64,000 bases of DNA, taken from Victivallis lenta. Its GTDB lineage: Bacteria; Verrucomicrobiota; Lentisphaeria; Victivallales; Victivallaceae. A program made the position numbers and the translations under genes. Positions 1-64,000 of this stretch are shown here, piece by piece. The stretch lies in contig NZ_VUNS01000005.1 in the NCBI RefSeq assembly GCF_009695545.1, positions 1 through 64,000 of the forward strand. The letters run 5' to 3'. The notes under the pieces were generated by a model. It was given only the letters and a program-made list of their open reading frames with translations, made no database searches and was not told where the DNA came from. Numbering within the stretch: position 1 is the stretch's first letter; the number at the start of each line of letters is the position of its first letter.

Positions 1-348
1 GCATTTGACTGTTCGGATTAGCAGGAAATTGTTGGCACATTCCATCAATTGCTGTATCAATCAGAAATATGGGAATCCGCTTCTACAATTTGAACGGATT
101 TTTTGTTAAAAAACTTGCACACGGCGTGAAATAGAAACAATGGACGAACACGACATGCAGTGTCGGGCACGATCTCTCAGAGAGCGGAGCGGGGGGCTCC
201 GAAAAGTACCCGAAGTTTTACCCCGGAAGGCCCGAGATTCGTGGCCGGAGATAAAGCAACTTTTCAGGGAACATGGGAGGGCGCGGTAGATTTTATCGAA
301 TTTATGGATTCAGTGCAGATTTTCAACAATAGGAAGAGGTTGATCATT
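1..348. other. Upstream non-coding stretch with leader of the first prepilin-like gene
   Basis: No supported gene. The frame of the downstream prepilin-like gene stays open back to position 160, but that extension has no pilin-like residues and no good ribosome site. A G-rich stem (GGAGC near 186 pairing with GCTCC near 197) lies in the presumed 5' leader. A purine-rich Shine-Dalgarno stretch (AGGAAGAGG, about 331-339) immediately precedes the chosen start at 349. Any promoter in the AT-rich stretch around 60-120 is not convincing enough to place. Confidence 0.5.
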
Positions 349-1062
<714 letters not shown>

Positions 1063-1081
1063 TCGTGAAAGTAGTTTCGTC

Positions 1082-3433
1082 ATGCATTTGATTTCTCCTG
1101 CTCTGAAGGTTCTCCTGTATGGGAAACGGGCCGTGGCCGGACAGATCGTCACCGCCCTGATCGCCGGTTCCGCGCTGTTCGCAGCCGCCGGCGAACCGGT
1201 CGTCCTGAAGAATTTCACCGACTCCGCGCGCTGCACGCTGAAGAAGCCGTTCGCTTCCCTGTCGGCGGACGGCGTGACGCTGCGGATCGACACGACGGCA
1301 AGCGAAAACGAGTGGAATCCGGTTTTCCTGACCAATCCCGGCGTGCTGAAACCGTCCACCGCCTACGTCGCGACCTTCCGCTGCCGGGTGGAAGAGCCCG
1401 ATATGAATGCGAAGTGCCTGTGTTTTCTCTGCCGTCCTGTTTCCGCCGAGGGTTCTGCGCTTGATACGATGTGGGAACAAGGCGGCGGCAGCGCCTCTTT
1501 CCGGCCGGTCAGGATCAAATTTCGCACCGGGAACGCCGCGGACTATGCGTTCCAGATCCATACCCACCGGAAGCTGAAGGGGGAAATCACCGATTTCCGG
1601 CTGGTCGAAGGGCTCGGCGAAGATTACTACCCTGCGACGCCGGACGCCGCCCCCTGCACGGATTCGCCGGGACCGCTGCCGACCGGGGCGAAGGAGTTTT
1701 CGGTCCATCCGCCGTCGAATCCGGGCGGCGCCGTCGTCGAAGCGGCCGCCTTCGGCCTCTCCGCCGACGCGGCCGACAACGTCGATGCGCTGAACCGCGC
1801 TCTCGAACACTGCCGGGAAACCGGGGCGGCGAAACTGGCCGTCGCTCCCGGAACTTACCGGATGACCGCCGACCGGCCGGTCAGGCTCGAACGGATGCGG
1901 GATTTCATCTTCGATGGCGGCGGCGCGACATTCGTCTGGCACAAGAAACGCGAAGCGAATTTCCGGCTCGACGGCTGCGAGCGGGTCGTCATGCGCAATT
2001 TCAAAATGGACTGGGAGTGGGAGAAGGACCCGCTGGCCAGCCTGGTCGAAGTCGTCGACGCCTCCGACAGTCGCGTCGACTTCCGCTTCTGCGAATATGA
2101 GACGTTTCCGCGCCGCGATGTGCGGGTCATCGTCGTTTCCAGCTACGACCCGGCCACGAAATCGGTCGGAATCGAAGGAGGCTTCGACTGCTTTGCAGAA
2201 CAGAAAGGTGTCGAAACGGAGTGGCTTTCGGAGAATGTGCTTCGGATGCACGGTAAAAACTTGCCGCTTTTCCGCAAGGGGCAACTTTTCCGCATGCAGC
2301 ACTACTACTACGACATGGACGGTTTCGTCATGAGCGACAACCGCCACCTGACGCTTGAAGATATCGATGTTTACTCCTGCGCCGGAAGTGCTTTTGTGAT
2401 CAGCGGCCTCCAGCAGTACTGGGAATTCCGGAGAGTCAACATCGCCGCGCCGGCCGGAGTGCCGCGCCGGCTCATCACCTGTGCGGGCGATCACTGTCAC
2501 ATCAGGCGTTCGCGCGGATTCTTCAAGATGGAGGATTGCGAATTCAGCCTCGGCGCGGACGACTGCCTGAATGCGCACGATACCTCCGGTTACGCCGAAA
2601 AATCCGGCACGCACTCGGTTACGACGCGGAACGTCACATCCATCGACACCTTCCGCCCCGGCGCGCCGGTTGAACTCCGTCACGGCGACTACTCCCCGAC
2701 CGGCTTCCGTTCCGCGGTCAAATCGGTCCGCCCCGTCGATGCGGAAAAGGGGATGCACGAGATCACCTTCGAAGACCCGGTTCCGGAGCCGGTCGATTGC
2801 GGCTTCATCCTGTTCAACTGGACCTACGACACACGGAACATCATCGTGCGGAACTGCTTCTTCCACGACAACCGTGCGCGCGGCATCCTGCTGCTCGGAC
2901 GCGACATCACGCTCGAAAACAACCATTTCCGGCACAACGACATGGGAGCGGTCAAAATCGAAACCGGTTATACCTTCAATCTGTGGAGCGAAGGGTACGG
3001 CGCGGACAACATCGTCGTGCGGAACAACCGCTTCGACAGCGTGAATCCGCGCGGCGCCGGCAGCGGCGGCAAGGCGCGCGACATCTACATGGGCGTCTAC
3101 ATGGAAACCGATCCGTCGATGCGGCGGACCGACTACCCGATCCTGTCGAACATCCTGTTCGAAAATAACACGTTCAAGGACAGCTACGGGCTCGTCGCCT
3201 TCATCAGTTCGGCCGGGAACGTGACCTTCCGGAACAACACCTTCACGAATCCGACCCCGCGCCGGGACCCGCTGCCCTACCGCGCCGCGTTTTACGTGAC
3301 CAACGCAACCGGAGTCAGGATCGTGAACAACCGCTACATCGCTTCGCCGAACGTGCCGAATCCCGGCGTCTACGCCGACCCCGATTCCGTAAAGGGACTC
3401 GTCGCCGCCGGAAACACGGTCGTCAGCGAATAG
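1082..3433 (+). CDS. Secreted right-handed parallel beta-helix protein (pectate lyase/GH28-like fold)
   Basis: A 783-residue exported protein. After a hydrophobic signal (residues about 15-37, ending AGSALFAAAG) comes a beta-sandwich-like region (about 40-200), then a long stretch of parallel beta-helix repeats with the Asn ladders typical of PbH1 repeats (IIVRNCFF, IVVRNNRF, ILFENNTF, VTFRNNTF, about residues 600-760). Proteins with this architecture are polysaccharide lyases or hydrolases or their non-catalytic relatives; the substrate cannot be read from sequence. An upstream in-frame start at 1010 would overlap the prepilin gene; 1082 was chosen because it opens a signal-peptide-like N-terminus. 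It forms a two-gene unit with the upstream prepilin-like gene. Confidence 0.85.
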   Translation: MHLISPALKVLLYGKRAVAGQIVTALIAGSALFAAAGEPVVLKNFTDSARCTLKKPFASLSADGVTLRIDTTASENEWNPVFLTNPGVLKPSTAYVATFRCRVEEPDMNAKCLCFLCRPVSAEGSALDTMWEQGGGSASFRPVRIKFRTGNAADYAFQIHTHRKLKGEITDFRLVEGLGEDYYPATPDAAPCTDSPGPLPTGAKEFSVHPPSNPGGAVVEAAAFGLSADAADNVDALNRALEHCRETGAAKLAVAPGTYRMTADRPVRLERMRDFIFDGGGATFVWHKKREANFRLDGCERVVMRNFKMDWEWEKDPLASLVEVVDASDSRVDFRFCEYETFPRRDVRVIVVSSYDPATKSVGIEGGFDCFAEQKGVETEWLSENVLRMHGKNLPLFRKGQLFRMQHYYYDMDGFVMSDNRHLTLEDIDVYSCAGSAFVISGLQQYWEFRRVNIAAPAGVPRRLITCAGDHCHIRRSRGFFKMEDCEFSLGADDCLNAHDTSGYAEKSGTHSVTTRNVTSIDTFRPGAPVELRHGDYSPTGFRSAVKSVRPVDAEKGMHEITFEDPVPEPVDCGFILFNWTYDTRNIIVRNCFFHDNRARGILLLGRDITLENNHFRHNDMGAVKIETGYTFNLWSEGYGADNIVVRNNRFDSVNPRGAGSGGKARDIYMGVYMETDPSMRRTDYPILSNILFENNTFKDSYGLVAFISSAGNVTFRNNTFTNPTPRRDPLPYRAAFYVTNATGVRIVNNRYIASPNVPNPGVYADPDSVKGLVAAGNTVVSE

Positions 3434-3710
3434 TCCGGGCATTGTCCGCCGCCGGGACCTCCGGCCGCAGCAGCGGCCGGAACGTCCCGAGGCCGCTTTG
3501 CACGAGAAGCGCGATCACGGCGTCGACATTGCCGGAGTCGACCGGCAGCAGCGGTGCGATCTCCTCTCCCCGGCGGTTCTCCCCGTCGTCCCCCACCCTT
3601 TTCAGCTCTTCCGGCAGCAGGGAGGCGAGATCGAGGTGCGGCAGCTTCAGCGCCTCGATTCCGGCGCCGGCGAGGCGGCCGTCGCGGAGCGAATACAAGC
3701 GGCTCATCAC
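3423..3710 (-). pseudogene. Short minus-strand coding remnant or small hypothetical gene
   Basis: A 95-codon frame whose third positions are almost all G or C, like the real genes around it, which argues that it is or was coding. The translation (LYSLRDGRLAGAG, LDLASLLPEELKR, DAVIALLVQSGLG) is protein-like but matches no family I recognise. It has no clear ribosome site. Its 5' end abuts, head to head, a plus-strand fragment that also lacks a 5' end, so a broken gene end left by a rearrangement is the likeliest explanation. It overlaps the 3' end of the beta-helix gene by 11 bp. It could instead be an intact small protein. Confidence 0.35.
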
Positions 3711-3890
3711 CGCGCGGTCGCCGGGCTGTCGCTGCGGCTGCCCGGCGATTACCGGATCTATGCGCTCCGGCCGGACGGCAGCCGCGGCGCCGAATTGAAA
3801 CCGGAACGCTCCGGCGGAGAGCTCCGGCTTTCGCTCGACAACTTCAGGGACGGGAATGCGCTTGCGTATGAACTGGTCCGGAACAGGTGA
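3705..3890 (+). pseudogene. 3' remnant of a glycoside-hydrolase-like gene
   Basis: About 60 codons with strong G/C third positions, ending in a normal stop. The translation (LPGDYRIYALRPDG, then ELRLSLDNF, then ALAYELVR) resembles the last beta-sandwich of exported sugar hydrolases, where the chain commonly ends in a similar strand. Upstream of about 3705 the same frame loses coding character (no start, biased composition), so the 5' part is missing. I read this as the tail of a deleted or rearranged enzyme. The limits are approximate on the 5' side. Confidence 0.4.
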
Positions 3891-3969
3891 AATGCGGCGG
3901 ATCCCGTCGGAAATCCGCTCTTTTTTGTATTGATTTTATATGAAATAATAAAAAAACTGTATTTCCCTG

Positions 3970-3998
3970 TTGACATTGGTTTCGACTTCGATCATAAT
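3970..3998 (+). promoter_or_regulatory. Sigma-70-type promoter of the GntR cassette
   Basis: TTGACA at 3970-3975 and CATAAT at 3993-3998 are separated by 17 bases. This would give a leader of roughly 170 nt before the prepilin-like gene at 4175. The leader contains one of the two operator-like dyads described at 4100-4223. Confidence 0.6.
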
Positions 3999-4058
3999 AT
4001 TAACACTGGAGGACATTGACAGATCATCCGGGCAGGCGGGCCGCGTTCCGGGGCAGGC

Positions 4059-4178
4059 ATGGAGAATCAGGCGCGAAACGGGTGGAAGGAGATCAGTCTT
4101 ATAATCACAATTATGTTTATCATCCTCAAGGATAAAGTCGCTTATTCGCAACAGAGCAACAACGGAGGCAGATCATGA
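4059..4178 (+). CDS. Possible 39-residue leader peptide
   Basis: A short frame in the leader of the prepilin-like gene. It starts at ATG 4059 and its stop TGA overlaps the next ATG (ATGA at 4175-4178), the arrangement seen in translational coupling. The product would have one hydrophobic stretch ([12 protein letters not shown]). There is only a weak GGGGCAGG before the start, and the hydrophobic part is encoded by the inverted-repeat arm at 4100-4122, so the open frame may be chance. No known leader peptide family is recognised. Confidence 0.2.
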
Positions 4179-4223
4179 AGAGCAGTCTATTTCATCAAAT
4201 TGATAAACATAATTGTGATTATA
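4100..4223. repeat. Perfect 23-bp inverted repeat carrying two operator-like dyads
   Basis: The arms at 4100-4122 and 4201-4223 are exact reverse complements. Each arm contains the dyad ATAAT-N4-ATTAT (4101-4114 as ATAATCACAATTAT, and 4209-4222). The centres are 108 bp apart. One copy lies in the leader, the other inside codons 12-16 of the prepilin-like gene. The layout resembles paired operators for a looping repressor, and a GntR/LacI-type regulator is encoded by the next gene but one. The regulator assignment is inference. Confidence 0.6.
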
Positions 4224-4972
4224 GGTATATTAAGGATGCGGGAAGGGGCCGCTTTACTTTGATCGAACTTCTGGTCGTCATCGCCATCATCGCGATTCTG
4301 GCCTCTATGCTGCTGCCGGCGCTGAACCAGGCGCGGTCGCGGGCGAAGGATATTCAGTGTACCGGCAATCAGAAGCAGCTCGGCAGCTATCTGATGATGT
4401 ATATCGACCAGAATCGCGGCATCGTTCCGGCGGTCAACGGCAATTACGGCGGGACCAGCGGCAAGTGGCTCGATGTCTGCGTTGTGCTGGCGACCGGCCG
4501 GGCTCCCGGAGATAACCTGCACCTGACGAAAAAGGGCACGCTGTATTACGCCAACGGTGTTTTCGGCTGCCCTTCGATGCCGGGCATCTCCGGAGGCGTG
4601 AATTATGCGTACAGCCGCCATTACGGCATCAACAACTGGTTCGCCTCCGACGGCGGCGGCGACAATAACAACGTCGGCTGGAAGCGGCAGCGCAACTACC
4701 GGATCATCCGGACTCCTTCGCGCCGGGCCGCGTTCTTCGACATCGACCGCTGCAGCGACGGCAGCTGGATCAATCCGTTTGCCTCGGACCGCAATCAGAT
4801 GGTCCAGAAGCCCGCGACCGGCGGCGCCTGGCGTCATTACGGCGGCAAGGGGGCGAATGTATCTTTTGCCGACGGCCATGTCGAAGCGCGCCGCGTGGAT
4901 GAGATCCCGCAGACGCAGACGGTTGACGGCGGCTATTTCTGGAAAGGCACCGGCGGCGAGGCCGAATACTGA
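4175..4972 (+). CDS. Prepilin-like H-X9-DG protein with long leader, cassette 2
   Basis: A 265-residue member of the prepilin-like family. The leader before the [11 protein letters not shown] helix is unusually long (26 residues) and ends in Arg, not Gly, at the -1 position. The helix is followed by [10 protein letters not shown], the [10 protein letters not shown] motif, and a C-terminal [10 protein letters not shown] segment with His at -11 from DG. The start at 4175 has GGAGG 8 bases upstream. The first codons include one arm of the inverted repeat at 4100-4223. The stop is followed almost directly by the regulator gene, so the two are co-transcribed. The mature protein should be a bitopic membrane or surface protein; its function is unknown. 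Confidence 0.88.
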
Positions 4973-4987
4973 GTGAAGGACAAGAAT

Positions 4988-6160
4988 ATGATCTGGAATA
5001 AATTCAAACTTGATACGGCGAAGAATCTGCCGCTCTACCGGCTGCTGGCGGACCGCCTCCGGCAGATGATCGTCGTCGGCAGCCTCGCCCCGGGCGAAAA
5101 GCTCCCGAGTTCGCGGGAACTGCAGAAGCTGCTCTGCGTCAGTGCGATCACCATAGAAAGCGGACTCAACGCGCTGGTGGAGGAAGGCTTTCTCTGCCGC
5201 CGTCCGCGCTGCGGCACGTTCGTCGCCGAGACGCTGCCGGGAGCCGGCGTGAAAATCGATCCGCCGAAGTGCATCTATGCGATTTTTTCGAATATGAGCG
5301 TGGTTTCCGGCTACTGGTTTCTCGTTCTCGGCGAGCTTGAGCGGCAGTTCCGGGCGGCCGGTTATCAGGTGTGCTTCCGTCAACAGGAGGCGGGAGCTCC
5401 GGTTCCGGTGGAGATTTCGCTGTACCGCGACTGCGCCGGGATTGTGCTCTGCGGCTACAATTCGCTGGCTTATACCTGCGAAATTCAGAAGCGGAACATG
5501 CCGGTGGTGCTGATCGGCAGCCTCGATACCGAGAGCGACAGCGAGGAAAACCTCGATATGGTGGTTCACAACGACCGCGAGCGCGCGATGATTTCGACCG
5601 CGCATCTGCTCGATCTCGGTCACCGGCGGATCGCCTGCGTGACCGGCCCGGCCCACAGCAAATTCGCCGCGAAGCAGAAAGCCGGATTCCTGGATGCGAT
5701 GCGCGATTACGACCTCGTTCCGGACGCGGCGGACTATTTCGACATTCCGGACCTCGAGTACGAAGACGGCGTGAAGGTCGGTTACGAGATCTTCTGCCGC
5801 CGCAACCGCCCCACCGCGATTTTCGCCGGAAACGACCGGGTGGCGATCGGAATCATCGCCACGGCCGAGAAGCTCGGATTCCCGGTTCCCGAGGAGTTTT
5901 CGATCATCGGCTGCGGCGGCCTGATACTCGGCGGAGTTCCGCACACGCCGGCGCTGACCACGACGGTCAGTCTGCCGGAGGAGAGTGCCCGGATTGCCGC
6001 CGAAAAGCTGTTCCGGCAGATCCGCGATCCGGAAGCGCCGCGCGGAACGACGGTCGTCCGCGTCAGCACAATCAGTTTCGGTGAGACCACCATGGTCTGC
6101 AGGAGCGGAATTCCGGGCGGCATCGTGCCGGCGGAACCGGTCCGCCTTGCTTCGGTCTGA
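4988..6160 (+). CDS. GntR-type regulator with LacI-like sugar-binding domain
   Basis: A 390-residue cytoplasmic transcription factor. Residues about 5-75 form a GntR winged helix (LPLYRLLADRLRQ, GEKLPSSRELQ, VEEGFLCRR). Residues about 90-380 form a periplasmic-binding-protein-like effector domain of the LacI type (LLDLGHRRIACVTGP; PTAIFAGNDRVAIG). This is the AraR-like architecture, usually a sugar-responsive repressor. A GTG at 4973 touches the upstream stop; ATG 4988 was preferred because GAAGGA lies at the right distance. It sits between its cassette's prepilin-like gene and GH gene in one transcript. Its likely targets are the ATAAT-N4-ATTAT dyads at 4101 and 4209 (inference). The sugar it senses is unknown. 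Confidence 0.88.
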   Translation: MIWNKFKLDTAKNLPLYRLLADRLRQMIVVGSLAPGEKLPSSRELQKLLCVSAITIESGLNALVEEGFLCRRPRCGTFVAETLPGAGVKIDPPKCIYAIFSNMSVVSGYWFLVLGELERQFRAAGYQVCFRQQEAGAPVPVEISLYRDCAGIVLCGYNSLAYTCEIQKRNMPVVLIGSLDTESDSEENLDMVVHNDRERAMISTAHLLDLGHRRIACVTGPAHSKFAAKQKAGFLDAMRDYDLVPDAADYFDIPDLEYEDGVKVGYEIFCRRNRPTAIFAGNDRVAIGIIATAEKLGFPVPEEFSIIGCGGLILGGVPHTPALTTTVSLPEESARIAAEKLFRQIRDPEAPRGTTVVRVSTISFGETTMVCRSGIPGGIVPAEPVRLASV

Positions 6161-6199
6161 CCGATCTCATTCAACACGGAACAAACGGAGAACAGGAAG

Positions 6200-9100
6200 A
6201 TGTCCATGTCTGCACGCAGCGTATTGATTCTTGCGGCGGCTGCCGCGCTGCCGCTTACGGCGGCGGAACTGCCGCAGGGCGTCAGATTCGACCGGAACGG
6301 GTCGTTCCGGGTCGGCGACGCCGAGTTTTACATCCAGAACTACTCGCCGAGCTGGACTCCGGCCGCCAACGGCAGCTGGAAGGAGCTCAAAACGAAACTC
6401 GACAAAAGCGGCCTGTCGCTCTCCGCCGTCATGCGGGTCGGCACCCAATCGGCCGCCGTGACCGAGGCGGTCACGCCGACCGGGGAGAACGCGTTCCGGC
6501 TCAAGTTCGACGCGAAGTTCGCCGAGAAGGCGACCGTGAACGCGCTGCACGGCGTGTTCGTGATTCCGGCAGGCGAAATGACCGTCACGGTCGACGGAAA
6601 ACCGGTCGTGCTTCCGGCCGAATACAGAGAGATGACCGTTTACGGCAACAGCAAGGCGAAGGAACTGCGTTTCACGGCCGCCGGCGGCGCCGGAATCACG
6701 GTCTCCGGCGACCCGCTGAAGCTGACCATTCAGGACAATCGCAAGTTCGGCAACGAAACCTTCGCGCTCCGATTCGGCGCCACGCCGAACGCGGGGCAGA
6801 TGACCGAGGCGTCGTTGACGCTCGATTTCAAAATCGATCCGGTCAGGACCCGGAAGGTCGATCTCGCGCCGGCGGCCAACGCCGGTTTTGCCGACGAGGT
6901 CGTGTATGACGGCAAAGGCGGCTGGACCGACCAGGGGCCGGACAACGACCTGCGGATGATCCGGCCCGGTACGGTCGAGGTCGACAGCCTCGCGTTCGAT
7001 ATCATCGACCCTGCGAAGAACGGGGGCCGGGGCGCTCTTGTGCTGAGCGGGAAGAACCGTAAATTCACCGGTTCCGCCGCTTCGCTCGCGCTGCCGGAGA
7101 ACGAGGCCGGAGCGGTCAATCTGCTGCATGCCTCGGCCTGGACGCCGAAGGCCGGGGAACCGCTCGGTTCGATTGTCGCGGAGTATGCGGACGGCTCCTC
7201 CGAACGGATTCCGGTTCGCGCCCGGACCGACTGCGGCAACTGGTGGAATCCGTCGGCGGGCGGGAATGCCGTGGTCGGCTGGAGCGCCGAGAACCCGGAG
7301 TCGCTGGTCGGGCTTTACGCTTCGAGCTTCGCTCTGAAAAAAACGGGGCCGGTTTCGCTCCGTTTCGAGGCCGCATCTCCGGATGCGGTCTGGATGATCG
7401 CCGCGGTGACGCTCTCCGACCGCCCGGTCCGTTTTCTCGCCGTCAGCGACAAGCCATTGGAGATCAAAGCGAATTATCAGTGGAAGCCGTTGAACTACAA
7501 GCGGGTGATCCGCAAAGGCAGTGCGCTTGACTTTTCATTCCTCGCCGATGCGCCGGCCGGGAAATACGGCTTCATCCGGCCGACGGCGGCCGGCACGCTG
7601 ACCTTCGAGAAGGCTCCCGGCAAGCGCATCCGCCTCTACGGGCCGAACCTCTGCTTCACGGCGAGCTATCTGACGAAGGAGGCGGTCGATCAGCTGGCCG
7701 ACTATTTCGTCTACTGCGGCTACAACACGGTGCGGATTCATCACCACGATACGCTGCTGCTGGACCCGAAGGCCCCGGATACGCTGACCTTGAGCGCCGA
7801 ACAGCTCGACAAACTCGACTACCTGTTCTTCCGGATGAAGGAGAAGGGGCTCTACATCACGACCGACCTCTATACGAACCGCACCTTCAAGCCCGGCGAC
7901 AACATTCCGGAGTGCGATTTCTACGACCAGCGCCAGATGAAGATGCTGATCCCGGTCAGCCGTGCCGCAATGGCGAGCTGGAAGGAGTTTGCGAAACGCT
8001 GGATGACCCACCGGAATCCGTACACCGGGCTCACCTGGGCCGAGGACCCGGCGCTCTACTGCATCAACCTGATCAACGAAGAGACGCTGACCAATAACTG
8101 GAGCCGTACGCCGTCGAGCGTGAAACTTTACGAAGAGGCATTCAGAAAGTATTGCGCGGAGAAGAAGCTGCCCGGGAGCAGCGCGTCGAACGGCAACCCG
8201 GTTTTCCGCCGTTTCCTGCATGAGCTTCAGGAGGCGGTCCTTGCCGAGCAGATCCGGTTCGTGAAGGACGAACTCAAGATGAAGTCGCTGGTCACGAGTT
8301 TGAATTACATCAGCGATATTCCGCTGACGCTGCTGCGCAGGCGTTTCGACGTGGTCGACAATCACTCGTATTTCGATCATCCCGGATTCCCCGAGAAGCA
8401 GTGGAGTCTGCCTTACAGCTACGGACAGGCGTCGGCGATCAGCCGCATGGCGGTCGTGCCGCGCGGCATGATGGCGAGCCGTCTGCCCGGCAAGCCGTTT
8501 CTGGTGACTGAGTTCAACTATTGCAACCCGAATATCTACCGCGCCGAGGGCGGCCCGCTGATCGGCGGATACGCCGCGCTCCAGGACTGGGATGCGCTCT
8601 ACCGTTTCGCGTGGAGCCACGGTTCGGGCAGCATTTACAAGGTCGGCGGAGCTTACGGCTTCGACGCGGCGAACGACCCGATGGCGCAGCTTTCGGACCG
8701 CATTGCGATCGCGATGTTCCGGCGCGGCGACGTCGAAGCGGCGAAGGTCACCTACGCCTACACGGTTCCGCAAGACTGCTTCGAGCAGAATCTCACCGCC
8801 GACTTTCCGAATCTTTTCACGAATCTCGGGCTGATTGCCGCGATCGGCTCGGTGCCGCAGGGCGACCGGGAAATTCCGCCCGGTGTGATCGAGCTCTCTC
8901 CCGCCGATTCGACGAAACCGGCGCTGCTGAAGGATGCGAAGACCGCCGCGCTCTGGGAGCAGGCGAACAAGGAGAAGCTCGCCGTGAGCGCGACCGGCCA
9001 GCTCCGGCTCGACGGCAGGGCGAACAGCTTCACGGTCACCACGCCGCGGACTGAATCGGTCACGCTGAAGTCCGGCAGCCTCGCCGCCGGGACGCTGAGA

Positions 9101-9457
9101 ATCCGGAATGCGAGCTGCTTCCAGACCGTCGCCGCGATCTCGCTCGACGGCAAGGCGCTGGCGGAGAGCGATTCGGTTTTGGTCGTCCAGCTCACGAACC
9201 TGTCGAATACCGGAATCCTGTTCGGGAATGAGTCGAAGCGGCTGGTGAAGAAAACCGGAGCGCTGCCGCTGCTGATTCTCAAGGGGAGCGCCACGGTCGA
9301 GCTCGCCTCCGCGAAGCCGTACAGAGTGACCGCGCTCGACTGCGACGGAACTCCCTACGGCACGGTGGAGGGAAGCTTCTCGAACGGCGTTTACAGTTTC
9401 AAGGCCGACACCACGCTCTTCCCCGGCGGCGTCATGGCCTATCACCTGACCCGCTGA
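6200..9457 (+). CDS. Exported clan GH-A glycoside hydrolase (GH5/GH2-like barrel)
   Basis: A 1085-residue exported enzyme with a short signal peptide (LILAAAAALPLTAA, residues about 8-22). The first 460 residues are beta-rich; a TIM barrel follows from about 470 (YGPNLCFTASYL, YNTVRIHHHDTLLL). The clan GH-A acid/base is probably the Glu in INLINEETL (about residue 628), and the nucleophile the Glu in FLVTEFNYCNP (about 770). A C-terminal beta region ends the protein. The start ATG 6200 follows GGAG and AGGAAG purines. It is the last gene of the prepilin-GntR-GH transcript and is followed by a good terminator. The exact family and substrate are not determined; a beta-glycosidase acting on plant or host glycan is plausible. 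Confidence 0.82.
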   Translation: MSMSARSVLILAAAAALPLTAAELPQGVRFDRNGSFRVGDAEFYIQNYSPSWTPAANGSWKELKTKLDKSGLSLSAVMRVGTQSAAVTEAVTPTGENAFRLKFDAKFAEKATVNALHGVFVIPAGEMTVTVDGKPVVLPAEYREMTVYGNSKAKELRFTAAGGAGITVSGDPLKLTIQDNRKFGNETFALRFGATPNAGQMTEASLTLDFKIDPVRTRKVDLAPAANAGFADEVVYDGKGGWTDQGPDNDLRMIRPGTVEVDSLAFDIIDPAKNGGRGALVLSGKNRKFTGSAASLALPENEAGAVNLLHASAWTPKAGEPLGSIVAEYADGSSERIPVRARTDCGNWWNPSAGGNAVVGWSAENPESLVGLYASSFALKKTGPVSLRFEAASPDAVWMIAAVTLSDRPVRFLAVSDKPLEIKANYQWKPLNYKRVIRKGSALDFSFLADAPAGKYGFIRPTAAGTLTFEKAPGKRIRLYGPNLCFTASYLTKEAVDQLADYFVYCGYNTVRIHHHDTLLLDPKAPDTLTLSAEQLDKLDYLFFRMKEKGLYITTDLYTNRTFKPGDNIPECDFYDQRQMKMLIPVSRAAMASWKEFAKRWMTHRNPYTGLTWAEDPALYCINLINEETLTNNWSRTPSSVKLYEEAFRKYCAEKKLPGSSASNGNPVFRRFLHELQEAVLAEQIRFVKDELKMKSLVTSLNYISDIPLTLLRRRFDVVDNHSYFDHPGFPEKQWSLPYSYGQASAISRMAVVPRGMMASRLPGKPFLVTEFNYCNPNIYRAEGGPLIGGYAALQDWDALYRFAWSHGSGSIYKVGGAYGFDAANDPMAQLSDRIAIAMFRRGDVEAAKVTYAYTVPQDCFEQNLTADFPNLFTNLGLIAAIGSVPQGDREIPPGVIELSPADSTKPALLKDAKTAALWEQANKEKLAVSATGQLRLDGRANSFTVTTPRTESVTLKSGSLAAGTLRIRNASCFQTVAAISLDGKALAESDSVLVVQLTNLSNTGILFGNESKRLVKKTGALPLLILKGSATVELASAKPYRVTALDCDGTPYGTVEGSFSNGVYSFKADTTLFPGGVMAYHLTR

Positions 9458-9474
9458 TTCCGGCGGGAGAACAG

Positions 9475-9503
9475 GCCCGGCATTTTGCGATGCCGGGCTT
9501 TTT
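9475..9503 (+). terminator. Intrinsic terminator after the GH gene at 6200
   Basis: A perfect 8-bp stem (GCCCGGCA at 9475-9482, TGCCGGGC at 9491-9498) with an 8-nt loop, followed directly by TTTTT. It ends the plus-strand transcript and lies four bases short of the stop of the convergent GH gene. Confidence 0.85.
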
Positions 9504-9506
9504 GCG

Positions 9507-12500
9507 TCATTCCGTCAGGCGGATGCGGCGGAATAGCGACGGATTCTTGAAGGGAGAGAGTCCCGGCGACAGGGCCGCAAAGTAGTTCGCCACACCGTCG
9601 TCGCGGTCGTGAAAGACCGCGTTGAACCCGGCGATTCCGCCGGGACGCGGTCCGAGCGGCGCAAGCTCGCTCCACGGAATCCGGACCCGGTAAAGGATTT
9701 TCCCGTCCTCGCGGGTCACGGCCGTTTCGAGCCGTCCGGCCACGTCGCCGCTTTCGAGTCCGGCGACGGCCTGCCAGCACCACGGGGAGCGGCCGAAGGC
9801 GGCGCCGAATTCGCAGTCGTTGCCGTCGTAACCGCTGCGCGGACGCGCGTCGTTGCCGCAGTCGAAAGCGAACTGCATCGAATCTCCGCGCCAGATTTCG
9901 GCGCCGGAGAACGGCTGTTCGAATTGGTCGTCTTTCACTTCGGCCAGCAGATAGAGCCCGTTCCGGTCCCAGGCGAGGAACAGCCGGGCGGAGAGGTCCT
10001 CCGGTCCCCGCCAGCTGATGAACGGGTCGGGAGGCTGGATCTGGTTGCGTTCGTCGAGGACGATTTGCGGCGAAAGCCGGTCGAACGGAACGGTTTTCCA
10101 GTCCAGCCCGCCGAGCGGCCTGATGTCCAGCATCGGCGGCGCCGTGATCCGGGTCCGGGTTTCGCTTCCGGCAGAGGGACGGAATACGAGTTCGAGCTCC
10201 CGCCCGGCAGCCGGCAGGGGAGCCGCGAGCGGCAGCTTCAGCTCGCGCAGCTCGCGCGGCCTGAGGGTCAGCTGCACGGTCGGGCCGCCGTCCGCCTGGA
10301 GTGTGCCGGTCCAGTTTTCGGCAAGGTTGTTGCGGATCGACAGCGCCAGCGTCCGGTCGTCGGCCGGGTGGCCCTGGACAGTGAGCGGCTTTTGCCGGGC
10401 AAGCTGCCGCAGGATCTCCTGCCGCTGTTCCGGCGAGGTGATCTCAAGATAATACGGCGCTTCGCCGGGGACGAAGCCGCCCTTATGGCGGCTGCCGTAC
10501 AGATTGCGGACCCCGGCTCCGCGCGGATCGACCGGCTGCGCATCCGGTTCCGGCTCCGGCGACCAGACGGCGAGGTATTCGCGGCTGCCGTTTTTCCAGC
10601 CGGCCGCCTTGATTTCACCGTCGAGCAGAAGCTCGCTTTTTTCCGCGCCGTCGAGGATCGAACCGAGCGCCGCGAAGGCGGCGACGGCCGGGAGGGGGCG
10701 CAGGCCGTTGTCGTTCCGCCAGATGCCGTATTCGTAGCGTCCGCCTTCGAGACAGCCCGCTCCGGTGAACCAGATGATGTGCCGGAGCTCCGGCAGCGTG
10801 CGGCAGAGCAGAAAGCTCCGCGCCAGATATGCGGCCTGCCGTTCGGCCCAGACGGAATCCGGTTCTGCCGTGTAATCGAGCCCCCAGCCGAGTTCGCCTA
10901 CCCAGAGTTCGCGGCACCCGCCGTATTGCCGGAGCAGTTCGGCCGCCTCCTCAAGCTGGCCGAGCACCTTGCCGTCTTCGGGGCCGGAGCAGTAACCGGC
11001 CTGCGGGCCGAGGTAGCGCGGAAACGTGTAAGGGTGGGAAGCCAGCCCGTCGATCGAGTCTGCGGCGAGGCGGAACATTTCGCGGGCGAAGCCGATTCCT
11101 TCGCCGGAGACGTTCAGCAGCAGCGGTTTGCCGGTCCGGGCGATTTCCGGATGGAACACCCTGTAGAGCGCGGCCAGGTTCGCGGCCGCTTCCCCGCGGC
11201 TGACGCCGGAGGGCTTCAGCATGGTCAGGTCCGGTTCGTTCTGCAGCTCGAAAGCGCCGGCGCGCGGCCCGTAGTGCTCCGCCGTCCAGCGCGCGAAGGC
11301 GCGGGCGGATTCGGGATCGGCGGCGAGGCCGTTCTTCTTCTCCACCCACCCCGGCAGCCGGACCATGTCGGTGATGGTGAAGAGCTGGTTCAGCCGGGAG
11401 CGGGAGCGGTTGTCGGAGGCGGCAAGTTCGCCGCGGCGCGGCTCGGCGGAGAGCCACGAAGCGGAGTTGCCGCGCGCCCAGGTCGAGCCGGCCCGCCGCA
11501 TTGCGTCCTGCGGAACATAGTTGATCGCAATACCGAAAAGCCCGTCCTTTTTTCCGGGCTCGACCGGCGGGACCACCGCAAACGGCGCATGCTGTCGGGC
11601 GAGCTGTCTGCCGCGGTCGTCGCGGACCGTGATGCGAACCGGATAATAGCCGGGCTCGCGGGCAAATTCGCACGGTACGGCCACCGTTGCGGTCTTCTCC
11701 GGGACAAGGACGGTTTCGCGCAGCAGCGGGGCGTGCCCGCCGCCGGGGTCGAGCGTGATTCCGGCGCGGATTTCGCGGGCGGTGGTGTTCCGCAGCCGGA
11801 TTTCGAGCACGGGCGTCGTTCCGGCGGTGACGACTTCTCCGCTGTGGCCGGTGGTTGCGTAAAGTTCCACATCGGAGCCGGCCCGGTAAGGGCCCGGCTC
11901 CGTGCCGCGTTCGAGCTGGATCGCATCGATGCGGACGTTGCCGCCCGCATTGCGCGGAACTTCAAAGGAGAGGAAGGTTTTCCGGTTTTCCCGGACCGCC
12001 GGAATTTTCAGATCGTGGCGCTTCCACTCCGGAGTCAGTTGGAATTCTTTCGAGGCCAGATTGTTCCAGTTGAGGTCGATGAGGCGCGCCGTGAGCTTCC
12101 GGCCCGGAGCTGCTTTGGCGTAAAAGCTGAGCGTGTAGTCGTTTCCGGCCCGGATCGCGTCATGCATCAGGTAGTTGCTGACCCAGGAGACGGCTTTATC
12201 CCCGCCCTTGATTTCAAGGCAGTTCGTGCCGAATGCCGCATCGGTGCGGCAGACGTCGAGCTGTTCTGGCGCATAGTAGCAGATCCAGCCGCCGATTCCG
12301 GTTTCGAAGCTTGTGTCGCCCGGAATCAGATTGACTCCGGCAGGCTGTTCCGGACGGGGGGCGGCCTGCCGGAGTTCAGCCGCGCTCCAGCGCAGGTCGT
12401 CGAGCCGGAACACGCCGCGCGGCTGACGGTAGCCGATCAGGATCAGGTCGAAGGTTTTCGTCCGGTCCGGCCGCAGATTTTTCTCCGTCCGCGCCGGACC

Positions 12501-12947
12501 GCCCTTGGTGTAGGCATAGGTGAATTTTTCCAGCGGAATCGTGACCTTGCGCCAGCTTCCGGCGGCGGGCGCGGGGAGAGTGCTCCGGAAGACGTCGCGC
12601 GGCTCCCCGGCCGGGGCGGCGGTCTCCAGCAGCAGCGTGCCGGGCATGGCGCCGTCGACGAGCTTGACCCGGAACTCAAGCGCCGTTGCGCCGGGAGGGA
12701 TCGTGATCCGGTTCCGGGTCACGCCGCCATGGGTGACGGAACCGGGGAACGTGAATTCGAGCGAACGTTTTCCCGCCGCCGCATCCTCGCTCAGCCGGAA
12801 GGCGGGCGCTTCGGATTGCGCGTCGCACCATCCGCCCCAGCCTCGCACGCCGGTTTCGAAATCGTCGATCACCGCTGCCGCGGAGAGGAGTCCGCAGGAA
12901 AGCAGGGCCGAAAGCAGGAGCTGCCGCTTCATGTTCCTCATTTTCAT
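9507..12947 (-). CDS. Exported GH-A hydrolase with N-terminal CBMs and CBM9-like tail
   Basis: A 1146-residue exported enzyme. After the signal peptide (MKRQLLLSALLSCG core) there are two jelly-roll modules of CBM4_9 flavour (IDDFETGVRGWGGW; DTSFETGIGGWICYY, residues about 25-360). A central TIM barrel follows, with the probable acid/base Glu in ELQNEPDLT (about residue 570) and nucleophile in LWVGELGWGL (about 683). Residues about 930-1146 resemble CBM9/DOMON-type sugar binding (WRGPEDLSARL, IWRGDSMQFAFD). ATG 12947 was chosen because AAGGAG precedes it; an upstream open extension would overlap the prepilin-like gene. It is third in the LacI-prepilin-GH operon, 10 bp after the prepilin stop. 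The architecture suggests a polysaccharide-bound endo-acting hydrolase; the substrate is unknown. Confidence 0.83.
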   Translation of the reverse strand: MKMRNMKRQLLLSALLSCGLLSAAAVIDDFETGVRGWGGWCDAQSEAPAFRLSEDAAAGKRSLEFTFPGSVTHGGVTRNRITIPPGATALEFRVKLVDGAMPGTLLLETAAPAGEPRDVFRSTLPAPAAGSWRKVTIPLEKFTYAYTKGGPARTEKNLRPDRTKTFDLILIGYRQPRGVFRLDDLRWSAAELRQAAPRPEQPAGVNLIPGDTSFETGIGGWICYYAPEQLDVCRTDAAFGTNCLEIKGGDKAVSWVSNYLMHDAIRAGNDYTLSFYAKAAPGRKLTARLIDLNWNNLASKEFQLTPEWKRHDLKIPAVRENRKTFLSFEVPRNAGGNVRIDAIQLERGTEPGPYRAGSDVELYATTGHSGEVVTAGTTPVLEIRLRNTTAREIRAGITLDPGGGHAPLLRETVLVPEKTATVAVPCEFAREPGYYPVRITVRDDRGRQLARQHAPFAVVPPVEPGKKDGLFGIAINYVPQDAMRRAGSTWARGNSASWLSAEPRRGELAASDNRSRSRLNQLFTITDMVRLPGWVEKKNGLAADPESARAFARWTAEHYGPRAGAFELQNEPDLTMLKPSGVSRGEAAANLAALYRVFHPEIARTGKPLLLNVSGEGIGFAREMFRLAADSIDGLASHPYTFPRYLGPQAGYCSGPEDGKVLGQLEEAAELLRQYGGCRELWVGELGWGLDYTAEPDSVWAERQAAYLARSFLLCRTLPELRHIIWFTGAGCLEGGRYEYGIWRNDNGLRPLPAVAAFAALGSILDGAEKSELLLDGEIKAAGWKNGSREYLAVWSPEPEPDAQPVDPRGAGVRNLYGSRHKGGFVPGEAPYYLEITSPEQRQEILRQLARQKPLTVQGHPADDRTLALSIRNNLAENWTGTLQADGGPTVQLTLRPRELRELKLPLAAPLPAAGRELELVFRPSAGSETRTRITAPPMLDIRPLGGLDWKTVPFDRLSPQIVLDERNQIQPPDPFISWRGPEDLSARLFLAWDRNGLYLLAEVKDDQFEQPFSGAEIWRGDSMQFAFDCGNDARPRSGYDGNDCEFGAAFGRSPWCWQAVAGLESGDVAGRLETAVTREDGKILYRVRIPWSELAPLGPRPGGIAGFNAVFHDRDDGVANYFAALSPGLSPFKNPSLFRRIRLTE

Positions 12948-12957
12948 TCGCGGCTCC

Positions 12958-13620
12958 TTACTCTTCCCAGTACCAGATGATGCGGTCCGGAACCCGCAGC
13001 AGCCCGAAGGTTTCGACATGTCCGTCGAGCATCAGGAAGTTCGCGCGGTTGTCGTGGCCGTAGCGGAGACGGGAGGTCGGATTGTCGCTGCCCTCGTTGG
13101 CCGTGTTGATTCCGAAGAAGGCGACGCCGCTGTTGGTCGTGTCGGCCAGCAGCGCGAGCGTGGTGTGGCGCCGGGTGAAGCCGCTTTTGCGGAATTTCCG
13201 GAAGGTTTCGCCGTTCATTCCGTAATGGGTCTGTGCGCCGTCCCAGTCGTTTTTGGCCGGGGCTCCCTCGGGACAGCGCCACATGCCGGCCGGAACCGTG
13301 CCCTTGCGCGCCATGGTCGGCGCGGGCTGCGTGTTGTTGAGCCCGATGCCGGTGGTGACCAGCCCGGCCCGCAGCAGCGCGACCGGCCAGCGCGGAAAGG
13401 CCGGGTCCTCCGGCCAGGAGTCCGAGACCGGATAATAGCCGTTGTAAGCGTCGGTGTAGAGCGCGAAGACCGAACCGGCCTGCTTCAGGTTGCTGACGCA
13501 GCTTGTGCTGCGCGCTTTGGCGCGCGCCTTGTTGAGCGCCGGCAGCAGCATCGACGCCAGAATCGCAATGATTGCGATCACGACCAGAAGTTCGATGAGG
13601 GTGAACAGATTGCGTCTCAT
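12958..13620 (-). CDS. Prepilin-like H-X9-DG protein, cassette 3
   Basis: A 220-residue prepilin-like protein starting [16 protein letters not shown]; Leu replaces Gly at the -1 position. It has the family [22 protein letters not shown] and a complete H-X9-DG motif (His, nine residues, then DGHVETFG) near residue 205. AAGGAG precedes ATG 13620. The start overlaps the stop of the upstream LacI gene as ATGA, so it may be translationally coupled to it. The GH gene follows 10 bp after the stop. The role is unknown; the arrangement suggests it is made together with the exported hydrolase. Confidence 0.9.
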
Positions 13621-14619
13621 ATCGTTTCTCCTTTGTCTGAGGGGTTGACCAGGGTCATCGGAATCCGGATGTGGTGGGGCGGGTCGTCGGGGTCGTCGAG
13701 GATTTCAAGCATGCGGCGGGCGGCCTTGCGCCCGAGGGTGCGCGGGTCCTGAAGCAGAGCCGGGATTTCATCCTGCGAAGTGGAGTGCGAATAGGTGAAA
13801 AGCAGGATGTCCTCCGGCACCCGGATGCCGCTGAAGGCGAGGATCGAGCGGACCGCCGCCGCCGCGTCGTAGAAATCCACGATCAAAGCCGGCGGCCGCC
13901 GGCCGGAGCGGATCAGCCGGTGGGTCGCGTCGATGAAGTGGGCGATGTCGGTCGACGGAACGATGTGGATGTCCTCCTCCGGAATCGGCGGAAGGCTGCG
14001 CCGCCGGAGCTCCTGCTGATAACCGTCGATCCGGTAGGCGTTGTGGACGGAGATCATCACGCCGAAGCCGGGGCGTCGGGCCAGCAGGTATTCGCAGCCG
14101 ATCCGGCAGGTTTCCGCCTCGTCCGGCCCGACCGTGTCGCAGACGATGCCGCCCGGAATGCCGGCCCCGGTGTTGACGACGAACGGGATCTTCTTCTCTT
14201 TGAGTGAATTCAGCAGTCCGACCGACGGCGCATTCAGCAAGATCACGCCGGAGAGTTCCTGCAGCCTGGACGGCGTCAGCCCGAGCGAAGCAGCTCCGGC
14301 TGCGAGGTTGATGACCGTGCTTTCGGCCTCGGCCTCCTGCAGACAGGCCTCCTGAGCCGCGATCTGGTTGCCGAAGAATTCGAGCGCCATCATATTCTTC
14401 TGTTCCGGCAGCGGGCAGATGACGATGCCGACCCGGCGTTTGACGTTCCGGTTCGCGTAATAGCCGAGTTCGCGCATGGCCGAGTTCGCGCATGGCCGCG
14501 AGCACCGATTCGCGCTTGACGCGGTTGATGCCGCGATAGTTGTTGATGACGCGCGAAACCGTGCTCTGCGACACCCCGGCCCATTTGGCGATGCTGGTGG
14601 TTGTGACGTTTTTCGCCAT
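13617..14619 (-). pseudogene. LacI-family regulator frameshifted by a 16-bp tandem duplication
   Basis: Without the duplication this would be a 328-residue LacI repressor: helix-turn-helix TTTSIAKWAGVSQSTVSRVINNY at residues about 5-25, then a sugar-binding domain (VGIVICPLPEQKN, PALIVDFYD). GGGAGG precedes ATG 14619. At 14464-14495 the 16 bases CCGAGTTCGCGCATGG occur twice in tandem, so the frame opening with the DNA-binding domain is shifted after MRELG and would run to a stop near 13768. The remaining effector domain is open from an ATG at 14477 generated by the second copy. The gene is either a disrupted regulator, a slippage-reversible switch, or makes a separate effector domain. It overlaps the prepilin gene by ATGA. 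Confidence 0.85.
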
Positions 14620-14689
14620 GAAATCCTCCCATTGATTCAACAGCTTCCGCTATCAATTATGGGCCGGATTTCATGAATATGCAATACTT

Positions 14690-14741
14690 TATTCAAAAAA
14701 AGTGAATATTAACTTGAATAAATTCTTTTATTTTATTCAAG
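14690..14741. promoter_or_regulatory. Two dyads upstream of the LacI gene, likely operators
   Basis: CTTGAATAAA (14713-14722) and TTTATTCAAG (14732-14741) form a perfect 10-bp dyad with a 9-nt spacer. TATTCA (14690-14695) and TGAATA (14703-14708) form a second. Both use the half-site TATTCA/TGAATA. They lie 70-125 bp upstream of the LacI start, a normal place for autoregulation. Since that LacI gene is frameshifted, the sites may now be unoccupied. Confidence 0.5.
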
Positions 14742-14812
14742 CGGCGGGGCTGCGGCGGCAAAGCGGATGAAAGAGCGGTTTCGCAATAGGGCTTTCGCGA
14801 CGCGCCGGCGTT

Positions 14813-15646
14813 TTACCGGCAGTTGCGGAATGCTCCGGGCGTACTGCCGTAGCGGGCACGGAACAGGCGGATGAAATAGGCCGGGTACGAAAAACCGCAT
14901 CGGCGCGATATTTCTTCGACCGGCAGTTCGTCCCGCAGCAGTTTCGCCGCGTAGTCGAGCCGGATCGAATTCAGGTATTCGCGGACGCTCATCCCGGTCC
15001 GCGCCCGCATCAGCCGCGAGAGCTTGGCCGGGTGGATTCGCAGCGCCGCCGCGATGTCGTCGCGCGCGATATCATGGTAGAACCTCAGCTGGAGCCATTC
15101 GTCGAGGCGGCTCCAGATTCGGTCGTCTTCGGTGAACAACCGGTCGTCCTCCTCCGCGAGAAAGTCGACGCAAAGCGTCAGCAGCGCGCGGAAGGCGCAT
15201 CCGGCCGCCCGTGCGCCCGGCGCCATGTGAGACATCGCGGCGACCGCCCCGAGAATCGCGGCGGAAGGCGGACGCAGCGTGTGGAAATAGACGTCCGGTC
15301 CGTTGCGCGGCGAGTCGTCGAGCTGCTCGATATACAGATAGCGGATGAACTTTTCGTAGAAGACGACCGAAATCATGCGGTGGTGCAGCTCGAAATGTTC
15401 GTCGATCCACGCGCCGGGGCGGCCGAACACAGCGTCTCCGGGTTCCAGCACGGCTTCGACCTCCCGCCCCTGCGAGCCGAAGGTGATTTTCTTGCGGCTT
15501 TCGAGCGGGATGATGAAGCGGGCGAACGGATGCAGAAACGTTCCCGATTTCGGCAGCGGCCGCGGGTCCGCGATATGGACGCTCCCGGTCAGCAGCTCCT
15601 CCGCCCGGCGCATATGGCCGGTGATTTCGGCACAGCTGGAATACAT
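14813..15646 (-). CDS. AraC-family regulator, cassette 4
   Basis: A 277-residue cytoplasmic regulator. The N-terminal two thirds contain a cupin-like ligand/dimer region (SGTFLHPFARFIIPL, LEPGDAVFGRPG). The C-terminal 100 residues are a double helix-turn-helix of the AraC/XylS type (DDIAAALRIHPAKLSRLMRA; VEEISRRCGFSYPAYFIRLF). AAGGAGGAG precedes ATG 15646. It is divergent from the prepilin-GH unit at 15824-18936, with 177 bp between them, so it probably controls that unit, typically as a sugar-responsive activator. The ligand is unknown. Confidence 0.92.
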   Translation of the reverse strand: MYSSCAEITGHMRRAEELLTGSVHIADPRPLPKSGTFLHPFARFIIPLESRKKITFGSQGREVEAVLEPGDAVFGRPGAWIDEHFELHHRMISVVFYEKFIRYLYIEQLDDSPRNGPDVYFHTLRPPSAAILGAVAAMSHMAPGARAAGCAFRALLTLCVDFLAEEDDRLFTEDDRIWSRLDEWLQLRFYHDIARDDIAAALRIHPAKLSRLMRARTGMSVREYLNSIRLDYAAKLLRDELPVEEISRRCGFSYPAYFIRLFRARYGSTPGAFRNCR

Positions 15647-15738
15647 TGGCGCTCCTCCTTGTTTCCATAGTGTACTGCGGTTTTCGGATTTTTCAATGCG
15701 GGTGTTAAAAAACTATTATTGTTTTTCGTTTTTTGTCA

Positions 15739-15767
15739 TTGCTTCTGCAGGGGCGGTTTGGTATAAT
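15739..15767 (+). promoter_or_regulatory. Promoter of the prepilin-GH42-like unit
   Basis: TTGCTT (15739-15744), a 17-base spacer and TATAAT (15762-15767) lie 57 bp upstream of the prepilin-like start, inside the region divergent from the AraC gene. The poor -35 fits an activator-dependent promoter. Confidence 0.6.
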
Positions 15768-15823
15768 TATGATAACGAAGGAAATCAAATCATGCCGGAA
15801 ACGGCGCCGACGGAGGAAATCCC

Positions 15824-16528
15824 ATGGGTAAAAAAATGTTCACACTGATCGAACTTCTGGTCGTGATCGCAATCATCGCGATCCTCGCTTCGATGCTGCT
15901 GCCCGCCTTGAACCAGGCCCGCGAACGCGCGAAGCAGGGGAGCTGCACGAACAATCTGAAGCAGATCGGCCTGGCCATGGCCATGTATGCGGCCGATTAT
16001 CAGGATTACACACCGCCGGTGACCGCATTCGGAGGCGTCGGCGGGAACGGCATCCACTGGTACGCGGCCGAGGCGGACCACCCGACCTGGAGCTACATTT
16101 ATCTGTCGCAGGCCCGCGGCAAAGATGCGAACGACAGCCGGGCCAAGGTGCTGCTCTGCCCGTCGGCCGGTCCGGTCCGCACCGGTACGGCGCTCCACTT
16201 CAACCACAATTACTGTTACTCCTACGAGGTCGGCGGACGCGACGACGGCGGGAACAATTATACGCGCCGCAAAGCGGTGACTGTGCCGTCTCCTTCGACC
16301 GCCTACTGCTTTTTCGACACCGCGATCGAACCGTTTACGGATGAACGCCGCTTTGCGACCTCCGAGTTCTATGCGCGCGATCTCGGCCGCACGAATCTCG
16401 ACTACCGTCACGCCGGGAAGGTGAATACGCTTCTGCTCGACGGACATGTCCGGGCCAACCGTCCGCATGAGGTCAAATATTCGACCACCACGTCTCTGTG
16501 GCGGAACTACTGGCCGCGCCAGTTCTGA
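15824..16528 (+). CDS. Prepilin-like H-X9-DG protein, cassette 4
   Basis: A 234-residue prepilin-like protein, [16 protein letters not shown], with Met rather than Gly before the helix. It has [22 protein letters not shown] and a complete H-X9-DG motif ([15 protein letters not shown]) near residue 205. GGAGG lies upstream of ATG 15824. The stop is 14 bp before the GH42-like gene, giving a two-gene operon under the divergent AraC regulator. Its function is unknown; the same paralogue-plus-hydrolase pairing recurs in the other cassettes. Confidence 0.92.
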
Positions 16529-16542
16529 ACGGAGGTTTCCCG

Positions 16543-18936
16543 ATGAAATACGTTCTCCTTCCGGTACTCTGCCTGTTTGTGAACCTGCTTCCGGCCGCGA
16601 CGCTCGAGATGACCGGCGAAAGCTTCGCCCCGATGATCTACGCGCACCGCAACGGCAGAGGCAGGGTGCTTGAGATGTCCGACAGTTCCGAAATCCTGAG
16701 CCGGGAACGGCGGTCGGCCGGATTCGCGCTGCTCGCTTCGGACCGCGAAGGCGACCGGGAGGTCGGCCTGACGCTGAAGCTCGTCTGGCCGGACGGCTCG
16801 GAGAGCGCCGTCGGAGAATTTCCGCCTCTCCGGCTGCGGAAGGACCGGATGCTGGTCCGGCAGTTCCGCCTGACGCTCGACGACGCCGATCTTGAAAAGC
16901 TCGCATCCTGCGATGGAACGTACAATCTTCTGCTCCTCCGGCTTGAAGCGGAATTTGCCGGCCCGGACGGGAAACCTCTTCCGGCCCTGAACGGCACGGC
17001 CGCCGTCGGATTCGACCGCGGAATGCGCCCCGGCTTTCCGAAGGCGGAAGTCGTGCGGCGCAACGGGGTTCCGACGCTGTCGGTCAACGGCGTGTTCCAT
17101 CCCGGCATCTTCGGCTATGTCGGCTGGAACTGGCTCACGGCCCGGCAGAGCATCCGCGACTTCGGCAAAGCCGGTTTCCATCTGTACGAGATCGTATTCC
17201 AGCCGTGGTCGCTCTGGAAGAACGGCAAACTTGACGTCGGCGAGCTCGAACGCAAGCTGAACAGCCAGATCGTCTCGGTCGCGGCGCAGGACCCCGAGGC
17301 GATGTTTTTCCTCCGCTACTGGCTCTATGTGCCGCGCGACTGGTCGAAATTTCATCCCGGCGAGGTCATCCGCTACGACGACGGTTCGAGTGAAATTCCG
17401 CTGCTCGGCGGCCCGTGGGCGCATGCGTCCTATGCGTCGGTGCTCTGGCGCGAGGAGTACAAACGGGTGCTTCGGGAGCTGATCGCACGTCTGGAAAAGG
17501 GACCGTATGCCGATCGGGTTTTCATGGTGCGGGCCGGATACGGCAACTGCGGCGAGTGGAACGGCTTCGGCTACCACCAGAATAAATTTCCGGATTATTC
17601 GCCGCAGATGCAGGCCGCCTACCGTATGTGGCTCAAGCGGCGTTACGGCACGCTCGACGAGCTGAACCGGAGCTGGAAGAGTTCGTTCGCGGATTGGAGC
17701 CTCATCGATATCCCGTCCCGCGCCGAACGGCTGGCGGGGGAGGGGACGCTTCTGCGGACCTCGTCCGGCTCCGGCAACTGCGGCGACTACTACCGGTTTT
17801 TCAGCGATTACACCGTCGAACTGATCGGCGACTTCGGGCGGACGGTCAAGGAGGCGTCGGGCGGGAAACTGCTTTTCGGCGTCTTTTACGGCTACTTCCT
17901 GCATCATCTGACCGGAGTTCCGTACCATTCGCTTGATTCCGGCCACTATGCGATGGGGAAGCTTCTGCGTCTTCCGGAAGTCGATACCGTCTGCAGCCCG
18001 TACAATTATCACCGCCGCGAGCGGGCGATTTCGATCGGCATGCCGCTTGAGTCGATCAAGCATCACGGCAAGCTGTTCCTGGCGGAAATGGATCTGCCGA
18101 CCCACCTGGCTGACGCGGAAAAGTACCACGGCACGGCGGGCGAAAGCTTTTCCTGCGACAGGGCCGAGGCGGACACCATGACGCTCTACCGTCGTGACTT
18201 CGGGCGGGTTCTGACCTGGGGCGCCGGCGGTTACTGGTACGATTTCGCGCACGGCTGGTACGAGTTCGACGCATTCCGGAAATTCATCACCGATGCGGCG
18301 CGGATCGGCCGGGCGGCGGTGAACGGCGATATGCGTTCAATAGCGGAGGTTGCGGTCATCCTCGATGAGGAGAGCGTCTTTTCCATTTCACTCCACTCCG
18401 GCGAATGGGCGAAGCAGCTGCGCGAAACGCTCGGCTGTACGCTTGAGAGCGCCGGTGCTCCGGTTGATTTCTGGCTGGCGTCGGATCTCGGCGCGGCCGT
18501 GAAGCGGGGCTACCGGCTGCTCGTCTTTGCGAACCGCTTCCGGGCGGACCCGGAGACGGACCGGATTCTGGCCGGTTTCCGGGGGACGCTTCTGCTGCTC
18601 GGCCCGGAAGAGGCGCTGCCGGAACATGCGTGTCCGCCGGGCCGCTGCCTGCACGCTCCGGCCGGGCTTTCCGCCGGCGCGGTGCGCGGCGTGCTGGACA
18701 AAGCGGGGGTTCACCGTTACGGCGGCGCGGAGAATTTCTTCGTCTACGCGAATGCATCGTACCTCGGCATCTGGCAGCCGGAGGGGAGCCGGGAGGCATG
18801 CGTCGTCACGCTGCCGGCTCCGGCGCGGCTGACCGACGCCGGGAGCGGCGAAGCGGTTTCCTTGAACGGCAGGAGTTTCCGGCTGCCTCCGTCGGAACGG
18901 CCCTGTTTCCGGCTGTACCGCGTGGAGAATCAGTAG
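16543..18936 (+). CDS. Exported GH42-like beta-galactosidase-type hydrolase
   Basis: A 797-residue exported enzyme with signal peptide MKYVLLPVLCLFVNLLPAA. A beta-sandwich precedes a TIM barrel (about residues 190-580). Probable catalytic Glu residues are those in GNCGEWNGFG (about 340) and LFLAEMDLP (about 513). The segment from about 610 (VAVILDEESVF, YRLLVFANRF) resembles the flavodoxin-like trimerisation domain of GH42. GGAGG precedes ATG 16543; an in-frame upstream start would overlap the prepilin gene. It overlaps the convergent XRE gene by 7 bp. Galactoside or arabinoside activity is suggested by the family but not provable here. Confidence 0.8.
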   Translation: MKYVLLPVLCLFVNLLPAATLEMTGESFAPMIYAHRNGRGRVLEMSDSSEILSRERRSAGFALLASDREGDREVGLTLKLVWPDGSESAVGEFPPLRLRKDRMLVRQFRLTLDDADLEKLASCDGTYNLLLLRLEAEFAGPDGKPLPALNGTAAVGFDRGMRPGFPKAEVVRRNGVPTLSVNGVFHPGIFGYVGWNWLTARQSIRDFGKAGFHLYEIVFQPWSLWKNGKLDVGELERKLNSQIVSVAAQDPEAMFFLRYWLYVPRDWSKFHPGEVIRYDDGSSEIPLLGGPWAHASYASVLWREEYKRVLRELIARLEKGPYADRVFMVRAGYGNCGEWNGFGYHQNKFPDYSPQMQAAYRMWLKRRYGTLDELNRSWKSSFADWSLIDIPSRAERLAGEGTLLRTSSGSGNCGDYYRFFSDYTVELIGDFGRTVKEASGGKLLFGVFYGYFLHHLTGVPYHSLDSGHYAMGKLLRLPEVDTVCSPYNYHRRERAISIGMPLESIKHHGKLFLAEMDLPTHLADAEKYHGTAGESFSCDRAEADTMTLYRRDFGRVLTWGAGGYWYDFAHGWYEFDAFRKFITDAARIGRAAVNGDMRSIAEVAVILDEESVFSISLHSGEWAKQLRETLGCTLESAGAPVDFWLASDLGAAVKRGYRLLVFANRFRADPETDRILAGFRGTLLLLGPEEALPEHACPPGRCLHAPAGLSAGAVRGVLDKAGVHRYGGAENFFVYANASYLGIWQPEGSREACVVTLPAPARLTDAGSGEAVSLNGRSFRLPPSERPCFRLYRVENQ

Positions 18937-19487
18937 TTGCTGCGGCTCTTGATGAAGAGCACGCGGACGAGTTTCCCGCTCCGGTTGCGCAGCTTGTGCT
19001 TGCGCGACGGCAGGATGCGCACCGCGTCGCCGGGCTCGAGGCGGAACTCCTCCTCCTCGAAAACGAGGTCCGCCTCTCCTTCGAGCAGGAATGCGATCTC
19101 CTCCTCGAAGTGCTGCGAAAAGCCGTGGTTGGTCTCCCGGTTCGGGCCGAGCACCATCATCAGCAGTTCCACGTTGGATTTCAGCGGTCCCGGCGTCAGG
19201 TTGAAGTAGACCGCGTTTTTTTCGTTCGGGTTGTGGATTCTTTCGTGCTCGGCCCGGCGGCGGATCAGCGAAGCGTTGTCGATTTCCTCGATGAACAGCG
19301 CCGAAAGCGGAATTCCGAGTGTCTTGCAGATTAATTTTAATACCGACAAACTCGGGTTGCCGATGCCGCGCTCGAGTTGGCTGACCAGCGCCGTGCTGAT
19401 TCCGGAAAGCTCTGCGAACTCCCTGATGGTCAGCGAGTTTTCCTTGCGGTAATGGTGAATCCTCCTGCCGATCCGGTTTTCGATCAT
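18930..19487 (-). CDS. XRE-family regulator with C-terminal cupin domain
   Basis: A 185-residue cytoplasmic regulator. Residues 1-60 are a Xre/Cro helix-turn-helix (LTIREFAELSGISTALVSQLE). Residues about 105-182 are a cupin (EEEIAFLLEGEADLVFEEEE, LEPGDAVRI, KHKLRN). This is the PuuR/SutR-like architecture, normally a small-molecule-sensing repressor. AGGAGG precedes ATG 19487. It is divergent from leuCD, so control of those two genes is the natural inference. It converges with and overlaps the GH42-like gene at its 3' end. Confidence 0.9.
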   Translation of the reverse strand: MIENRIGRRIHHYRKENSLTIREFAELSGISTALVSQLERGIGNPSLSVLKLICKTLGIPLSALFIEEIDNASLIRRRAEHERIHNPNEKNAVYFNLTPGPLKSNVELLMMVLGPNRETNHGFSQHFEEEIAFLLEGEADLVFEEEEFRLEPGDAVRILPSRKHKLRNRSGKLVRVLFIKSRSNY

Positions 19488-19562
19488 GCCGTGCCTCCTG
19501 CTCTTTGCTTTCCGATACTATAGCACCATTTCTGTTAAATATAATTAAATTTTGCAAAAATA

Positions 19563-19591
19563 TTGAATTTTTCTCGGCGGGATGGTATTTT
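19563..19591 (+). promoter_or_regulatory. Promoter of leuCD
   Basis: TTGAAT (19563-19568), a 17-base spacer and TATTTT (19586-19591) lie 54 bp upstream of the leuC start, in the AT-rich gap divergent from the XRE-cupin gene. Confidence 0.5.
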
Positions 19592-19644
19592 ATACGGTGA
19601 AGCGGAAAGCTATAACCCCAAACGGAACTCAAAGGAGCTGTAAA

Positions 19645-20934
19645 ATGGGAAAGACATTGGCACAGAAGATTTTCGACGCCCATACCGTCGATACGCCCGC
19701 CCCCGGCGTCCGGGTGCTGTCGCTCGACCGGGTGTTCTGCCATGAGATCACGACGCCGATCGCGATCAACGACCTTGTGGCGATCGGCAAGGACCGCGTG
19801 TTCGACCCGACGAAGATCAAGGCGGTCATCGACCACGTGACCCCGGCGAAGGATTCGAAGACCGCCGAGCAGGGCAAGACGATGCGCGAGTGGGCGAAGC
19901 GTCAGGGGATCAAAGACTTCTTCGATATCGGAGAAAACGGCGTCTGCCATGCGATTTTCCCGGAGAAGGGCTTTGTCCGCCCCGGTTTCACGGTCATCAT
20001 GGGCGATTCGCACACCTGCACGCACGGCGCGTTCGGCGCATTCGCGGCCGGCGTCGGCACGACCGACCTCGAGGTCGGCATCCTGAAGGGCGTCTGCACG
20101 ATGCGCGAACCGGCCACGATCAAGGTCGTGCTGAACGGCAAGCTGCGTTCCGGCGTGTTTGCGAAGGATGTGATTCTCGCGGTCATCAGGCTCCTGACCG
20201 TGAACGGCGCGACCGACAAGGTCATCGAATTCACCGGTCCCGCCGTCGATGCGATGGGGATGGATTCCCGCATGACGCTCTGCAATATGGCGATCGAGGC
20301 CGGCGGCACCTGCGGCGTCTGCTACCCCGACATGGTCACGGTCGATTTTCTCTGGCCGTTCATCAAGGACGACTTTGCGAGCAAAGAAGCGGCGCTGGCC
20401 GAGTATTCGAAATGGCTGCCGGATGCCGATGCCGTCTACGACAAGGTTGTCACCATGGACGTTTCGGAGCTCGAGCCGATGGTCACTTTCGGCTACAAGC
20501 CCGACCAGGTCAAGACCGTCCGCGAGATGGAGGGAACTCCGGTCAATCAGATCTATATCGGCAGCTGCACGAACGGCCGTCTCGAGGACCTGCGCATTGC
20601 GGCCGGAATCCTGAAAGGGAAGAAGATCAGTGAAAACGTCCGCGCGATCGTCTCTCCGGCCACGCCGAAGATCTATCGCGAGGCGTTGAAGGAAGGGCTC
20701 ATCGAGATTTTCATGGAGGCCGGCTTCTGCGTGACGAATCCGACCTGCGGCGCCTGCCTCGGCATGAGCAACGGCGTGCTGGCCAACGGGGAGTCCTGCG
20801 CTTCGACCACGAACCGCAATTTCAACGGGCGCATGGGCAAGGGCGGCATGGTCCACCTCATGAGCCCGGCAACCGCCGCCGCGACCGCGATTGCCGGAGT
20901 CATCACGAATTCGCCGCTCTTCACCGGCAAATAA
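19645..20934 (+). CDS. leuC: 3-isopropylmalate dehydratase large subunit (LeuC/homoaconitase-type)
   Basis: A 429-residue aconitase-superfamily large subunit. It carries the family signature MGDSHTCTHGAFGAFA (about residue 118) and cysteines for the 4Fe-4S cluster (GSCTNGR about 308, and CGAC about 368). The length fits the short LeuC type that pairs with a separate small subunit. AAAGGAG precedes ATG 19645. The reaction is isomerisation of 2- to 3-isopropylmalate in leucine synthesis, or of a homologous hydroxy-acid; no leuA or leuB lies in the window, so the substrate is not fixed. It is followed 16 bp later by leuD and is probably regulated by the divergent XRE-cupin protein. Confidence 0.9.
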   Translation: MGKTLAQKIFDAHTVDTPAPGVRVLSLDRVFCHEITTPIAINDLVAIGKDRVFDPTKIKAVIDHVTPAKDSKTAEQGKTMREWAKRQGIKDFFDIGENGVCHAIFPEKGFVRPGFTVIMGDSHTCTHGAFGAFAAGVGTTDLEVGILKGVCTMREPATIKVVLNGKLRSGVFAKDVILAVIRLLTVNGATDKVIEFTGPAVDAMGMDSRMTLCNMAIEAGGTCGVCYPDMVTVDFLWPFIKDDFASKEAALAEYSKWLPDADAVYDKVVTMDVSELEPMVTFGYKPDQVKTVREMEGTPVNQIYIGSCTNGRLEDLRIAAGILKGKKISENVRAIVSPATPKIYREALKEGLIEIFMEAGFCVTNPTCGACLGMSNGVLANGESCASTTNRNFNGRMGKGGMVHLMSPATAAATAIAGVITNSPLFTGK

Positions 20935-20950
20935 GCAAGGGATCAGGAAA

Positions 20951-21475
20951 ATGAAAAACTTCAACGGAAAAATTCTGTTTCTGGACCGTTCCGACATCAA
21001 CACCGACGAGATCATCCCGGCCAAATACCTGACCGAGCTGACCAAGGCGGCCCTGAAGCCGTACTGCCTCGAGGATCTTTCGCTGGCCGGATTCGACCCG
21101 AAGAAGGACATCGCCGGCAAGAGCGCGGTGGTGACCCGGGCGAATTTCGGCTGCGGCTCCTCGCGCGAGCATGCGCCGTGGGTGCTCGAATGCAACGGCA
21201 TCAACATCGTGATCGCCGAGAATTTCGCGCGTATTTTCCGGCAGAACATGTTCAACTGCGGACTCATGGCGATTTCGCTCGACCGCGCCGCGATCGACGA
21301 AATTTTCAAGACTTTCGCCGGGACCGACGCGGAGCTGACCACCGACATCGAAAACCGGACCTTCACGATTTCGAACGGAGCGGTCACGAAGGTTTATCCG
21401 TTCACCGTCGGCGAATTCGACCTTGAACTCGTCAAGGCGGGCGGCTGGGTCAACTACGCCGACAGCAAATACTGA
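20951..21475 (+). CDS. leuD: 3-isopropylmalate dehydratase small subunit (LeuD-type)
   Basis: A 174-residue swivel-domain subunit. It has the expected N-terminus (FLDRSDINTDEIIPAKYL) and the substrate-binding motif GCGSSREHAPW (about residue 69). It combines with LeuC to form the active heterodimer in the cytoplasm. AGGAAA precedes ATG 20951; the gene is 16 bp behind leuC in a two-gene operon ended by a strong terminator. The substrate may be isopropylmalate or a longer homologue, as for the large subunit. Confidence 0.9.
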   Translation: MKNFNGKILFLDRSDINTDEIIPAKYLTELTKAALKPYCLEDLSLAGFDPKKDIAGKSAVVTRANFGCGSSREHAPWVLECNGINIVIAENFARIFRQNMFNCGLMAISLDRAAIDEIFKTFAGTDAELTTDIENRTFTISNGAVTKVYPFTVGEFDLELVKAGGWVNYADSKY

Positions 21476-21500
21476 CCGGCGATCCAACGCTTATGGCGAC

Positions 21501-21533
21501 ACCGCCTCCCGGAGCTATTCCGGGGGGCGGTTT
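21501..21533 (+). terminator. Intrinsic terminator of leuCD
   Basis: A 13-bp stem with a single G-U pair (ACCGCCTCCCGGA at 21501-21513 with TCCGGGGGGCGGT at 21519-21531), a 5-nt loop and a short T run. Confidence 0.75.
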
Positions 21534-21616
21534 CATGTTGTCCGGCTTTGCGTCGGCTGGTGAATGTGGAAAAAGCGGGCCTGCGCTTTTGCTCCGCCCG
21601 CTCTTGAGATGCCGGT

Positions 21617-22327
21617 TCAATCATTCCACGCATCCTGAAATGCCGGGAAATTGGTGCAGTGATAAAGGCCGAGCCCCTTCAGGTAGCCCATGTCCATTCG
21701 TTCGACATGCCCGTCGACGATGACTCCGTGGGCACGGGTGAAGCCGCTGTGGCGCAGGTGGATTACCTTGTTGGCGTTGCTGCCCGTGTTCAGGTCGCCG
21801 GTTCCGGAATGGATGTTGTAGGTTTGCGGCCAGGCGCCTCCCTGCCGGACGCTGTCGGCGCAGATGATGTCTTTCGGGTTCATGCGGTTGAGCGCCCGGT
21901 AGTAACTGCCGGCCGTTCCCGCCGGTCCCAGGGACGAGTTGCCGTCCGGAACGCCGTAGCTGCTTTGCTCGACACTCTTTGCTACCGGTTGGGTCGGACA
22001 ATTCCAGAATCCGTGTTTGTTGAACTCCGCGGCGGGATCCCACGCTGTTTTGCCGTTGGAAGTGATTCCGGACAGATATCCCCATGCGTAAAAATAACTA
22101 TTCCAGCGCTGAGGATAATTGACGGGAGCTGCCGCCAGCAGGAGATCCTTATTGTCGGCCGCGTAAAAAAGATGGATTGCGCCGATCTGTTTGAGGTTGT
22201 TGATGCAGGAGGTTTCCCGCGCTTTCTCCCGCGCCCTGTTCAGGGCGGGCAGCAGCAGCGCCGCCAGGATGGTGATGATCGCGATCACGACCAGAAGCTC
22301 GATCAATGTAAATTTTCCATGTCTCAT
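21617..22327 (-). CDS. Prepilin-like H-X9-DG protein, cassette 5
   Basis: A 236-residue prepilin-like protein, [16 protein letters not shown], with Lys before the helix. It has [12 protein letters not shown] and [10 protein letters not shown], and ends with an RH...DGHVERMD motif (11 residues between His and DG). GGAGG precedes ATG 22327. It is the third gene of a LacI-GH-prepilin operon (21 bp after the GH stop), the reverse internal order to cassette 3. The role is unknown. Confidence 0.9.
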
Positions 22328-22348
22328 TTCATCCTCCGTTTCGGTTAT

Positions 22349-25345
22349 TTATTGAAAGCAGATCACCGGGTACAGTGCATCGTTTTTTGAGGTGTTCAGA
22401 GAGGGGGCCACACTGATGCAGCTCTCCCGCTTGGGACCGTCGTTGTCGTTGACCATCAGGTTGAACCGGAAGCCTTCCGCCGCGTCGGCCGGAGTGAGGC
22501 CGATTGCATCGAAGGGAATGTTCAGGCGGTATCGGGTCAATTTCGCCCCTTCGTCGCGGCTGACCGCCAGGTCAAGTTCGGCCGCTGCTGCGGCCCAGTC
22601 GAAAGCGCCGGAACCGCGGCTGTCGCAGGTCACCTGCGGCTTGCCGTCCGGCAGCATGGCCAGAATAAAATGCCAGGCGCGCGGCTGACTCGACAGTTTC
22701 AGGCCGATCTGTATACTGTCGCCGTTCCACACGGTGCTGCCGGTATAGGGCTGAATGTGAATGTCGTCGGTCACCTCGACCTGTATTTCGAATGTCCTGT
22801 CTTTTACCGCCAGGCGGACTTCGGCGCTCAGGTCTTCCGGTCCCCTCCATATCAGATCCTGCTCCGGGCCGGAAATCGCGTAAGAGTAGATCTGGTCGGC
22901 GCGGTCGAGGACGAATTGCGGCGCGCCTTCGTCTGCTCCCCGGGTAAGCATGATTTTGCCGATGACCGGATAAACGAAGCTGATCGGAGCCGAATCTCCC
23001 AGCGCCAGTGAGATGCGGACTCCCGTCGGATTCTGCGGCAGGGAAATGAATCCGGGAGCCGCCGCGATCGGAATGGATACGCCTGTTTCGGCCTTCGGTG
23101 CGAGCACGACGCTCCGGGTGGCGGGACCGGTGAGATGCTCCGGGTAAGCGAATGCCAGACTCGCCGTCAGTTTCCGGTTGAACGGATTTTTCAATTTGAA
23201 TTTCAGGCTGCCGTTTTTTCCGGCCGAAATCGATGCCATGTCGCCGGTCAGCGGCGTGTGGAATCCCGGAGTTTCGGATTGTGACGGAAAACGCAGGAAA
23301 CAGGGCTCGCAGGTCACGACGAACGTACAGACGCCCTCTTGCACTGCCAGCGGGGTGATGTTGCCGAAAAGATCGATCTTTTCGGCCGCGCCGGTGACTC
23401 CGGTAAAGATGACCGGGCGCCCGGGCTGGTTGCCGTCGTCGTTCCAGCAGGAGACGATATAGCCGCCTGCGTTGCGGGTGTAGCCGCAGGCGAAGAGGCC
23501 GCCTTCCGCGAAGATCCGGTCCGGCCGGGTCGCCTGAAGGTGACGGATCACGTTCGCATAAACCGGAAAGACCGTGTTCGGCTGGCCGTCAGGTTCGAGG
23601 GCTCCGTATTTTTCCGGATGGTCTTCCGGCCAATTCTGCAGGTCCCACAATACCCACAGCGTGTAGCCGCGTGCGCCGAGCGCTTTGGCGATGGAAACCT
23701 TCTCATGAATGATCTCCGCCTGCTTTTTCCGAATGGTGATCGGATTGATCGGCTTCCCGGGTTCCAGCACCCCCGCGGAATCGCGCAAACTGACGCCGGT
23801 CTCCCCGGAGTACCACGGGAATTTGTTGAGGATTCCCTCTTTGCGCATCTCATCCAGACAGCTCCAGTAGTTATGAATCGGGCCGTGGCCGTGATAGTTG
23901 AAAATATCGATGTTGCCCTCTTTCAGGATACGGCGCATGATTGTCGGGTGAAGACGGCGGTTTTCCGGAGCCGCCTTGGGCGTCTGGGAATAAAGGCTGG
24001 AGATTCCGCCGTTCATCACCAGCGCATCCGGGTCGGCGGCTTTGATGGTTCTGTAGGAGATTTCCAGCATTTTAAGGTATTCCTCTTCGGAGAAATTCCA
24101 GAATCCGACCAGATCCGGTTCGTTGCCGATCACATAGAATTCCACTTTCCCTTTGTAACGTGTTGCAAAGCGTTGCAGAAAGGTACGCAGCGCATTCCGC
24201 TCCGGCAGCAGTTGATTCACTTTCATCTGAGGGTTGAAAATCTTGGAATCCGAATCTTTGTCAGCCAGCCATGCCGGCGGGGGAGTGAGGATGTAGAGCG
24301 ACGCAAAACCGGCGGCATTGCGGTCGGCGAATGTCCGGTCATGGCCCTCCCAGCTCCAGATGCCTTCCCGGGGCTGAATGTGATTCCAGCCGGGATTGAC
24401 TCGGAGCCCGTTGACGCCGAGCGCCAGATGCGGTTTCCAGCCGAGCGGACCGGTTCCGCCGGCGACGCCGAAGATGAAGCTCTGTTCCGCCGGTTTCCCG
24501 GCATTGGGCATTTTGGCGAAGGAGAGCCTTCCGTTGAGTTTCAGCCCATTGCGGGTGGCGAGGTCATAATCTGCATACCAAATTCCCCAGCGGTCGAACG
24601 GTCCGGCGAGCGGAACGGCCAGGCTGCCGCCGGGGGGAATTTCGCCTTTGAGCTCCTGTGCCGCGACCGGATTGGAGTCGGCGTCGAAAACACGGATGCC
24701 GCCGGAAATGAAAGAGGGTTCCGTTCCGCCGTTTTCCAGGCGCAGTTGCGGCGTGTCACCGATGGAGTGCAGCAGGTTCATCGGAGTGTCGGAGACGAAG
24801 CACACTTTGGGTAATTCTCCCTTTACCCGGTACTCCAGCGACTCCAGGAATATTTTCCCGTCTCCGGCGGTTTTGTCGCATGCCAGGTAAATGCTGCTGA
24901 ACGAGACCGGCGTATTGACTGGGCTGCCGATCCGCTTGCTCCAGCCAGGGATGGAAACGATGAATTTCCGTTCGAATTCTCCCGATTCCGGCAATGGAGC
25001 CGTCCAGGACTGAATCAGCTCCCCCTTGGCATCTTTGAGCCGCAGCACCGGATTTCTGACGCCGTGATTGGCTGTGAGAAAACCTTTGAGCGTGAATTCC
25101 AGCTCGTCGGCCACCGGCAGTTTCGGCCTTTGTTCCGTCCAGACTTCAATGGAGTCGCAGCCGGGGCGGCGCTGAAGCTCAAGGCCACTCCGCTCCGTCC
25201 CCGGAATTTTTCCGTCGACCGCCGTGCCGGTATCGGCGGGACGGAAACTGATTCCGGCGCGATGAGTAGTGAACTCAAACAGCGGCGCACAGAATGTTTG
25301 TGCCGTGCAGAAGCACAACACCCAAAATACGGCGATGAATCTCAT
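22349..25345 (-). CDS. Exported GH-A (GH39-like) hydrolase with CBM9-like tail
   Basis: A 998-residue exported enzyme with a signal peptide (MRFIAVFWVLCFCTAQTFCA). The barrel (about residues 290-620) has a probable acid/base Glu in YVIGNEPDLVG (about 410) and nucleophile in WYSGETGVSL (about 513). Residues about 790-998 form a CBM9-like module (LIWRGPEDLSAEVRL, VWNGDSIQIGL) closely resembling the tail of the enzyme at 9507-12947. AAGGAG precedes ATG 25345. Its start overlaps the LacI stop as ATGA, giving a LacI-GH-prepilin operon. The substrate is unknown. Confidence 0.82.
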   Translation of the reverse strand: MRFIAVFWVLCFCTAQTFCAPLFEFTTHRAGISFRPADTGTAVDGKIPGTERSGLELQRRPGCDSIEVWTEQRPKLPVADELEFTLKGFLTANHGVRNPVLRLKDAKGELIQSWTAPLPESGEFERKFIVSIPGWSKRIGSPVNTPVSFSSIYLACDKTAGDGKIFLESLEYRVKGELPKVCFVSDTPMNLLHSIGDTPQLRLENGGTEPSFISGGIRVFDADSNPVAAQELKGEIPPGGSLAVPLAGPFDRWGIWYADYDLATRNGLKLNGRLSFAKMPNAGKPAEQSFIFGVAGGTGPLGWKPHLALGVNGLRVNPGWNHIQPREGIWSWEGHDRTFADRNAAGFASLYILTPPPAWLADKDSDSKIFNPQMKVNQLLPERNALRTFLQRFATRYKGKVEFYVIGNEPDLVGFWNFSEEEYLKMLEISYRTIKAADPDALVMNGGISSLYSQTPKAAPENRRLHPTIMRRILKEGNIDIFNYHGHGPIHNYWSCLDEMRKEGILNKFPWYSGETGVSLRDSAGVLEPGKPINPITIRKKQAEIIHEKVSIAKALGARGYTLWVLWDLQNWPEDHPEKYGALEPDGQPNTVFPVYANVIRHLQATRPDRIFAEGGLFACGYTRNAGGYIVSCWNDDGNQPGRPVIFTGVTGAAEKIDLFGNITPLAVQEGVCTFVVTCEPCFLRFPSQSETPGFHTPLTGDMASISAGKNGSLKFKLKNPFNRKLTASLAFAYPEHLTGPATRSVVLAPKAETGVSIPIAAAPGFISLPQNPTGVRISLALGDSAPISFVYPVIGKIMLTRGADEGAPQFVLDRADQIYSYAISGPEQDLIWRGPEDLSAEVRLAVKDRTFEIQVEVTDDIHIQPYTGSTVWNGDSIQIGLKLSSQPRAWHFILAMLPDGKPQVTCDSRGSGAFDWAAAAAELDLAVSRDEGAKLTRYRLNIPFDAIGLTPADAAEGFRFNLMVNDNDGPKRESCISVAPSLNTSKNDALYPVICFQ

Positions 25346-26349
25346 CTCTTCTCCTTATCTTGTTTCATGCTGAAACGCATCGGCACGATGATGTGATGGG
25401 GCTTCCGTTCGGGCTGCCCGATCTTGCGCAGCAGCCGTTCCATGGCGAGGCGGCCCATTTCGACGGAATCGAAACGCATGGTGATGTAATTGGGATTGTC
25501 TTCTCCCTCTTCGTCGGTGAAGGCGACGAGCCGGATATCCTCCGGCACACGGATCTTTTTCATTCGGAACATTTCCGTGCAGAAGTCGGCGGCGGCGTAG
25601 GAGGCGACGACCAGAGCCTCCGGCAGATTTCCTTCCTCCAGCATCCGGTGAACTGGGGCCACATAGTGCGAAAGATCGGTATTTTTCGTCAGATGAATGT
25701 CGGAATCGGCGATGGGCAGGCCGTGCCGCGCCATCCCGCAGCGGAATCCCTCGCAGTAGATCAGGTCGATCCGGGGAAGCAGCAGTCCGAGTCGGCGGAT
25801 GCCGATTCCGGCCAGGTAGCCGCAGAGACGAAGGCTCTCGCCGAATTTATCGACCGAGACCAGGTCTTCGCTGTAAGTCCCGGTGTTATTGGAAAGAATC
25901 ACGAACGGAATCTTCGCCTCATTCAAATATCGGCGTAAATCTTCGGAAGGGGTCTCGAGCAGCAGGACGCCCGCGGTATTTTCGCTTTTGGGAAGCGTTT
26001 CCGCTTCGCCCGTGAAAATCGTCATCTTCAGGTTGATTTTCGATGAGTCGGTCGCCTGGCGGATTCCTTTGAGCATTGCGCCGTAATAGTTTAATTCCAT
26101 CGGATTTTTTTGTTCCGCCAGGGGGCAGATGAGGATATCGATCCTTGTCCGGCTGTCCCGGACCGGCGCGACGGAACCGGTCGCCTCCGGGTTGTAGCCG
26201 ATGGCGCGCAGTGCTTCCAGAACGATGGCGCGGGTCGCTTCGCTGATTCCCGGCTGGTTGTTCAGCACCCGGGAAACGGTTGATGCGGAGGTCCCCGCGT
26301 AGCGGGCGACGTCGGCGAGTTTGATTCCGGCAGTTGCTTTTTCTTTCAT
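25342..26349 (-). CDS. LacI-family repressor, cassette 5
   Basis: A 335-residue intact LacI-type regulator. The helix-turn-helix spans IKLADVARYAGTSASTVSRV (residues about 9-30); the effector domain contains IDILICPLAEQKNPME and PEALVVASYAA. It is clearly paralogous to the frameshifted LacI at 13617-14619 (shared ICPL-EQKN-M block). It is first in a LacI-GH-prepilin operon and overlaps the next start by ATGA. A promoter and an overlapping dyad lie directly upstream, so it is probably autoregulated. The inducer is unknown. Confidence 0.92.
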   Translation of the reverse strand: MKEKATAGIKLADVARYAGTSASTVSRVLNNQPGISEATRAIVLEALRAIGYNPEATGSVAPVRDSRTRIDILICPLAEQKNPMELNYYGAMLKGIRQATDSSKINLKMTIFTGEAETLPKSENTAGVLLLETPSEDLRRYLNEAKIPFVILSNNTGTYSEDLVSVDKFGESLRLCGYLAGIGIRRLGLLLPRIDLIYCEGFRCGMARHGLPIADSDIHLTKNTDLSHYVAPVHRMLEEGNLPEALVVASYAAADFCTEMFRMKKIRVPEDIRLVAFTDEEGEDNPNYITMRFDSVEMGRLAMERLLRKIGQPERKPHHIIVPMRFSMKQDKEKR

Positions 26350-27038
26350 GGCAGTAAACCTGTTGATGTCGTATTTACAATGTTTGTATTTTAATTATAC
26401 CTGAAAAAAAATAAAAAGCAATAGCTGTTTGCAATAAAATTGCATTAATTTGCATAATTTTCTGATGATGCAAAAATGTTGCCGCTTGTATTCGCCTGCT
26501 CCCCATGATGCATTCCATCAGCTTATGAAGCCGATTTCAGAAGTTTTGCCGACAACTCTTATTTTATGTGATATCGCTTTCAGATATAGGGATATTCGAG
26601 GGAGCTGCGCAATCGGCCCAACAGCAGAATCTGAATCATGCACCGTGTGTCCGCCGGTTCGGCGACATTGTAAATGTTCGCCGGACCAAGCCCCGGAAAG
26701 GGAGCGGTTTTGCAATTGAATTTTGCATGGATTGCATTATGTTCCGAATTCAAAAAAATGAATTTCGCTGCCGCCGGCGCGACGCATCGCCACTTGATTA
26801 TGAAGTGTGCCGGTGAAGGGGGATAAGGCACGGCAACGGAGCTTGAATATATTCCGGCGGTTCCTCCGAAGCAGAATCGAAAAGAACCAGGGGAGCATGA
26901 CTGAGCTGTCCGGGAACGCCGATTTGCCGGAAAAACCGCCGTTTTTTCATGCCGGTTTTCGGAGTGCAAAACCATTTTCAAAACGAAACCGCTCGGACCG
27001 ATGCCCGATGTGCCGCTCCTGGTGCGCTTTCGGCGTGG
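26350..27038. other. 689-bp non-coding stretch between LacI and AraC genes
   Basis: No supported gene; frames here lack ribosome sites and coding composition. The left end holds the LacI promoter and operator (26376-26421). TGCAAT-AAA-ATTGCA (26430-26444) is a small perfect dyad, and further TTGCA/TGCAT motifs recur at 26450-26470 and again at about 26712-26745, so these may be binding sites of one regulator. The rest shows nothing. Confidence 0.4.
26376..26421 (-). promoter_or_regulatory. Promoter and overlapping operator of the LacI-GH-prepilin operon
   Basis: Reading the minus strand, TTGCTT (26421-26416), a 16-base spacer and TATAAT (26399-26394) form a good promoter. The 13-bp dyad TACAA-N3-TTGTA (26376-26388) covers the expected start of transcription, where a bound repressor would block initiation. 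The LacI gene begins 27 bp further on. Confidence 0.65.
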
Positions 27039-27920
27039 TTATTCGGATTCCGGCGGGGTGGCCGCCTGCTTCTCCCGCACTTTGCGCCGGAAGTGATCCG
27101 GAGCAAGGCCGGTCAGATTTTTGAAGCGGCGGCTGAAATGGAATTTATCCGTATACCCCAGATTGCGGCTGATGTGTTCAATGGTCCAGTCGAATGTTTC
27201 GAGCCAATGCCTGGCCAGGTCAATCTTGAAGTTGTCCACATAGGCTTTGGGCAGGGACCCGGTGTGGGCGCGAAAGGCGTTGCGGAACCTTTCGCGGTCA
27301 AGCTGGCAGAATTGCGCCATCTCTTCCACTGTCCACCAGTGGCTCGGATTCTGCCAGATTCCATACAGCAATCGTTCGATCGGGGAGCGCCGTTCGATTT
27401 GCTGCGGCGAACCGTGTTCGGCGGCAAGACCCAGAAGCAGCGCCTGAAAGTCAAGCACTCCGTGCAGCTGTTCCAGAAGATCGCCGGAATTCAGCCGAGA
27501 GTGGACCGGCTCCAGAATCCGGGTTGTCCCCTGCGAAAAAATCCGGCTCTGCAAGTAGCCGTTGGCAAACAGAAAATCCGGCAATTCCCCGAAAAAGCAG
27601 ATGTTGTCTTCTTCAAAACCCGCCTTGTCATGACAGGGGCCGTAATAATGCAGGAAACCGGGCGCAATTAGAATCGCATCGCCGGCGTGCAGTTCGATCG
27701 GCTTGCCCCCCGGAATCAGAAAAATTCCGGAGCCGCGATACAAATGGGCAAGGCTGTAATATTCGAAAAAACGCAGCTGCTCCGATTGCTGCCGGGTATT
27801 GCGCCCGATATTGGAATAAAGAATGTTCAAACCGCAGCTGAAGGTCTTGTGCCTTGCCAGCCCGGAGGCGGTCATTTCGTGATAGCGGCAATTCTGATAA
27901 TTGTGCAGGTGCTGTCTCAT
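27039..27920 (-). CDS. AraC-family regulator, cassette 6
   Basis: A regulator of about 293 residues. The N-terminal half has a cupin-like fold (IFLIPGGKPIELHAGDAIL, APGFLHYYGPCH). The C-terminal 100 residues are an AraC double helix-turn-helix (VEEMAQFCQLDRERFRNAFR; IEHISRNLGYTDKFHFSRRFK). The frame is open to a TTG at 27965, but neither it nor ATG 27920 has a clear ribosome site; ATG 27920 was chosen by convention. It is divergent from the prepilin-DUF6259-symporter unit and probably controls it. Confidence 0.88.
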   Translation of the reverse strand: MRQHLHNYQNCRYHEMTASGLARHKTFSCGLNILYSNIGRNTRQQSEQLRFFEYYSLAHLYRGSGIFLIPGGKPIELHAGDAILIAPGFLHYYGPCHDKAGFEEDNICFFGELPDFLFANGYLQSRIFSQGTTRILEPVHSRLNSGDLLEQLHGVLDFQALLLGLAAEHGSPQQIERRSPIERLLYGIWQNPSHWWTVEEMAQFCQLDRERFRNAFRAHTGSLPKAYVDNFKIDLARHWLETFDWTIEHISRNLGYTDKFHFSRRFKNLTGLAPDHFRRKVREKQAATPPESE

Positions 27921-28102
27921 GGATGACTGTGAAACCGGCAGAATTTTATGTTCGTTCAAAGTCAAAGGTAAACCGGAGGCAGAATAAAATTAGCATGGGT
28001 TTGCCGCTTTGTCCATCGTAAAACGGTTTTTTCTGCGAAATCCAGAGAAAAAATACATCGTTTTTCCTTTTTTTATCCATTCTTTCTGAACAAAAAAATG
28101 GG

Positions 28103-28108
28103 TATAAT
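28103..28108 (+). promoter_or_regulatory. Probable -10 of the cassette 6 promoter
   Basis: TATAAT occurs 126 bp before the prepilin-like start in the region divergent from the AraC gene. No good -35 lies 16-18 bases upstream, which suits an activator-dependent promoter. Weak evidence taken alone. Confidence 0.35.
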
Positions 28109-28233
28109 ATTCATTGTTCCGAAAAAAAAATCAGGGAACCGGCTTTTTTAAACGATTCAAGTCAGGAGGAAAAGGAATATCGGTCATGACAGTCAGAGAG
28201 ATTCATATTGCCCGTTTCAAGGAAGGAATCAAA

Positions 28234-28920
28234 ATGAGAACACGCGGTTTTACATTGATTGAACTTTTAGTGGTTATTGCGATCATCGCAATCCTGGCTT
28301 CCATGCTCATGCCGGCTCTGAACTCGGCCCGTGCCCGTGCCTATAACGTGAGCTGCATCAACCATCTTAAACAACTCGGTTCTGCCGTCTTTCTGTATGC
28401 CGATGACAATAAGGGCTTTACTGTCCCGGGCGGTAAAAATACGGATGGCAGCAACCTGAGCGACAGTTACGGCTACCGGCAGCCGCTGGCCGTAAAATTG
28501 CTGCGCAGCTATGCCGGCAAGGCGGAAAACATTGAACCCGGCGAAATGGTCGGCAGGAATCCCAAAATCTATTATTGTCCGGTGACGCTCAAGAGCTGGA
28601 ATGTCGGGGTGGAGTCGGCTGACAATGAAATGTTCGGTTATTACTATTTCGGCTGGAAGGAGGTCTATCCGCCCTACGACCGGAAGCCGCTGCTGATCGG
28701 GCGCGATAATGAATCCTTCTGGGGAGCGGTTCGGGGAAGCTGGTTCGGGAAAGATACTCCGAAAGATGTGGTGTTCTGCGATGTTTTCTATGGACAGGGC
28801 AGTGTCAGGAATGTGATCCAGAGCCATGTGGAAGGCCGTGACGGCACTGCGGCAAAAGGCACCAATGCGGTACTTCTGGACGGTTCCTGCACGGTCTTTC
28901 CCCCCTATGCCGGAATGTGA
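28234..28920 (+). CDS. Prepilin-like protein, cassette 6
   Basis: A 228-residue prepilin-like protein, [16 protein letters not shown], one of only two in the window with the canonical Gly at -1. [12 protein letters not shown] and [10 protein letters not shown] follow. The C-terminal motif is reduced to [11 protein letters not shown] without the following His. AAGGAAGGA precedes ATG 28234; an open frame to 28114 is unlikely to be translated as it would bury the signal. It is 32 bp upstream of the DUF6259-like enzyme. Confidence 0.9.
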
Positions 28921-28952
28921 TTGGCTGCACACAGAGAAAAGGGCATGATTTC

Positions 28953-31166
28953 ATGAAAAAAATCATTTGTTCACTCGCAATGGCGGTGCTGAATATGACT
29001 GTCGTTGTCCGGCCTGCGGCGGCGGAGCTGCAATTCGGCAACCCGGAGCTGCTGCTGCGCTTTCAGGACGCCGCCGGCGGCTTCGGCCTGCTGGAGATGA
29101 CCAACAAGCGCGACGGCGGCAGCTTTGTTTCGCAGAATCCGGCACATGCGGCGCTGTGGCTCGTGCGCCTCTCCCGGGCGGGCCGGGTGGACGATCAGAC
29201 CGCCAGTTTCTATACCGATACCGGGGTGCTCGTTACCGAGCGTGTCAATCCGCTTGCCGGAATGGTGTCGATCGACAGCAATGCTCCGGCGCGCAGAAGC
29301 TTTCGCCGCTATAACCGGGAAGATGGCGCCGCCGTGCTGGAATTGATATGGGATGATATTGCCGTTGACGGTGAAAAATCCGCGCTGAAAGCAGTTGCCT
29401 CTTTTGAAACGGGTCCGGCCGGAGGTTCGGTTCTGGGGCGCCTGCGGGTTGAGGTCAAGTCGCGGAAATATGCTTTGGAGAGTTCCGCGTTTCCCCATAT
29501 CGGGCCGATGAGCGAAGCCGGGACCTATCATCTGCTGCTGCCGCGCCTGACTTACGGCGGGCAGTTTTTCCGGAATAACAAACAGGATTTCTCCCTGCTC
29601 TATCCGTCGATCATCGCACAGGAAAGCTGTATGGCGATGCTGCGCCCGGATGCCGGCGGCATCTACTGGGCGTTCCACGATGCCGGAGCCGCCGCCAAGG
29701 GGATTACCGTTGGAGCAGCGCTTTCCGCGACGGTGGAAGCTGCCGCTGCGAATTCCGGCGTGACCGGCAGGAGCCGGACCATCGACTATTGCTGGGAAAT
29801 TTCACCGATCCGCGACGAGTGGGGAGCGGCGGAACTCTACTTGAACAGGGCGCAGCATCAGCCGTGGCTGCAAAAGGGGCTGTTGCGGGACCGGACCGAT
29901 TTGCCGGAGCATTACCGTGATATCGAATTGTGGGTCAATATTTCCGGCTCGCCGGCGGAGATGAAGGCGGCTTATGACCGGGTCAGGGAAGAGGTCGGTG
30001 ATGCACGTGTGGCCGTGCATTGGTACAATTGGAATATTTATCCCTTCGATACCAATTATCCGGAATATTTTCCGGCTCTGGAGGGGAGCGAAAAGGTGAT
30101 CCGCGAAATCACTGCCAACGGCGATTTCGTGGTGCCGTACATCAACGGCCATTGCTGGGACCCTCAATTGCCGAGCTATCGGACCGAGGGCATTCGGGCG
30201 GCGGTCAAAAAGCGTTCCGGCGAAATAGCGCTGGAGAAATACGGCCCCGTTAATTTGCTCGCTCCGGTTTGTCCGACTTCACCGGAATTTCAGCGCCGGA
30301 TTCAGGAGACCTGCCGGAAACTCGTCGCAATGGGGGTCAACGGCATATACCTGGACCAGATCGGCCAGCTCTCGCCGATGTCCTGCTTTGACGCAACGCA
30401 TGGACATGAGCTCGGCAATGGGGATTACTGGACCGGGGGATATCGCAGCATGCTCGGCAAAATCATGGAAGAACATGCCGGCAAGATCTTTCTGGCCACG
30501 GAAAACGCCGCCGAACCCTATATTGATACAATATCGAGCTTTCTGGTATGGACGGAAATTACCGGCGATGACTTCCCGCTGCTGCCGCAAATTTACAACC
30601 GGTATGCTTTCTACTACGGAGCGCTTTCGTTCCCGGAGGATTCCATGCAGAGTTTTGCCGCGGCCCAGAAGCGCTGTTTGCTCTGGGGCTATCAGCCGGG
30701 GTGGATGGGGTGGCTGCACGGTCAGGCTCCGGATAAGCGGAGTCCCGGTCATGCGGAGAAGATCGCCTATCTGAATCAGGTAATTGCGCTGCGCCGCGAA
30801 ATCAAAGCCTGTCTGCTCGACGGGGCGCTGGTGCATGATGTGAAAATTCTGTCGGAAAACCCGGCGGTACAGATCAAATGGTTCCGCATGAATGGCGAAG
30901 AGCATGACGAACCGGTGCTTTCCGGTGCGGTCTGGCGCAATGAGAAACGTGACGGAGCCGTAGTGGTTCTCGCGAATCTCGACACGCATGAGCGCATCGG
31001 CAGCATCGAAATCGATCCGCAGCTCTATGGCCTGAAGGTGATGCCGAGCGTCTATCGCCAGCTCAGGGGAAATTTACACGGCGCCTTGAACAAAAACGGC
31101 AAAAGTGTGATCGAAGTGCCGGTGCCGGCCCTGGGCTTTGCGCTGCTGGAACTCTCGGCGAAGTAG
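28953..31166 (+). CDS. Exported DUF6259-like glycosidase candidate
   Basis: A 737-residue exported protein with signal peptide (ICSLAMAVLNMTVVVRPAAA). An N-terminal beta-supersandwich-like half is followed by a barrel-like half with acidic residues in candidate catalytic positions (GVNGIYLDQIGQ, about residue 470; FLATENAAEPY, about 515). The sequence has the feel of DUF6259 proteins, distant relatives of GH36/GH101-type enzymes; this assignment is from memory and is moderate. It is co-oriented with the prepilin-like gene upstream and the sodium/solute symporter 90 bp downstream, suggesting that the released sugar is imported by that symporter. Confidence 0.7.
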   Translation: MKKIICSLAMAVLNMTVVVRPAAAELQFGNPELLLRFQDAAGGFGLLEMTNKRDGGSFVSQNPAHAALWLVRLSRAGRVDDQTASFYTDTGVLVTERVNPLAGMVSIDSNAPARRSFRRYNREDGAAVLELIWDDIAVDGEKSALKAVASFETGPAGGSVLGRLRVEVKSRKYALESSAFPHIGPMSEAGTYHLLLPRLTYGGQFFRNNKQDFSLLYPSIIAQESCMAMLRPDAGGIYWAFHDAGAAAKGITVGAALSATVEAAAANSGVTGRSRTIDYCWEISPIRDEWGAAELYLNRAQHQPWLQKGLLRDRTDLPEHYRDIELWVNISGSPAEMKAAYDRVREEVGDARVAVHWYNWNIYPFDTNYPEYFPALEGSEKVIREITANGDFVVPYINGHCWDPQLPSYRTEGIRAAVKKRSGEIALEKYGPVNLLAPVCPTSPEFQRRIQETCRKLVAMGVNGIYLDQIGQLSPMSCFDATHGHELGNGDYWTGGYRSMLGKIMEEHAGKIFLATENAAEPYIDTISSFLVWTEITGDDFPLLPQIYNRYAFYYGALSFPEDSMQSFAAAQKRCLLWGYQPGWMGWLHGQAPDKRSPGHAEKIAYLNQVIALRREIKACLLDGALVHDVKILSENPAVQIKWFRMNGEEHDEPVLSGAVWRNEKRDGAVVVLANLDTHERIGSIEIDPQLYGLKVMPSVYRQLRGNLHGALNKNGKSVIEVPVPALGFALLELSAK

Positions 31167-31256
31167 TCGCAAACGTTTTCGGCCGCAGTTCGAAGACGCC
31201 CGGAGGCGCCGCTTCCGGGCTCGCCGTGCGGGCGTACAGGAAAGAACAAAGCAAGA

Positions 31257-33293
31257 ATGAATTTTACGGCTCTGGATTACTCCTTTCTGGCGATCGTTTT
31301 AATGGTCCTGCTGGGAATTACGGTTTACAGCAGGCGCTACGTGCGTGGCGTGACCGATTTTCTGGCCGCCGACCGGCTGGCGGGGCGTTATCTGCTGACC
31401 GTGGCCGGCGGCTTCTATGGAACGGTCGGGCTCGTGGCGAACTGGGAGATGATCTATGCGACCGGCTTGCCGCCGCAATGGTGGGGGATGATGAATCTGC
31501 CGATCGGATTGTTTCTGGCCCTGACCGGATTTATCGTGTACCGGTTCCGGCAGACACGGGCGTTGACGCTGGCGCAGTTCTTTGAAGAACGCTACAGCCG
31601 CAGGTTCCGCTGCTATGCCGGAATTCTCTGCTGGGCTTCCGGAATACTCAACTTCGGCGTGTTTCCGTTTGTCACCGGGAATCTGATTGTTTTCTTTTTA
31701 GGCCTGCCGCCGGAATTCGTATTTCTGGGCGTCACGCTTAAGACCTTCTGGGTGACGATGTTCTGTTATCTGGCCTTCGCCACGTACATCGCCTGCGCCG
31801 GCGGGCAGATCACAATCATGATTACCGATTTTCTGCAGGGCGCAATGCTGATGCTGATCTTTGCGGTGCTGGTAATCTACCTGTTGGGAATTTACAGTTG
31901 GGAAGAGATTGTCTCCGGGCTGATGCTGGGCGGGGCCGATGGCGAATCCTCGATGATCAACCCCTTTGCCGGGAGTTCAAATAAGGATTTTGACATCTGG
32001 TATTTCCTGATCGGCCTGTTCGGCGCGATTTACAACACCAGGAGCTGGCAGGGCAATTCCGGGTACAATGCCGCGGCCAGGACTCCGCACGAAGCGGTGG
32101 TCGCCGGAGTGATCGGCAATTGGCGGATGATCGTTTCGACGATCTGCATTATCCTGATTCCGCTGGCGGCCTTCGCGGTGCTGCATCTTCCTGAATATGC
32201 GGCGACAGCGGAACCGATTCGGAATGCGATCGACAATCTCGGGGATCCGGTGCTGAAAACGCAGATGACGGTGCCCCTGTTTCTCAAATATACGCTGCCA
32301 AGCGGTCTGCTCGGCCTGTTTGCCGCAGTGATTTTCGGCTGTGCGATTTCGTGTGATGACACTTACGTGCATGCGTGGGGATCGATTTTCATTCAGGATG
32401 TGGTGCTGCCGATTCGCAAAAGGCCGTTCAAAACTCCCGGAAACCATCTTCTGGCTTTACGCCTGTCGATTGTCGGGGTGGCGCTGTTCGGATTCATCTT
32501 CAGCATTCTGTTTCCGATGAAGGGTTATATCTTCATGTTCTTCGCGCTGACCGGGGCGATTTATCTCGGCGGCGCCGGAGCGGTGATTATTGGCGGACTC
32601 TATTGGAAGCGCGGTACGACGGCGGCGGCGTGGTGCGCGTTGTCGGTGGGCACGGCGATCGGTTTTGGCGGAATCTGTATTCAGCAGGCGTGGCCCGCGC
32701 TGCTGGGAAGCCTGATGCGGAGCTGGCCGGATTGGGAGATATTGCAGAGTTTCCCGGAAGAGTTTCCGGTCAATGGCCAATGGATCTATTTTTATGCGAT
32801 GATTGCTTCGACGGTCTGCTATATCGCAGTGTCGCTGCTGGGACCGCGCCGGGTATTCAATCTGGATCGTCTGCTGCACCGGGGGCAATATGTCGTTGCC
32901 GCGGATCAGGTCGGCGGCGCCGGTGGAAACCGTCAGGATGTCAGGGGAGACAAAGAACGCTTTTCCCTGAAACGATTTCTGGGCATCACTTCTGAATTCA
33001 CACGCTTCGAACGGTTTATCTTTTACGGAACCTTTGCCTGGCTGATGGGCTGGTGGCTGGTCTTTGTCGCCGGGGTTGCCGTCAATTTCATACAGCCGCT
33101 GAGCGATCGTTTCTGGAGCGGTTTCTGGTATGTGTATATTCTGCTTTCGGTCGGTTTGGGCATTCTCTGCACGATATGGATTTTTGCCGGCGGTCTGCGC
33201 GATGCCCTTCAGCTGTTCCGGGATCTGCGGACCAGCCGGAACGATTGCCGGGACGACGGCTTTGTGCGGCAGAATGAGGAATCGGCGGAATAA
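31257..33293 (+). CDS. Sodium:solute symporter family permease
   Basis: A 678-residue inner-membrane protein with about 13 hydrophobic segments, starting FTALDYSFLAIVLMVLLGI and containing the SSS-like VTDFLAADRLAGRYL near residue 32. It is longer than usual because of a hydrophilic loop near residues 540-580 (LDRLLHRGQYVVAADQ) before the last helices. It is probably co-transcribed with the enzyme upstream, and likely imports its sugar product driven by the sodium gradient. AGGAAAG lies 11 bases before ATG 31257. The substrate cannot be read from sequence. Confidence 0.88.
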   Translation: MNFTALDYSFLAIVLMVLLGITVYSRRYVRGVTDFLAADRLAGRYLLTVAGGFYGTVGLVANWEMIYATGLPPQWWGMMNLPIGLFLALTGFIVYRFRQTRALTLAQFFEERYSRRFRCYAGILCWASGILNFGVFPFVTGNLIVFFLGLPPEFVFLGVTLKTFWVTMFCYLAFATYIACAGGQITIMITDFLQGAMLMLIFAVLVIYLLGIYSWEEIVSGLMLGGADGESSMINPFAGSSNKDFDIWYFLIGLFGAIYNTRSWQGNSGYNAAARTPHEAVVAGVIGNWRMIVSTICIILIPLAAFAVLHLPEYAATAEPIRNAIDNLGDPVLKTQMTVPLFLKYTLPSGLLGLFAAVIFGCAISCDDTYVHAWGSIFIQDVVLPIRKRPFKTPGNHLLALRLSIVGVALFGFIFSILFPMKGYIFMFFALTGAIYLGGAGAVIIGGLYWKRGTTAAAWCALSVGTAIGFGGICIQQAWPALLGSLMRSWPDWEILQSFPEEFPVNGQWIYFYAMIASTVCYIAVSLLGPRRVFNLDRLLHRGQYVVAADQVGGAGGNRQDVRGDKERFSLKRFLGITSEFTRFERFIFYGTFAWLMGWWLVFVAGVAVNFIQPLSDRFWSGFWYVYILLSVGLGILCTIWIFAGGLRDALQLFRDLRTSRNDCRDDGFVRQNEESAE

Positions 33294-33331
33294 ACGCCGT
33301 CGATGAAAAAGTCAATGAATCACCATCCGTG

Positions 33332-33384
33332 CCCATGTCCGCGGAGTCGTCAGCGACGGGCATGCCGAACGCACGGACATGGGC
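33332..33384. repeat. Intergenic inverted repeat after the symporter gene
   Basis: GCCCATGTCCG (33332-33342) and CGGACATGGGC (33374-33384) are exact 11-bp reverse complements. Between them is a small hairpin (GTCG-N4-CGAC) and the palindrome GGCATGCC. There is no T run, so it is not a textbook terminator; it may protect or end the 3' end of the symporter transcript between two convergent operons. Confidence 0.5.
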
Positions 33385-33505
33385 TGTCTGAAGAGGCTCG
33401 GCCTTTACCGCCGCACTGACCGGAGTGGATCGGTATCCTCAGGAGCGGGCGGCGCAAAAGCGCAGTCCCGCTCTTGAGATACTCTCCTGCCGGATTTCCG
33501 TCGCG

Positions 33506-34270
33506 TCACTGATAGGTGAGGTCCCAGTGGCGTTTGGCCGGGAGATAGTCGGAGGAGTAGTTCCAGTAACCGATGATCTCATAGGTTTTGAAATTGCGGA
33601 CGCTGCCGTCGACCATGCAGACATTCGTGCTGTCGCCGCTGTGGCCGTTGTAATAGATGCCGGCATTGTGCCGTCCGAACGGCGCGAAATGGGCGGTCTG
33701 GTAATCGAAGCAGTCGCCGCTGTTGGAGAAACCGACCGCCGGACCCTCGACGCCGGGGCTCTTTTCGGAGTAGCGTTCGCAGGCCTTGTTGATGCAGATG
33801 AACAGGAACTTGGAAGAGGCATTGCGGATGGAGCCGTATTTCTTGCCGGAAGGGGAGGTGGCCGGATAACGCAATCCCGTTTCCTGAGGATCTTTGGCGT
33901 GGGCGGGTGCATTGATCGCGTAGGAGAGCGGATGGGTGTCGCGCCGGAAGCTGTTGGCGTACCGGTCGAGCTTGCAGTGGAATACCTTGATGCTGTTTGT
34001 GTATCGGTAGAGCTGCCAGGACCATGTCGCGCTCTTCTCGTCGAGCTGGTTCATGATTCCGGCGGCGCTTCGCGCTTCGACGATGAAGTCATTGTTGTCG
34101 CCGGAGTAGAGGGACGAGGCCTGGCCGATCGACTTGAGGCTGCCGACGCATTGCGACCCGTAGGCCGCTTCGCGCGCCCTGTGGAGCGCCGGCAGCAGGA
34201 GCGAGGCGAGGATTGCGATGATTGCAATTACGACCAGCAATTCGATCAGGGTGAAGAGACTTCTTTTCAT
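33506..34270 (-). CDS. Prepilin-like protein, cassette 7
   Basis: A 254-residue prepilin-like protein, [16 protein letters not shown], with Leu before the helix. [12 protein letters not shown] and [10 protein letters not shown] follow, and near the C-terminus [19 protein letters not shown] (ten residues between His and DG). AGGAG lies upstream of ATG 34270. It follows the esterase-GH5 fusion gene by 50 bp on the same strand and should share its promoter. Confidence 0.9.
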
Positions 34271-34320
34271 TTTGCGGGGTCTCCTGTGAAATATTTAGGG
34301 ACGGTGCATCATGGCATGTT

Positions 34321-36471
34321 TCATTCGAGGTTTTTCCGCAGCCCGGCGCGGATGATTCGGGAGCGCCGGGTCTCTTCCTTTGCCGGCGTGAGGTCGCCGT
34401 AGGTTTCCGTGTGGAGCAGACTCCAGCCGTGATAGTCCCGCAGCCCGTGATAGCACCAGGACCAGCCGAACTCCTCGAAGAGCTCCACCAGATCGGCAAG
34501 GTAGCGTTCGGCGTCCTCCTTCGGAGCCCAGCGGACCACGCTGAATTCGCCGACCAGGATCGGCACCCGGTACTTCTGCTCGAAGTCGCGGACGGATTGC
34601 AGGTGTTTCCGGATCTTCTCCCGGTCCCATCCGCAGCGGACATTGGTTTTCGCCTGAACTTCTTTGAGGTCGGTGCCGGTGATGTTGTGGATTCCCTGAT
34701 GGGTGAAGTCGTGAGGCGAATAGTAGTGCACGCTGTAAATGACTTTTTCGTCGGGCAGCGGTTTCAGCCCCTGAAAACCGTCATGCAGTCCGCCCGGGCC
34801 GGGTTCGTACATGATCCACGTGTCGGGGTCCACGGAACGGATTGCCCGGGTCGCGGCGATGGCGGTCGGACGCCACTCCTTCGGCGGGAAGGGCATCTGG
34901 TCCCAGTCCAGCGGTTCGTTGCAGAGGTCGTAGGCGTAAATCACGTCCCGGTACGGGGTCAGGGCGGCAGCGATCCTTTTCCAAAGAGCGGCGGCCCGAT
35001 CGGCCAGTCCGGGATCGCTCCAGAAAGCGTTATGCGACACATCGGCCTTGGAATTGCCCGAAAACGCGGCCGCATCGACGGCCAGAATGACCTTGAGCCG
35101 GTGTTTGCGCGCTTCGGCGAGGTACTCCCCGATCTCCGTCATCCGCTGTTTGAACACGGCGTCGGCGGTGAGATCCGGGGCCGGAATCCATTTGCGGACC
35201 ACATTGGCATTCCATTCGTTGCGGGCCTCTTCGAGCCCGTCCCTGTTCTGGAGCGTGAAGCCGCGGACGACGGCGGGGGAGGGGCGGCGGGAACCGAGCA
35301 CTTCCGGCGTCGGCAGTCCCGCTTCGTCAGTGGAGGCGCTTTCCGGCGTCAGAATGACGGATTTCAGCTCGGCGATGTTGGTTTTGGAGTCTGCACTCGA
35401 CGAAAAGACCGACAGCATCAGCTTCTCCTCCTTCTCCAGCTTGAGCGGGCGCGAGTCGGACCGCCACTTTTCAAGATTGCCGTTGCTCAGCTGCAGCAGG
35501 AAAAAGGGAGTCTCCCAGCCGCGCGACAGCGCCACGGTCAGGTTGCTGCCGCGACCGCAGCCGGAGACCCGGTACTCGCCGGCGGGCAGCGTGATTGCCC
35601 GGTAGATTTTCGCGTCTCCGCCCCGTCCCAGCAGCCGGACGAAGCCCGGACGGAGTTCCGTGGCGAGCTCCGGGGTATGGGACCAGCCCTTCAGCGCTTC
35701 GGGATTGTCGAACGTGAAAATTGCGGGTTTGCCCGGAGTCTTCCGGTAAGCGTCGAACAGCGCGTCAGCATAGCCTTTCATCCCGGCGTCGTTCGGATGC
35801 CATTTGACGCCGCCGGAGCTCCCGGTCCCGGAACAGGCCGGATTCTGGGCGTACCGGGCGATCGAGACGAAAGGGACGCCGAGCTCGGTACAGACTTCCC
35901 GCTGCGCTTCTTCGACCTTCGCCTCTCCGGAGCCGGGGGCATATTCGGCCTGCCCGGAGCCGGTCGGACTCCAGACGCCGACGGCGATCACGCGGGGCGT
36001 TGGCTTGAGCGCCAGACAGGATTCGAGCATCGTCCGGTAACCGGCACGCCATTTTTCGAATTCGTCGGCGCTGAGGCTGCCGGCGCCTTCTCCGGCCTGC
36101 AGGATCACCAGATCCGGGAGCAGGGCGGCCGTTTTGCGGTCCGCTTCTGCCCGTCCCTCCGCGGTTTTGCAGGCGTTGCTGCTGTTGTAGCAGATTTCAA
36201 TCCGCTCTCCGGGCCGGGTTTCGGCGACACGGGCGGCGAAGAGGTGGACGTGGTCGTTTTCGAGCTTTGACGCGGCCATGCCGCACTGCCGGTCCCAGCC
36301 GAGGTCCCGGATGGTCCCCTCGTTGAAGCCGTGCATCGTGATGCTGTTGCCGGTGAACATGATCCGGTAGACGCCGGGCTGCGGGGAGTGTCGCGGCGTC
36401 TCGTCGGTGACCGTGGCGGCGGAGAGCGCCGCTCCGGCGAAGACGGCGGCGGCGAAACTTCTGAGCTTCAT
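34321..36471 (-). CDS. Exported SGNH-hydrolase/GH5 cellulase-type fusion
   Basis: A 716-residue exported two-enzyme protein. After the signal peptide (LRSFAAAVFAGAALSAA) comes an SGNH esterase domain: block I FTGNSITMHG (Ser about residue 41) and block V WHPNDAGMKGYAD (about 240). A beta-rich linker (about 265-400) follows, then a GH5-like barrel with acid/base in DLCNEPLDW (about 518), HYYSPHDF and nucleophile in LVGEFSVVRW (about 638). A bifunctional role, removing acyl groups and cutting a beta-linked polysaccharide such as acetylated mannan or xylan, is inferred. ATG 36471 has AGGAAAGGA upstream. Its promoter carries two operators. Confidence 0.85.
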   Translation of the reverse strand: MKLRSFAAAVFAGAALSAATVTDETPRHSPQPGVYRIMFTGNSITMHGFNEGTIRDLGWDRQCGMAASKLENDHVHLFAARVAETRPGERIEICYNSSNACKTAEGRAEADRKTAALLPDLVILQAGEGAGSLSADEFEKWRAGYRTMLESCLALKPTPRVIAVGVWSPTGSGQAEYAPGSGEAKVEEAQREVCTELGVPFVSIARYAQNPACSGTGSSGGVKWHPNDAGMKGYADALFDAYRKTPGKPAIFTFDNPEALKGWSHTPELATELRPGFVRLLGRGGDAKIYRAITLPAGEYRVSGCGRGSNLTVALSRGWETPFFLLQLSNGNLEKWRSDSRPLKLEKEEKLMLSVFSSSADSKTNIAELKSVILTPESASTDEAGLPTPEVLGSRRPSPAVVRGFTLQNRDGLEEARNEWNANVVRKWIPAPDLTADAVFKQRMTEIGEYLAEARKHRLKVILAVDAAAFSGNSKADVSHNAFWSDPGLADRAAALWKRIAAALTPYRDVIYAYDLCNEPLDWDQMPFPPKEWRPTAIAATRAIRSVDPDTWIMYEPGPGGLHDGFQGLKPLPDEKVIYSVHYYSPHDFTHQGIHNITGTDLKEVQAKTNVRCGWDREKIRKHLQSVRDFEQKYRVPILVGEFSVVRWAPKEDAERYLADLVELFEEFGWSWCYHGLRDYHGWSLLHTETYGDLTPAKEETRRSRIIRAGLRKNLE

Positions 36472-36541
36472 GGAACGATCCTTTCCTGGTTTAAGAAATG
36501 CGGCGGCACAAACTGCCAAATCGAAAGCTCAAGGAAATTTA

Positions 36542-36598
36542 AAACAACATGTTGTTTCTTTCTGTATTAATTATACCAAAACAACATGTTGTTGTCAA
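36542..36598 (-). promoter_or_regulatory. Consensus sigma-70 promoter with two palindromic operators
   Basis: On the minus strand TTGACA (36598-36593), exactly 17 bases, then TATAAT (36575-36570) match the consensus. Palindrome AACAACATGTTGTT (36580-36593) fills the spacer and AAACAACATGTTGTTT (36542-36557) lies just past the expected start of transcription; centres are 37 bp apart. This is a strong promoter held by a repressor dimer pair. It drives the esterase-GH5 and prepilin genes. No adjacent gene encodes an obvious repressor. Confidence 0.85.
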
Positions 36599-36738
36599 CA
36601 GAAGCGGGCAAGAAAATCGAAAGTTTTCCGGTTCTGCTTTTTCCTGCATCGATGGAAACAGTGATTTCCCGCCGCGGTGTTTTCCGCATATGCCCGGAGG
36701 CGGCAGTTCCGCTTCTCCGCACGGCAGCGGTTTCCGGG

Positions 36739-37725
36739 TTAATTCACGCGGATGATCCGGAAGCCGACGTCGTCGGAAACCGCAGAAGACTCCCTGCCTT
36801 CGCCTTTTTGTTCTGTGCGGCAGCTTGTCCGGGACGACTTCCAGGAACCGCCTTTCACCGCCATGACGGTTTTACCGCGTTCCGTATTCCCGGGAAGGGA
36901 GACTGAAGTGGAAGTCCACTCCCAGCAGTTTCCCCACATGTCGATCGCGCCGCAGGCCGCCAGGGTTTTCGGATATGCGTCAACCGGTGTCGTTCCGTTT
37001 TTTTCTCCGCAGTTGAAATCCGCATCCTTCGGCATATGTCCGGCGGCATACTCCCATTCCTCTTCGGTCGGCAGGCGGTAAACGGCTTTTCCGTCTCCGG
37101 CGGAAAGCCAAGTGCAATATGCGACGGCATCGTCATAGGAGACATTCACCACGGGATGCCGTTCGCGGCCGGCCGGCATGACTCCGTTCCTCCACTCTTT
37201 CGGGGGTTTTCTTCCCGTCGCTTTCACGAACTCGGAATAATCCTCGCAGGTTACCGGCGTGCGGGCGATCGACACGTTCCGGGCGGCCCCGAGCACCGGC
37301 AGATATCCGTCGTTTGTATTGCGTGAACCGGGCCGGAGGCGCGGATCGGTGAAGCGGCGCATGCTTTGTTCGATGCGCTTTTCCCGGTTCAGGAGCATCT
37401 CGTCCACAATCTCCTGCATCTCCTGTACCTTGGATGCGTGCCGGGCGGTTCTCTTCAACTCCTCAAGCTTCGCTTTTTTGCGTGCGACGACCTTGTCGTA
37501 ATTGACGGCAATCTGTTTTCGCAGTGCCGCCCGGTTCGTTTCGGACGGATCGCGGCGGCAGGCGGATATCAGCCGTTTCGTCTCTTCATCCAGTTGCGGA
37601 CGTTCTTTTTCAATGGTGGTGCTGTATTTATGCAGCTTTGCCTCTCCGTCCGGAGCGGCGGAACCGGCACTGACAGCGGCGGCCATGCATACGGCAATTA
37701 TGATTTCGGGCAGATGGATGTTCAT
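36739..37725 (-). CDS. Exported SUMF1/FGE-like domain protein lacking one catalytic cysteine
   Basis: A 328-residue protein with an N-terminal signal (EIIIAVCMAAAVSAGSAA), a charged, probably coiled-coil region (about residues 35-120) and a C-terminal sulfatase-modifying-factor domain (VNVSYDDAVAYCTWLS, YRLPTEEEWEYAA, GNCWEWTS, GFRIIRV). In true formylglycine-generating enzymes two cysteines flank a short loop after GGS; here the first is Ser (GGSWKSSRTSC) and only the second remains, so a sulfatase-activating role is doubtful. It may be a sugar- or ligand-binding variant. GGGAG precedes ATG 37725. It stands alone on its strand, with no sulfatase nearby. Confidence 0.85.
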   Translation of the reverse strand: MNIHLPEIIIAVCMAAAVSAGSAAPDGEAKLHKYSTTIEKERPQLDEETKRLISACRRDPSETNRAALRKQIAVNYDKVVARKKAKLEELKRTARHASKVQEMQEIVDEMLLNREKRIEQSMRRFTDPRLRPGSRNTNDGYLPVLGAARNVSIARTPVTCEDYSEFVKATGRKPPKEWRNGVMPAGRERHPVVNVSYDDAVAYCTWLSAGDGKAVYRLPTEEEWEYAAGHMPKDADFNCGEKNGTTPVDAYPKTLAACGAIDMWGNCWEWTSTSVSLPGNTERGKTVMAVKGGSWKSSRTSCRTEQKGEGRESSAVSDDVGFRIIRVN

Positions 37726-38140
37726 GATTGTTCTCCCTGCTGTTTGACGAGTGATAATGTCATCGAATATCAGAGCGCTCTGTTATTAAGAACGCGGTCT
37801 GCCCTGAAAAAATTTTATCACCCATTATGAAAAAGTGTTTTTACTTTGAAAAATCAATCGCGGAACCGGACTGCCGGCTCTTTGCCGGCGTCGGATGACA
37901 CCTCGGACGATACATTGTTGTCGGCGGGATCATCCGGTGCGACGAGAAGAAGGGCGCACTCCGCTTTGTGGCGGAGTTTCCGCCGGGAACGAGCGGTCGA
38001 ATGAAAGCGCCGCCCGGACGACAGCCGTTGCTTTTTCCTCCGGTTCAGGGAAGGAGCAGACTTTTTTGCTGCTTCGGCCGGGAAATCGAACCGGCATTGT
38101 GCCGGTTACGGGTCTCTCCGGCAGGCGTCTATGCGGGCGG
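37726..38140. other. 415-bp non-coding stretch
   Basis: No supported gene. A short stretch near 37925-37990 has coding-like G/C third positions (translating as GIIRCDEKKGALRFVAEFPPG in one frame) that fades without a start or a matching continuation, so it could be a decayed gene piece. The 12-bp palindrome CAGAGCGCTCTG (37771-37782) lies 46 bp upstream of the SUMF1-like gene and may be an operator. Confidence 0.35.
37771..37782. promoter_or_regulatory. Perfect 12-bp palindrome, possible operator
   Basis: CAGAGCGCTCTG lies between the SUMF1-like gene and the stretch upstream of it, 46 bp before that gene's start. The position fits an operator; no regulator is assigned. Confidence 0.3.
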
Positions 38141-39031
38141 TCATCGTGTTCTCCGGCGGGTTTCGGAGAGGATGAGGCCGGCTAGGGCGAGCGCCATGCC
38201 GCATGACGCCGGGAGCGTAATCCGTTCATGCAGAATCAGCACGGCAGTGATGACGGTCACAACCGGGACCAGGTAGATGTAGACGCTGGTCCTGACCGCG
38301 CCGAGGATTTTGACGGCCCGGTTCCAGGTCGCGAAGCAGAGCGCCGACGCGCCGAGCCCGAGATAGAGGAAATTGCACAAATTGACCGGTTTTCGCAACG
38401 CTCCCCACGCCGGGGAGAAATCGAGAAAGAAGAGCGCCGGCAGCATGAAGGCGAGCCCGTAAAGGAAAGTCCGGCGCGTACAGGCCGCCATCGGATGCCC
38501 GAGCTGCCCGATCTTTTTCATCAGCACCGAGTAGACCGCCCACACAAAAGCGGCGAGCAGTGCGAGGATGTCGCCGGCCGGATTCAGTTTCAGCGTCATG
38601 CTGCCGGAGAACATGATGAGCGTGACTCCGGCGAGCGCAAGAACGAAACCGGCGTAGAAACGCAGATCGGGCCGCTCCCCGCGCAGGTAGAAACAGGAGA
38701 GCAGGGCCGTGAAGAACGGAGCGACCGTGACCAGCACACCGACGTTCGAGGCGAGCGTATAGGTCAGCGCGATGTTTTCGAACAGAAAATAGAGCGTTAC
38801 GCCGGTCAGCCCCGCGCCGGCGTAGAGCCGCTCCTCCTTCCAGCTCCGGAACGGCAGTTTGCCGCGGACCAGATGCAGGGCCGCAAAACCGAGCAGAAAG
38901 CGCAGGAACAGGATTTCGATCGGCGAAAACTCCCGCAGCAGCACTTTGGTGGAGATGAAGGTGGTTCCCCAGATCAGGATCGTGGCCAGCGCCGTCAGAT
39001 GGGCAGCGGTTTCGGATTTCAGTTTCAGCAT
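38141..39031 (-). CDS. EamA/DMT-superfamily exporter
   Basis: A 296-residue inner-membrane protein with ten hydrophobic segments in two EamA repeats (start TALATILIWGTTFISTKVLL; second repeat NPAGDILALLAAFVWAVYSV). Family members export amino acids or other small metabolites, or import some; the substrate is unknown. GGAGAG precedes ATG 39031. It is monocistronic as far as can be seen, convergent with nothing and divergent from the small exported protein at 39327. Confidence 0.9.
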   Translation of the reverse strand: MLKLKSETAAHLTALATILIWGTTFISTKVLLREFSPIEILFLRFLLGFAALHLVRGKLPFRSWKEERLYAGAGLTGVTLYFLFENIALTYTLASNVGVLVTVAPFFTALLSCFYLRGERPDLRFYAGFVLALAGVTLIMFSGSMTLKLNPAGDILALLAAFVWAVYSVLMKKIGQLGHPMAACTRRTFLYGLAFMLPALFFLDFSPAWGALRKPVNLCNFLYLGLGASALCFATWNRAVKILGAVRTSVYIYLVPVVTVITAVLILHERITLPASCGMALALAGLILSETRRRTR

Positions 39032-39262
39032 GATGCTCTCCGGTAAATTTCATAATATACCGCCGCCGCGCGGAAAAGCCACTCCGGAACCGGGGCGGAA
39101 GGTGCGGAATCCGGAGAAAAATCTCTTCGATCCGGGAACGGCCCGGTCCGGGTGATTGTTCCGGATAAGCGGAATATGGCCAGGAGGGTGGACGGGGCAT
39201 GAAAATCAGGCTCCGGAAGGCGGTCCGGTTGAAAAAACAGCCCGCATTTTTGGCTTCCGCGA

Positions 39263-39290
39263 TTGAAAAATCGCATTTGTCGTATATATT
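39263..39290 (+). promoter_or_regulatory. Promoter before the small exported protein
   Basis: TTGAAA (39263-39268), a 16-base spacer and TATATT (39285-39290) lie 36 bp upstream of the GTG start at 39327. Confidence 0.5.
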
Positions 39291-39326
39291 ATATGCAATT
39301 CTAATCCGGGAGCATTTCATAACATC

Positions 39327-39740
39327 GTGAAAAAGTTCGTTTTACTCTCGCTTCTGCTGCTCTTTGCGGTGCTGGGCATTACAGCCGCCGCGGCAGTCTC
39401 TTCGGGGAATGCCGTGGTCTCCGCTGCTGTCTTGAGCCGGTGCGCGGCTGAAGCGGGGGCGGACCGCACCCTGGCTCCGGCTGCGCCGCAGCAGCAGTCG
39501 GACGATGCGTTTTTCCTGCGCTGCGGCGGCGATACGGTGAACGGACTGATCTGCCGGCTGAACGAAACGGCACGGCCGTTGTCGGCTCGTCTGGTGCTCT
39601 CCTGTTTCGAAATCGCGCGAATTCTCGCGGAGGAGACTCCCCGCGGCAGGGAATTCGCTCCGGTTACGGATTCTCATCCACAAATCCTGATCTGGCTCGC
39701 TTCGTACCTTGAAGTCCGGGCCGGCCCCGCCCTTGCTTGA
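39327..39740 (+). CDS. Small exported hypothetical protein
   Basis: A 137-residue protein with a clear signal peptide (residues about 1-24, FVLLSLLLLFAVLGITAAAAV) and no domain I recognise. It contains three cysteines and a low-complexity Ala-rich middle, with a plausible helical end. The start is GTG, preceded by GGGAG at a long distance. A reasonable promoter stands upstream. It may be an anchored periplasmic protein. The reading frame is supported by the signal peptide and codon bias; the function is unknown. Confidence 0.5.
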   Translation: MKKFVLLSLLLLFAVLGITAAAAVSSGNAVVSAAVLSRCAAEAGADRTLAPAAPQQQSDDAFFLRCGGDTVNGLICRLNETARPLSARLVLSCFEIARILAEETPRGREFAPVTDSHPQILIWLASYLEVRAGPALA

Positions 39741-39952
39741 GCCATTCTGTCGCTTGAGCGTGCCGGCGGTAGCTTTCTGTTGCCTTTTTCCGGTATGACC
39801 ATTTTCGTTCCCGTTTTCCGGTAGTTCCGGCGGCGGGTACTGAGGAAATACCTCTGTACTGTGTTCGTGCCTTTCCGGGCGCGGAACGGTCCGGCGTACT
39901 CATGCGGCATTGTCACAATTTTCCCAACAACAACCAGCAGTGAGTACAAGGT

Positions 39953-41773
39953 ATGAAAAAAGTAGATTTCATGTTGACGGCGTTCCGCGACGGCTTTCAG
40001 TCGGTGTTCGGAGCGCGGGTGTTCAGTTCGGATTTCCTTCCGGTGGTCGAAGAGGCCGCCGCGGCGGGAATCACCCACTTTGAAGCGGGCGGCGGCGCGC
40101 TGTTCCAGGCCGCCTATTTTTACAGCAATGAGGATGCGTTCCGGGTCATGGACGACTTTCGGCGCATCGCCGGGAACAATGCGAATCTTCAGACACTGGC
40201 GCGCGGCATCAACGTGGTCGGTCTCGACAGCCAGCCGCGCGACATCATCAAGCTGCACGCGCAGCTCATGAAGAAGCACGGCATTACGACCATCCGCAAC
40301 TTCGACGCGCTGAACGACGTGAACAACCTTCTTTACAGCGGACACTGCATCGCCGAGGCGGGCCTCAGGCATGAGATCACCGTCACGATGATGGAGCTCC
40401 CGCCGGGATGTGTCGGCCATACGGTCGAATTCTATGAATCCGTGCTGCGGCGCATCCTCGACTCCGGCATTCCATATGATTCCCTCTGCTTCAAGGATGC
40501 ATCGGGCACCTCGACGCCCCACAAGGTCTACGAGACGATCAGGATGGCGCGGAAACTCGTCGGCGGGGATACGCGGATCGTCTTCCACTCCCACGAGACG
40601 GCCGGCTGCAGCGTGCTGGCGTATCACGCCGCGCTCGAAGGCGGCGCGGACCAGCTCGACCTTTCGATCGCGCCGCTCTCGGGCGGCACCTGCCAGCCGG
40701 ATATCCTGACCATGTGGCACGCGCTGCGCGGAACCCAGTACGATCTCGGCGTCGACGTGAAGAAGATCATCAAGCTCGAAGAGAGCCTCAAGGAGGCGAT
40801 GAAGGATTACTTCATGCCGCCGGAAGCCACCCAGGTCAATCCGCTTATCCCGTTCTTCCCGATGCCGGGCGGCGCGCTGACCGCGAATACGCAGATGCTG
40901 CGCGACAACGGGCTTATGGACAAGTATCAGGAAGTCATCGCCGCGATGGGCGAAGCGGTTGCGAAGGGCGGCTTCGGCACGTCGGTCACGCCGGTCAGCC
41001 AGTTCTATTTCCAGCAGGCGTTCAACAACGTCATGTTCGGACCGTGGAAGAAGATCGCCGAGGGGTACGGCAAAATGGTGCTCGGCTACTTCGGCCGCAC
41101 TCCGGCGGAGCCGGATCCGGAGATCGTGAAGATCGCTTCCGAGCAGTTGAAGCTCGAGCCGACCACCCGCAGCCCGCTCGACATCAACGACGAGAATCCG
41201 GCCAAGGGGCGCAAGGCCGCGGTCGCGATGCTCGAGGCGAACAAGCTGCCGGTCACCGACGAGAACATCTTCATCGCCGCGAGCTGCAGCGAGAAGGGCA
41301 TCCGCTTCCTGAAAGGGGAGGGGACGATCGGCGTGCGCAAGATCGACCGGAAGAAGGAGTCCGCCGAGAAGAACGCCGCCGGAACCGCGCCGAAATCCGA
41401 TGCGATGACGGTCACGGTCAACGGCAGGAGCTACGCCGTGAAGTTTTCCGGCAATTCCGCCACGGTCAACGGCAGGCAGTATGACTTCTCGGTCGCCGAC
41501 GGAATCACGGCCGAACAGCCGGTCCGCCAGGCCGCGATGGGCGGGACCGGCGGAGAGTTCACCGAGGTTCACTCGACGCTTCCCGGCGCGGTGATCCGCA
41601 TCCTTGCGAAGCCGGGCGACCAGGTTCAGGCCGGGCAGCTCCTGCTCGTGCTCGAAGCCATGAAGATGGAGACGCCGGTCAACGCGCCGGCGACCGGCGT
41701 TCTGGCGAAACTCGAAGTCACCGAAGGTCAGCAGGTTCAGTCCGGCGCTCTCCTTGCCGTGATCAAAGGCTGA
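39953..41773 (+). CDS. oadA: OadA-like carboxyltransferase with biotinyl domain
   Basis: A 606-residue cytoplasmic subunit. The N-terminal two thirds form an HMGL-like carboxyltransferase barrel (LTAFRDGFQSVFG; LCFKDASGTS with the metal-site Lys about residue 183; HSHETAG about 212). The last 70 residues form a biotin carrier with the AMKM biotinylation Lys (about 562). It is the alpha subunit of a sodium-translocating decarboxylase of oxaloacetate or a related acid, together with the next two genes. The N-terminal TAFRDGFQS differs from the usual RDAHQSL, so the substrate should be treated as open. AAGG stands right before ATG 39953; the ribosome site is weak. It is the first gene of a five-gene operon. 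Confidence 0.88.
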   Translation: MKKVDFMLTAFRDGFQSVFGARVFSSDFLPVVEEAAAAGITHFEAGGGALFQAAYFYSNEDAFRVMDDFRRIAGNNANLQTLARGINVVGLDSQPRDIIKLHAQLMKKHGITTIRNFDALNDVNNLLYSGHCIAEAGLRHEITVTMMELPPGCVGHTVEFYESVLRRILDSGIPYDSLCFKDASGTSTPHKVYETIRMARKLVGGDTRIVFHSHETAGCSVLAYHAALEGGADQLDLSIAPLSGGTCQPDILTMWHALRGTQYDLGVDVKKIIKLEESLKEAMKDYFMPPEATQVNPLIPFFPMPGGALTANTQMLRDNGLMDKYQEVIAAMGEAVAKGGFGTSVTPVSQFYFQQAFNNVMFGPWKKIAEGYGKMVLGYFGRTPAEPDPEIVKIASEQLKLEPTTRSPLDINDENPAKGRKAAVAMLEANKLPVTDENIFIAASCSEKGIRFLKGEGTIGVRKIDRKKESAEKNAAGTAPKSDAMTVTVNGRSYAVKFSGNSATVNGRQYDFSVADGITAEQPVRQAAMGGTGGEFTEVHSTLPGAVIRILAKPGDQVQAGQLLLVLEAMKMETPVNAPATGVLAKLEVTEGQQVQSGALLAVIKG

Positions 41774-41786
41774 GAGGGGGTCTGTG

Positions 41787-43028
41787 ATGAGTAATTTCCT
41801 CGATCTTTTTCAGGGATTCGGCGTGATGGCCGCCTCGGACCCGGTGGTGGTGGCCGTCCGGATCGCACTGGTGATTCTCGGCTTCGTCCTGGTCTGGCTC
41901 GGGCGCAAGGGGGTGCTCGAACCGCTGCTGATGATTCCGATGGGCCTCGGCATGGCCACGATCAACGTCTCTTCCATGTTCTTCGACCCGATCAACATGG
42001 CGAACAAGACCCCCGTGGACCATACCGCGATCAACAACCTGTTTCTCGACTCGACGATCAGCAACAACGATCACCTGATGACGCTCATGCAGATCGACTG
42101 GCTGCAGCCGGTCTACACGCTGACCTTCAGCAACGGCCTTATCGCCTGCCTGATCTTCATCGGCATCGGTTCGCTGCTTGACGTCGGCTTCGTCATGAAG
42201 CGGCCGTACGTCTCGGCGATCATCGCGCTCTTTGCGGAGCTCGGCACGCTGATCACGCTGCCGCTGGCCGCCGCCTGGGGCTACAACCTGAAGGACGCGG
42301 CGTCGATCGCGCTGGTCGGCGGCGCCGACGGCCCGATGGTGCTCTTCGCGTCGCTGAAGCTTTCGCCGCATCTCTTCGTGCCGATCACGGTTGTCGCCTA
42401 CATGTATCTCGGGCTGGCCTACGGCGGGTTCCCGTATCTCGTGAAGTTCCTGATTCCGAAAAAGCTGCAGTCGATCGAAATGCCGCCGGACGATCCGAAA
42501 CTGAAGATCACCAGCGGTCAGAAGCTGACCTTCGCGGTGGTGGCATGCGTGCTGCTGTCGTTCCTGTTCCCGGTCGCGTCGCCGCTCTTCTTTTCGCTGT
42601 TCCTCGGAATCGCGATCCGCGAATCGGGGCTGGACAAGTTCCAGTATCTGGTCAGCGAGATCGTGCTGTATGCGTCGACCCTGACGCTCGGACTGCTGCT
42701 CGGCGTCCTCTGTGAAGCCAAGACGATCATGGACCCGAAAGTGCTGCCGCTGCTGATCTTCGGCATGGCGGCGCTCGGGCTCTCCGGCGTCGGCGGCATC
42801 ATCGGCGGGTATTTCATGTATTTCGTCACCGGCGGCAAGTTCAATCCGGTGATCGGCATCGCGGGCGTGAGCTGCGTGCCGTCCACCGCGAAGGTCGCGC
42901 AGAAATGCGTAACCAAGGCGAACCCGAATGCGATCATCATGCACTATGCGCTCGGGGTCAATATCTTCGGCGTAATCACGACGGCGATCATCGCGGCGAT
43001 TTACATCAGTTTGCTGCAGAATTACTGA
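41787..43028 (+). CDS. oadB: OadB-like sodium-pumping decarboxylase subunit beta
   Basis: A 413-residue, many-helix inner-membrane protein and the sodium channel of the decarboxylase. Family features include the segment GGADGPMVLFASLKL, the conserved IPTSAK-like site in VSCVPSTAKVAQ (about residue 370) and the ending ANPNAIIMHYALGVNIFGVI. GAGGGGG precedes ATG 41787; a GTG one codon earlier is possible. It lies 13 bp after oadA and 13 bp before oadG. It exports two sodium ions per decarboxylation in known systems, building the gradient used by transporters nearby. Confidence 0.92.
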   Translation: MSNFLDLFQGFGVMAASDPVVVAVRIALVILGFVLVWLGRKGVLEPLLMIPMGLGMATINVSSMFFDPINMANKTPVDHTAINNLFLDSTISNNDHLMTLMQIDWLQPVYTLTFSNGLIACLIFIGIGSLLDVGFVMKRPYVSAIIALFAELGTLITLPLAAAWGYNLKDAASIALVGGADGPMVLFASLKLSPHLFVPITVVAYMYLGLAYGGFPYLVKFLIPKKLQSIEMPPDDPKLKITSGQKLTFAVVACVLLSFLFPVASPLFFSLFLGIAIRESGLDKFQYLVSEIVLYASTLTLGLLLGVLCEAKTIMDPKVLPLLIFGMAALGLSGVGGIIGGYFMYFVTGGKFNPVIGIAGVSCVPSTAKVAQKCVTKANPNAIIMHYALGVNIFGVITTAIIAAIYISLLQNY

Positions 43029-43041
43029 GGAGGAGTTTGTT

Positions 43042-43281
43042 ATGGCACAGGCATGGATGGTTATGGGGGAGACCTATCTCCTCACGATCGTGGTTTCGCT
43101 GTTCGTGGCGTTCCTGATCCACATGATGACGCTGCTGATCCGCCGGTTCGGAGCGGCGGCGAAGCCGCTGCCGGCTTCGGCCGAACAGGTCGAGGTTTCA
43201 GCGGCGCCGGACGATCCGGATGAACTTGCCGCGCTCGCCATCGCGGTCGCGGTCAGACGCAATAACGGCGAAGGGAGGTAG
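43042..43281 (+). CDS. oadG: OadG-like small subunit
   Basis: A 79-residue protein with one membrane helix (TYLLTIVVSLFVAFLIHMMTLLI) and a charged cytoplasmic tail ending in DPDELAALAIAVAVRR, typical of OadG/MmdD subunits that bind the carboxyltransferase to the beta subunit. AGGAGG precedes ATG 43042. It lies 13 bp after oadB and 5 bp before secDF. The size is right for the family. Confidence 0.85.
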   Translation: MAQAWMVMGETYLLTIVVSLFVAFLIHMMTLLIRRFGAAAKPLPASAEQVEVSAAPDDPDELAALAIAVAVRRNNGEGR

Positions 43282-43286
43282 TCACC

Positions 43287-45821
43287 ATGGGCGGAAAGCA
43301 CCTGAAGCTGCGCACGATCGTGATTGTCGCGATCATTGCGGTATTTGCCTTCTCGATTTACCCGCTCGCACCGCGGGACTTTTACGAGACGTTCTTCAAG
43401 GCGTTGAAGGTCAAGGACGATGCGGTCGCAGCCGAGCTGGTTTCGGATGCAAAACAACTTCAGGCCGGCCGCCCTGACCTGAACCAGGCGGCGGCGCTCC
43501 TCGAGGCCGCCGAAGCGAAAAAGGTCGATCTCGTGCCGCTCGTCTCCGGGCGGAACCTCGCCGGCAACGCCGACGTGATCGCAATGGTCCGCAAGGAGGC
43601 GTCGGGCTCGATCCGGCTCGGACTCGACCTGAACGGCGGTGTCGAGTTCATTCTCGAGCTGATTCCCGACAAGGAGCTGCTCGCCAGATTCGCGGAGGGC
43701 GGCACCGCCGCCGACCGCGAGAAGATGGAAAAGCAGATCACCACGGAATTCAACCGCTACCGCGAACAGGCGATCGAGACCCTGCGCAAGCGGCTCGAAT
43801 CGCAGAATATCTTCGAGTCGGACATCACGCCGTTCGGAGCGCGTTCGGTGTCGCTGAAGGCGCCGATCACTTCGCGCGACGAGAAGGATAAGCTTCTGTC
43901 GCTCATCAAGATGAGCTGCAAGTTGAACTTCCGCCTCGTCCACCCGGAGAGCGCGCGGCTGCTGGCGAACTACGACCCGGCCACCTATCTGCCGCCTCCC
44001 GGCTACGAGGTGCTCGAGGAAGGCGGCAGAACCCGCGCCCGCTACCTGGTCGCGCGCCGTCCGGAGATGACCGGGCAGTCCGTCTCGAAGGCGATGCCGG
44101 TCCGCGACCAGTTCGGCCAGATCAAAATCGCGCTCGAATTCAATTCGAAGGGGGCGGCGGATTTTGCGCGGGTCACCGGGGAGAATCTGCACCGCCAGCT
44201 CGCCATCGTGCTGGACGACAAGCTTTACTGCGCTCCGGTGATCCAGTCGGTCATCACCGGCGGACATGCTGAAATTTCCGGCTCGTTCTCAAACGAAGAG
44301 GCGCAGCAGATCGCGGACGCACTCAGCGCCGGCAGCTTCCCGTTCCAGATCGATGTGACCGCGGTTTACGACACCGCGCCGTCGATGGGGGCCGACAACG
44401 TCCGGAACGGCATTTACGCCGGCATTCTCGCCGCGGTGCTGCTGACGCTCTTCATGTGCATCTACTACTTCCGGGCCGGGGCGATCGCCTGCATCGCTCT
44501 CGGCGCGAATGTCGTGCTGATCCTCGGCGCGATGGCTGCGTTCGGGGCGACGATGACCATGCCCGGCATCGCCGGCGTGATTCTGACGCTCGGCATGGCG
44601 GTCGATGCGAACGTACTGGTCTTCGAACGCATGCGCGAGGAACTGAACGCCGGAAAGAGCCTGGCCACCGCGGTCGATCTCGGTTACGAGAAGGCATTTT
44701 CGGCCGTCTTTGACGGCAACCTCACCACGCTGATCTGTGCGCTGATCCTGATGTATTTCGGCAGCGGCCCCGTGAAGGGCTTCGCGGTCAGCCTCTCCAT
44801 CGGCATCGTGTCGAGCATGTTCACCGCGCTCTGCCTGACCCGGCTGATCTTCGACTACGCGCTGAAGTACGGCCACTGGAAAACGCTGAAGATGTGCCGC
44901 TTCTTCAAGAATCCGCATTTCGATTTCCTCGGCAGGCGCAAGTGGGCCTTTTTCGGCTCGGGGCTGCTGATCCTGGCGAGCTTGATCATACTGGAGTATA
45001 AGGGTACGAAGATGCTCGGCGTCGATTTTACCGGCGGCACGCGCATCAGCTACACCTACTCCGAACAGGTTCCCGTCGCGGAGCTTGAGAAGCTCCTGCA
45101 GCCGATCGACCCGAATGTGCGGATCAGCTACAAGTCGAACCCGTTCGCCCGCGACAACCGCAAGCTCGAAATCCTGATCCGCGACCGCAGCGGGACGGCG
45201 GAGAGCGGAGCGTTTTCGCTGAACGACCGGGTCACGAAGCTGCTGAATGAGAAATTCCCGGCCCTGAAAGCCGCGGACGGGCAGGAAACCACCGTCGGCG
45301 GACTGGTCGGCGCGGAGACCGGCAAGGCGTCGGTTCTGGCGATTCTGCTCGCGCTGCTCGGCATGTGCATCTACATCTCGATCCGCTTTGAGCTGTCGTT
45401 CGCGGTGGCGGGCATGCTTGCGCTGCTGCACGACGTGATCATCGCGATCGGGCTCTATGTCGCCATGGGCCGTGAGCTTTCGCTGCCGGTCGTGGCTGCG
45501 GTGCTGACCGTCATCGGTTATTCGATCAACGACACGATCGTGATCTTCGACCGCATCCGCGAGGATTCGCGGCTCATGCCGGAGAAGAGCTTCCGTGAAA
45601 TCATCAACATCGCGATCAACAGCACCCTGAGCCGGACGATCCTGACCAGCGTCACGACCTTCCTGGTGGTGGTGGTCATGTTCTGCTTCGGCGGCATCGT
45701 CATCAACGACTTCGTGTTGGTCATGATGCTCGGCATCGTGATCGGGACCTATTCGTCGATCTTCATCGCGAGTCCGCTCGCGGCGATGTGGCACCGCAGG
45801 ATCGGAGCGGCGAAGCAATGA
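43287..45821 (+). CDS. secDF: Fused protein translocase subunit SecDF
   Basis: An 844-residue inner-membrane protein. SecD part (about 1-560): LGLDLNGGVEFILEL, the periplasmic P1 region, and ITGGHAEISG; SecF part (about 575-844): GTKMLGVDFTGGTRISY and the last membrane bundle VIGYSINDTIVIFDRIRED. It drives the late step of protein export using the ion-motive force; some marine SecDF homologues use sodium. GGGAGG precedes ATG 43287. It is fourth in the oad operon and overlaps the next gene by ATGA. Linkage with a sodium pump suggests, but does not prove, sodium dependence. Confidence 0.95.
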   Translation: MGGKHLKLRTIVIVAIIAVFAFSIYPLAPRDFYETFFKALKVKDDAVAAELVSDAKQLQAGRPDLNQAAALLEAAEAKKVDLVPLVSGRNLAGNADVIAMVRKEASGSIRLGLDLNGGVEFILELIPDKELLARFAEGGTAADREKMEKQITTEFNRYREQAIETLRKRLESQNIFESDITPFGARSVSLKAPITSRDEKDKLLSLIKMSCKLNFRLVHPESARLLANYDPATYLPPPGYEVLEEGGRTRARYLVARRPEMTGQSVSKAMPVRDQFGQIKIALEFNSKGAADFARVTGENLHRQLAIVLDDKLYCAPVIQSVITGGHAEISGSFSNEEAQQIADALSAGSFPFQIDVTAVYDTAPSMGADNVRNGIYAGILAAVLLTLFMCIYYFRAGAIACIALGANVVLILGAMAAFGATMTMPGIAGVILTLGMAVDANVLVFERMREELNAGKSLATAVDLGYEKAFSAVFDGNLTTLICALILMYFGSGPVKGFAVSLSIGIVSSMFTALCLTRLIFDYALKYGHWKTLKMCRFFKNPHFDFLGRRKWAFFGSGLLILASLIILEYKGTKMLGVDFTGGTRISYTYSEQVPVAELEKLLQPIDPNVRISYKSNPFARDNRKLEILIRDRSGTAESGAFSLNDRVTKLLNEKFPALKAADGQETTVGGLVGAETGKASVLAILLALLGMCIYISIRFELSFAVAGMLALLHDVIIAIGLYVAMGRELSLPVVAAVLTVIGYSINDTIVIFDRIREDSRLMPEKSFREIINIAINSTLSRTILTSVTTFLVVVVMFCFGGIVINDFVLVMMLGIVIGTYSSIFIASPLAAMWHRRIGAAKQ

Positions 45822-48229
45822 AGAAACGAGGCATTTTCGCATCCGTCCTTCTGCTGGCCGCGCTTTTCCTGCTGCTGCCGGGTTGTTCGCGCGAGGCGGA
45901 GGGGCGGCAGGTCGATTCGATCAAAGTCCTGCAGGGCGACGGACAGGTCGGTCTGCCGGGCCGGCCGTTCGGTTCCGAGCTCGTGCTTGAGCTGCTGGAT
46001 GTGGACGGCGTACCGGTTCCGGGTGCGGAAGTCCGGGTGCAGGCCGCCCGGAATTCCGATCTTCCGGTTCCGGCGGAGCGTTTCAGGGCGGACGCCGGAG
46101 GTGTCGTGCGGATTCCGGTCTCCGCCGGGAAGGTGCTCGGCGACAACTATCTGGAAATCATTCCCGTCGGAGCGGAGAACCGGTCGCGGAGCTGCCGTTT
46201 CGTCACCGGCCTCGAGATCGACGGCGGCCGGCAGCAGGGAGCCGCCGGCAGTACGCTCGACCGGCCGATCTCGGTCCGCGTCGTTGATGCGGACGGTGTT
46301 CCGGTTGCGGGGCAGCCGGTCTACTTCGGCATCGTGAACGCTCCGGAGGGGGGGGCGGCGCGGTTGTCGGACGAAGTTGCGGCGACCGATTCCTCCGGTG
46401 TGGCCCGGACCCGGGTCACGCTCGGCAGCGGCACCGGCGGATATGAGGTCGAGGTCAAGCCGACCGGCCCGGACGGGCGGCTGCTGACCCGCGGCGTGAC
46501 CGTTGAGGTCATGGGCCTCAACCTCCCGAACCTTCTGATCAGCGCGTTTGCCGGGTTGGCGATTTTCATCTTCGGCATGCACCTGATGAGCGACGGCCTC
46601 CAGAAGACCGCCGGGGAGAAGATGAAAACGATCATCCGGCTCTTCGCCCGGAACCGTTTCGTCGGGCTGCTGGCCGGGGCGGGCGTCACCGCCGTGATCC
46701 AGTCCTCCAGCGCGACGACGGTCATGGTGATCGGCTTCATCAACGCGGGGCTGCTGAACCTCGCCCAGTCGATCGGCATCATTTTCGGCACGAACATCGG
46801 CACGACCGTCACGGCGCAGATCGTTTCGTTCAACGTCTCGACGCTTGCAATGCCGGCGATCATCGCCGGGCTGCTGCTCTTCTTCATCCCGTACCGGAAC
46901 TGCCGCGGCATCGGGGAAACCGTGCTCGGCTTCGGTTTCCTCTTCTACGGCATGGTGCTGATGAGCGACGAACTGACCCGTATCGCGGATTTCCCGACGG
47001 TCACGCGGCTCTTCTCGCACTTCGACTGCACGCCGCTTGACGGCGTCATGCCGTTCGGAGCGGTCATCGGAGCGCTCTGCATCGGGCTGGTGGTCACGAT
47101 GATCATCCAGTCGAGCTCGGCTTCGACCGGCATCATCATCGCGCTCGGCGCGGGCGGACTCATCAACCTCTATACCGCGATGCCGCTCGTGCTCGGCGCG
47201 AACATCGGCACGACCGTGACGGCGCAGCTCGCGGCGATTCCGGCCAACCGGGTCGCGAAGCAGGCGGCGCTCGCGCATACGCTCTTCAACGTGGCCGGCA
47301 CGCTGATCATGCTTGTGTTTTTCTACGTTCCGTGGGGAGCGACCGAGGTGCCGGTCTTCTTCCACATCGTGGATGCGATCACGCCCGGAGACGCGTTCTC
47401 GGCGATTCCGCAGAACGTTCCGCGCCACATTGCGAACGCCCACACGCTGTTCAACGTGTTCACGGCCGTGATTTTGCTGCCGTTCGTCATGCCGCTCGCC
47501 CATGTCTGCGAGCGGCTGATTCCCGCGAAGCGGAAGATCAAGTATACGAGCCTCGACCCGTATCTGCTTGAAAATCCGCCGATCGCGCTGCACCAGACCG
47601 TCACCCGGCTGCGCACCATGACCCGCAGCGCCTGGAGCGTTTTCGAGAAAACCATGCGCGACACCGTGCTGAACGGCGGCTACGACGCCGAAAAGCGCGA
47701 GGAGTACCGCAAGCGCGAAAGCAAGATCGACCGCATGCAGGAGGAGATTACCGCCTACCTTGTCCAGCTCGCCCAGCGCGAGCTGACGCTGCCCCAGTCG
47801 CGGATGATTCCGGTGCTGACCCACTGCGCGAACGACGCGGAACGTCTGGCCGATTACGCGGAGCTGGTTCTGAAGGAGGCGGCCCGGCTGGCCGAACGGC
47901 GCGAGAAGTTTTCGAAAAAGTCCGAGAAGGAGCTCAGAACCCTGTTCGACCTGACCGGCCGCATGGCTTCGAAGGTCCTTGCCGCCCTTGAAAAAGGGGA
48001 CGAGGAGCCGGCCGGAGAGGCCCGGGAGCTCGGGCGTGAAATCCGCCAGCAGGTCAGCCGCATGGTGAACGCCTATCCCGGCAATCTCCGCAAAGGCTCC
48101 TTCAATGTCGAAAGCGGTATCATCTTTCTCTCGCTGGCCGGAATTTTCCGCCAGGCGGCCGAACGGCTGGACAACATCGCCGTCCGTGCCTCCTCGCTCA
48201 CCCGTTATGAGTGGGAGGAGCGCAAATAG
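45818..48229 (+). CDS. Lipoprotein/Ig-like domains fused to Na/Pi cotransporter and PhoU-like domain
   Basis: An 803-residue unusual fusion. It starts with a lipoprotein signal (LLLPGC, Cys about residue 23), then two Big_1-like immunoglobulin domains (about 30-120 and 125-225: VDGVPVPGAEVRV, ADGVPVAGQPVYF), then an Na/Pi-cotransporter core (about 230-560) with the two QSSSATT-type repeats (VIQSSSATTVMVIG; IIQSSSASTGIIIAL), then a PhoU-like helical region (about 590-790). Phosphate transport with sodium is inferred from the core. Ordinary family members lack the lipoprotein-Ig part, which would sit outside. It overlaps secDF by ATGA and closes the operon. Confidence 0.88.
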   Translation: MKKRGIFASVLLLAALFLLLPGCSREAEGRQVDSIKVLQGDGQVGLPGRPFGSELVLELLDVDGVPVPGAEVRVQAARNSDLPVPAERFRADAGGVVRIPVSAGKVLGDNYLEIIPVGAENRSRSCRFVTGLEIDGGRQQGAAGSTLDRPISVRVVDADGVPVAGQPVYFGIVNAPEGGAARLSDEVAATDSSGVARTRVTLGSGTGGYEVEVKPTGPDGRLLTRGVTVEVMGLNLPNLLISAFAGLAIFIFGMHLMSDGLQKTAGEKMKTIIRLFARNRFVGLLAGAGVTAVIQSSSATTVMVIGFINAGLLNLAQSIGIIFGTNIGTTVTAQIVSFNVSTLAMPAIIAGLLLFFIPYRNCRGIGETVLGFGFLFYGMVLMSDELTRIADFPTVTRLFSHFDCTPLDGVMPFGAVIGALCIGLVVTMIIQSSSASTGIIIALGAGGLINLYTAMPLVLGANIGTTVTAQLAAIPANRVAKQAALAHTLFNVAGTLIMLVFFYVPWGATEVPVFFHIVDAITPGDAFSAIPQNVPRHIANAHTLFNVFTAVILLPFVMPLAHVCERLIPAKRKIKYTSLDPYLLENPPIALHQTVTRLRTMTRSAWSVFEKTMRDTVLNGGYDAEKREEYRKRESKIDRMQEEITAYLVQLAQRELTLPQSRMIPVLTHCANDAERLADYAELVLKEAARLAERREKFSKKSEKELRTLFDLTGRMASKVLAALEKGDEEPAGEARELGREIRQQVSRMVNAYPGNLRKGSFNVESGIIFLSLAGIFRQAAERLDNIAVRASSLTRYEWEERK

Positions 48230-48250
48230 GCGTTCTTTCAGGTACGGCAG

Positions 48251-48293
48251 CGCCTGCGGGAGTGAGAAAAGGCGCCTCCTCTTCCCGCAGGCG
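48251..48293 (+). terminator. Probable transcript end after the oad-secDF-Npt operon
   Basis: Exact 11-bp arms CGCCTGCGGGA (48251-48261) and TCCCGCAGGCG (48283-48293) enclose a 21-nt loop. There is no T run, so it is a hairpin of uncertain termination strength lying 21 bp after the stop. Confidence 0.45.
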
Positions 48294-48421
48294 TTCCGGT
48301 TCCGGGAGCGGAAAATCCGGAAAAAATGCATAAATGCGGCCTCTCCTTCTCGAAAAAGCGGGGACTTGGTGTTATATTTTCACCTCTTTATTCAGGAAGA
48401 TGTCAGGAAAGGGACAGGTTC

Positions 48422-50428
48422 ATGAAGCTCTCCGAGAAATTCGCATTGTACCGGGTATTCACTTCGCACATGGTTCTTCAGCGGGAACGGCCGATCGTCA
48501 TTTCCGGCACCGCGGAGCCGGGAAAAGCGGTCGAAGTCGCCTTTGCAGGCCGGAGCCGGAATGCCGTCGCCGGGCCGGACGGCGAATGGAGCGCCGAATT
48601 CCCCGCGATGGAGGCCGGCGGTCCGCACATGTTGACCGTGAGCGGGGCGGCGGGGAGCGCGCCGGTCGTTCTGGAGGATATCCTGATCGGCGAAGTCTGG
48701 ATGTGCACCGGCCAGTCCAATATGGAGATGCCGGTTTTTTCGGAGAATCCTTTTTTCCGGACCCTGAATGCCGAAGAGGAGCTCAGGCATGCGGATTATC
48801 CGCGGATCCGGCTTTACAACTCCATGCTGACCCGCCGGCTGGCGCCGGAGGGGCCGCTGACGGACGAGGCCGGTTTCGGCTGGCAGGTCTGCAATGCGGA
48901 GACGGCGGCGGACTTTTCGGCCTGCGGCTACTTTTTCGGCCGGCAGCTGCTGAAGGACCTCGATGTTCCGATCGGCCTGATCGCCACGGCCTGGGGCGGC
49001 ACCGACATCGCCGCATGGATCTCCCGGGAGAAATTCGAGGCGGTGCGCTGGCAGCCGTTTTACGACTCTCCGGACGAGCAGGAGCGCATCTGGAATACGT
49101 TGAAAACGGCTGACAATTTCAAAGCGCTGCTCAGCTGGCTCGAGCGTTTTGACGCCTGCGGAAAAGCCGCTCCGGAGTGCCTGGCTCCGGAGTTCGACGA
49201 CTCCGGCTGGAAACCGTGTCCCGGGGCGACCGCGGTTCTTCCCCGGCCCGGTCGTTATGTCTGCCGCCTGAGTTTCGAGCTGCCGGCGGAGTTTGCCGGC
49301 CGGGAGCTTGAGCTGAAGCTCGGCATCATCAACGATGTCGATGCGACCTTCTTCAACGAGGAGGCGGTCGGTTCGACCGGGGTGGAGACTCCGGCTTACT
49401 GGAGTGCCGAGCGGAAATACACGGTTCCGGGCCGCTGTGTGCGGGCCGGCCGGAACTGCATCGCCGTGGTGGCGGACGATCATTACGGCGCCGGGCTGGT
49501 CAACGTTCAGGAGCTGGAATTCACCGCGCCCGGACTGGCCTTCAAAGTTCGGCCGGAGTGCCGGATCGACACGGTGTTCACTCTCCCGGCCGATTTCCCG
49601 GCGCGCCCGGATGTGCCGTCCGTCGGCGCCAACCGCTGTCCGGGCGGACCGAACTACCCGTCCACGCTGTTCAACGCGATGCTGAACCCGTGGTTCCGTT
49701 ATGCCGTCCGGGGTACGATCTGGTATCAGGGGTGCCACAACAACGGCGAATTCACCTATTATCCGCTGCACAAGATGCTGATCGACGATCTGCGCGAGCA
49801 CTGGCACGATCCCGAAATGCCGTTTCTGCTGGTCCAGCTGGCGGCGTTCCTGGAGCATTCGCCGGAGAACCGCCGGGAGGACGCCGAGGCTGAAGCGGTG
49901 CCGTTTGCCGAATTTTCTCCATATGCTCTCACCCGCGAAATTCAGGCGGAGATGCCGCGCGCCCGGAAACAGGTCGGCATGATCGTCTCATTCGACCGGG
50001 GCGACCATTCGGATATCCATCCGCGCGACAAGCAGACGCTCGGGTTCCGGCTGGCCAGGAAGGCGGAGCATATGGTTTACGGTCGGGAGACGGTCTGCGA
50101 CGGCCCGGAATTCGCCGGTTTCCGGCAGGAGGGCAGGCAGCTCCGGGTCTTCTTCCGCAACGTCGGCTCCGGCCTGGCGACGAGCGATGGGAAGGCGCCG
50201 GCCGGCTTTGTTCTGGGCGACCGCTCCGGCTTTCTGGCGCCGGCGGAGGCCGCGATCGACGGCGACACGGTTGTGCTGAGCAGCGACGGAATCCCGGAGC
50301 CGCAGCGGGTGCGCTATGCGTTCACCGGCTACTGCCGGGTAAATCTCATGAACAAAGAGGGGTTCCCGGCTGTGCCGTTCCGTTCCGACAAGCTCGATTA
50401 CAGCGGGATGTTCGCCGATCTGCCGTAA
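48422..50428 (+). CDS. Sialate O-acetylesterase-like (SASA) enzyme
   Basis: A 668-residue protein of the sialate O-acetylesterase family without a signal peptide, hence probably cytoplasmic. The catalytic Ser lies in CTGQSNMEM (about residue 100); the partner His is probably in HSDIHPRDK (about 533); the family motif IWYQGCHNNG is near 440. A jelly-roll insertion sits between (about 250-370), common in this family. AGGAAAGGGACAGG precedes ATG 48422; an upstream extension in frame is unlikely. It removes acetyl esters from sugars; the natural substrate may be acetylated sialic acid or plant oligosaccharide. Confidence 0.88.
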   Translation: MKLSEKFALYRVFTSHMVLQRERPIVISGTAEPGKAVEVAFAGRSRNAVAGPDGEWSAEFPAMEAGGPHMLTVSGAAGSAPVVLEDILIGEVWMCTGQSNMEMPVFSENPFFRTLNAEEELRHADYPRIRLYNSMLTRRLAPEGPLTDEAGFGWQVCNAETAADFSACGYFFGRQLLKDLDVPIGLIATAWGGTDIAAWISREKFEAVRWQPFYDSPDEQERIWNTLKTADNFKALLSWLERFDACGKAAPECLAPEFDDSGWKPCPGATAVLPRPGRYVCRLSFELPAEFAGRELELKLGIINDVDATFFNEEAVGSTGVETPAYWSAERKYTVPGRCVRAGRNCIAVVADDHYGAGLVNVQELEFTAPGLAFKVRPECRIDTVFTLPADFPARPDVPSVGANRCPGGPNYPSTLFNAMLNPWFRYAVRGTIWYQGCHNNGEFTYYPLHKMLIDDLREHWHDPEMPFLLVQLAAFLEHSPENRREDAEAEAVPFAEFSPYALTREIQAEMPRARKQVGMIVSFDRGDHSDIHPRDKQTLGFRLARKAEHMVYGRETVCDGPEFAGFRQEGRQLRVFFRNVGSGLATSDGKAPAGFVLGDRSGFLAPAEAAIDGDTVVLSSDGIPEPQRVRYAFTGYCRVNLMNKEGFPAVPFRSDKLDYSGMFADLP

Positions 50429-50512
50429 GTGCCGGGCTGACGGGGCCGGCCGTCTGCATGCCTCTGCCCGTTTCAGGACGCGCAGGGGCGGCGGATCGCT
50501 TCGGGCGCCGTT

Positions 50513-50542
50513 GCGGGAAGAGCGGTTACACGCTCTTCCCGC
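50513..50542. terminator. Shared hairpin between convergent genes
   Basis: A perfect 12-bp stem, GCGGGAAGAGCG (50513-50524) and CGCTCTTCCCGC (50531-50542), loop GTTACA. It lies 7 bp after the stop of the minus-strand acetyltransferase and 84 bp after that of the plus-strand esterase. No T run on either side. Confidence 0.55.
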
Positions 50543-50549
50543 TGTCCGA

Positions 50550-51149
50550 TCAATTTCCGTTGTAAAGGGGATACCGGTATTTGTCCTCTTCGCTGATTTC
50601 CCGCATCACCCGGCAGGGGACGCCGACGGCGACGACATTGCCCGGAATGGACCTCGAAACCACGCTGCCCGCTCCGATGACGGAGTTGTCCCCGATGGTC
50701 ACGCCGGCCAGGACGGTCGTTCCGGCTCCGATCCATACGTTGCTGCCGACGGTGATCGGCCTGGCGATTTCCAGCCCGGCCTTGCGCTGCTCCGGATCGA
50801 CCGGGTGCTCGGCGGTCGTGAAGCAGCAGTTCGGCGCGATGAAAACGTGATCGCCGAAGGAAACCTTCACCCCGTCGTTGATGATCAGATTGTGGTTGGA
50901 GTAGAAATAATCCCCGACAAAAATATTATACCCGTAATCGCACCAGAAGGGAGGGGTGAAGATCACATTTTCTCCCATTCCCCCCAGCAGGCCGGCCAGG
51001 ATTCGCAGCTGGCTCTCGCGGTCGTTTGGATTCAACTGGTTGTACTCGTGGCACTTGTCTTTGCATTTGCGTATTTCCGCTTCGAACTCGGGATTGTAAC
51101 ACCCCTGGAACAGGCAGTTGACCGGGACTGTCGGTTTGGCTTGCATCAT
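50550..51149 (-). CDS. Hexapeptide sugar O-acetyltransferase (maltose/galactoside acetyltransferase-like)
   Basis: A 199-residue left-handed beta-helix acetyltransferase. An N-terminal helical Maa-type domain (about 10-60) precedes hexapeptide repeats (NIFVGDYFYSN, VTIGDNSVIGAGSVVSRSIP, IPGNVVAVGVPCRV). The catalytic His is probably that in TTAEHPVDPEQR (about residue 120). It transfers acetyl from acetyl-CoA to a sugar 6-hydroxyl. AGGAG precedes two adjacent ATG codons (51149 and 51146); the first was chosen. A promoter is placed at 51175-51203. It converges with the esterase gene, which would catalyse the reverse type of reaction. Confidence 0.9.
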   Translation of the reverse strand: MMQAKPTVPVNCLFQGCYNPEFEAEIRKCKDKCHEYNQLNPNDRESQLRILAGLLGGMGENVIFTPPFWCDYGYNIFVGDYFYSNHNLIINDGVKVSFGDHVFIAPNCCFTTAEHPVDPEQRKAGLEIARPITVGSNVWIGAGTTVLAGVTIGDNSVIGAGSVVSRSIPGNVVAVGVPCRVMREISEEDKYRYPLYNGN

Positions 51150-51174
51150 CTTCGCTCCTGTATTGATTTGAAGT

Positions 51175-51203
51175 AGTATAATGGCGAATAATGCTTTTTG
51201 CAA
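51175..51203 (-). promoter_or_regulatory. Promoter of the acetyltransferase gene
   Basis: On the minus strand TTGCAA (51203-51198), 17 bases, then TATACT (51180-51175). It lies about 26 bp before the first start codon. Confidence 0.6.
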
Positions 51204-51424
51204 ATCCCGGTCCGGACTGAGATGCGTAATTCGGGCAGACGCGCGCTTTCCGGGGAAGGATGGCGGAGGATGACATTTCTCCTCCGGTTTCCGTGATGAA
51301 GCAAGCCGGATTGGGCTGCACGGATATTGCATGAAGATCGTTCAAGTCAGGGGAGTCTATTGAACATAAGGAAATTACAGAATCGTGGCTCGATGTCTTT
51401 TGGCGTTTTCATGCGATGTCCGGG

Positions 51425-52843
51425 CTAAAGCTCCGCACTTTCGTTCACTGCCTCGGCCTGGAATTCCGCAGGGGTCTCCTGCGGTTTGCCGAACGGCTCT
51501 TCCGGCAGATTGCGGGTCATGCGCCTTGCCGCATAGCAGGCGATGCCGCCGGCCAGCAGGTCGGCCGCCAGCCGGGCCCAGAACACCAGCACGAGGCTGC
51601 CGGCCCAGAGCGCAAGCAGCGAAAACGGAACGAGAAAAACGACTACCCGCAGCGCATTCAGAAACGCCGCCGCGGCCGGCCGGCCGCAGCCGGTGAAGAA
51701 GAAACCCGAAAAACGGTGAATCTCCACGGCGGCAAAGCCGAACGAAACGATCCGCAGATACAGGATCATGATCCGCTGCACCTCGGGGTCCTTGGAGAAC
51801 CACCCGACGACATACGGCGCGGCAAAGAAGTAGATCACCGCCATGGTCAGCAGAAAACCGCCCGCGAACCGCATGGCGAACCGGCGGCATTGATTGATGC
51901 GGTCGAACCGGCGGGCGCCGTAATTCTGCGCGACCATCGGCATCAGGGCAATGCCGAGGGCCATCGGGAAGATGAACGCCACGACTTCCAGCCGCGAAGC
52001 CGCCGCTGTGGCTGCGACCGCCGCATCCCCGAACGAAGCGACGATCCGGGTGATGACCGCCGAACCGATCGGCATCAGCAGCATGCCGAGCGTGGCCGGA
52101 ACTGCGAACCGGATTATGGTCTTCCAGGCTTTCCCGAGCGTGTCGCGCGGAATGCGCGGCGAAGCGATGAGCCGATGCCGGGAATACAGCAGACGAAGTG
52201 CGACAATGCCGCACACCGCCTGCGAAATCACTGTTGCCAGCGCCGCGCCGGCGATTCCCATGACCGGGAAACCGCACCAGCCGAAAATAAACAGCGGGTC
52301 GAGCAGTACATTCAGACCGAGTCCGAACAGCATGAGCATGCTGGCCGTGAAAGAGTCCCCGGCCGCGATCAGCAAATCGTTGCCGGCCATGCCGAGCGTG
52401 CCGGTGAAGCTGCCGAAATACCAGATCAGCATATATTGAACGATATAGGTCATGACGTTCGAGCCGGCGCCGCAGAGGCGGAAGGTCGGTTCGATCGTAA
52501 GAGCGCCCGCCGTGCCGATCGCCAGAGAAGCGAGCATCATCAGCATGAGCCCGGAAGTGACCAGCCGGGCCGCTTCGGGGCGGCGGCCGCCGCCGAGCGA
52601 GTGGGCCGTCGGCGTCATGACTCCGACGCAAAGCCCTCGGTAAACGCAGCCGATCAGCATGATGACCGGGAAGGTGAATCCCATTGCGGCGAGCTGGTCG
52701 GTGCCGAGCGAGGAGACGAACCAGGTATCGGCGATGTTGTAGCCGGAAATCGCCAGCGTTCCCGCCAGCATCGAACAGGCGGTGCGGAGCATGGTCGATC
52801 CGATCGGCCCGTCGATGTAGGAGGATGTGAAGCGGTTTCTCAT
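51425..52843 (-). CDS. MATE-family multidrug/solute exporter
   Basis: A 472-residue inner-membrane protein with twelve hydrophobic segments in two halves (start TMLRTACSMLAGTLAISGYN; second half FAVPATLGMLLMPIGSAVIT). It is an antiporter driven by sodium or proton. No strong ribosome site precedes ATG 52843, which fits coupling to the CBM48-like gene just 22 bp upstream. The substrate is unknown. Confidence 0.92.
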   Translation of the reverse strand: MRNRFTSSYIDGPIGSTMLRTACSMLAGTLAISGYNIADTWFVSSLGTDQLAAMGFTFPVIMLIGCVYRGLCVGVMTPTAHSLGGGRRPEAARLVTSGLMLMMLASLAIGTAGALTIEPTFRLCGAGSNVMTYIVQYMLIWYFGSFTGTLGMAGNDLLIAAGDSFTASMLMLFGLGLNVLLDPLFIFGWCGFPVMGIAGAALATVISQAVCGIVALRLLYSRHRLIASPRIPRDTLGKAWKTIIRFAVPATLGMLLMPIGSAVITRIVASFGDAAVAATAAASRLEVVAFIFPMALGIALMPMVAQNYGARRFDRINQCRRFAMRFAGGFLLTMAVIYFFAAPYVVGWFSKDPEVQRIMILYLRIVSFGFAAVEIHRFSGFFFTGCGRPAAAAFLNALRVVVFLVPFSLLALWAGSLVLVFWARLAADLLAGGIACYAARRMTRNLPEEPFGKPQETPAEFQAEAVNESAEL

Positions 52844-52865
52844 AAACCGGGCGAAATCTGAAAGT

Positions 52866-53162
52866 TCAACCGACAGACAACACGCTGTTCAGCGTACCGA
52901 AATCATTGGGGGCGAAATTCGGATTTTCCTCATCGAGAATCCATTCGTCGTCAACGACGAACTTGTACTCGTAGGAACCGGCCTGCAAACTGACGGTGCA
53001 GCGGTAGCAGCCGGAACCGTCGGCGTCCTTCATCGGCGCCGTGTCCGGATCCCAGTCGTTGAAGGAACCGGCAAGGGCGACGGAATGTCCCGGCCCGGCC
53101 GTCAGAGTGAATTCATAGATCCACCCCGCGGCATCTTTTGCTGCGCCAACCTGACTGACCAT
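52866..53162 (-). CDS. Stand-alone glycogen-binding (CBM48/AMPK-beta-like) protein
   Basis: A 98-residue protein that is little more than one carbohydrate-binding domain: LAGSFNDWDPDTAPM (about residues 30-45), YRCTVSLQAGSYEYKFVVD (about 53-71) and the ending NPNFAPNDFGTLNSVLSV. This is the E-set fold of glycogen-branching enzyme N-termini and AMPK beta. No catalytic part accompanies it. AGGAGGAAG precedes ATG 53162. It shares a promoter with the MATE gene downstream. It may target or sense glycogen; how this relates to a MATE transporter is not clear. Confidence 0.9.
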   Translation of the reverse strand: MVSQVGAAKDAAGWIYEFTLTAGPGHSVALAGSFNDWDPDTAPMKDADGSGCYRCTVSLQAGSYEYKFVVDDEWILDEENPNFAPNDFGTLNSVLSVG

Positions 53163-53251
53163 TCTTCCTCCTCCGTTCGCTCAAAACTCACCGGCCCGCG
53201 GCATTCCGGAGCGCAACGTCTGTTCCGAACGCTCCAGCCCGACAATGATAT

Positions 53252-53280
53252 AATATACCACCGCCATGCTGTTTCCGCAA
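53252..53280 (-). promoter_or_regulatory. Promoter of the CBM48-MATE operon
   Basis: On the minus strand TTGCGG (53280-53275), 17 bases, then TATATT (53257-53252). The leader would be about 85 nt. Confidence 0.55.
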
Positions 53281-53367
53281 CCCGATTAGTTAAGAAATTG
53301 GAATTATTTTATTCCGCACGTCCGGTCCGGCCTTCCGTGCCGCACTCCTTCTCCCGCAATAACATAT

Positions 53368-53394
53368 CCCGGAACGGCCGTCGGCCGTTCCGGG
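53368..53394 (-). terminator. Hairpin at the 3' end of hcp
   Basis: A perfect 13-bp stem (CCCGGAACGGCCG, one-base loop, CGGCCGTTCCGGG) starts 21 bp after the hcp stop. No T run follows. A palindrome this perfect could also act on the DNA level. Confidence 0.6.
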
Positions 53395-53415
53395 CTTCTC
53401 CGCGAGACGCCCGCC

Positions 53416-54960
53416 TCATTTCAGGGCGGCCGCCAGATCCTCTTCCGGCGTGGAAACCGGCGCAATATCGAATTTCTCGACCAGCAGCCGCAGCAGGCCC
53501 GGGGAGACGAAGGCCGGCAGCGACGGGCCGAGCTTCATCTTCCGGATGCCGAGCGAAAGCAGCGTCAGCAGCACGGCGACCGCCTTCTGTTCATACCACG
53601 AAAGGATGATCGAAAGCGGCAGGTCGTTGATGCCGCATTGAAATGCGCCGGCCAGAAGCTGCGCGATGCGCACCGCCGAATATGCATCGTTGCACTGTCC
53701 GACGTCAAGCAGCCGCGGAATTCCGCCGATATCGCCGAATTCGAGTTTGTTGAAGCGGTATTTGCCGCAGGCGAGCGTCAGGATCACGCAGTCGGCCGGA
53801 ATCTGTTCCGCCAGTTGCGTATAGTAGTTGCGTCCGGGCTTGGCGCCGTCGCAGCCGCCGATCAGGAAGAAGTGACGGATCTTTCCGGATTTGACCGCAT
53901 CGACGATTGCGCCGCCTGCCGCCGCGACCGCGTCATGGCCGAACCCGACGGTAATGTTCTTCTCCGGCTCCGTTTCCGGAAATCCCGGCGCACGCTTCGC
54001 CGCTTCGATCACTGTGCTGAAATCACCGTTCTTCACATGCACGACGCCGGGGAATTCGACGAGACCCGTCGTGAAAATCCGTTCGATGTAGGTCGGACGC
54101 GGCTTCTGGATGCAGTTCGTGGTCATCAGGATCGCTCCCGGGAACGCATCGAATTCACGCCACTGGTTCTGCCATGCGCCGCCGTAGTTGCCGACCAGAT
54201 GCCTGTATTTCTTCAGCCCCGGATAACCGTGAGCCGGGAGCATTTCGCCGTGCGTATAGACGTTGACGCCGCTCCCCTCGGTCTGCTTGAGCAGCTGCTC
54301 GAGGTCGTCGAGATCGTGACCCGAAACCAGAATCGCCTTGCCGGCGACCGGCGTAATCCGGACGGCGGCGGGTTCCGGCTTGCCGAAACGCGCGATATGT
54401 CCTTCGTTCAGGATCTCCATCGCCCGCAGGTTCTGCCTGCCGCACTCAAGCGCGAGGGAGATCAGTTCGTCCTTCGGCGTGTCCGGCTTCGCCAGGGCGG
54501 AGAGAGCACGGACCAGGAACGCGTCGCAGGCCGCATCGGTCCTGCCGAGCCGCCGGGCATGATGCAGATAAGCGGACATCCCCTTGAGTCCGTAAAGCAG
54601 CAGTTCCTGGGAATCCGCCACCTCTTCTCCGAGCTTTTCGCGGCGGGGCGGGAATGCGTACTTTCCGGCAAGCTTTTCGAGTCCGGCCATATCCGGCGGC
54701 AGCTTGCGCGGGATGGCGGCGGCGACCCGGCGGGCGGCTTCCGCCACCTTTTCCGGATCGAAATTCACATTGGTGACGGTTGTGAAAAGGCCGTCGGCCA
54801 GCAGCGCCGGGTCTGCCCCTTTCGCGGCAGCCTCCTTCAGCAGCCCGAGAAGCAGGTCCTGAAGTCCCGCGCAATCGGGCTGTTTCCCGCAGACGCCGCG
54901 CTCTGTGCAGCCGGTGCCGAACGCCGTCTGTTCACACTGAAAACAGAACATTTTGTCCAT
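53416..54960 (-). CDS. hcp: Hybrid cluster protein (hydroxylamine/NO reductase-type)
   Basis: A 514-residue cytoplasmic iron-sulfur enzyme. The N-terminal cysteines MFCFQCEQTA...CTERGVCGK bind the cubane cluster; later motifs (VSGHDLDDLEQLL, MTTNCIQKP, GGCDGA, LACGKYRFN, LDVGQCNDAYS) provide ligands of the hybrid cluster. Hcp reduces nitric oxide or hydroxylamine and protects anaerobes from nitrosative stress. GGAG precedes ATG 54960. The length and the CXXC at the start fit the anaerobe type. An Rrf2-family regulator lies 890 bp upstream on the same strand and may control it. The leader is flanked by a repeat array. Confidence 0.95.
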   Translation of the reverse strand: MDKMFCFQCEQTAFGTGCTERGVCGKQPDCAGLQDLLLGLLKEAAAKGADPALLADGLFTTVTNVNFDPEKVAEAARRVAAAIPRKLPPDMAGLEKLAGKYAFPPRREKLGEEVADSQELLLYGLKGMSAYLHHARRLGRTDAACDAFLVRALSALAKPDTPKDELISLALECGRQNLRAMEILNEGHIARFGKPEPAAVRITPVAGKAILVSGHDLDDLEQLLKQTEGSGVNVYTHGEMLPAHGYPGLKKYRHLVGNYGGAWQNQWREFDAFPGAILMTTNCIQKPRPTYIERIFTTGLVEFPGVVHVKNGDFSTVIEAAKRAPGFPETEPEKNITVGFGHDAVAAAGGAIVDAVKSGKIRHFFLIGGCDGAKPGRNYYTQLAEQIPADCVILTLACGKYRFNKLEFGDIGGIPRLLDVGQCNDAYSAVRIAQLLAGAFQCGINDLPLSIILSWYEQKAVAVLLTLLSLGIRKMKLGPSLPAFVSPGLLRLLVEKFDIAPVSTPEEDLAAALK

Positions 54961-55847
54961 TGTCACATCTCCTCTCTCCCCGGAAAAACGGGGTAAAAAA
55001 TGGACTGAATGCAACCGGCCCATGCAGCACGGATCGCCTGTATTCAGTCCAATACTCCCGCCGGCGCCTCCCGGCAGCGGCGGCTTCCGATCGGAACGAC
55101 CGGTCCGATGCGGCAAAGCGCCACCATACAGATCGTAAGTCCGTTTCCGACACGGCTGCGGTAAACGGCTCCCGCCATCTGCCGCAATTCCGGTCCGGCG
55201 CTCCTCTCCATCGCCGGACCGTTCTCCTCTTCCGGCATCGCGCTCCTCCACGCGAAACCGTACTCCGGGGGGGCGGCCCGGCACTCCCCAATGCCGGGCC
55301 GCCCTTCTCCTTTTTCCGGTCCGGCGCTCCTCAACGCCGAACCTCGCTTCTCCTCTTCGCGGCCCGATGCTCCTCAACGCCGAGCTGCACTCCTCCGGTC
55401 CGGCGCTCCTCAACGCCGAGCCGCACTCCTCCGGTCCGGCGCTCCTCAACGCCGAACCTCGCTTCTCCTCTTCGCGGCCCGGCACTCCTCAACGCCGAAC
55501 CTCGCTTCTCCTCTTCACGGCCCGGCGCTCCTCAACGCCGAGCCGCACTCCTCCGGCCCGGCACTCCTCAACGCCGAACCTCGCTTCTCCTCTTCGCGGC
55601 CCGGCGCTCCTCAACGCCGAGCCGTACTCCTCCGGCTGTCCGTCTGAAGAATTATCTGCCCTCTTCGCAAATAATTCCGCACATCGCACCGCCGCATGCA
55701 ACGCGTTCGCGAGACCTCTCCCCCAATTCGCCGGCCGGGAAAGCTTCCGGCTGCCATTTCCCGGCGTCGATGGTTGCGAATGCGCGTTCCCGACGGCTGC
55801 CGGAGCAATGGCCGCAACCGTCATATTTCCTCTTCCTTATCGCCATC
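54961..55847. other. 887-bp gap between Rrf2 and hcp, with repeat array
   Basis: No supported gene. Frames are open on both strands across much of it, but only because the GC-rich repeats lack stops. It contains an array of eight repeats (55327-55643) and two or three degenerate relatives from about 55195. The remainder towards 55847 shows nothing. Confidence 0.5.
55327..55643. repeat. Tandem array of eight 43/36-bp GC-rich repeats
   Basis: The anchor CTCCTCAACGCCGA begins at 55327, 55370, 55406, 55442, 55485, 55528, 55564 and 55607. Units are of two types: A, 43 bp, with an insert carrying CTCGCTTCTCCTCTTC, and B, 36 bp, with CACTCCTCCGG. The order is A B B A A B A B. Each unit has a small hairpin, CGGCG-CTCCTCAA-CGCCG. 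The 43-bp unit is not a multiple of three, so this is not a coding repeat. There are no unique spacers, so it is not CRISPR. It sits upstream of hcp. Confidence 0.9.
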
Positions 55848-56285
55848 TTACAGATTGACTTCACTTACGACATCCTCCATCCTCACGGCCAGCTCCTCGA
55901 GAGAGAGCCGGCCGAAAAATTCTCTCGCCTGCCGGTTCACCAGACTCGTGATTTCTCCGAACAGGGCGCAGCGTCCTTCACATTTGCTGTTCAGGAACAG
56001 GCAGTACCGATCCTCCACCTTGCCTTCCAGCGCTTCGAACACCTCCAGCGCCCGGATCATCCCCGGTTCCTTCATGAGCAGGAAACCTCCGGCCGGACCG
56101 CGCACGCTTTTCAATATCTTCGCCTGCCGCAGCCGGTGCAGCACCCGAACCGTGTGATCGTACGAGACCCCGAGCCTCGAAGCGATCTGACGCGCGCTCA
56201 GCGGTTTTTCCGGCTCCATCGCAATCAATGCACAGCTGTGAATTCCGATTGCCGCAGCTTCCGACATGTGAAAAAAATTTGCCAT
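55848..56285 (-). CDS. Rrf2-family iron-sulfur or NO-responsive regulator
   Basis: A 145-residue Rrf2 regulator (NsrR/IscR-like). A winged helix contains ALIAMEPEKPLSARQIASRL and VRVLHRLRQAKIL; the wing region is RGPAGGFLL. Three Cys in YCLFLNSKCEGRCALF (about residues 95-110) are the likely cluster ligands. ATG 56285 was preferred over an in-frame upstream extension because GGAAAG precedes it. Control of hcp, downstream on the same strand, is the natural inference as NsrR does elsewhere. Confidence 0.9.
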   Translation of the reverse strand: MANFFHMSEAAAIGIHSCALIAMEPEKPLSARQIASRLGVSYDHTVRVLHRLRQAKILKSVRGPAGGFLLMKEPGMIRALEVFEALEGKVEDRYCLFLNSKCEGRCALFGEITSLVNRQAREFFGRLSLEELAVRMEDVVSEVNL

Positions 56286-56910
56286 TTTCGTGCACTTTCC
56301 ATCGTATATGTTATATATGTACATAATTACATATATTGCCGACATCCAAAAAAGAAACTGAACCGCTTCTGCTGTTTTCAACCAACCATGTTGTTTCTTT
56401 TGCTTACCTGTACACTAATGCAGCTAAATAGAAAGTCAAGCCGGAATTTGAGTTTTTTTCATGTTTTTTTTAATAAAAGCCGATTTTTCATGTTTTTTTA
56501 CCTGTTTTCTTGTCGCTTGGCACGGATGAATCCGGATTGCGGCCAACTCTTTCGCAAAAAATCTTCCACTGTTCAAAATCGGCCATTGAGCTCTCCGGAC
56601 GCAAAGATCGCTTCCCCGGGCGGCCGGAATTCCCCCTGTTATCGAATTCCCGTCAAGCCGGACCGCCGTTTTTTACTGCAATTCTCCATACACTCGATCA
56701 TATAGCATATATTTATTGCCCGGCGATTCTCCATTCCGCCTGCCGGCGGCTGGAGAACCGGCGCCCCTCCTGCCGCGGAATCGGAACCGCAAACGGAAAT
56801 GCCGCTTGCATTCCCCCGGAAATACCAGTATAGTAGAAAACGGAAGAACCATGCATCGGATTCTTTTATTGATTCACAACATTGATATGCAACAATCGGC
56901 AGGATATGCG
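56286..56910. other. 625-bp gap upstream of Rrf2 and the membrane protein
   Basis: No supported gene. The left part is AT-rich and holds the dyad at 56313-56336. AACCATGTTGTTTCTTTT at 56385-56402 shares CATGTTGTTTCTTT with the operator-promoter region at 36542. CAGTATAGTAG (about 56828) could be a -10 for the next gene. The middle shows nothing. Confidence 0.4.
56313..56336. promoter_or_regulatory. AT-rich dyad upstream of Rrf2 gene
   Basis: ATATATGT (56313-56320) and ACATATAT (56329-56336) are perfect arms with an 8-base spacer; a second small palindrome TATGTACATA overlaps (56316-56325). It lies 28 bp upstream of the Rrf2 start, probably in its promoter, and fits autoregulation. Confidence 0.5.
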
Positions 56911-59160
56911 ATGGACGCCGGACAAAATAAAAATCAACGTATGGAATTCCGCAGAATCGGCGGTTCCTACCAGCAGGTGATCAGAACCGCCGCAGACCTG
57001 CGGCTGCTGCTGTCGCTCGATGAGGCGCATTGGGCGCTCAACAGCGTCAGTGTGGACTCCGTCCGCAGCGACGAACAGTTTCTGGCCTTTCTCGATGACG
57101 ATATGAACCGGCAGATCCGGACCGACGAGGTCAAGCGCGCCGTCGGCTGGTTTCTCGGCATGATGAACGATTTTTCCGGTTTCGAGGCGGAAAGCGATGT
57201 GCTTGAACTCTCCGCTATCGACGCCGCCAGTCCGGAAGGCGCGCGGCTGCTCGACGCGGCGAAGCTCGTTCTCTCGAACATCGGCCGCGAAACCGACGGC
57301 AGGCTGTCGCTCGCCCAGATCCGCAACGACAAGGAGATCATCGCCTGCGCCCGTCAGAACGGCGACGGCATCATTCCGCCCGGAGCCGCCGACACGCCCG
57401 AAACGGCCGAGCTGGTCAATTCCGCGATGAAACTTTTCGGCAGCATCAAGGACATCTGCGGAGCGGAAGGCATCGACAGTGCCATTCTCGACCAATTCAC
57501 GGCGGCGGCCACCGCGTATGTGAACTGGGTCGATGCACCGGCCGCGAATCCGGCCGCCCTGAAGCCGTTCGGAGACGATACAGCCGCCAGCTATGGAAAA
57601 TTTTCCGCTTTGGAAAAAGAGCTCGACGACTATTTCATCGCCTGTGAGGCGCGCGTTTTCAGCCGTGAGGCGCCGGATCGGCTGCGCAAGGTCGAATCGA
57701 CGATCGACCTGCTGAACAATCAGGCGATCCGGGACTTCTTCGCTTCTGCTCCGGTCGCGGAGCCGCGCCCGGACGAAACGCTCGATTTTTCGGCGAAGCT
57801 CAATCCGCTTAAACGCGACGCCCTGCTCGCCTTCGCCGCCGATGCCCATATCGGGGAGTTTCTGGTCGGAAACACTCTCTCCAACGACAACTGGAAGAAG
57901 CTGAAGGCCCGGTTTGCCCCGTATGCCGCCTGGGTTGCGGCGAAACCGAACAGCACATTCGACGGTTACGACCTCGACAGCCTGCGCCGTCAGACCGCGC
58001 CCGAAACCGTCGCCGCGCTGCGCGGCATGATTGCGGCCGACCTTGCAGTCGCACCTCGGATCGGCGCCTGCGAGCAGCTGCTCAAACTGATTCTGTTTCA
58101 GCGCTATCTGCTCGAATTTCTGAACAACTTCGTAAACCTGAGCCAGCTGTTCACTCCCGGCACGTCGTCGCTCCTGCAGGCCGGCATGCTCGTGATGGAC
58201 GGGAGGAATTTCACCCTGGTGTCGATCGTCAAAAACGTCGCAGAGCACAAGGCGATCGTGAAGCTCAGCGACATCTGCGTCATCTATCTCGATGCGAGCA
58301 CCGGCAAACCGGATGCGCAAAAGACGATGAAGCTGGCTGTGGCGGTCACCAGCGGCAATATTCGCAATCTTTTCATCAACAAGCACGGCATCTTTTTCTC
58401 CGCCGACGGAGAGTTGTGGGACGCCAAGATCATCGACCTTGTTCAACAGCCGGTTTCCATCTCCGAAGCGCTGCGCATGCCGTTCTACAAATTCGGCGAA
58501 TTCATCGGCAACCAGGCCGACCGCTTTTTCTCGGCCCGGAGTCAGGAGGCGCAAAAGCAGCTCGAAACCAATTTCAATGCGGCCGCCACGGCGGCGACTG
58601 CGCCGCAAGCGGCTGCCGCGCCGAAAATGCAGACGCCGGCTGTTTCAGGTTCGATGCTGCTGATGGGCGGCGGCATCGGCATCGCCGCCCTCGGCAGTTC
58701 GATCGCATTCATCGTCAAACAGCTGGCGAATGTTTCGATCTGGAATGTCCTGGCGGTGCTTCTCGGCATCATACTTATTTTCGGCGGTCCGGTCGTGGCG
58801 GTTTCGCTCGTCAAGCTCTACCGCCGGAACCTGTCGCGCTTCCTTGAAGCGAACGGCTATGCCGTAAACCGGCCGATGCGGCTCAGCCGCCGGATGGGGG
58901 CAATCTTCACCTTCGTTCCGCCGATTCCGAATTCGAACTACATCAGGCGTGATCTCGTGGACCTCTTCAACAAGCCGTCCCGGAGCAGTAAAATCGTTAA
59001 GATTCTCTGCATCGTGCTTTTCGTCCTTCTCTGCGCCGCAGCGGGCTACTGGTGTTATAACCGCTTTTTCGCCCCGAAATCCGCTCCGGTCCCGGCTGTT
59101 CCGGCCGCCCCGGTCAAGCCGTCGCCGGCTCCGTCGCAGCCGGAAGCTCCGAAGCAGTAA
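56911..59160 (+). CDS. Membrane-anchored 750-residue hypothetical protein
   Basis: A protein of unknown family. A long soluble, Ala/Asp-rich, mostly helical region (about residues 1-560) leads to a hydrophobic pair (SMLLMGGGIGIAALGSSIAF; WNVLAVLLGIILIFGGPVVA, about 595-650), a further helix (IVKILCIVLFVLLCAAAGYW, about 700) and a Pro/Ala tail. One part (LVSIVKNVAEHKAIVKL, TMKLAVAVTSGNIRNLFIN) resembles a small beta-rich domain. ATG 56911 was preferred (CAGGAT just upstream; codons before it lack G/C third positions); ATG 56851 is the alternative. A terminator follows. Its partner may be the zinc-ribbon membrane protein downstream. Confidence 0.7.
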   Translation: MDAGQNKNQRMEFRRIGGSYQQVIRTAADLRLLLSLDEAHWALNSVSVDSVRSDEQFLAFLDDDMNRQIRTDEVKRAVGWFLGMMNDFSGFEAESDVLELSAIDAASPEGARLLDAAKLVLSNIGRETDGRLSLAQIRNDKEIIACARQNGDGIIPPGAADTPETAELVNSAMKLFGSIKDICGAEGIDSAILDQFTAAATAYVNWVDAPAANPAALKPFGDDTAASYGKFSALEKELDDYFIACEARVFSREAPDRLRKVESTIDLLNNQAIRDFFASAPVAEPRPDETLDFSAKLNPLKRDALLAFAADAHIGEFLVGNTLSNDNWKKLKARFAPYAAWVAAKPNSTFDGYDLDSLRRQTAPETVAALRGMIAADLAVAPRIGACEQLLKLILFQRYLLEFLNNFVNLSQLFTPGTSSLLQAGMLVMDGRNFTLVSIVKNVAEHKAIVKLSDICVIYLDASTGKPDAQKTMKLAVAVTSGNIRNLFINKHGIFFSADGELWDAKIIDLVQQPVSISEALRMPFYKFGEFIGNQADRFFSARSQEAQKQLETNFNAAATAATAPQAAAAPKMQTPAVSGSMLLMGGGIGIAALGSSIAFIVKQLANVSIWNVLAVLLGIILIFGGPVVAVSLVKLYRRNLSRFLEANGYAVNRPMRLSRRMGAIFTFVPPIPNSNYIRRDLVDLFNKPSRSSKIVKILCIVLFVLLCAAAGYWCYNRFFAPKSAPVPAVPAAPVKPSPAPSQPEAPKQ

Positions 59161-59207
59161 CCGGGTTGTGACTTAACCGCAATACTGCTGCCTGATGCGT
59201 CACGGAA

Positions 59208-59240
59208 TTCGGAGGGGGGATTCAATTCCCCCTCCGAACT
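59208..59240 (+). terminator. Intrinsic terminator after the membrane protein gene
   Basis: An 11-bp stem, TTCGGAGGGGG (59208-59218) with CCCCCTCCGAA (59228-59238), loop of 9 nt, followed by CTTTCTC. Confidence 0.65.
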
Positions 59241-59446
59241 TTCTCCCGGCCGGCAATGCGGAAACAATCACCTTTGCAGACGGGAACAACTCGAAATCAG
59301 TTACTTTTCCGTTGAACAATTTGAACTGCACTTGATTTCGATGTATTTTCCTGTCAAGAAATTATCGAGTCATCCATATTGCCGGAAAATGCCACGGACA
59401 GTGCAACGAAATACAGTCGCAACGATGTTGAGAAAAGAAAAAAGTA

Positions 59447-60634
59447 ATGCATGACTCTTATGATATTGCCGACCTGTGCAGAGAGCTGGAAGCGAAAAGG
59501 AAAGCCGTGGCGGTCCGTACCGGAGTTTTCACTTTATTTCTGGGGGGCGCCTATATTCTTATCGGATGCTTCGTCTGGGAGCAGATGGCCGCGCCGTGGC
59601 CGCCGGAGCGGCCGGCAATCGCATACCTGGTCGTTCTCGCCGCATGGCCGTTCCTGCTGGCGGCGGGGTTTGACAAGATCAACCTTCGACTGCTGACCCG
59701 CTGGCCCCGCTGTCCGGTATGCCGGAAAAAACTCGTTTTCTTTCAACCGGTGTCAAGACGCTGCCCGGAATGCCACAACGTGATCGTGTACGACCGCAGA
59801 AAACTCCTGCCGGGTTATACCCTCCCGCCGGAAGCAATGCGGATTCGCAATCCGAACCAGCCGGGTATTTCTATCGGTTTGGAGGTCGGCCAGTTGCTCC
59901 TGATGGTTATTGTCTGCATCCCGGCTCTCGTTGTGGGATTCTTCCTTTTTCCGGAAGACGGCGGCATGGATGTGGAGTCTCCGCGCTTGGCGGCTTGCTT
60001 TGTCATGGCTCTGGGAGTTTTCGTCATCCTTTATCGATTCATCGGAGTTGTCGGAGTTGAAAAACTTCTGGAATTGGCCGCGTGGCTTGATCGAAAATGC
60101 GACAGGCTCAATCGCAAACTGAATAAGAATTACAGGAGCATGATTCCCGATCCCGCACACCATTGTCCGCACTGTCACCGGGAGCCGGACCACCGGCTGG
60201 CGGCGGTCACCGGCAACTGCAGTGCCTGCGGTGCGCCACTTCTGGAAACCGCCCCGGAACCGGATACGCCGGAGATGATGGATTGGCGCAATTTACACCG
60301 TTATGGGAAAATTCAGCGTATCGGATTGTCTTTCATGCTCGGAGTCCTGCTGTCTTTTCTGATCTTGCAGATCATTTTTCAGAATGACCGGCGATACTGG
60401 GCGGCTGGCGGCATTCTGTTTCCGGGGATTCTCCTGTTCTGGTGGACAGTGGTACTATGGAGTTTGCGCCGGAAATGGCAGTTGAATTTCCGCTGTCCCG
60501 GGTGCCGCTACCAGAACGGGCCGTCGAACAATGTCAGCGCATGGCGCTTTCTGCTGCAGACCGGCCATTGCTGCAGGTGTCGCCGCAAGCTCGTCCGCGA
60601 TGGTGAGTCCGGGAAAGGAGACGATCGTGCCTGA
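59447..60634 (+). CDS. Membrane protein with three zinc-ribbon-like CxxC pairs
   Basis: A 395-residue protein with about six membrane helices (TGVFTLFLGGAYILIG; IAYLVVLAAWPFLLAAG; VGQLLLMVIVCIPALVVGFF; ACFVMALGVFVILYRFIGV; SFMLGVLLSFLILQIIF; LFPGILLFWWTVVLWS) and three pairs of CxxC knuckles on the same soluble side: CPVC/CPEC (about 90-115), CPHC/CSAC (about 236-262) and CPGC/CCRC (about 357-380). These should bind zinc. No known family is recognised. The ribosome site is weak (purine-rich GAAAAAAG). The stop overlaps a possible short frame at 60627. Confidence 0.7.
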   Translation: MHDSYDIADLCRELEAKRKAVAVRTGVFTLFLGGAYILIGCFVWEQMAAPWPPERPAIAYLVVLAAWPFLLAAGFDKINLRLLTRWPRCPVCRKKLVFFQPVSRRCPECHNVIVYDRRKLLPGYTLPPEAMRIRNPNQPGISIGLEVGQLLLMVIVCIPALVVGFFLFPEDGGMDVESPRLAACFVMALGVFVILYRFIGVVGVEKLLELAAWLDRKCDRLNRKLNKNYRSMIPDPAHHCPHCHREPDHRLAAVTGNCSACGAPLLETAPEPDTPEMMDWRNLHRYGKIQRIGLSFMLGVLLSFLILQIIFQNDRRYWAAGGILFPGILLFWWTVVLWSLRRKWQLNFRCPGCRYQNGPSNNVSAWRFLLQTGHCCRCRRKLVRDGESGKGDDRA

Positions 60635-60755
60635 ACTTCCTTCTTCTTCCCCTGAAAATTTTTCAAATGGTTGCGGTCAATGGAATGTCTCTGATCGTGT
60701 CATTACCTCGTTCTCACAGCAGGTGGCTGAGCATAACAAAACAGCAGTAATATGA
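60627..60755 (+). CDS. Possible 42-residue ORF or truncated gene 5' end
   Basis: A GTG-started frame with a textbook ribosome site (AAAGGAG, six bases upstream) overlapping the previous stop by 8 bp, the mark of a translationally coupled gene. The product (PELPSSSPENFSNGCG, then WNVSDRVITSFSQQVAEHN) resembles nothing known. It ends abruptly, and the downstream region is low-GC and non-coding, so it may be the start of a gene lost by deletion. Confidence 0.3.
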   Translation: MPELPSSSPENFSNGCGQWNVSDRVITSFSQQVAEHNKTAVI

Positions 60756-60886
60756 TCCAATTCCTCATCGATAGTCATATCGCTCAAAAGACCGAGGTCT
60801 TCTGTTATCCATTCCCTATCGCATTCCCCACCCATTTGCGGTTGTTCAACAAAGGTTTCCTTTCCAAAGCGATCTGTTGGCAGCAT
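60677..60886 (-). CDS. Possible small hypothetical protein (69 residues)
   Basis: A minus-strand frame with GGAG five bases before ATG 60886 and an acidic, soluble product (GGECDREWITEDLG, MTIDEELDHITAVL) with three Cys near the end. It overlaps the 3' part of the 60627 frame on the other strand, so at most one of the two is likely to be real. No family is recognised. Confidence 0.3.
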   Translation of the reverse strand: MLPTDRFGKETFVEQPQMGGECDREWITEDLGLLSDMTIDEELDHITAVLLCSATCCENEVMTRSETFH

Positions 60887-61248
60887 TAGTTCTCCGGGGA
60901 GCCCCGTGATCGATTCGATGACTTAAGCAACATGTTTATAATGAGATGGTAAGATATGATGATATGAAATGAGGTTTTCAACCGTATTCATCGTTTTAAC
61001 AGGATCTCTGCCAGATATGATAGCATCGTTGTGCCGCTTTTTTTAATGCTCGAAAATTATGGATGTAATAATTGCATATGGCACCAGACAGATTGCTGTG
61101 ACACAAAAAATTATTTTCATCCATATGATTCCTTGATTCGTATTAATTACGCTCGCATAAACATTTTAAGATACGCCAGTATCATACTTGTGGTTTGAGC
61201 TCGGAAGCATGATTTAAGTCATTGTCGGATAGATAGATTAGCCCCTTG
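60887..61248. other. 362-bp low-GC gap
   Basis: No gene supported. It is clearly poorer in G+C than the rest of the window, with no repeats or dyads that stood out. Confidence 0.4.
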
Positions 61249-63645
61249 TTACTTGGAGAGATTGGGAACAATTTTCAGTTCCAGCGGCTGCTGGCGTGGT
61301 CCGATTACCAGCTTCATTTTTTTCGGGATTGTATCCATGGAAGTAAAACTGTTGATCAGCAGCTGGTTCGACTTGCCACGGGAATCGGAAAACTCAAGGC
61401 GAACGTGATTGTTGGATATCTCCCGGGAAGAAGAATCAAGAGTTAAGAATCCGCGTACCTCCTGGCCGAGTGTAATATCCAGATACCGTGTTTTTTCTGA
61501 TGGTTTTGCCAGAACTTTAATGACCTGTCTCCCATTCAAAGATTCCAATGCTCCGGAAAGAGTTTCCGGCTCGCTGCTCTCAAGTTTGAAATTGAGACGC
61601 GTGGTCAGGCTTTCATATTCCCGTCCGGCTCTTTCATCGTAAGGAGCGAGCAAAGCAAGATTCCGCACATATTCTTCACCGGTGGCGTAAACGTTTCCTT
61701 TCATCTCGTCATAGGCCTTGCTGAAATAAGATTCCGGCGTGTTCCCCCGCCAGGAAAGCTCGGCTTTTCCCGCAAGATAAAGATAATACCAATGGTCACG
61801 GTGTCCGAATGAATGAGCCAAACACCTCTGAATTGCAATGTGACCGCCTTGATTCGCCGCCTCGCGAATCAGCTCTTCCCGCCGGGCCTGCTGAGATGCC
61901 GGCAGCTGCATGGCCTGAAAGAATCCGCGATCCGGATTGTCTTTCCGGAGAGCCAGCAAATGATTCAGTACGGAGAGTTTCAATTCATTGATGTGCGACG
62001 ACGAATTGGGGGAAGAATGGATAGCCGACCACTGGCAAAGCAGTTCTTTCGTCGGTACATTTTCATCGGGAATGACTTCCTGAAGAGCTTGAGCGTAGCC
62101 GAAATCCGTCTGATAGTGGGGGCACCCGTTCTTCTCAGCCTCGCTGCATATGACGACTGCTTCCTGAATCAGTTTCCGCGCCCGGACGGGATCGGGGTCG
62201 ATGCCCAGAGAATTCTTCAACAGCAGTTTTGCCACCCGGAGTTTCGCGGGAACATATCCCAAGTCGGCAGCGTGCTGAAGTTCTTGAAACTTTTCCGGAG
62301 AAATCGCCACAACTCCTTCCGTCTTCAAATCCCACACATCGTTGCTGGAGCGATCTTCATAGGGCGTGAACGGCTCGGCCCACGCCTCGGCACACTCTCG
62401 TTCCCGCGCCATCTTCATTAGTTCAGACCGGACGGGTTCCGCTTGTTCCCGCCCGATCAGATAAAGGACCCGCGCAGCGACGCCGCCGATATTTCGCATT
62501 TTCTCCTCATAACACTCTTTCAGAGGACGAGTTCCCCGCAAAGGGATATCCTCCGGCATGGTCGACATCTCCCGGCCCCAGGCAAGGATTTGAACATGTT
62601 CTCCTGGAACGTTTGGAGGCAGGCGATATTTCTTCCAGATGTTGTTGTATTCATACAGATAGAACATAAAACCGGGAGTTCGTTCTCCCTGAAAGCTGCC
62701 GATAAAATTGCTGAAATAACGCGCTGCCTGAGAATAGTCGATCGGGACGCCGCTGTATCCCCGACTGCAGAGAAGGTAAAGATAGACCATTGCAAAATGA
62801 TTTTTTTCTGCAATCTGCTTCACCTTCGCGACTGCGGCAGAATCATCGCCCCGGTCGAGAAGATCGAGCACAGGCTGAAACGCCATCAACTCCTCCCGGA
62901 CCTGCTCGGCGTCCGGCATGATTCCCGCGACCTTTCCGGACAGGGCGCGCGGCTTCGGCTGAGCGGGTGCGCCTGCGGCAGGAAGCGCACCCGGCTTGAG
63001 CAAATCCGTCAGCCACATGGTAGAGGAAATCTGCCTCCGGGTGCCCATGATCACCGGGAATTCTGTTGTCAGAGAAAAAGGAGAGATTTCCACTCCCGCA
63101 TTTTTTCCGGATGAACGGCTGTCTTTTCCATCTGGCTCATCCAGATATGCGCTGAGAGAAAACCTGCCAATGTGCAGTGTACGTCCGCACTGCTCGCATA
63201 CCAAGTCTTCGGCATTGATTTCCAGCGGAAAGCGAAACGTCTGAAAATCCGGCTCCGCTGTACAAGAAAGGTCAAATTTCTTTTTTGGGGTTGTCCCATT
63301 GCATCGCTCGGTATCTGATGCATGAGAAGCGTAGAAGGTCAAAAAAGCCTTCAGGTGAGCGCTTTCTCCCCCTGCCGCCTTGATCTGAAAGGAGATCGAG
63401 TTCTTTTCGGAAGGTCGCAAGGATCTGCTGCGGAACATACACTCCACTCCGAAACGCTTTTTTTTGATCTGCAGTGTATTTTTCTTAAGCTCGTAACAAT
63501 CCCGAGGTTCCTCCCTGAATGAGGAGAGCTGACTTCCCCGCATGAGGTCAAAACCTATCAGTGTCGCAACGGGTTCTCCGGCGAACAGACATCCGCAGAC
63601 AACAGACAGCAAAACCATGCCGGCCTGCACACGGAAACAATTCAT
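61249..63645 (-). CDS. Secreted Sel1-repeat-like hypothetical protein
   Basis: A 798-residue exported protein with a signal peptide (residues 1-23, VLLSVVCGCLFAGEP). The first 200 residues are beta-rich with several Cys (VCEQCGRT); a middle region (about 265-610) has helical repeats of the Sel1/TPR kind (DYSQAARYFSNFI; ELQHAADLGYVPAKLRVAKLLL; IREAANQGGHIAIQRCLAHS); the C-terminal 130 residues are again beta-rich. The gene has visibly lower GC than its neighbours to the left, suggesting a separate history. Its role is unknown. No strong ribosome site is seen: AGGGATTGTG lies upstream. Confidence 0.75.
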   Translation of the reverse strand: MNCFRVQAGMVLLSVVCGCLFAGEPVATLIGFDLMRGSQLSSFREEPRDCYELKKNTLQIKKKRFGVECMFRSRSLRPSEKNSISFQIKAAGGESAHLKAFLTFYASHASDTERCNGTTPKKKFDLSCTAEPDFQTFRFPLEINAEDLVCEQCGRTLHIGRFSLSAYLDEPDGKDSRSSGKNAGVEISPFSLTTEFPVIMGTRRQISSTMWLTDLLKPGALPAAGAPAQPKPRALSGKVAGIMPDAEQVREELMAFQPVLDLLDRGDDSAAVAKVKQIAEKNHFAMVYLYLLCSRGYSGVPIDYSQAARYFSNFIGSFQGERTPGFMFYLYEYNNIWKKYRLPPNVPGEHVQILAWGREMSTMPEDIPLRGTRPLKECYEEKMRNIGGVAARVLYLIGREQAEPVRSELMKMARERECAEAWAEPFTPYEDRSSNDVWDLKTEGVVAISPEKFQELQHAADLGYVPAKLRVAKLLLKNSLGIDPDPVRARKLIQEAVVICSEAEKNGCPHYQTDFGYAQALQEVIPDENVPTKELLCQWSAIHSSPNSSSHINELKLSVLNHLLALRKDNPDRGFFQAMQLPASQQARREELIREAANQGGHIAIQRCLAHSFGHRDHWYYLYLAGKAELSWRGNTPESYFSKAYDEMKGNVYATGEEYVRNLALLAPYDERAGREYESLTTRLNFKLESSEPETLSGALESLNGRQVIKVLAKPSEKTRYLDITLGQEVRGFLTLDSSSREISNNHVRLEFSDSRGKSNQLLINSFTSMDTIPKKMKLVIGPRQQPLELKIVPNLSK

Positions 63646-64000
63646 TCACAATCCCTCCAATTTTTCTTCGGAACGCGCAATCCTGCTTTTCAGGAAAAAT
63701 ACAACCGTAACAAATAACTTGTTTTTTTGCACCATGTTTCGCCTGTGGCCACCCGCGTGGAGAAACATTTTCAAGAGTGCGGCAGGCTACTATAGCCTCC
63801 ACTTTTCCGATGTGCAAGCCTGGTGAAAAATATTCTGGCTGCATCCATGGAAAACGACCCTTTTGAAATTGCTCAGCCGGGTCTCCTCTGCGAAAATCAA
63901 CAATGCTCTTATTTAGGATGAAAACCAACGATAAATCTCTTTCTTTCAATAGGTTTCCTGTTGAAATAATGCAAAATACAATGATCATTCCGCCGATCTT
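63646..64000. other. 355-bp gap at the right edge
   Basis: No gene supported on either strand. The open minus-strand frame here has an odd, Cys- and Arg-rich product without a ribosome site and looks like chance. The edge of the window cuts the region, so a promoter for the Sel1-like gene may lie here but was not placed. Confidence 0.35.

Follow-up and report, generated by a model that had tools for sequence, protein, structure and literature searches.

The window, a stretch of 64,000 nucleotides from Victivallis lenta (NCBI RefSeq assembly GCF_009695545.1, contig NZ_VUNS01000005.1, positions 1 to 64,000), carries five closely spaced genes on its forward strand, preceded by a small upstream open reading frame (uORF) (Table 1). 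The original prediction, which covered the interval 39953-48229, had described five genes with 13, 13 and 5 bp between successive members and an overlap (ATGA) at the last joint, and the gene calls and Pfam matches bore this out. The two gaps of 13 bp separate oadA from oadB and oadB from oadG, the gap of 5 bp lies between oadG and secDF, and the transporter gene starts within the secDF stop. For the oadB-like gene, a GTG at 41784 offers an alternative start. The uORF lies outside that interval and ends 212 nt before oadA.

Table 1. Features of the uORF and the five-gene operon in the window.
Feature	Positions	Strand	Remarks
Promoter-like site TTGAAA-16-TATATT ahead of the uORF	39263..39292	+	10/12 matches, consensus match only
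uORF, 137 codons: signal peptide, variable middle, C-terminal WLASYLEVRAGPALA-stop	39327..39740	+	candidate export-monitoring arrest peptide
TCGTACCTTG, 10-bp complement of the oadA ribosome-binding site and start codon (39947-39956)	39702..39711	+	duplex -17.8 kcal/mol
RAGP codons (CGG GCC GGC CCC), predicted arrest site	39717..39728	+	sequence; motif of SecM and RQH peptides (PMC10987492)
Terminator-like hairpin followed by TTTTT, between uORF and oadA	39765..39784	+	consensus match only
oadA-like carboxyltransferase/biotin carrier (OadA-2 subfamily)	39953..41773	+	
oadB-like carboxybiotin decarboxylase/ion pump subunit	41787..43028	+	MadB nearest among NCBIfam models
oadG-like small membrane subunit	43042..43281	+	below curated cut-offs
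SecDF2, second SecDF paralogue of this genome	43287..45821	+	
Na/Pi transporter (NptA/PhoU type), lipoprotein-like N-terminus, Big_1 domain	45818..48229	+	

Upon comparison with Pfam, the oadA-like product matched PYC_OADA (1e-29) and Biotin_lipoyl, both above the Pfam cut-offs, and the oadB-like product matched OAD_beta (4e-102, cut-off passed). The oadG-like product matched OAD_gamma (5e-5) with 24.2 bits, under the cut-off of 27 bits. The SecDF protein was matched by SecD_SecF_C (1e-76) and the transporter by Na_Pi_cotrans (1e-62), together with PhoU and a Big_1 domain; the transporter also passed the NCBIfam model for Na/Pi symporters, NF037997 (206.5 vs a cut-off of 50). Against the NCBIfam models of Na+-translocating oxaloacetate and malonate decarboxylases, the pump subunits scored under every curated cut-off (score/cut-off: OadA 309/756.5, OadB 187.8/190.6, MadB 453.6/596.9, OadG 21.5/36.05). 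With these scores, and with the B subunit nearest to MadB, the pump is therefore named OadABG-like, and its putative substrate and ion are assigned from the family only. A second pair of OadA and OadB is encoded elsewhere in the genome. Near full-length matches to the Na/Pi transporter were found in V. vadensis and in the genomes G040, G046 and G007. At its lipoprotein-like N-terminus the protein reads LLPGCSRE, and the Big_1 domain precedes the transporter and PhoU domains.

The product of the uORF (39327-39740) gave no Pfam or NCBIfam match. It begins with a basic start and a hydrophobic stretch (hydropathy 3.2), as do its relatives, which is a predicted export signal. In the window protein a spacer of about 105 residues, against the more than 30 expected of RQH-type peptides, leads from this signal to the tail WLASYLEV-RAGP-ALA-stop, in the same register as the ribosome-arrest peptide SecM. 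RAGP closes the arrest motif of SecM, and many of the export-monitoring arrest peptides encoded upstream of secA and secDF terminate in RAPP-like motifs (PMC10987492, PMC12992588, PMC7897499); Fujiwara et al. included RAGP, RADP and RDGP in the motifs used as queries (PMC10987492).

Seven uORFs could be aligned, with 26-35% identity to that of the window. The invariant columns are limited to M, K, one R, W and R-A-x-P, and the RAPP-like motif is thus kept at the C-terminus of divergent homologues, as is typical of the RQH type. The invariant W stands eight residues ahead of the R of the motif, which is also the position of the Trp in the SecM motif as published (PMC12992588). In seven out of eight uORF pairs dN was lower than dS overall, dS being saturated in the eighth pair; over the last 25 codons, dN was 0.21-0.30 and dS was 0.58 or more, or saturated. 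The uORF is a real gene, with a coding sequence under purifying selection. An HMM search of nine genomes of the genus gave seven strong hits, all located before oadA-2 or secDF2 genes, with a single strong hit in the window's genome.

It is quite improbable that the uORF encodes a small exported protein with a job of its own, in which the terminal RAGP is due to chance or to a role in export rather than arrest. Such a reading could draw on the observation that most of the RAPP-like sequences that Fujiwara et al. tested from E. coli and B. subtilis showed no efficient stalling (PMC10987492). Against it, the tail recurs beside both SecDF2 and OadA-2 at the low overall identity given above. RAGP was also rare in comparable positions: among 227 other hydrophobic-start ORFs (80-260 codons, from part of the examined loci), three carried it in the last 20 residues, two of them being uORFs of SecDF2 operons (G029 and G036) and the third running antisense to the uORF of the window.

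The SecDF of the window is the second in its genome, the first being located on contig C2 behind a yajC-like gene. The reference ORF before SecDF1 we take to be YajC, from our own reading of its sequence. From a longer list, 97 SecDF loci of the order were taken for analysis, and one partial sequence (L159) was left out of the tree. In the resulting tree of 96 rows, the window SecDF grouped in a 17-row clade with a support of 100 that has no yajC-linked member and was given the name SecDF2; all 76 yajC-linked rows were placed outside this clade. A uORF was scored at a SecDF locus when an ORF of at least 50 residues whose 20 C-terminal residues included RAGP lay within 1 kb upstream. Of the 16 SecDF2 loci for which upstream sequence was available, 12 had such a uORF, and none of the 76 yajC-linked loci did, in the 1 kb upstream that was searched; four SecDF2 uORFs sit further up than that. 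These four are found before oadA in the window and in V. vadensis, and before a VCA0040-like gene in G029 and G036, where they lie 1390 and 1425 nt from secDF2, in front of the gene that precedes it. Counted this way, a RAGP uORF is present at all 16 SecDF2 loci with upstream sequence, the locus of G016 being cut at the contig start. Eight rows of the tree lacked both yajC and a RAGP uORF within 1 kb: SecDF2 accounts for five of these (the window, V. vadensis, G029, G036 and G016), and the three not belonging to SecDF2 are L046, L161 and L170. The uORF stands directly before secDF2 in 12 relatives, the arrangement expected of sec/yidC uORFs, and in the window it stands before an operon in which secDF2 comes fourth.

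In G029, the gene between the RAGP uORF and secDF2 matches the VCA0040-like undecaprenyl-phosphate translocase family (7e-78). This gene (L072:8544-9485), like the matching place in G036 (L073), is found where Victivallis has the sodium pump. A single TAA was reported inside the SecDF2 match on G029:C18, G036:C61 and G016:C51 (L036-L038), which is probably the gene end; in G029 and G036 SecDF2 has an open frame of about 845 residues despite it. On G000:C50:960-1469 (L076), a stretch resembled SecDF in the P1 head region alone, at 34-39% identity, and the match contains a TGA; a similar piece was present on G046:C53.

The SecDF2 of the window has the SecD and SecF domains of a SecDF translocase and its conserved transmembrane Asp and Arg motifs (AVDAN, GYSIND and LSRT), which align with those of Thermus SecDF. 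SecDF1 and SecDF2 were distinguished by only five diagnostic columns, none of which is a charge change, and both paralogues carry the Asp and Arg motifs. We know of no SecDF residue that discriminates Na+ from H+. The genome also encodes a V-type ATPase K subunit and the Rnf subunit RnfD (L263 and L264), above the cut-offs of NF005174 and TIGR01946, respectively. Both are further possible parts of a sodium economy, which is therefore plausible.

The locus could also be an ordinary sodium-cycle operon without a switch, its single transcript encoding the pump together with a Na+-driven SecDF and a Na+/phosphate symporter that the pump feeds. The gene order, the short gaps and the plausible sodium economy speak for it, but this explanation ignores the uORF, the SecDF residues do not reveal the ion, and the full order is restricted to very few genomes; we regard it as possible though doubtful. 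Among 137 genomes of the order, the full five-gene order was shared only by the window and Victivallis vadensis DSM 14823, which is two of the nine genomes of the genus. Conservation of the order in relatives, named as a check in the original prediction, was thus not borne out, and whole-operon conservation was rejected as support for the sodium-cycle reading. A MadB-like B subunit was present in 7 out of 60 genomes of the family. In G040 and G046, secDF2 and nptA occur without a pump in front, and in G007 nptA is accompanied by 28 residues of secDF2 at the contig end. No secDF2 follows the pump in G007 and G034, and the remaining pump loci of the order had no adjoining secDF2 match.

A uORF was found before OadA-2 at 10 of the 13 loci of the order with upstream sequence. 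It contains a hydrophobic segment and ends in RAGP in four (the window, V. vadensis, G095 and G013), in RADP in another four (G007, G116, G117 and G040), in RAAP in G022 and in RDGP in G100; no such uORF was found upstream of OadA-2 in G006, G080 and G084. For the pump of G040, a contig end leaves only the uORF and 65 bases at the start of oadA. At OadA-1 loci, none of the 21 inspected, out of about 100 matches, had a hydrophobic-start uORF of this type. Among the best 80 of 174 named loci with relatives of OadB-2, a uORF was present in four (L183, L184, L185 and L188), belonging to Victivallis, V. vadensis, a Victivallaceae bacterium and a Lentisphaerae bacterium, and the other 76 had none by the filter used.

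Apart from the window and V. vadensis, the pump module has its own RAGP, RADP, RDGP or RAAP uORF in eight further genomes. In three of these (G040, G022 and G013) the pump module and the SecDF2 module each have a uORF of this kind, two per genome. In another four (G095, G100, G116 and G117) no SecDF2 was found; their single SecDF is yajC-linked in G095, G100 and G116 and scores 787 bits in G117, which is at the SecDF1 level. With a single SecDF found in each of these four genomes, the pump is the apparent target there. In G116 and G117, which belong to another family of the order, OadA-2 fragments (G116:C63 and G117:C185; L120 and L119) are 93-95% identical to that of the window and have a RADP uORF in front, an identity across families that suggests a recent horizontal transfer of the peptide-pump module.

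As an operon, the linkage of pump and SecDF is not conserved; a functional link between the pump and SecDF2 is nevertheless supported by sequence comparison, the same kind of uORF being found before both modules even where these are unlinked. For the same reason, it is highly improbable that the pump and SecDF2 came together by chance in two Victivallis species and that their neighbourhood has no functional meaning. The merged order, seen in two genomes only, would agree with chance, but the oadG-secDF2 joints are tight, at 5 bp in the window and no more than a few bp in V. vadensis. A common sensor is offered here as the reason why the two are neighbours.

In Vibrio, a constitutive SecDF1 uses Na+ and the SecDF2 under arrest control is the putative H+ type (PMC11470409). 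By the same logic, the SecDF2 of the window, if likewise arrest-controlled, would be an H+ backup as with VemP, and the pump would serve another purpose, for example carbon metabolism. This explanation is unlikely: the pump has an arrest-type uORF of its own when it is unlinked from SecDF2, including in the four genomes with a single SecDF, which argues that the pump itself is a target.

The sequence between the uORF and oadA was inspected for signals that could couple the two. Pairing of 39702-39711, located just before the RAGP codons, with 39947-39956 was equalled in strength in 10 out of 300 shuffles. The corresponding pairing between uORF tail and start site was equalled in 0 of 300 shuffles in G100 and in 7 in G017, and only 3 of the 21 loci were at 10/300 or fewer, so it is not general among relatives. 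The predicted accessibility of the oadA start region in the window was 0.07, vs 0.34 in shuffles, and lay under all 15 shuffles; over 11 of the 21 loci, G100 resembled the window and most others did not. A terminator-like hairpin follows the uORF stop at +24 in the window and at +16 in V. vadensis. Among the other 19 loci, four had such a hairpin within the gap and one had a hairpin overlapping the uORF end. A general RNA switch in the gap between uORF and gene was rejected, the pairing beating most shuffles in the window, G100 and G017 and not at most of the 21 loci. Since neither the pairing nor the hairpin is general among relatives, the coupling step is the weakest part of the mechanism proposed below. 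Directly after the uORF comes oadA, with secDF2 in fourth place at 3.5 kb; coupling of the uORF to secDF2 across this distance is assumed.

The reading we prefer, with a probability of about 0.72, is that a secretion-monitoring arrest peptide leads the operon and induces the OadABG-2 pump, SecDF2 and the Na/Pi transporter when export is slow. The Sec signal of the 137-residue protein would direct the nascent chain to the translocon. During brisk export the translocon would pull the chain, the ribosome would pass RAGP and the downstream genes would remain low. When export is slow, the ribosome would stall at RAGP and the downstream genes would be expressed, so that the sodium pump, a biotin-dependent decarboxylase, is made along with the second SecDF motor and the Na/Pi transporter. 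Poor secretion would then be answered by an ion-motive force and by a motor able to use one. That the uORF arrests ribosomes is predicted from its tail, and the arrest would induce rather than repress, either by unmasking of the oadA start or by antitermination. In the first case the stalled ribosome would cover part of 39702-39711 and so free its pairing partner at 39947-39956; in the second, attenuation or antitermination would take place at the hairpin 39765-39784. Stalling turns on the downstream genes in SecM, MifM, VemP and one RQH peptide before a secDF2 (PMC10987492). The pump presumably moves Na+, and SecDF2 would benefit from it. As the uORF appears to encode a small exported protein built to jam the ribosome on export failure, the pump and SecDF2 are probably switched on together when secretion falters.

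Our best reading is that a known kind of sensor, the RAGP arrest peptide of the SecM/VemP/RQH kind, is placed over what would be a new kind of target, a sodium pump, which it would control along with SecDF or in its place. The export-monitoring arrest peptides described in the literature consulted here adjust the translocase itself (secA, secDF and yidC). We lean, with limited confidence, towards the wider proposal that export-sensing arrest peptides directly control an ion pump in Victivallales-type genomes, the sodium-motive force being raised as part of the response to secretion stress. In this proposal the uORF would head OadABG-2 together with SecDF2 (the window and V. vadensis), separately from it (G040, G022 and G013) or where SecDF2 was not found (G095, G100, G116 and G117), and a VCA0040-like lipid-carrier translocase would replace the pump in two genomes. 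If true, the energy source is among the regulated parts and bioenergetics is tied to secretion through one stalling ribosome. Within a genus that has a type strain (V. vadensis DSM 14823), it would also allow a direct test of whether the sodium-motive force limits export. In the openly licensed literature, no link of arrest peptides with Lentisphaerae, Victivallis or oxaloacetate decarboxylase was found, nor anything on Victivallis with oxaloacetate decarboxylase; some of the SecDF2 uORFs may stand in the supplements of PMC10987492.

The pump resembles the sodium-pumping decarboxylases OadABG and MadB in its Pfam domains, its biotin carrier domain and its set of A, B and G subunits, but forms a subfamily of its own, under the NCBIfam cut-offs for OadA, OadB and MadB. 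With SecM of E. coli the likeness is at the level of the motif: RAGP and a Trp eight residues ahead of the Arg, the tail in G034, of the same genus, reading WIVSAQAV-RAGP. Unlike SecM, the window uORF lacks the Phe five residues ahead of the Trp and heads SecDF and pump genes instead of secA. An identification as E. coli SecM proper (F-x4-WI-x4-GIRAGP before secA) was rejected, the F, WI and GI being absent and no secA lying downstream.

The VemP-secDF2 system of Vibrio likewise has a regulated second SecDF beside another one, a signal-bearing uORF upstream and a link to sodium. The uORF of the window ends in RAGP. A difference is that its operon also contains a sodium pump and a Na/Pi transporter; in Vibrio, moreover, the SecDF2 under regulation is putatively of the H+ type (PMC11470409). 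The RQH peptides of Fujiwara et al. 2024 (PMC10987492) share a small uORF, a localization signal, a spacer of more than 30 residues and a C-terminal RAGP, RADP or RDGP, and, as in the relatives of the window, a position directly upstream of secDF. The published RQH screen covered uORFs upstream of secA, secDF and yidC (PMC10987492). In the window, in V. vadensis and in the eight genomes with an unlinked pump, by contrast, the first gene under the putative control of the uORF is a subunit of a decarboxylase pump.
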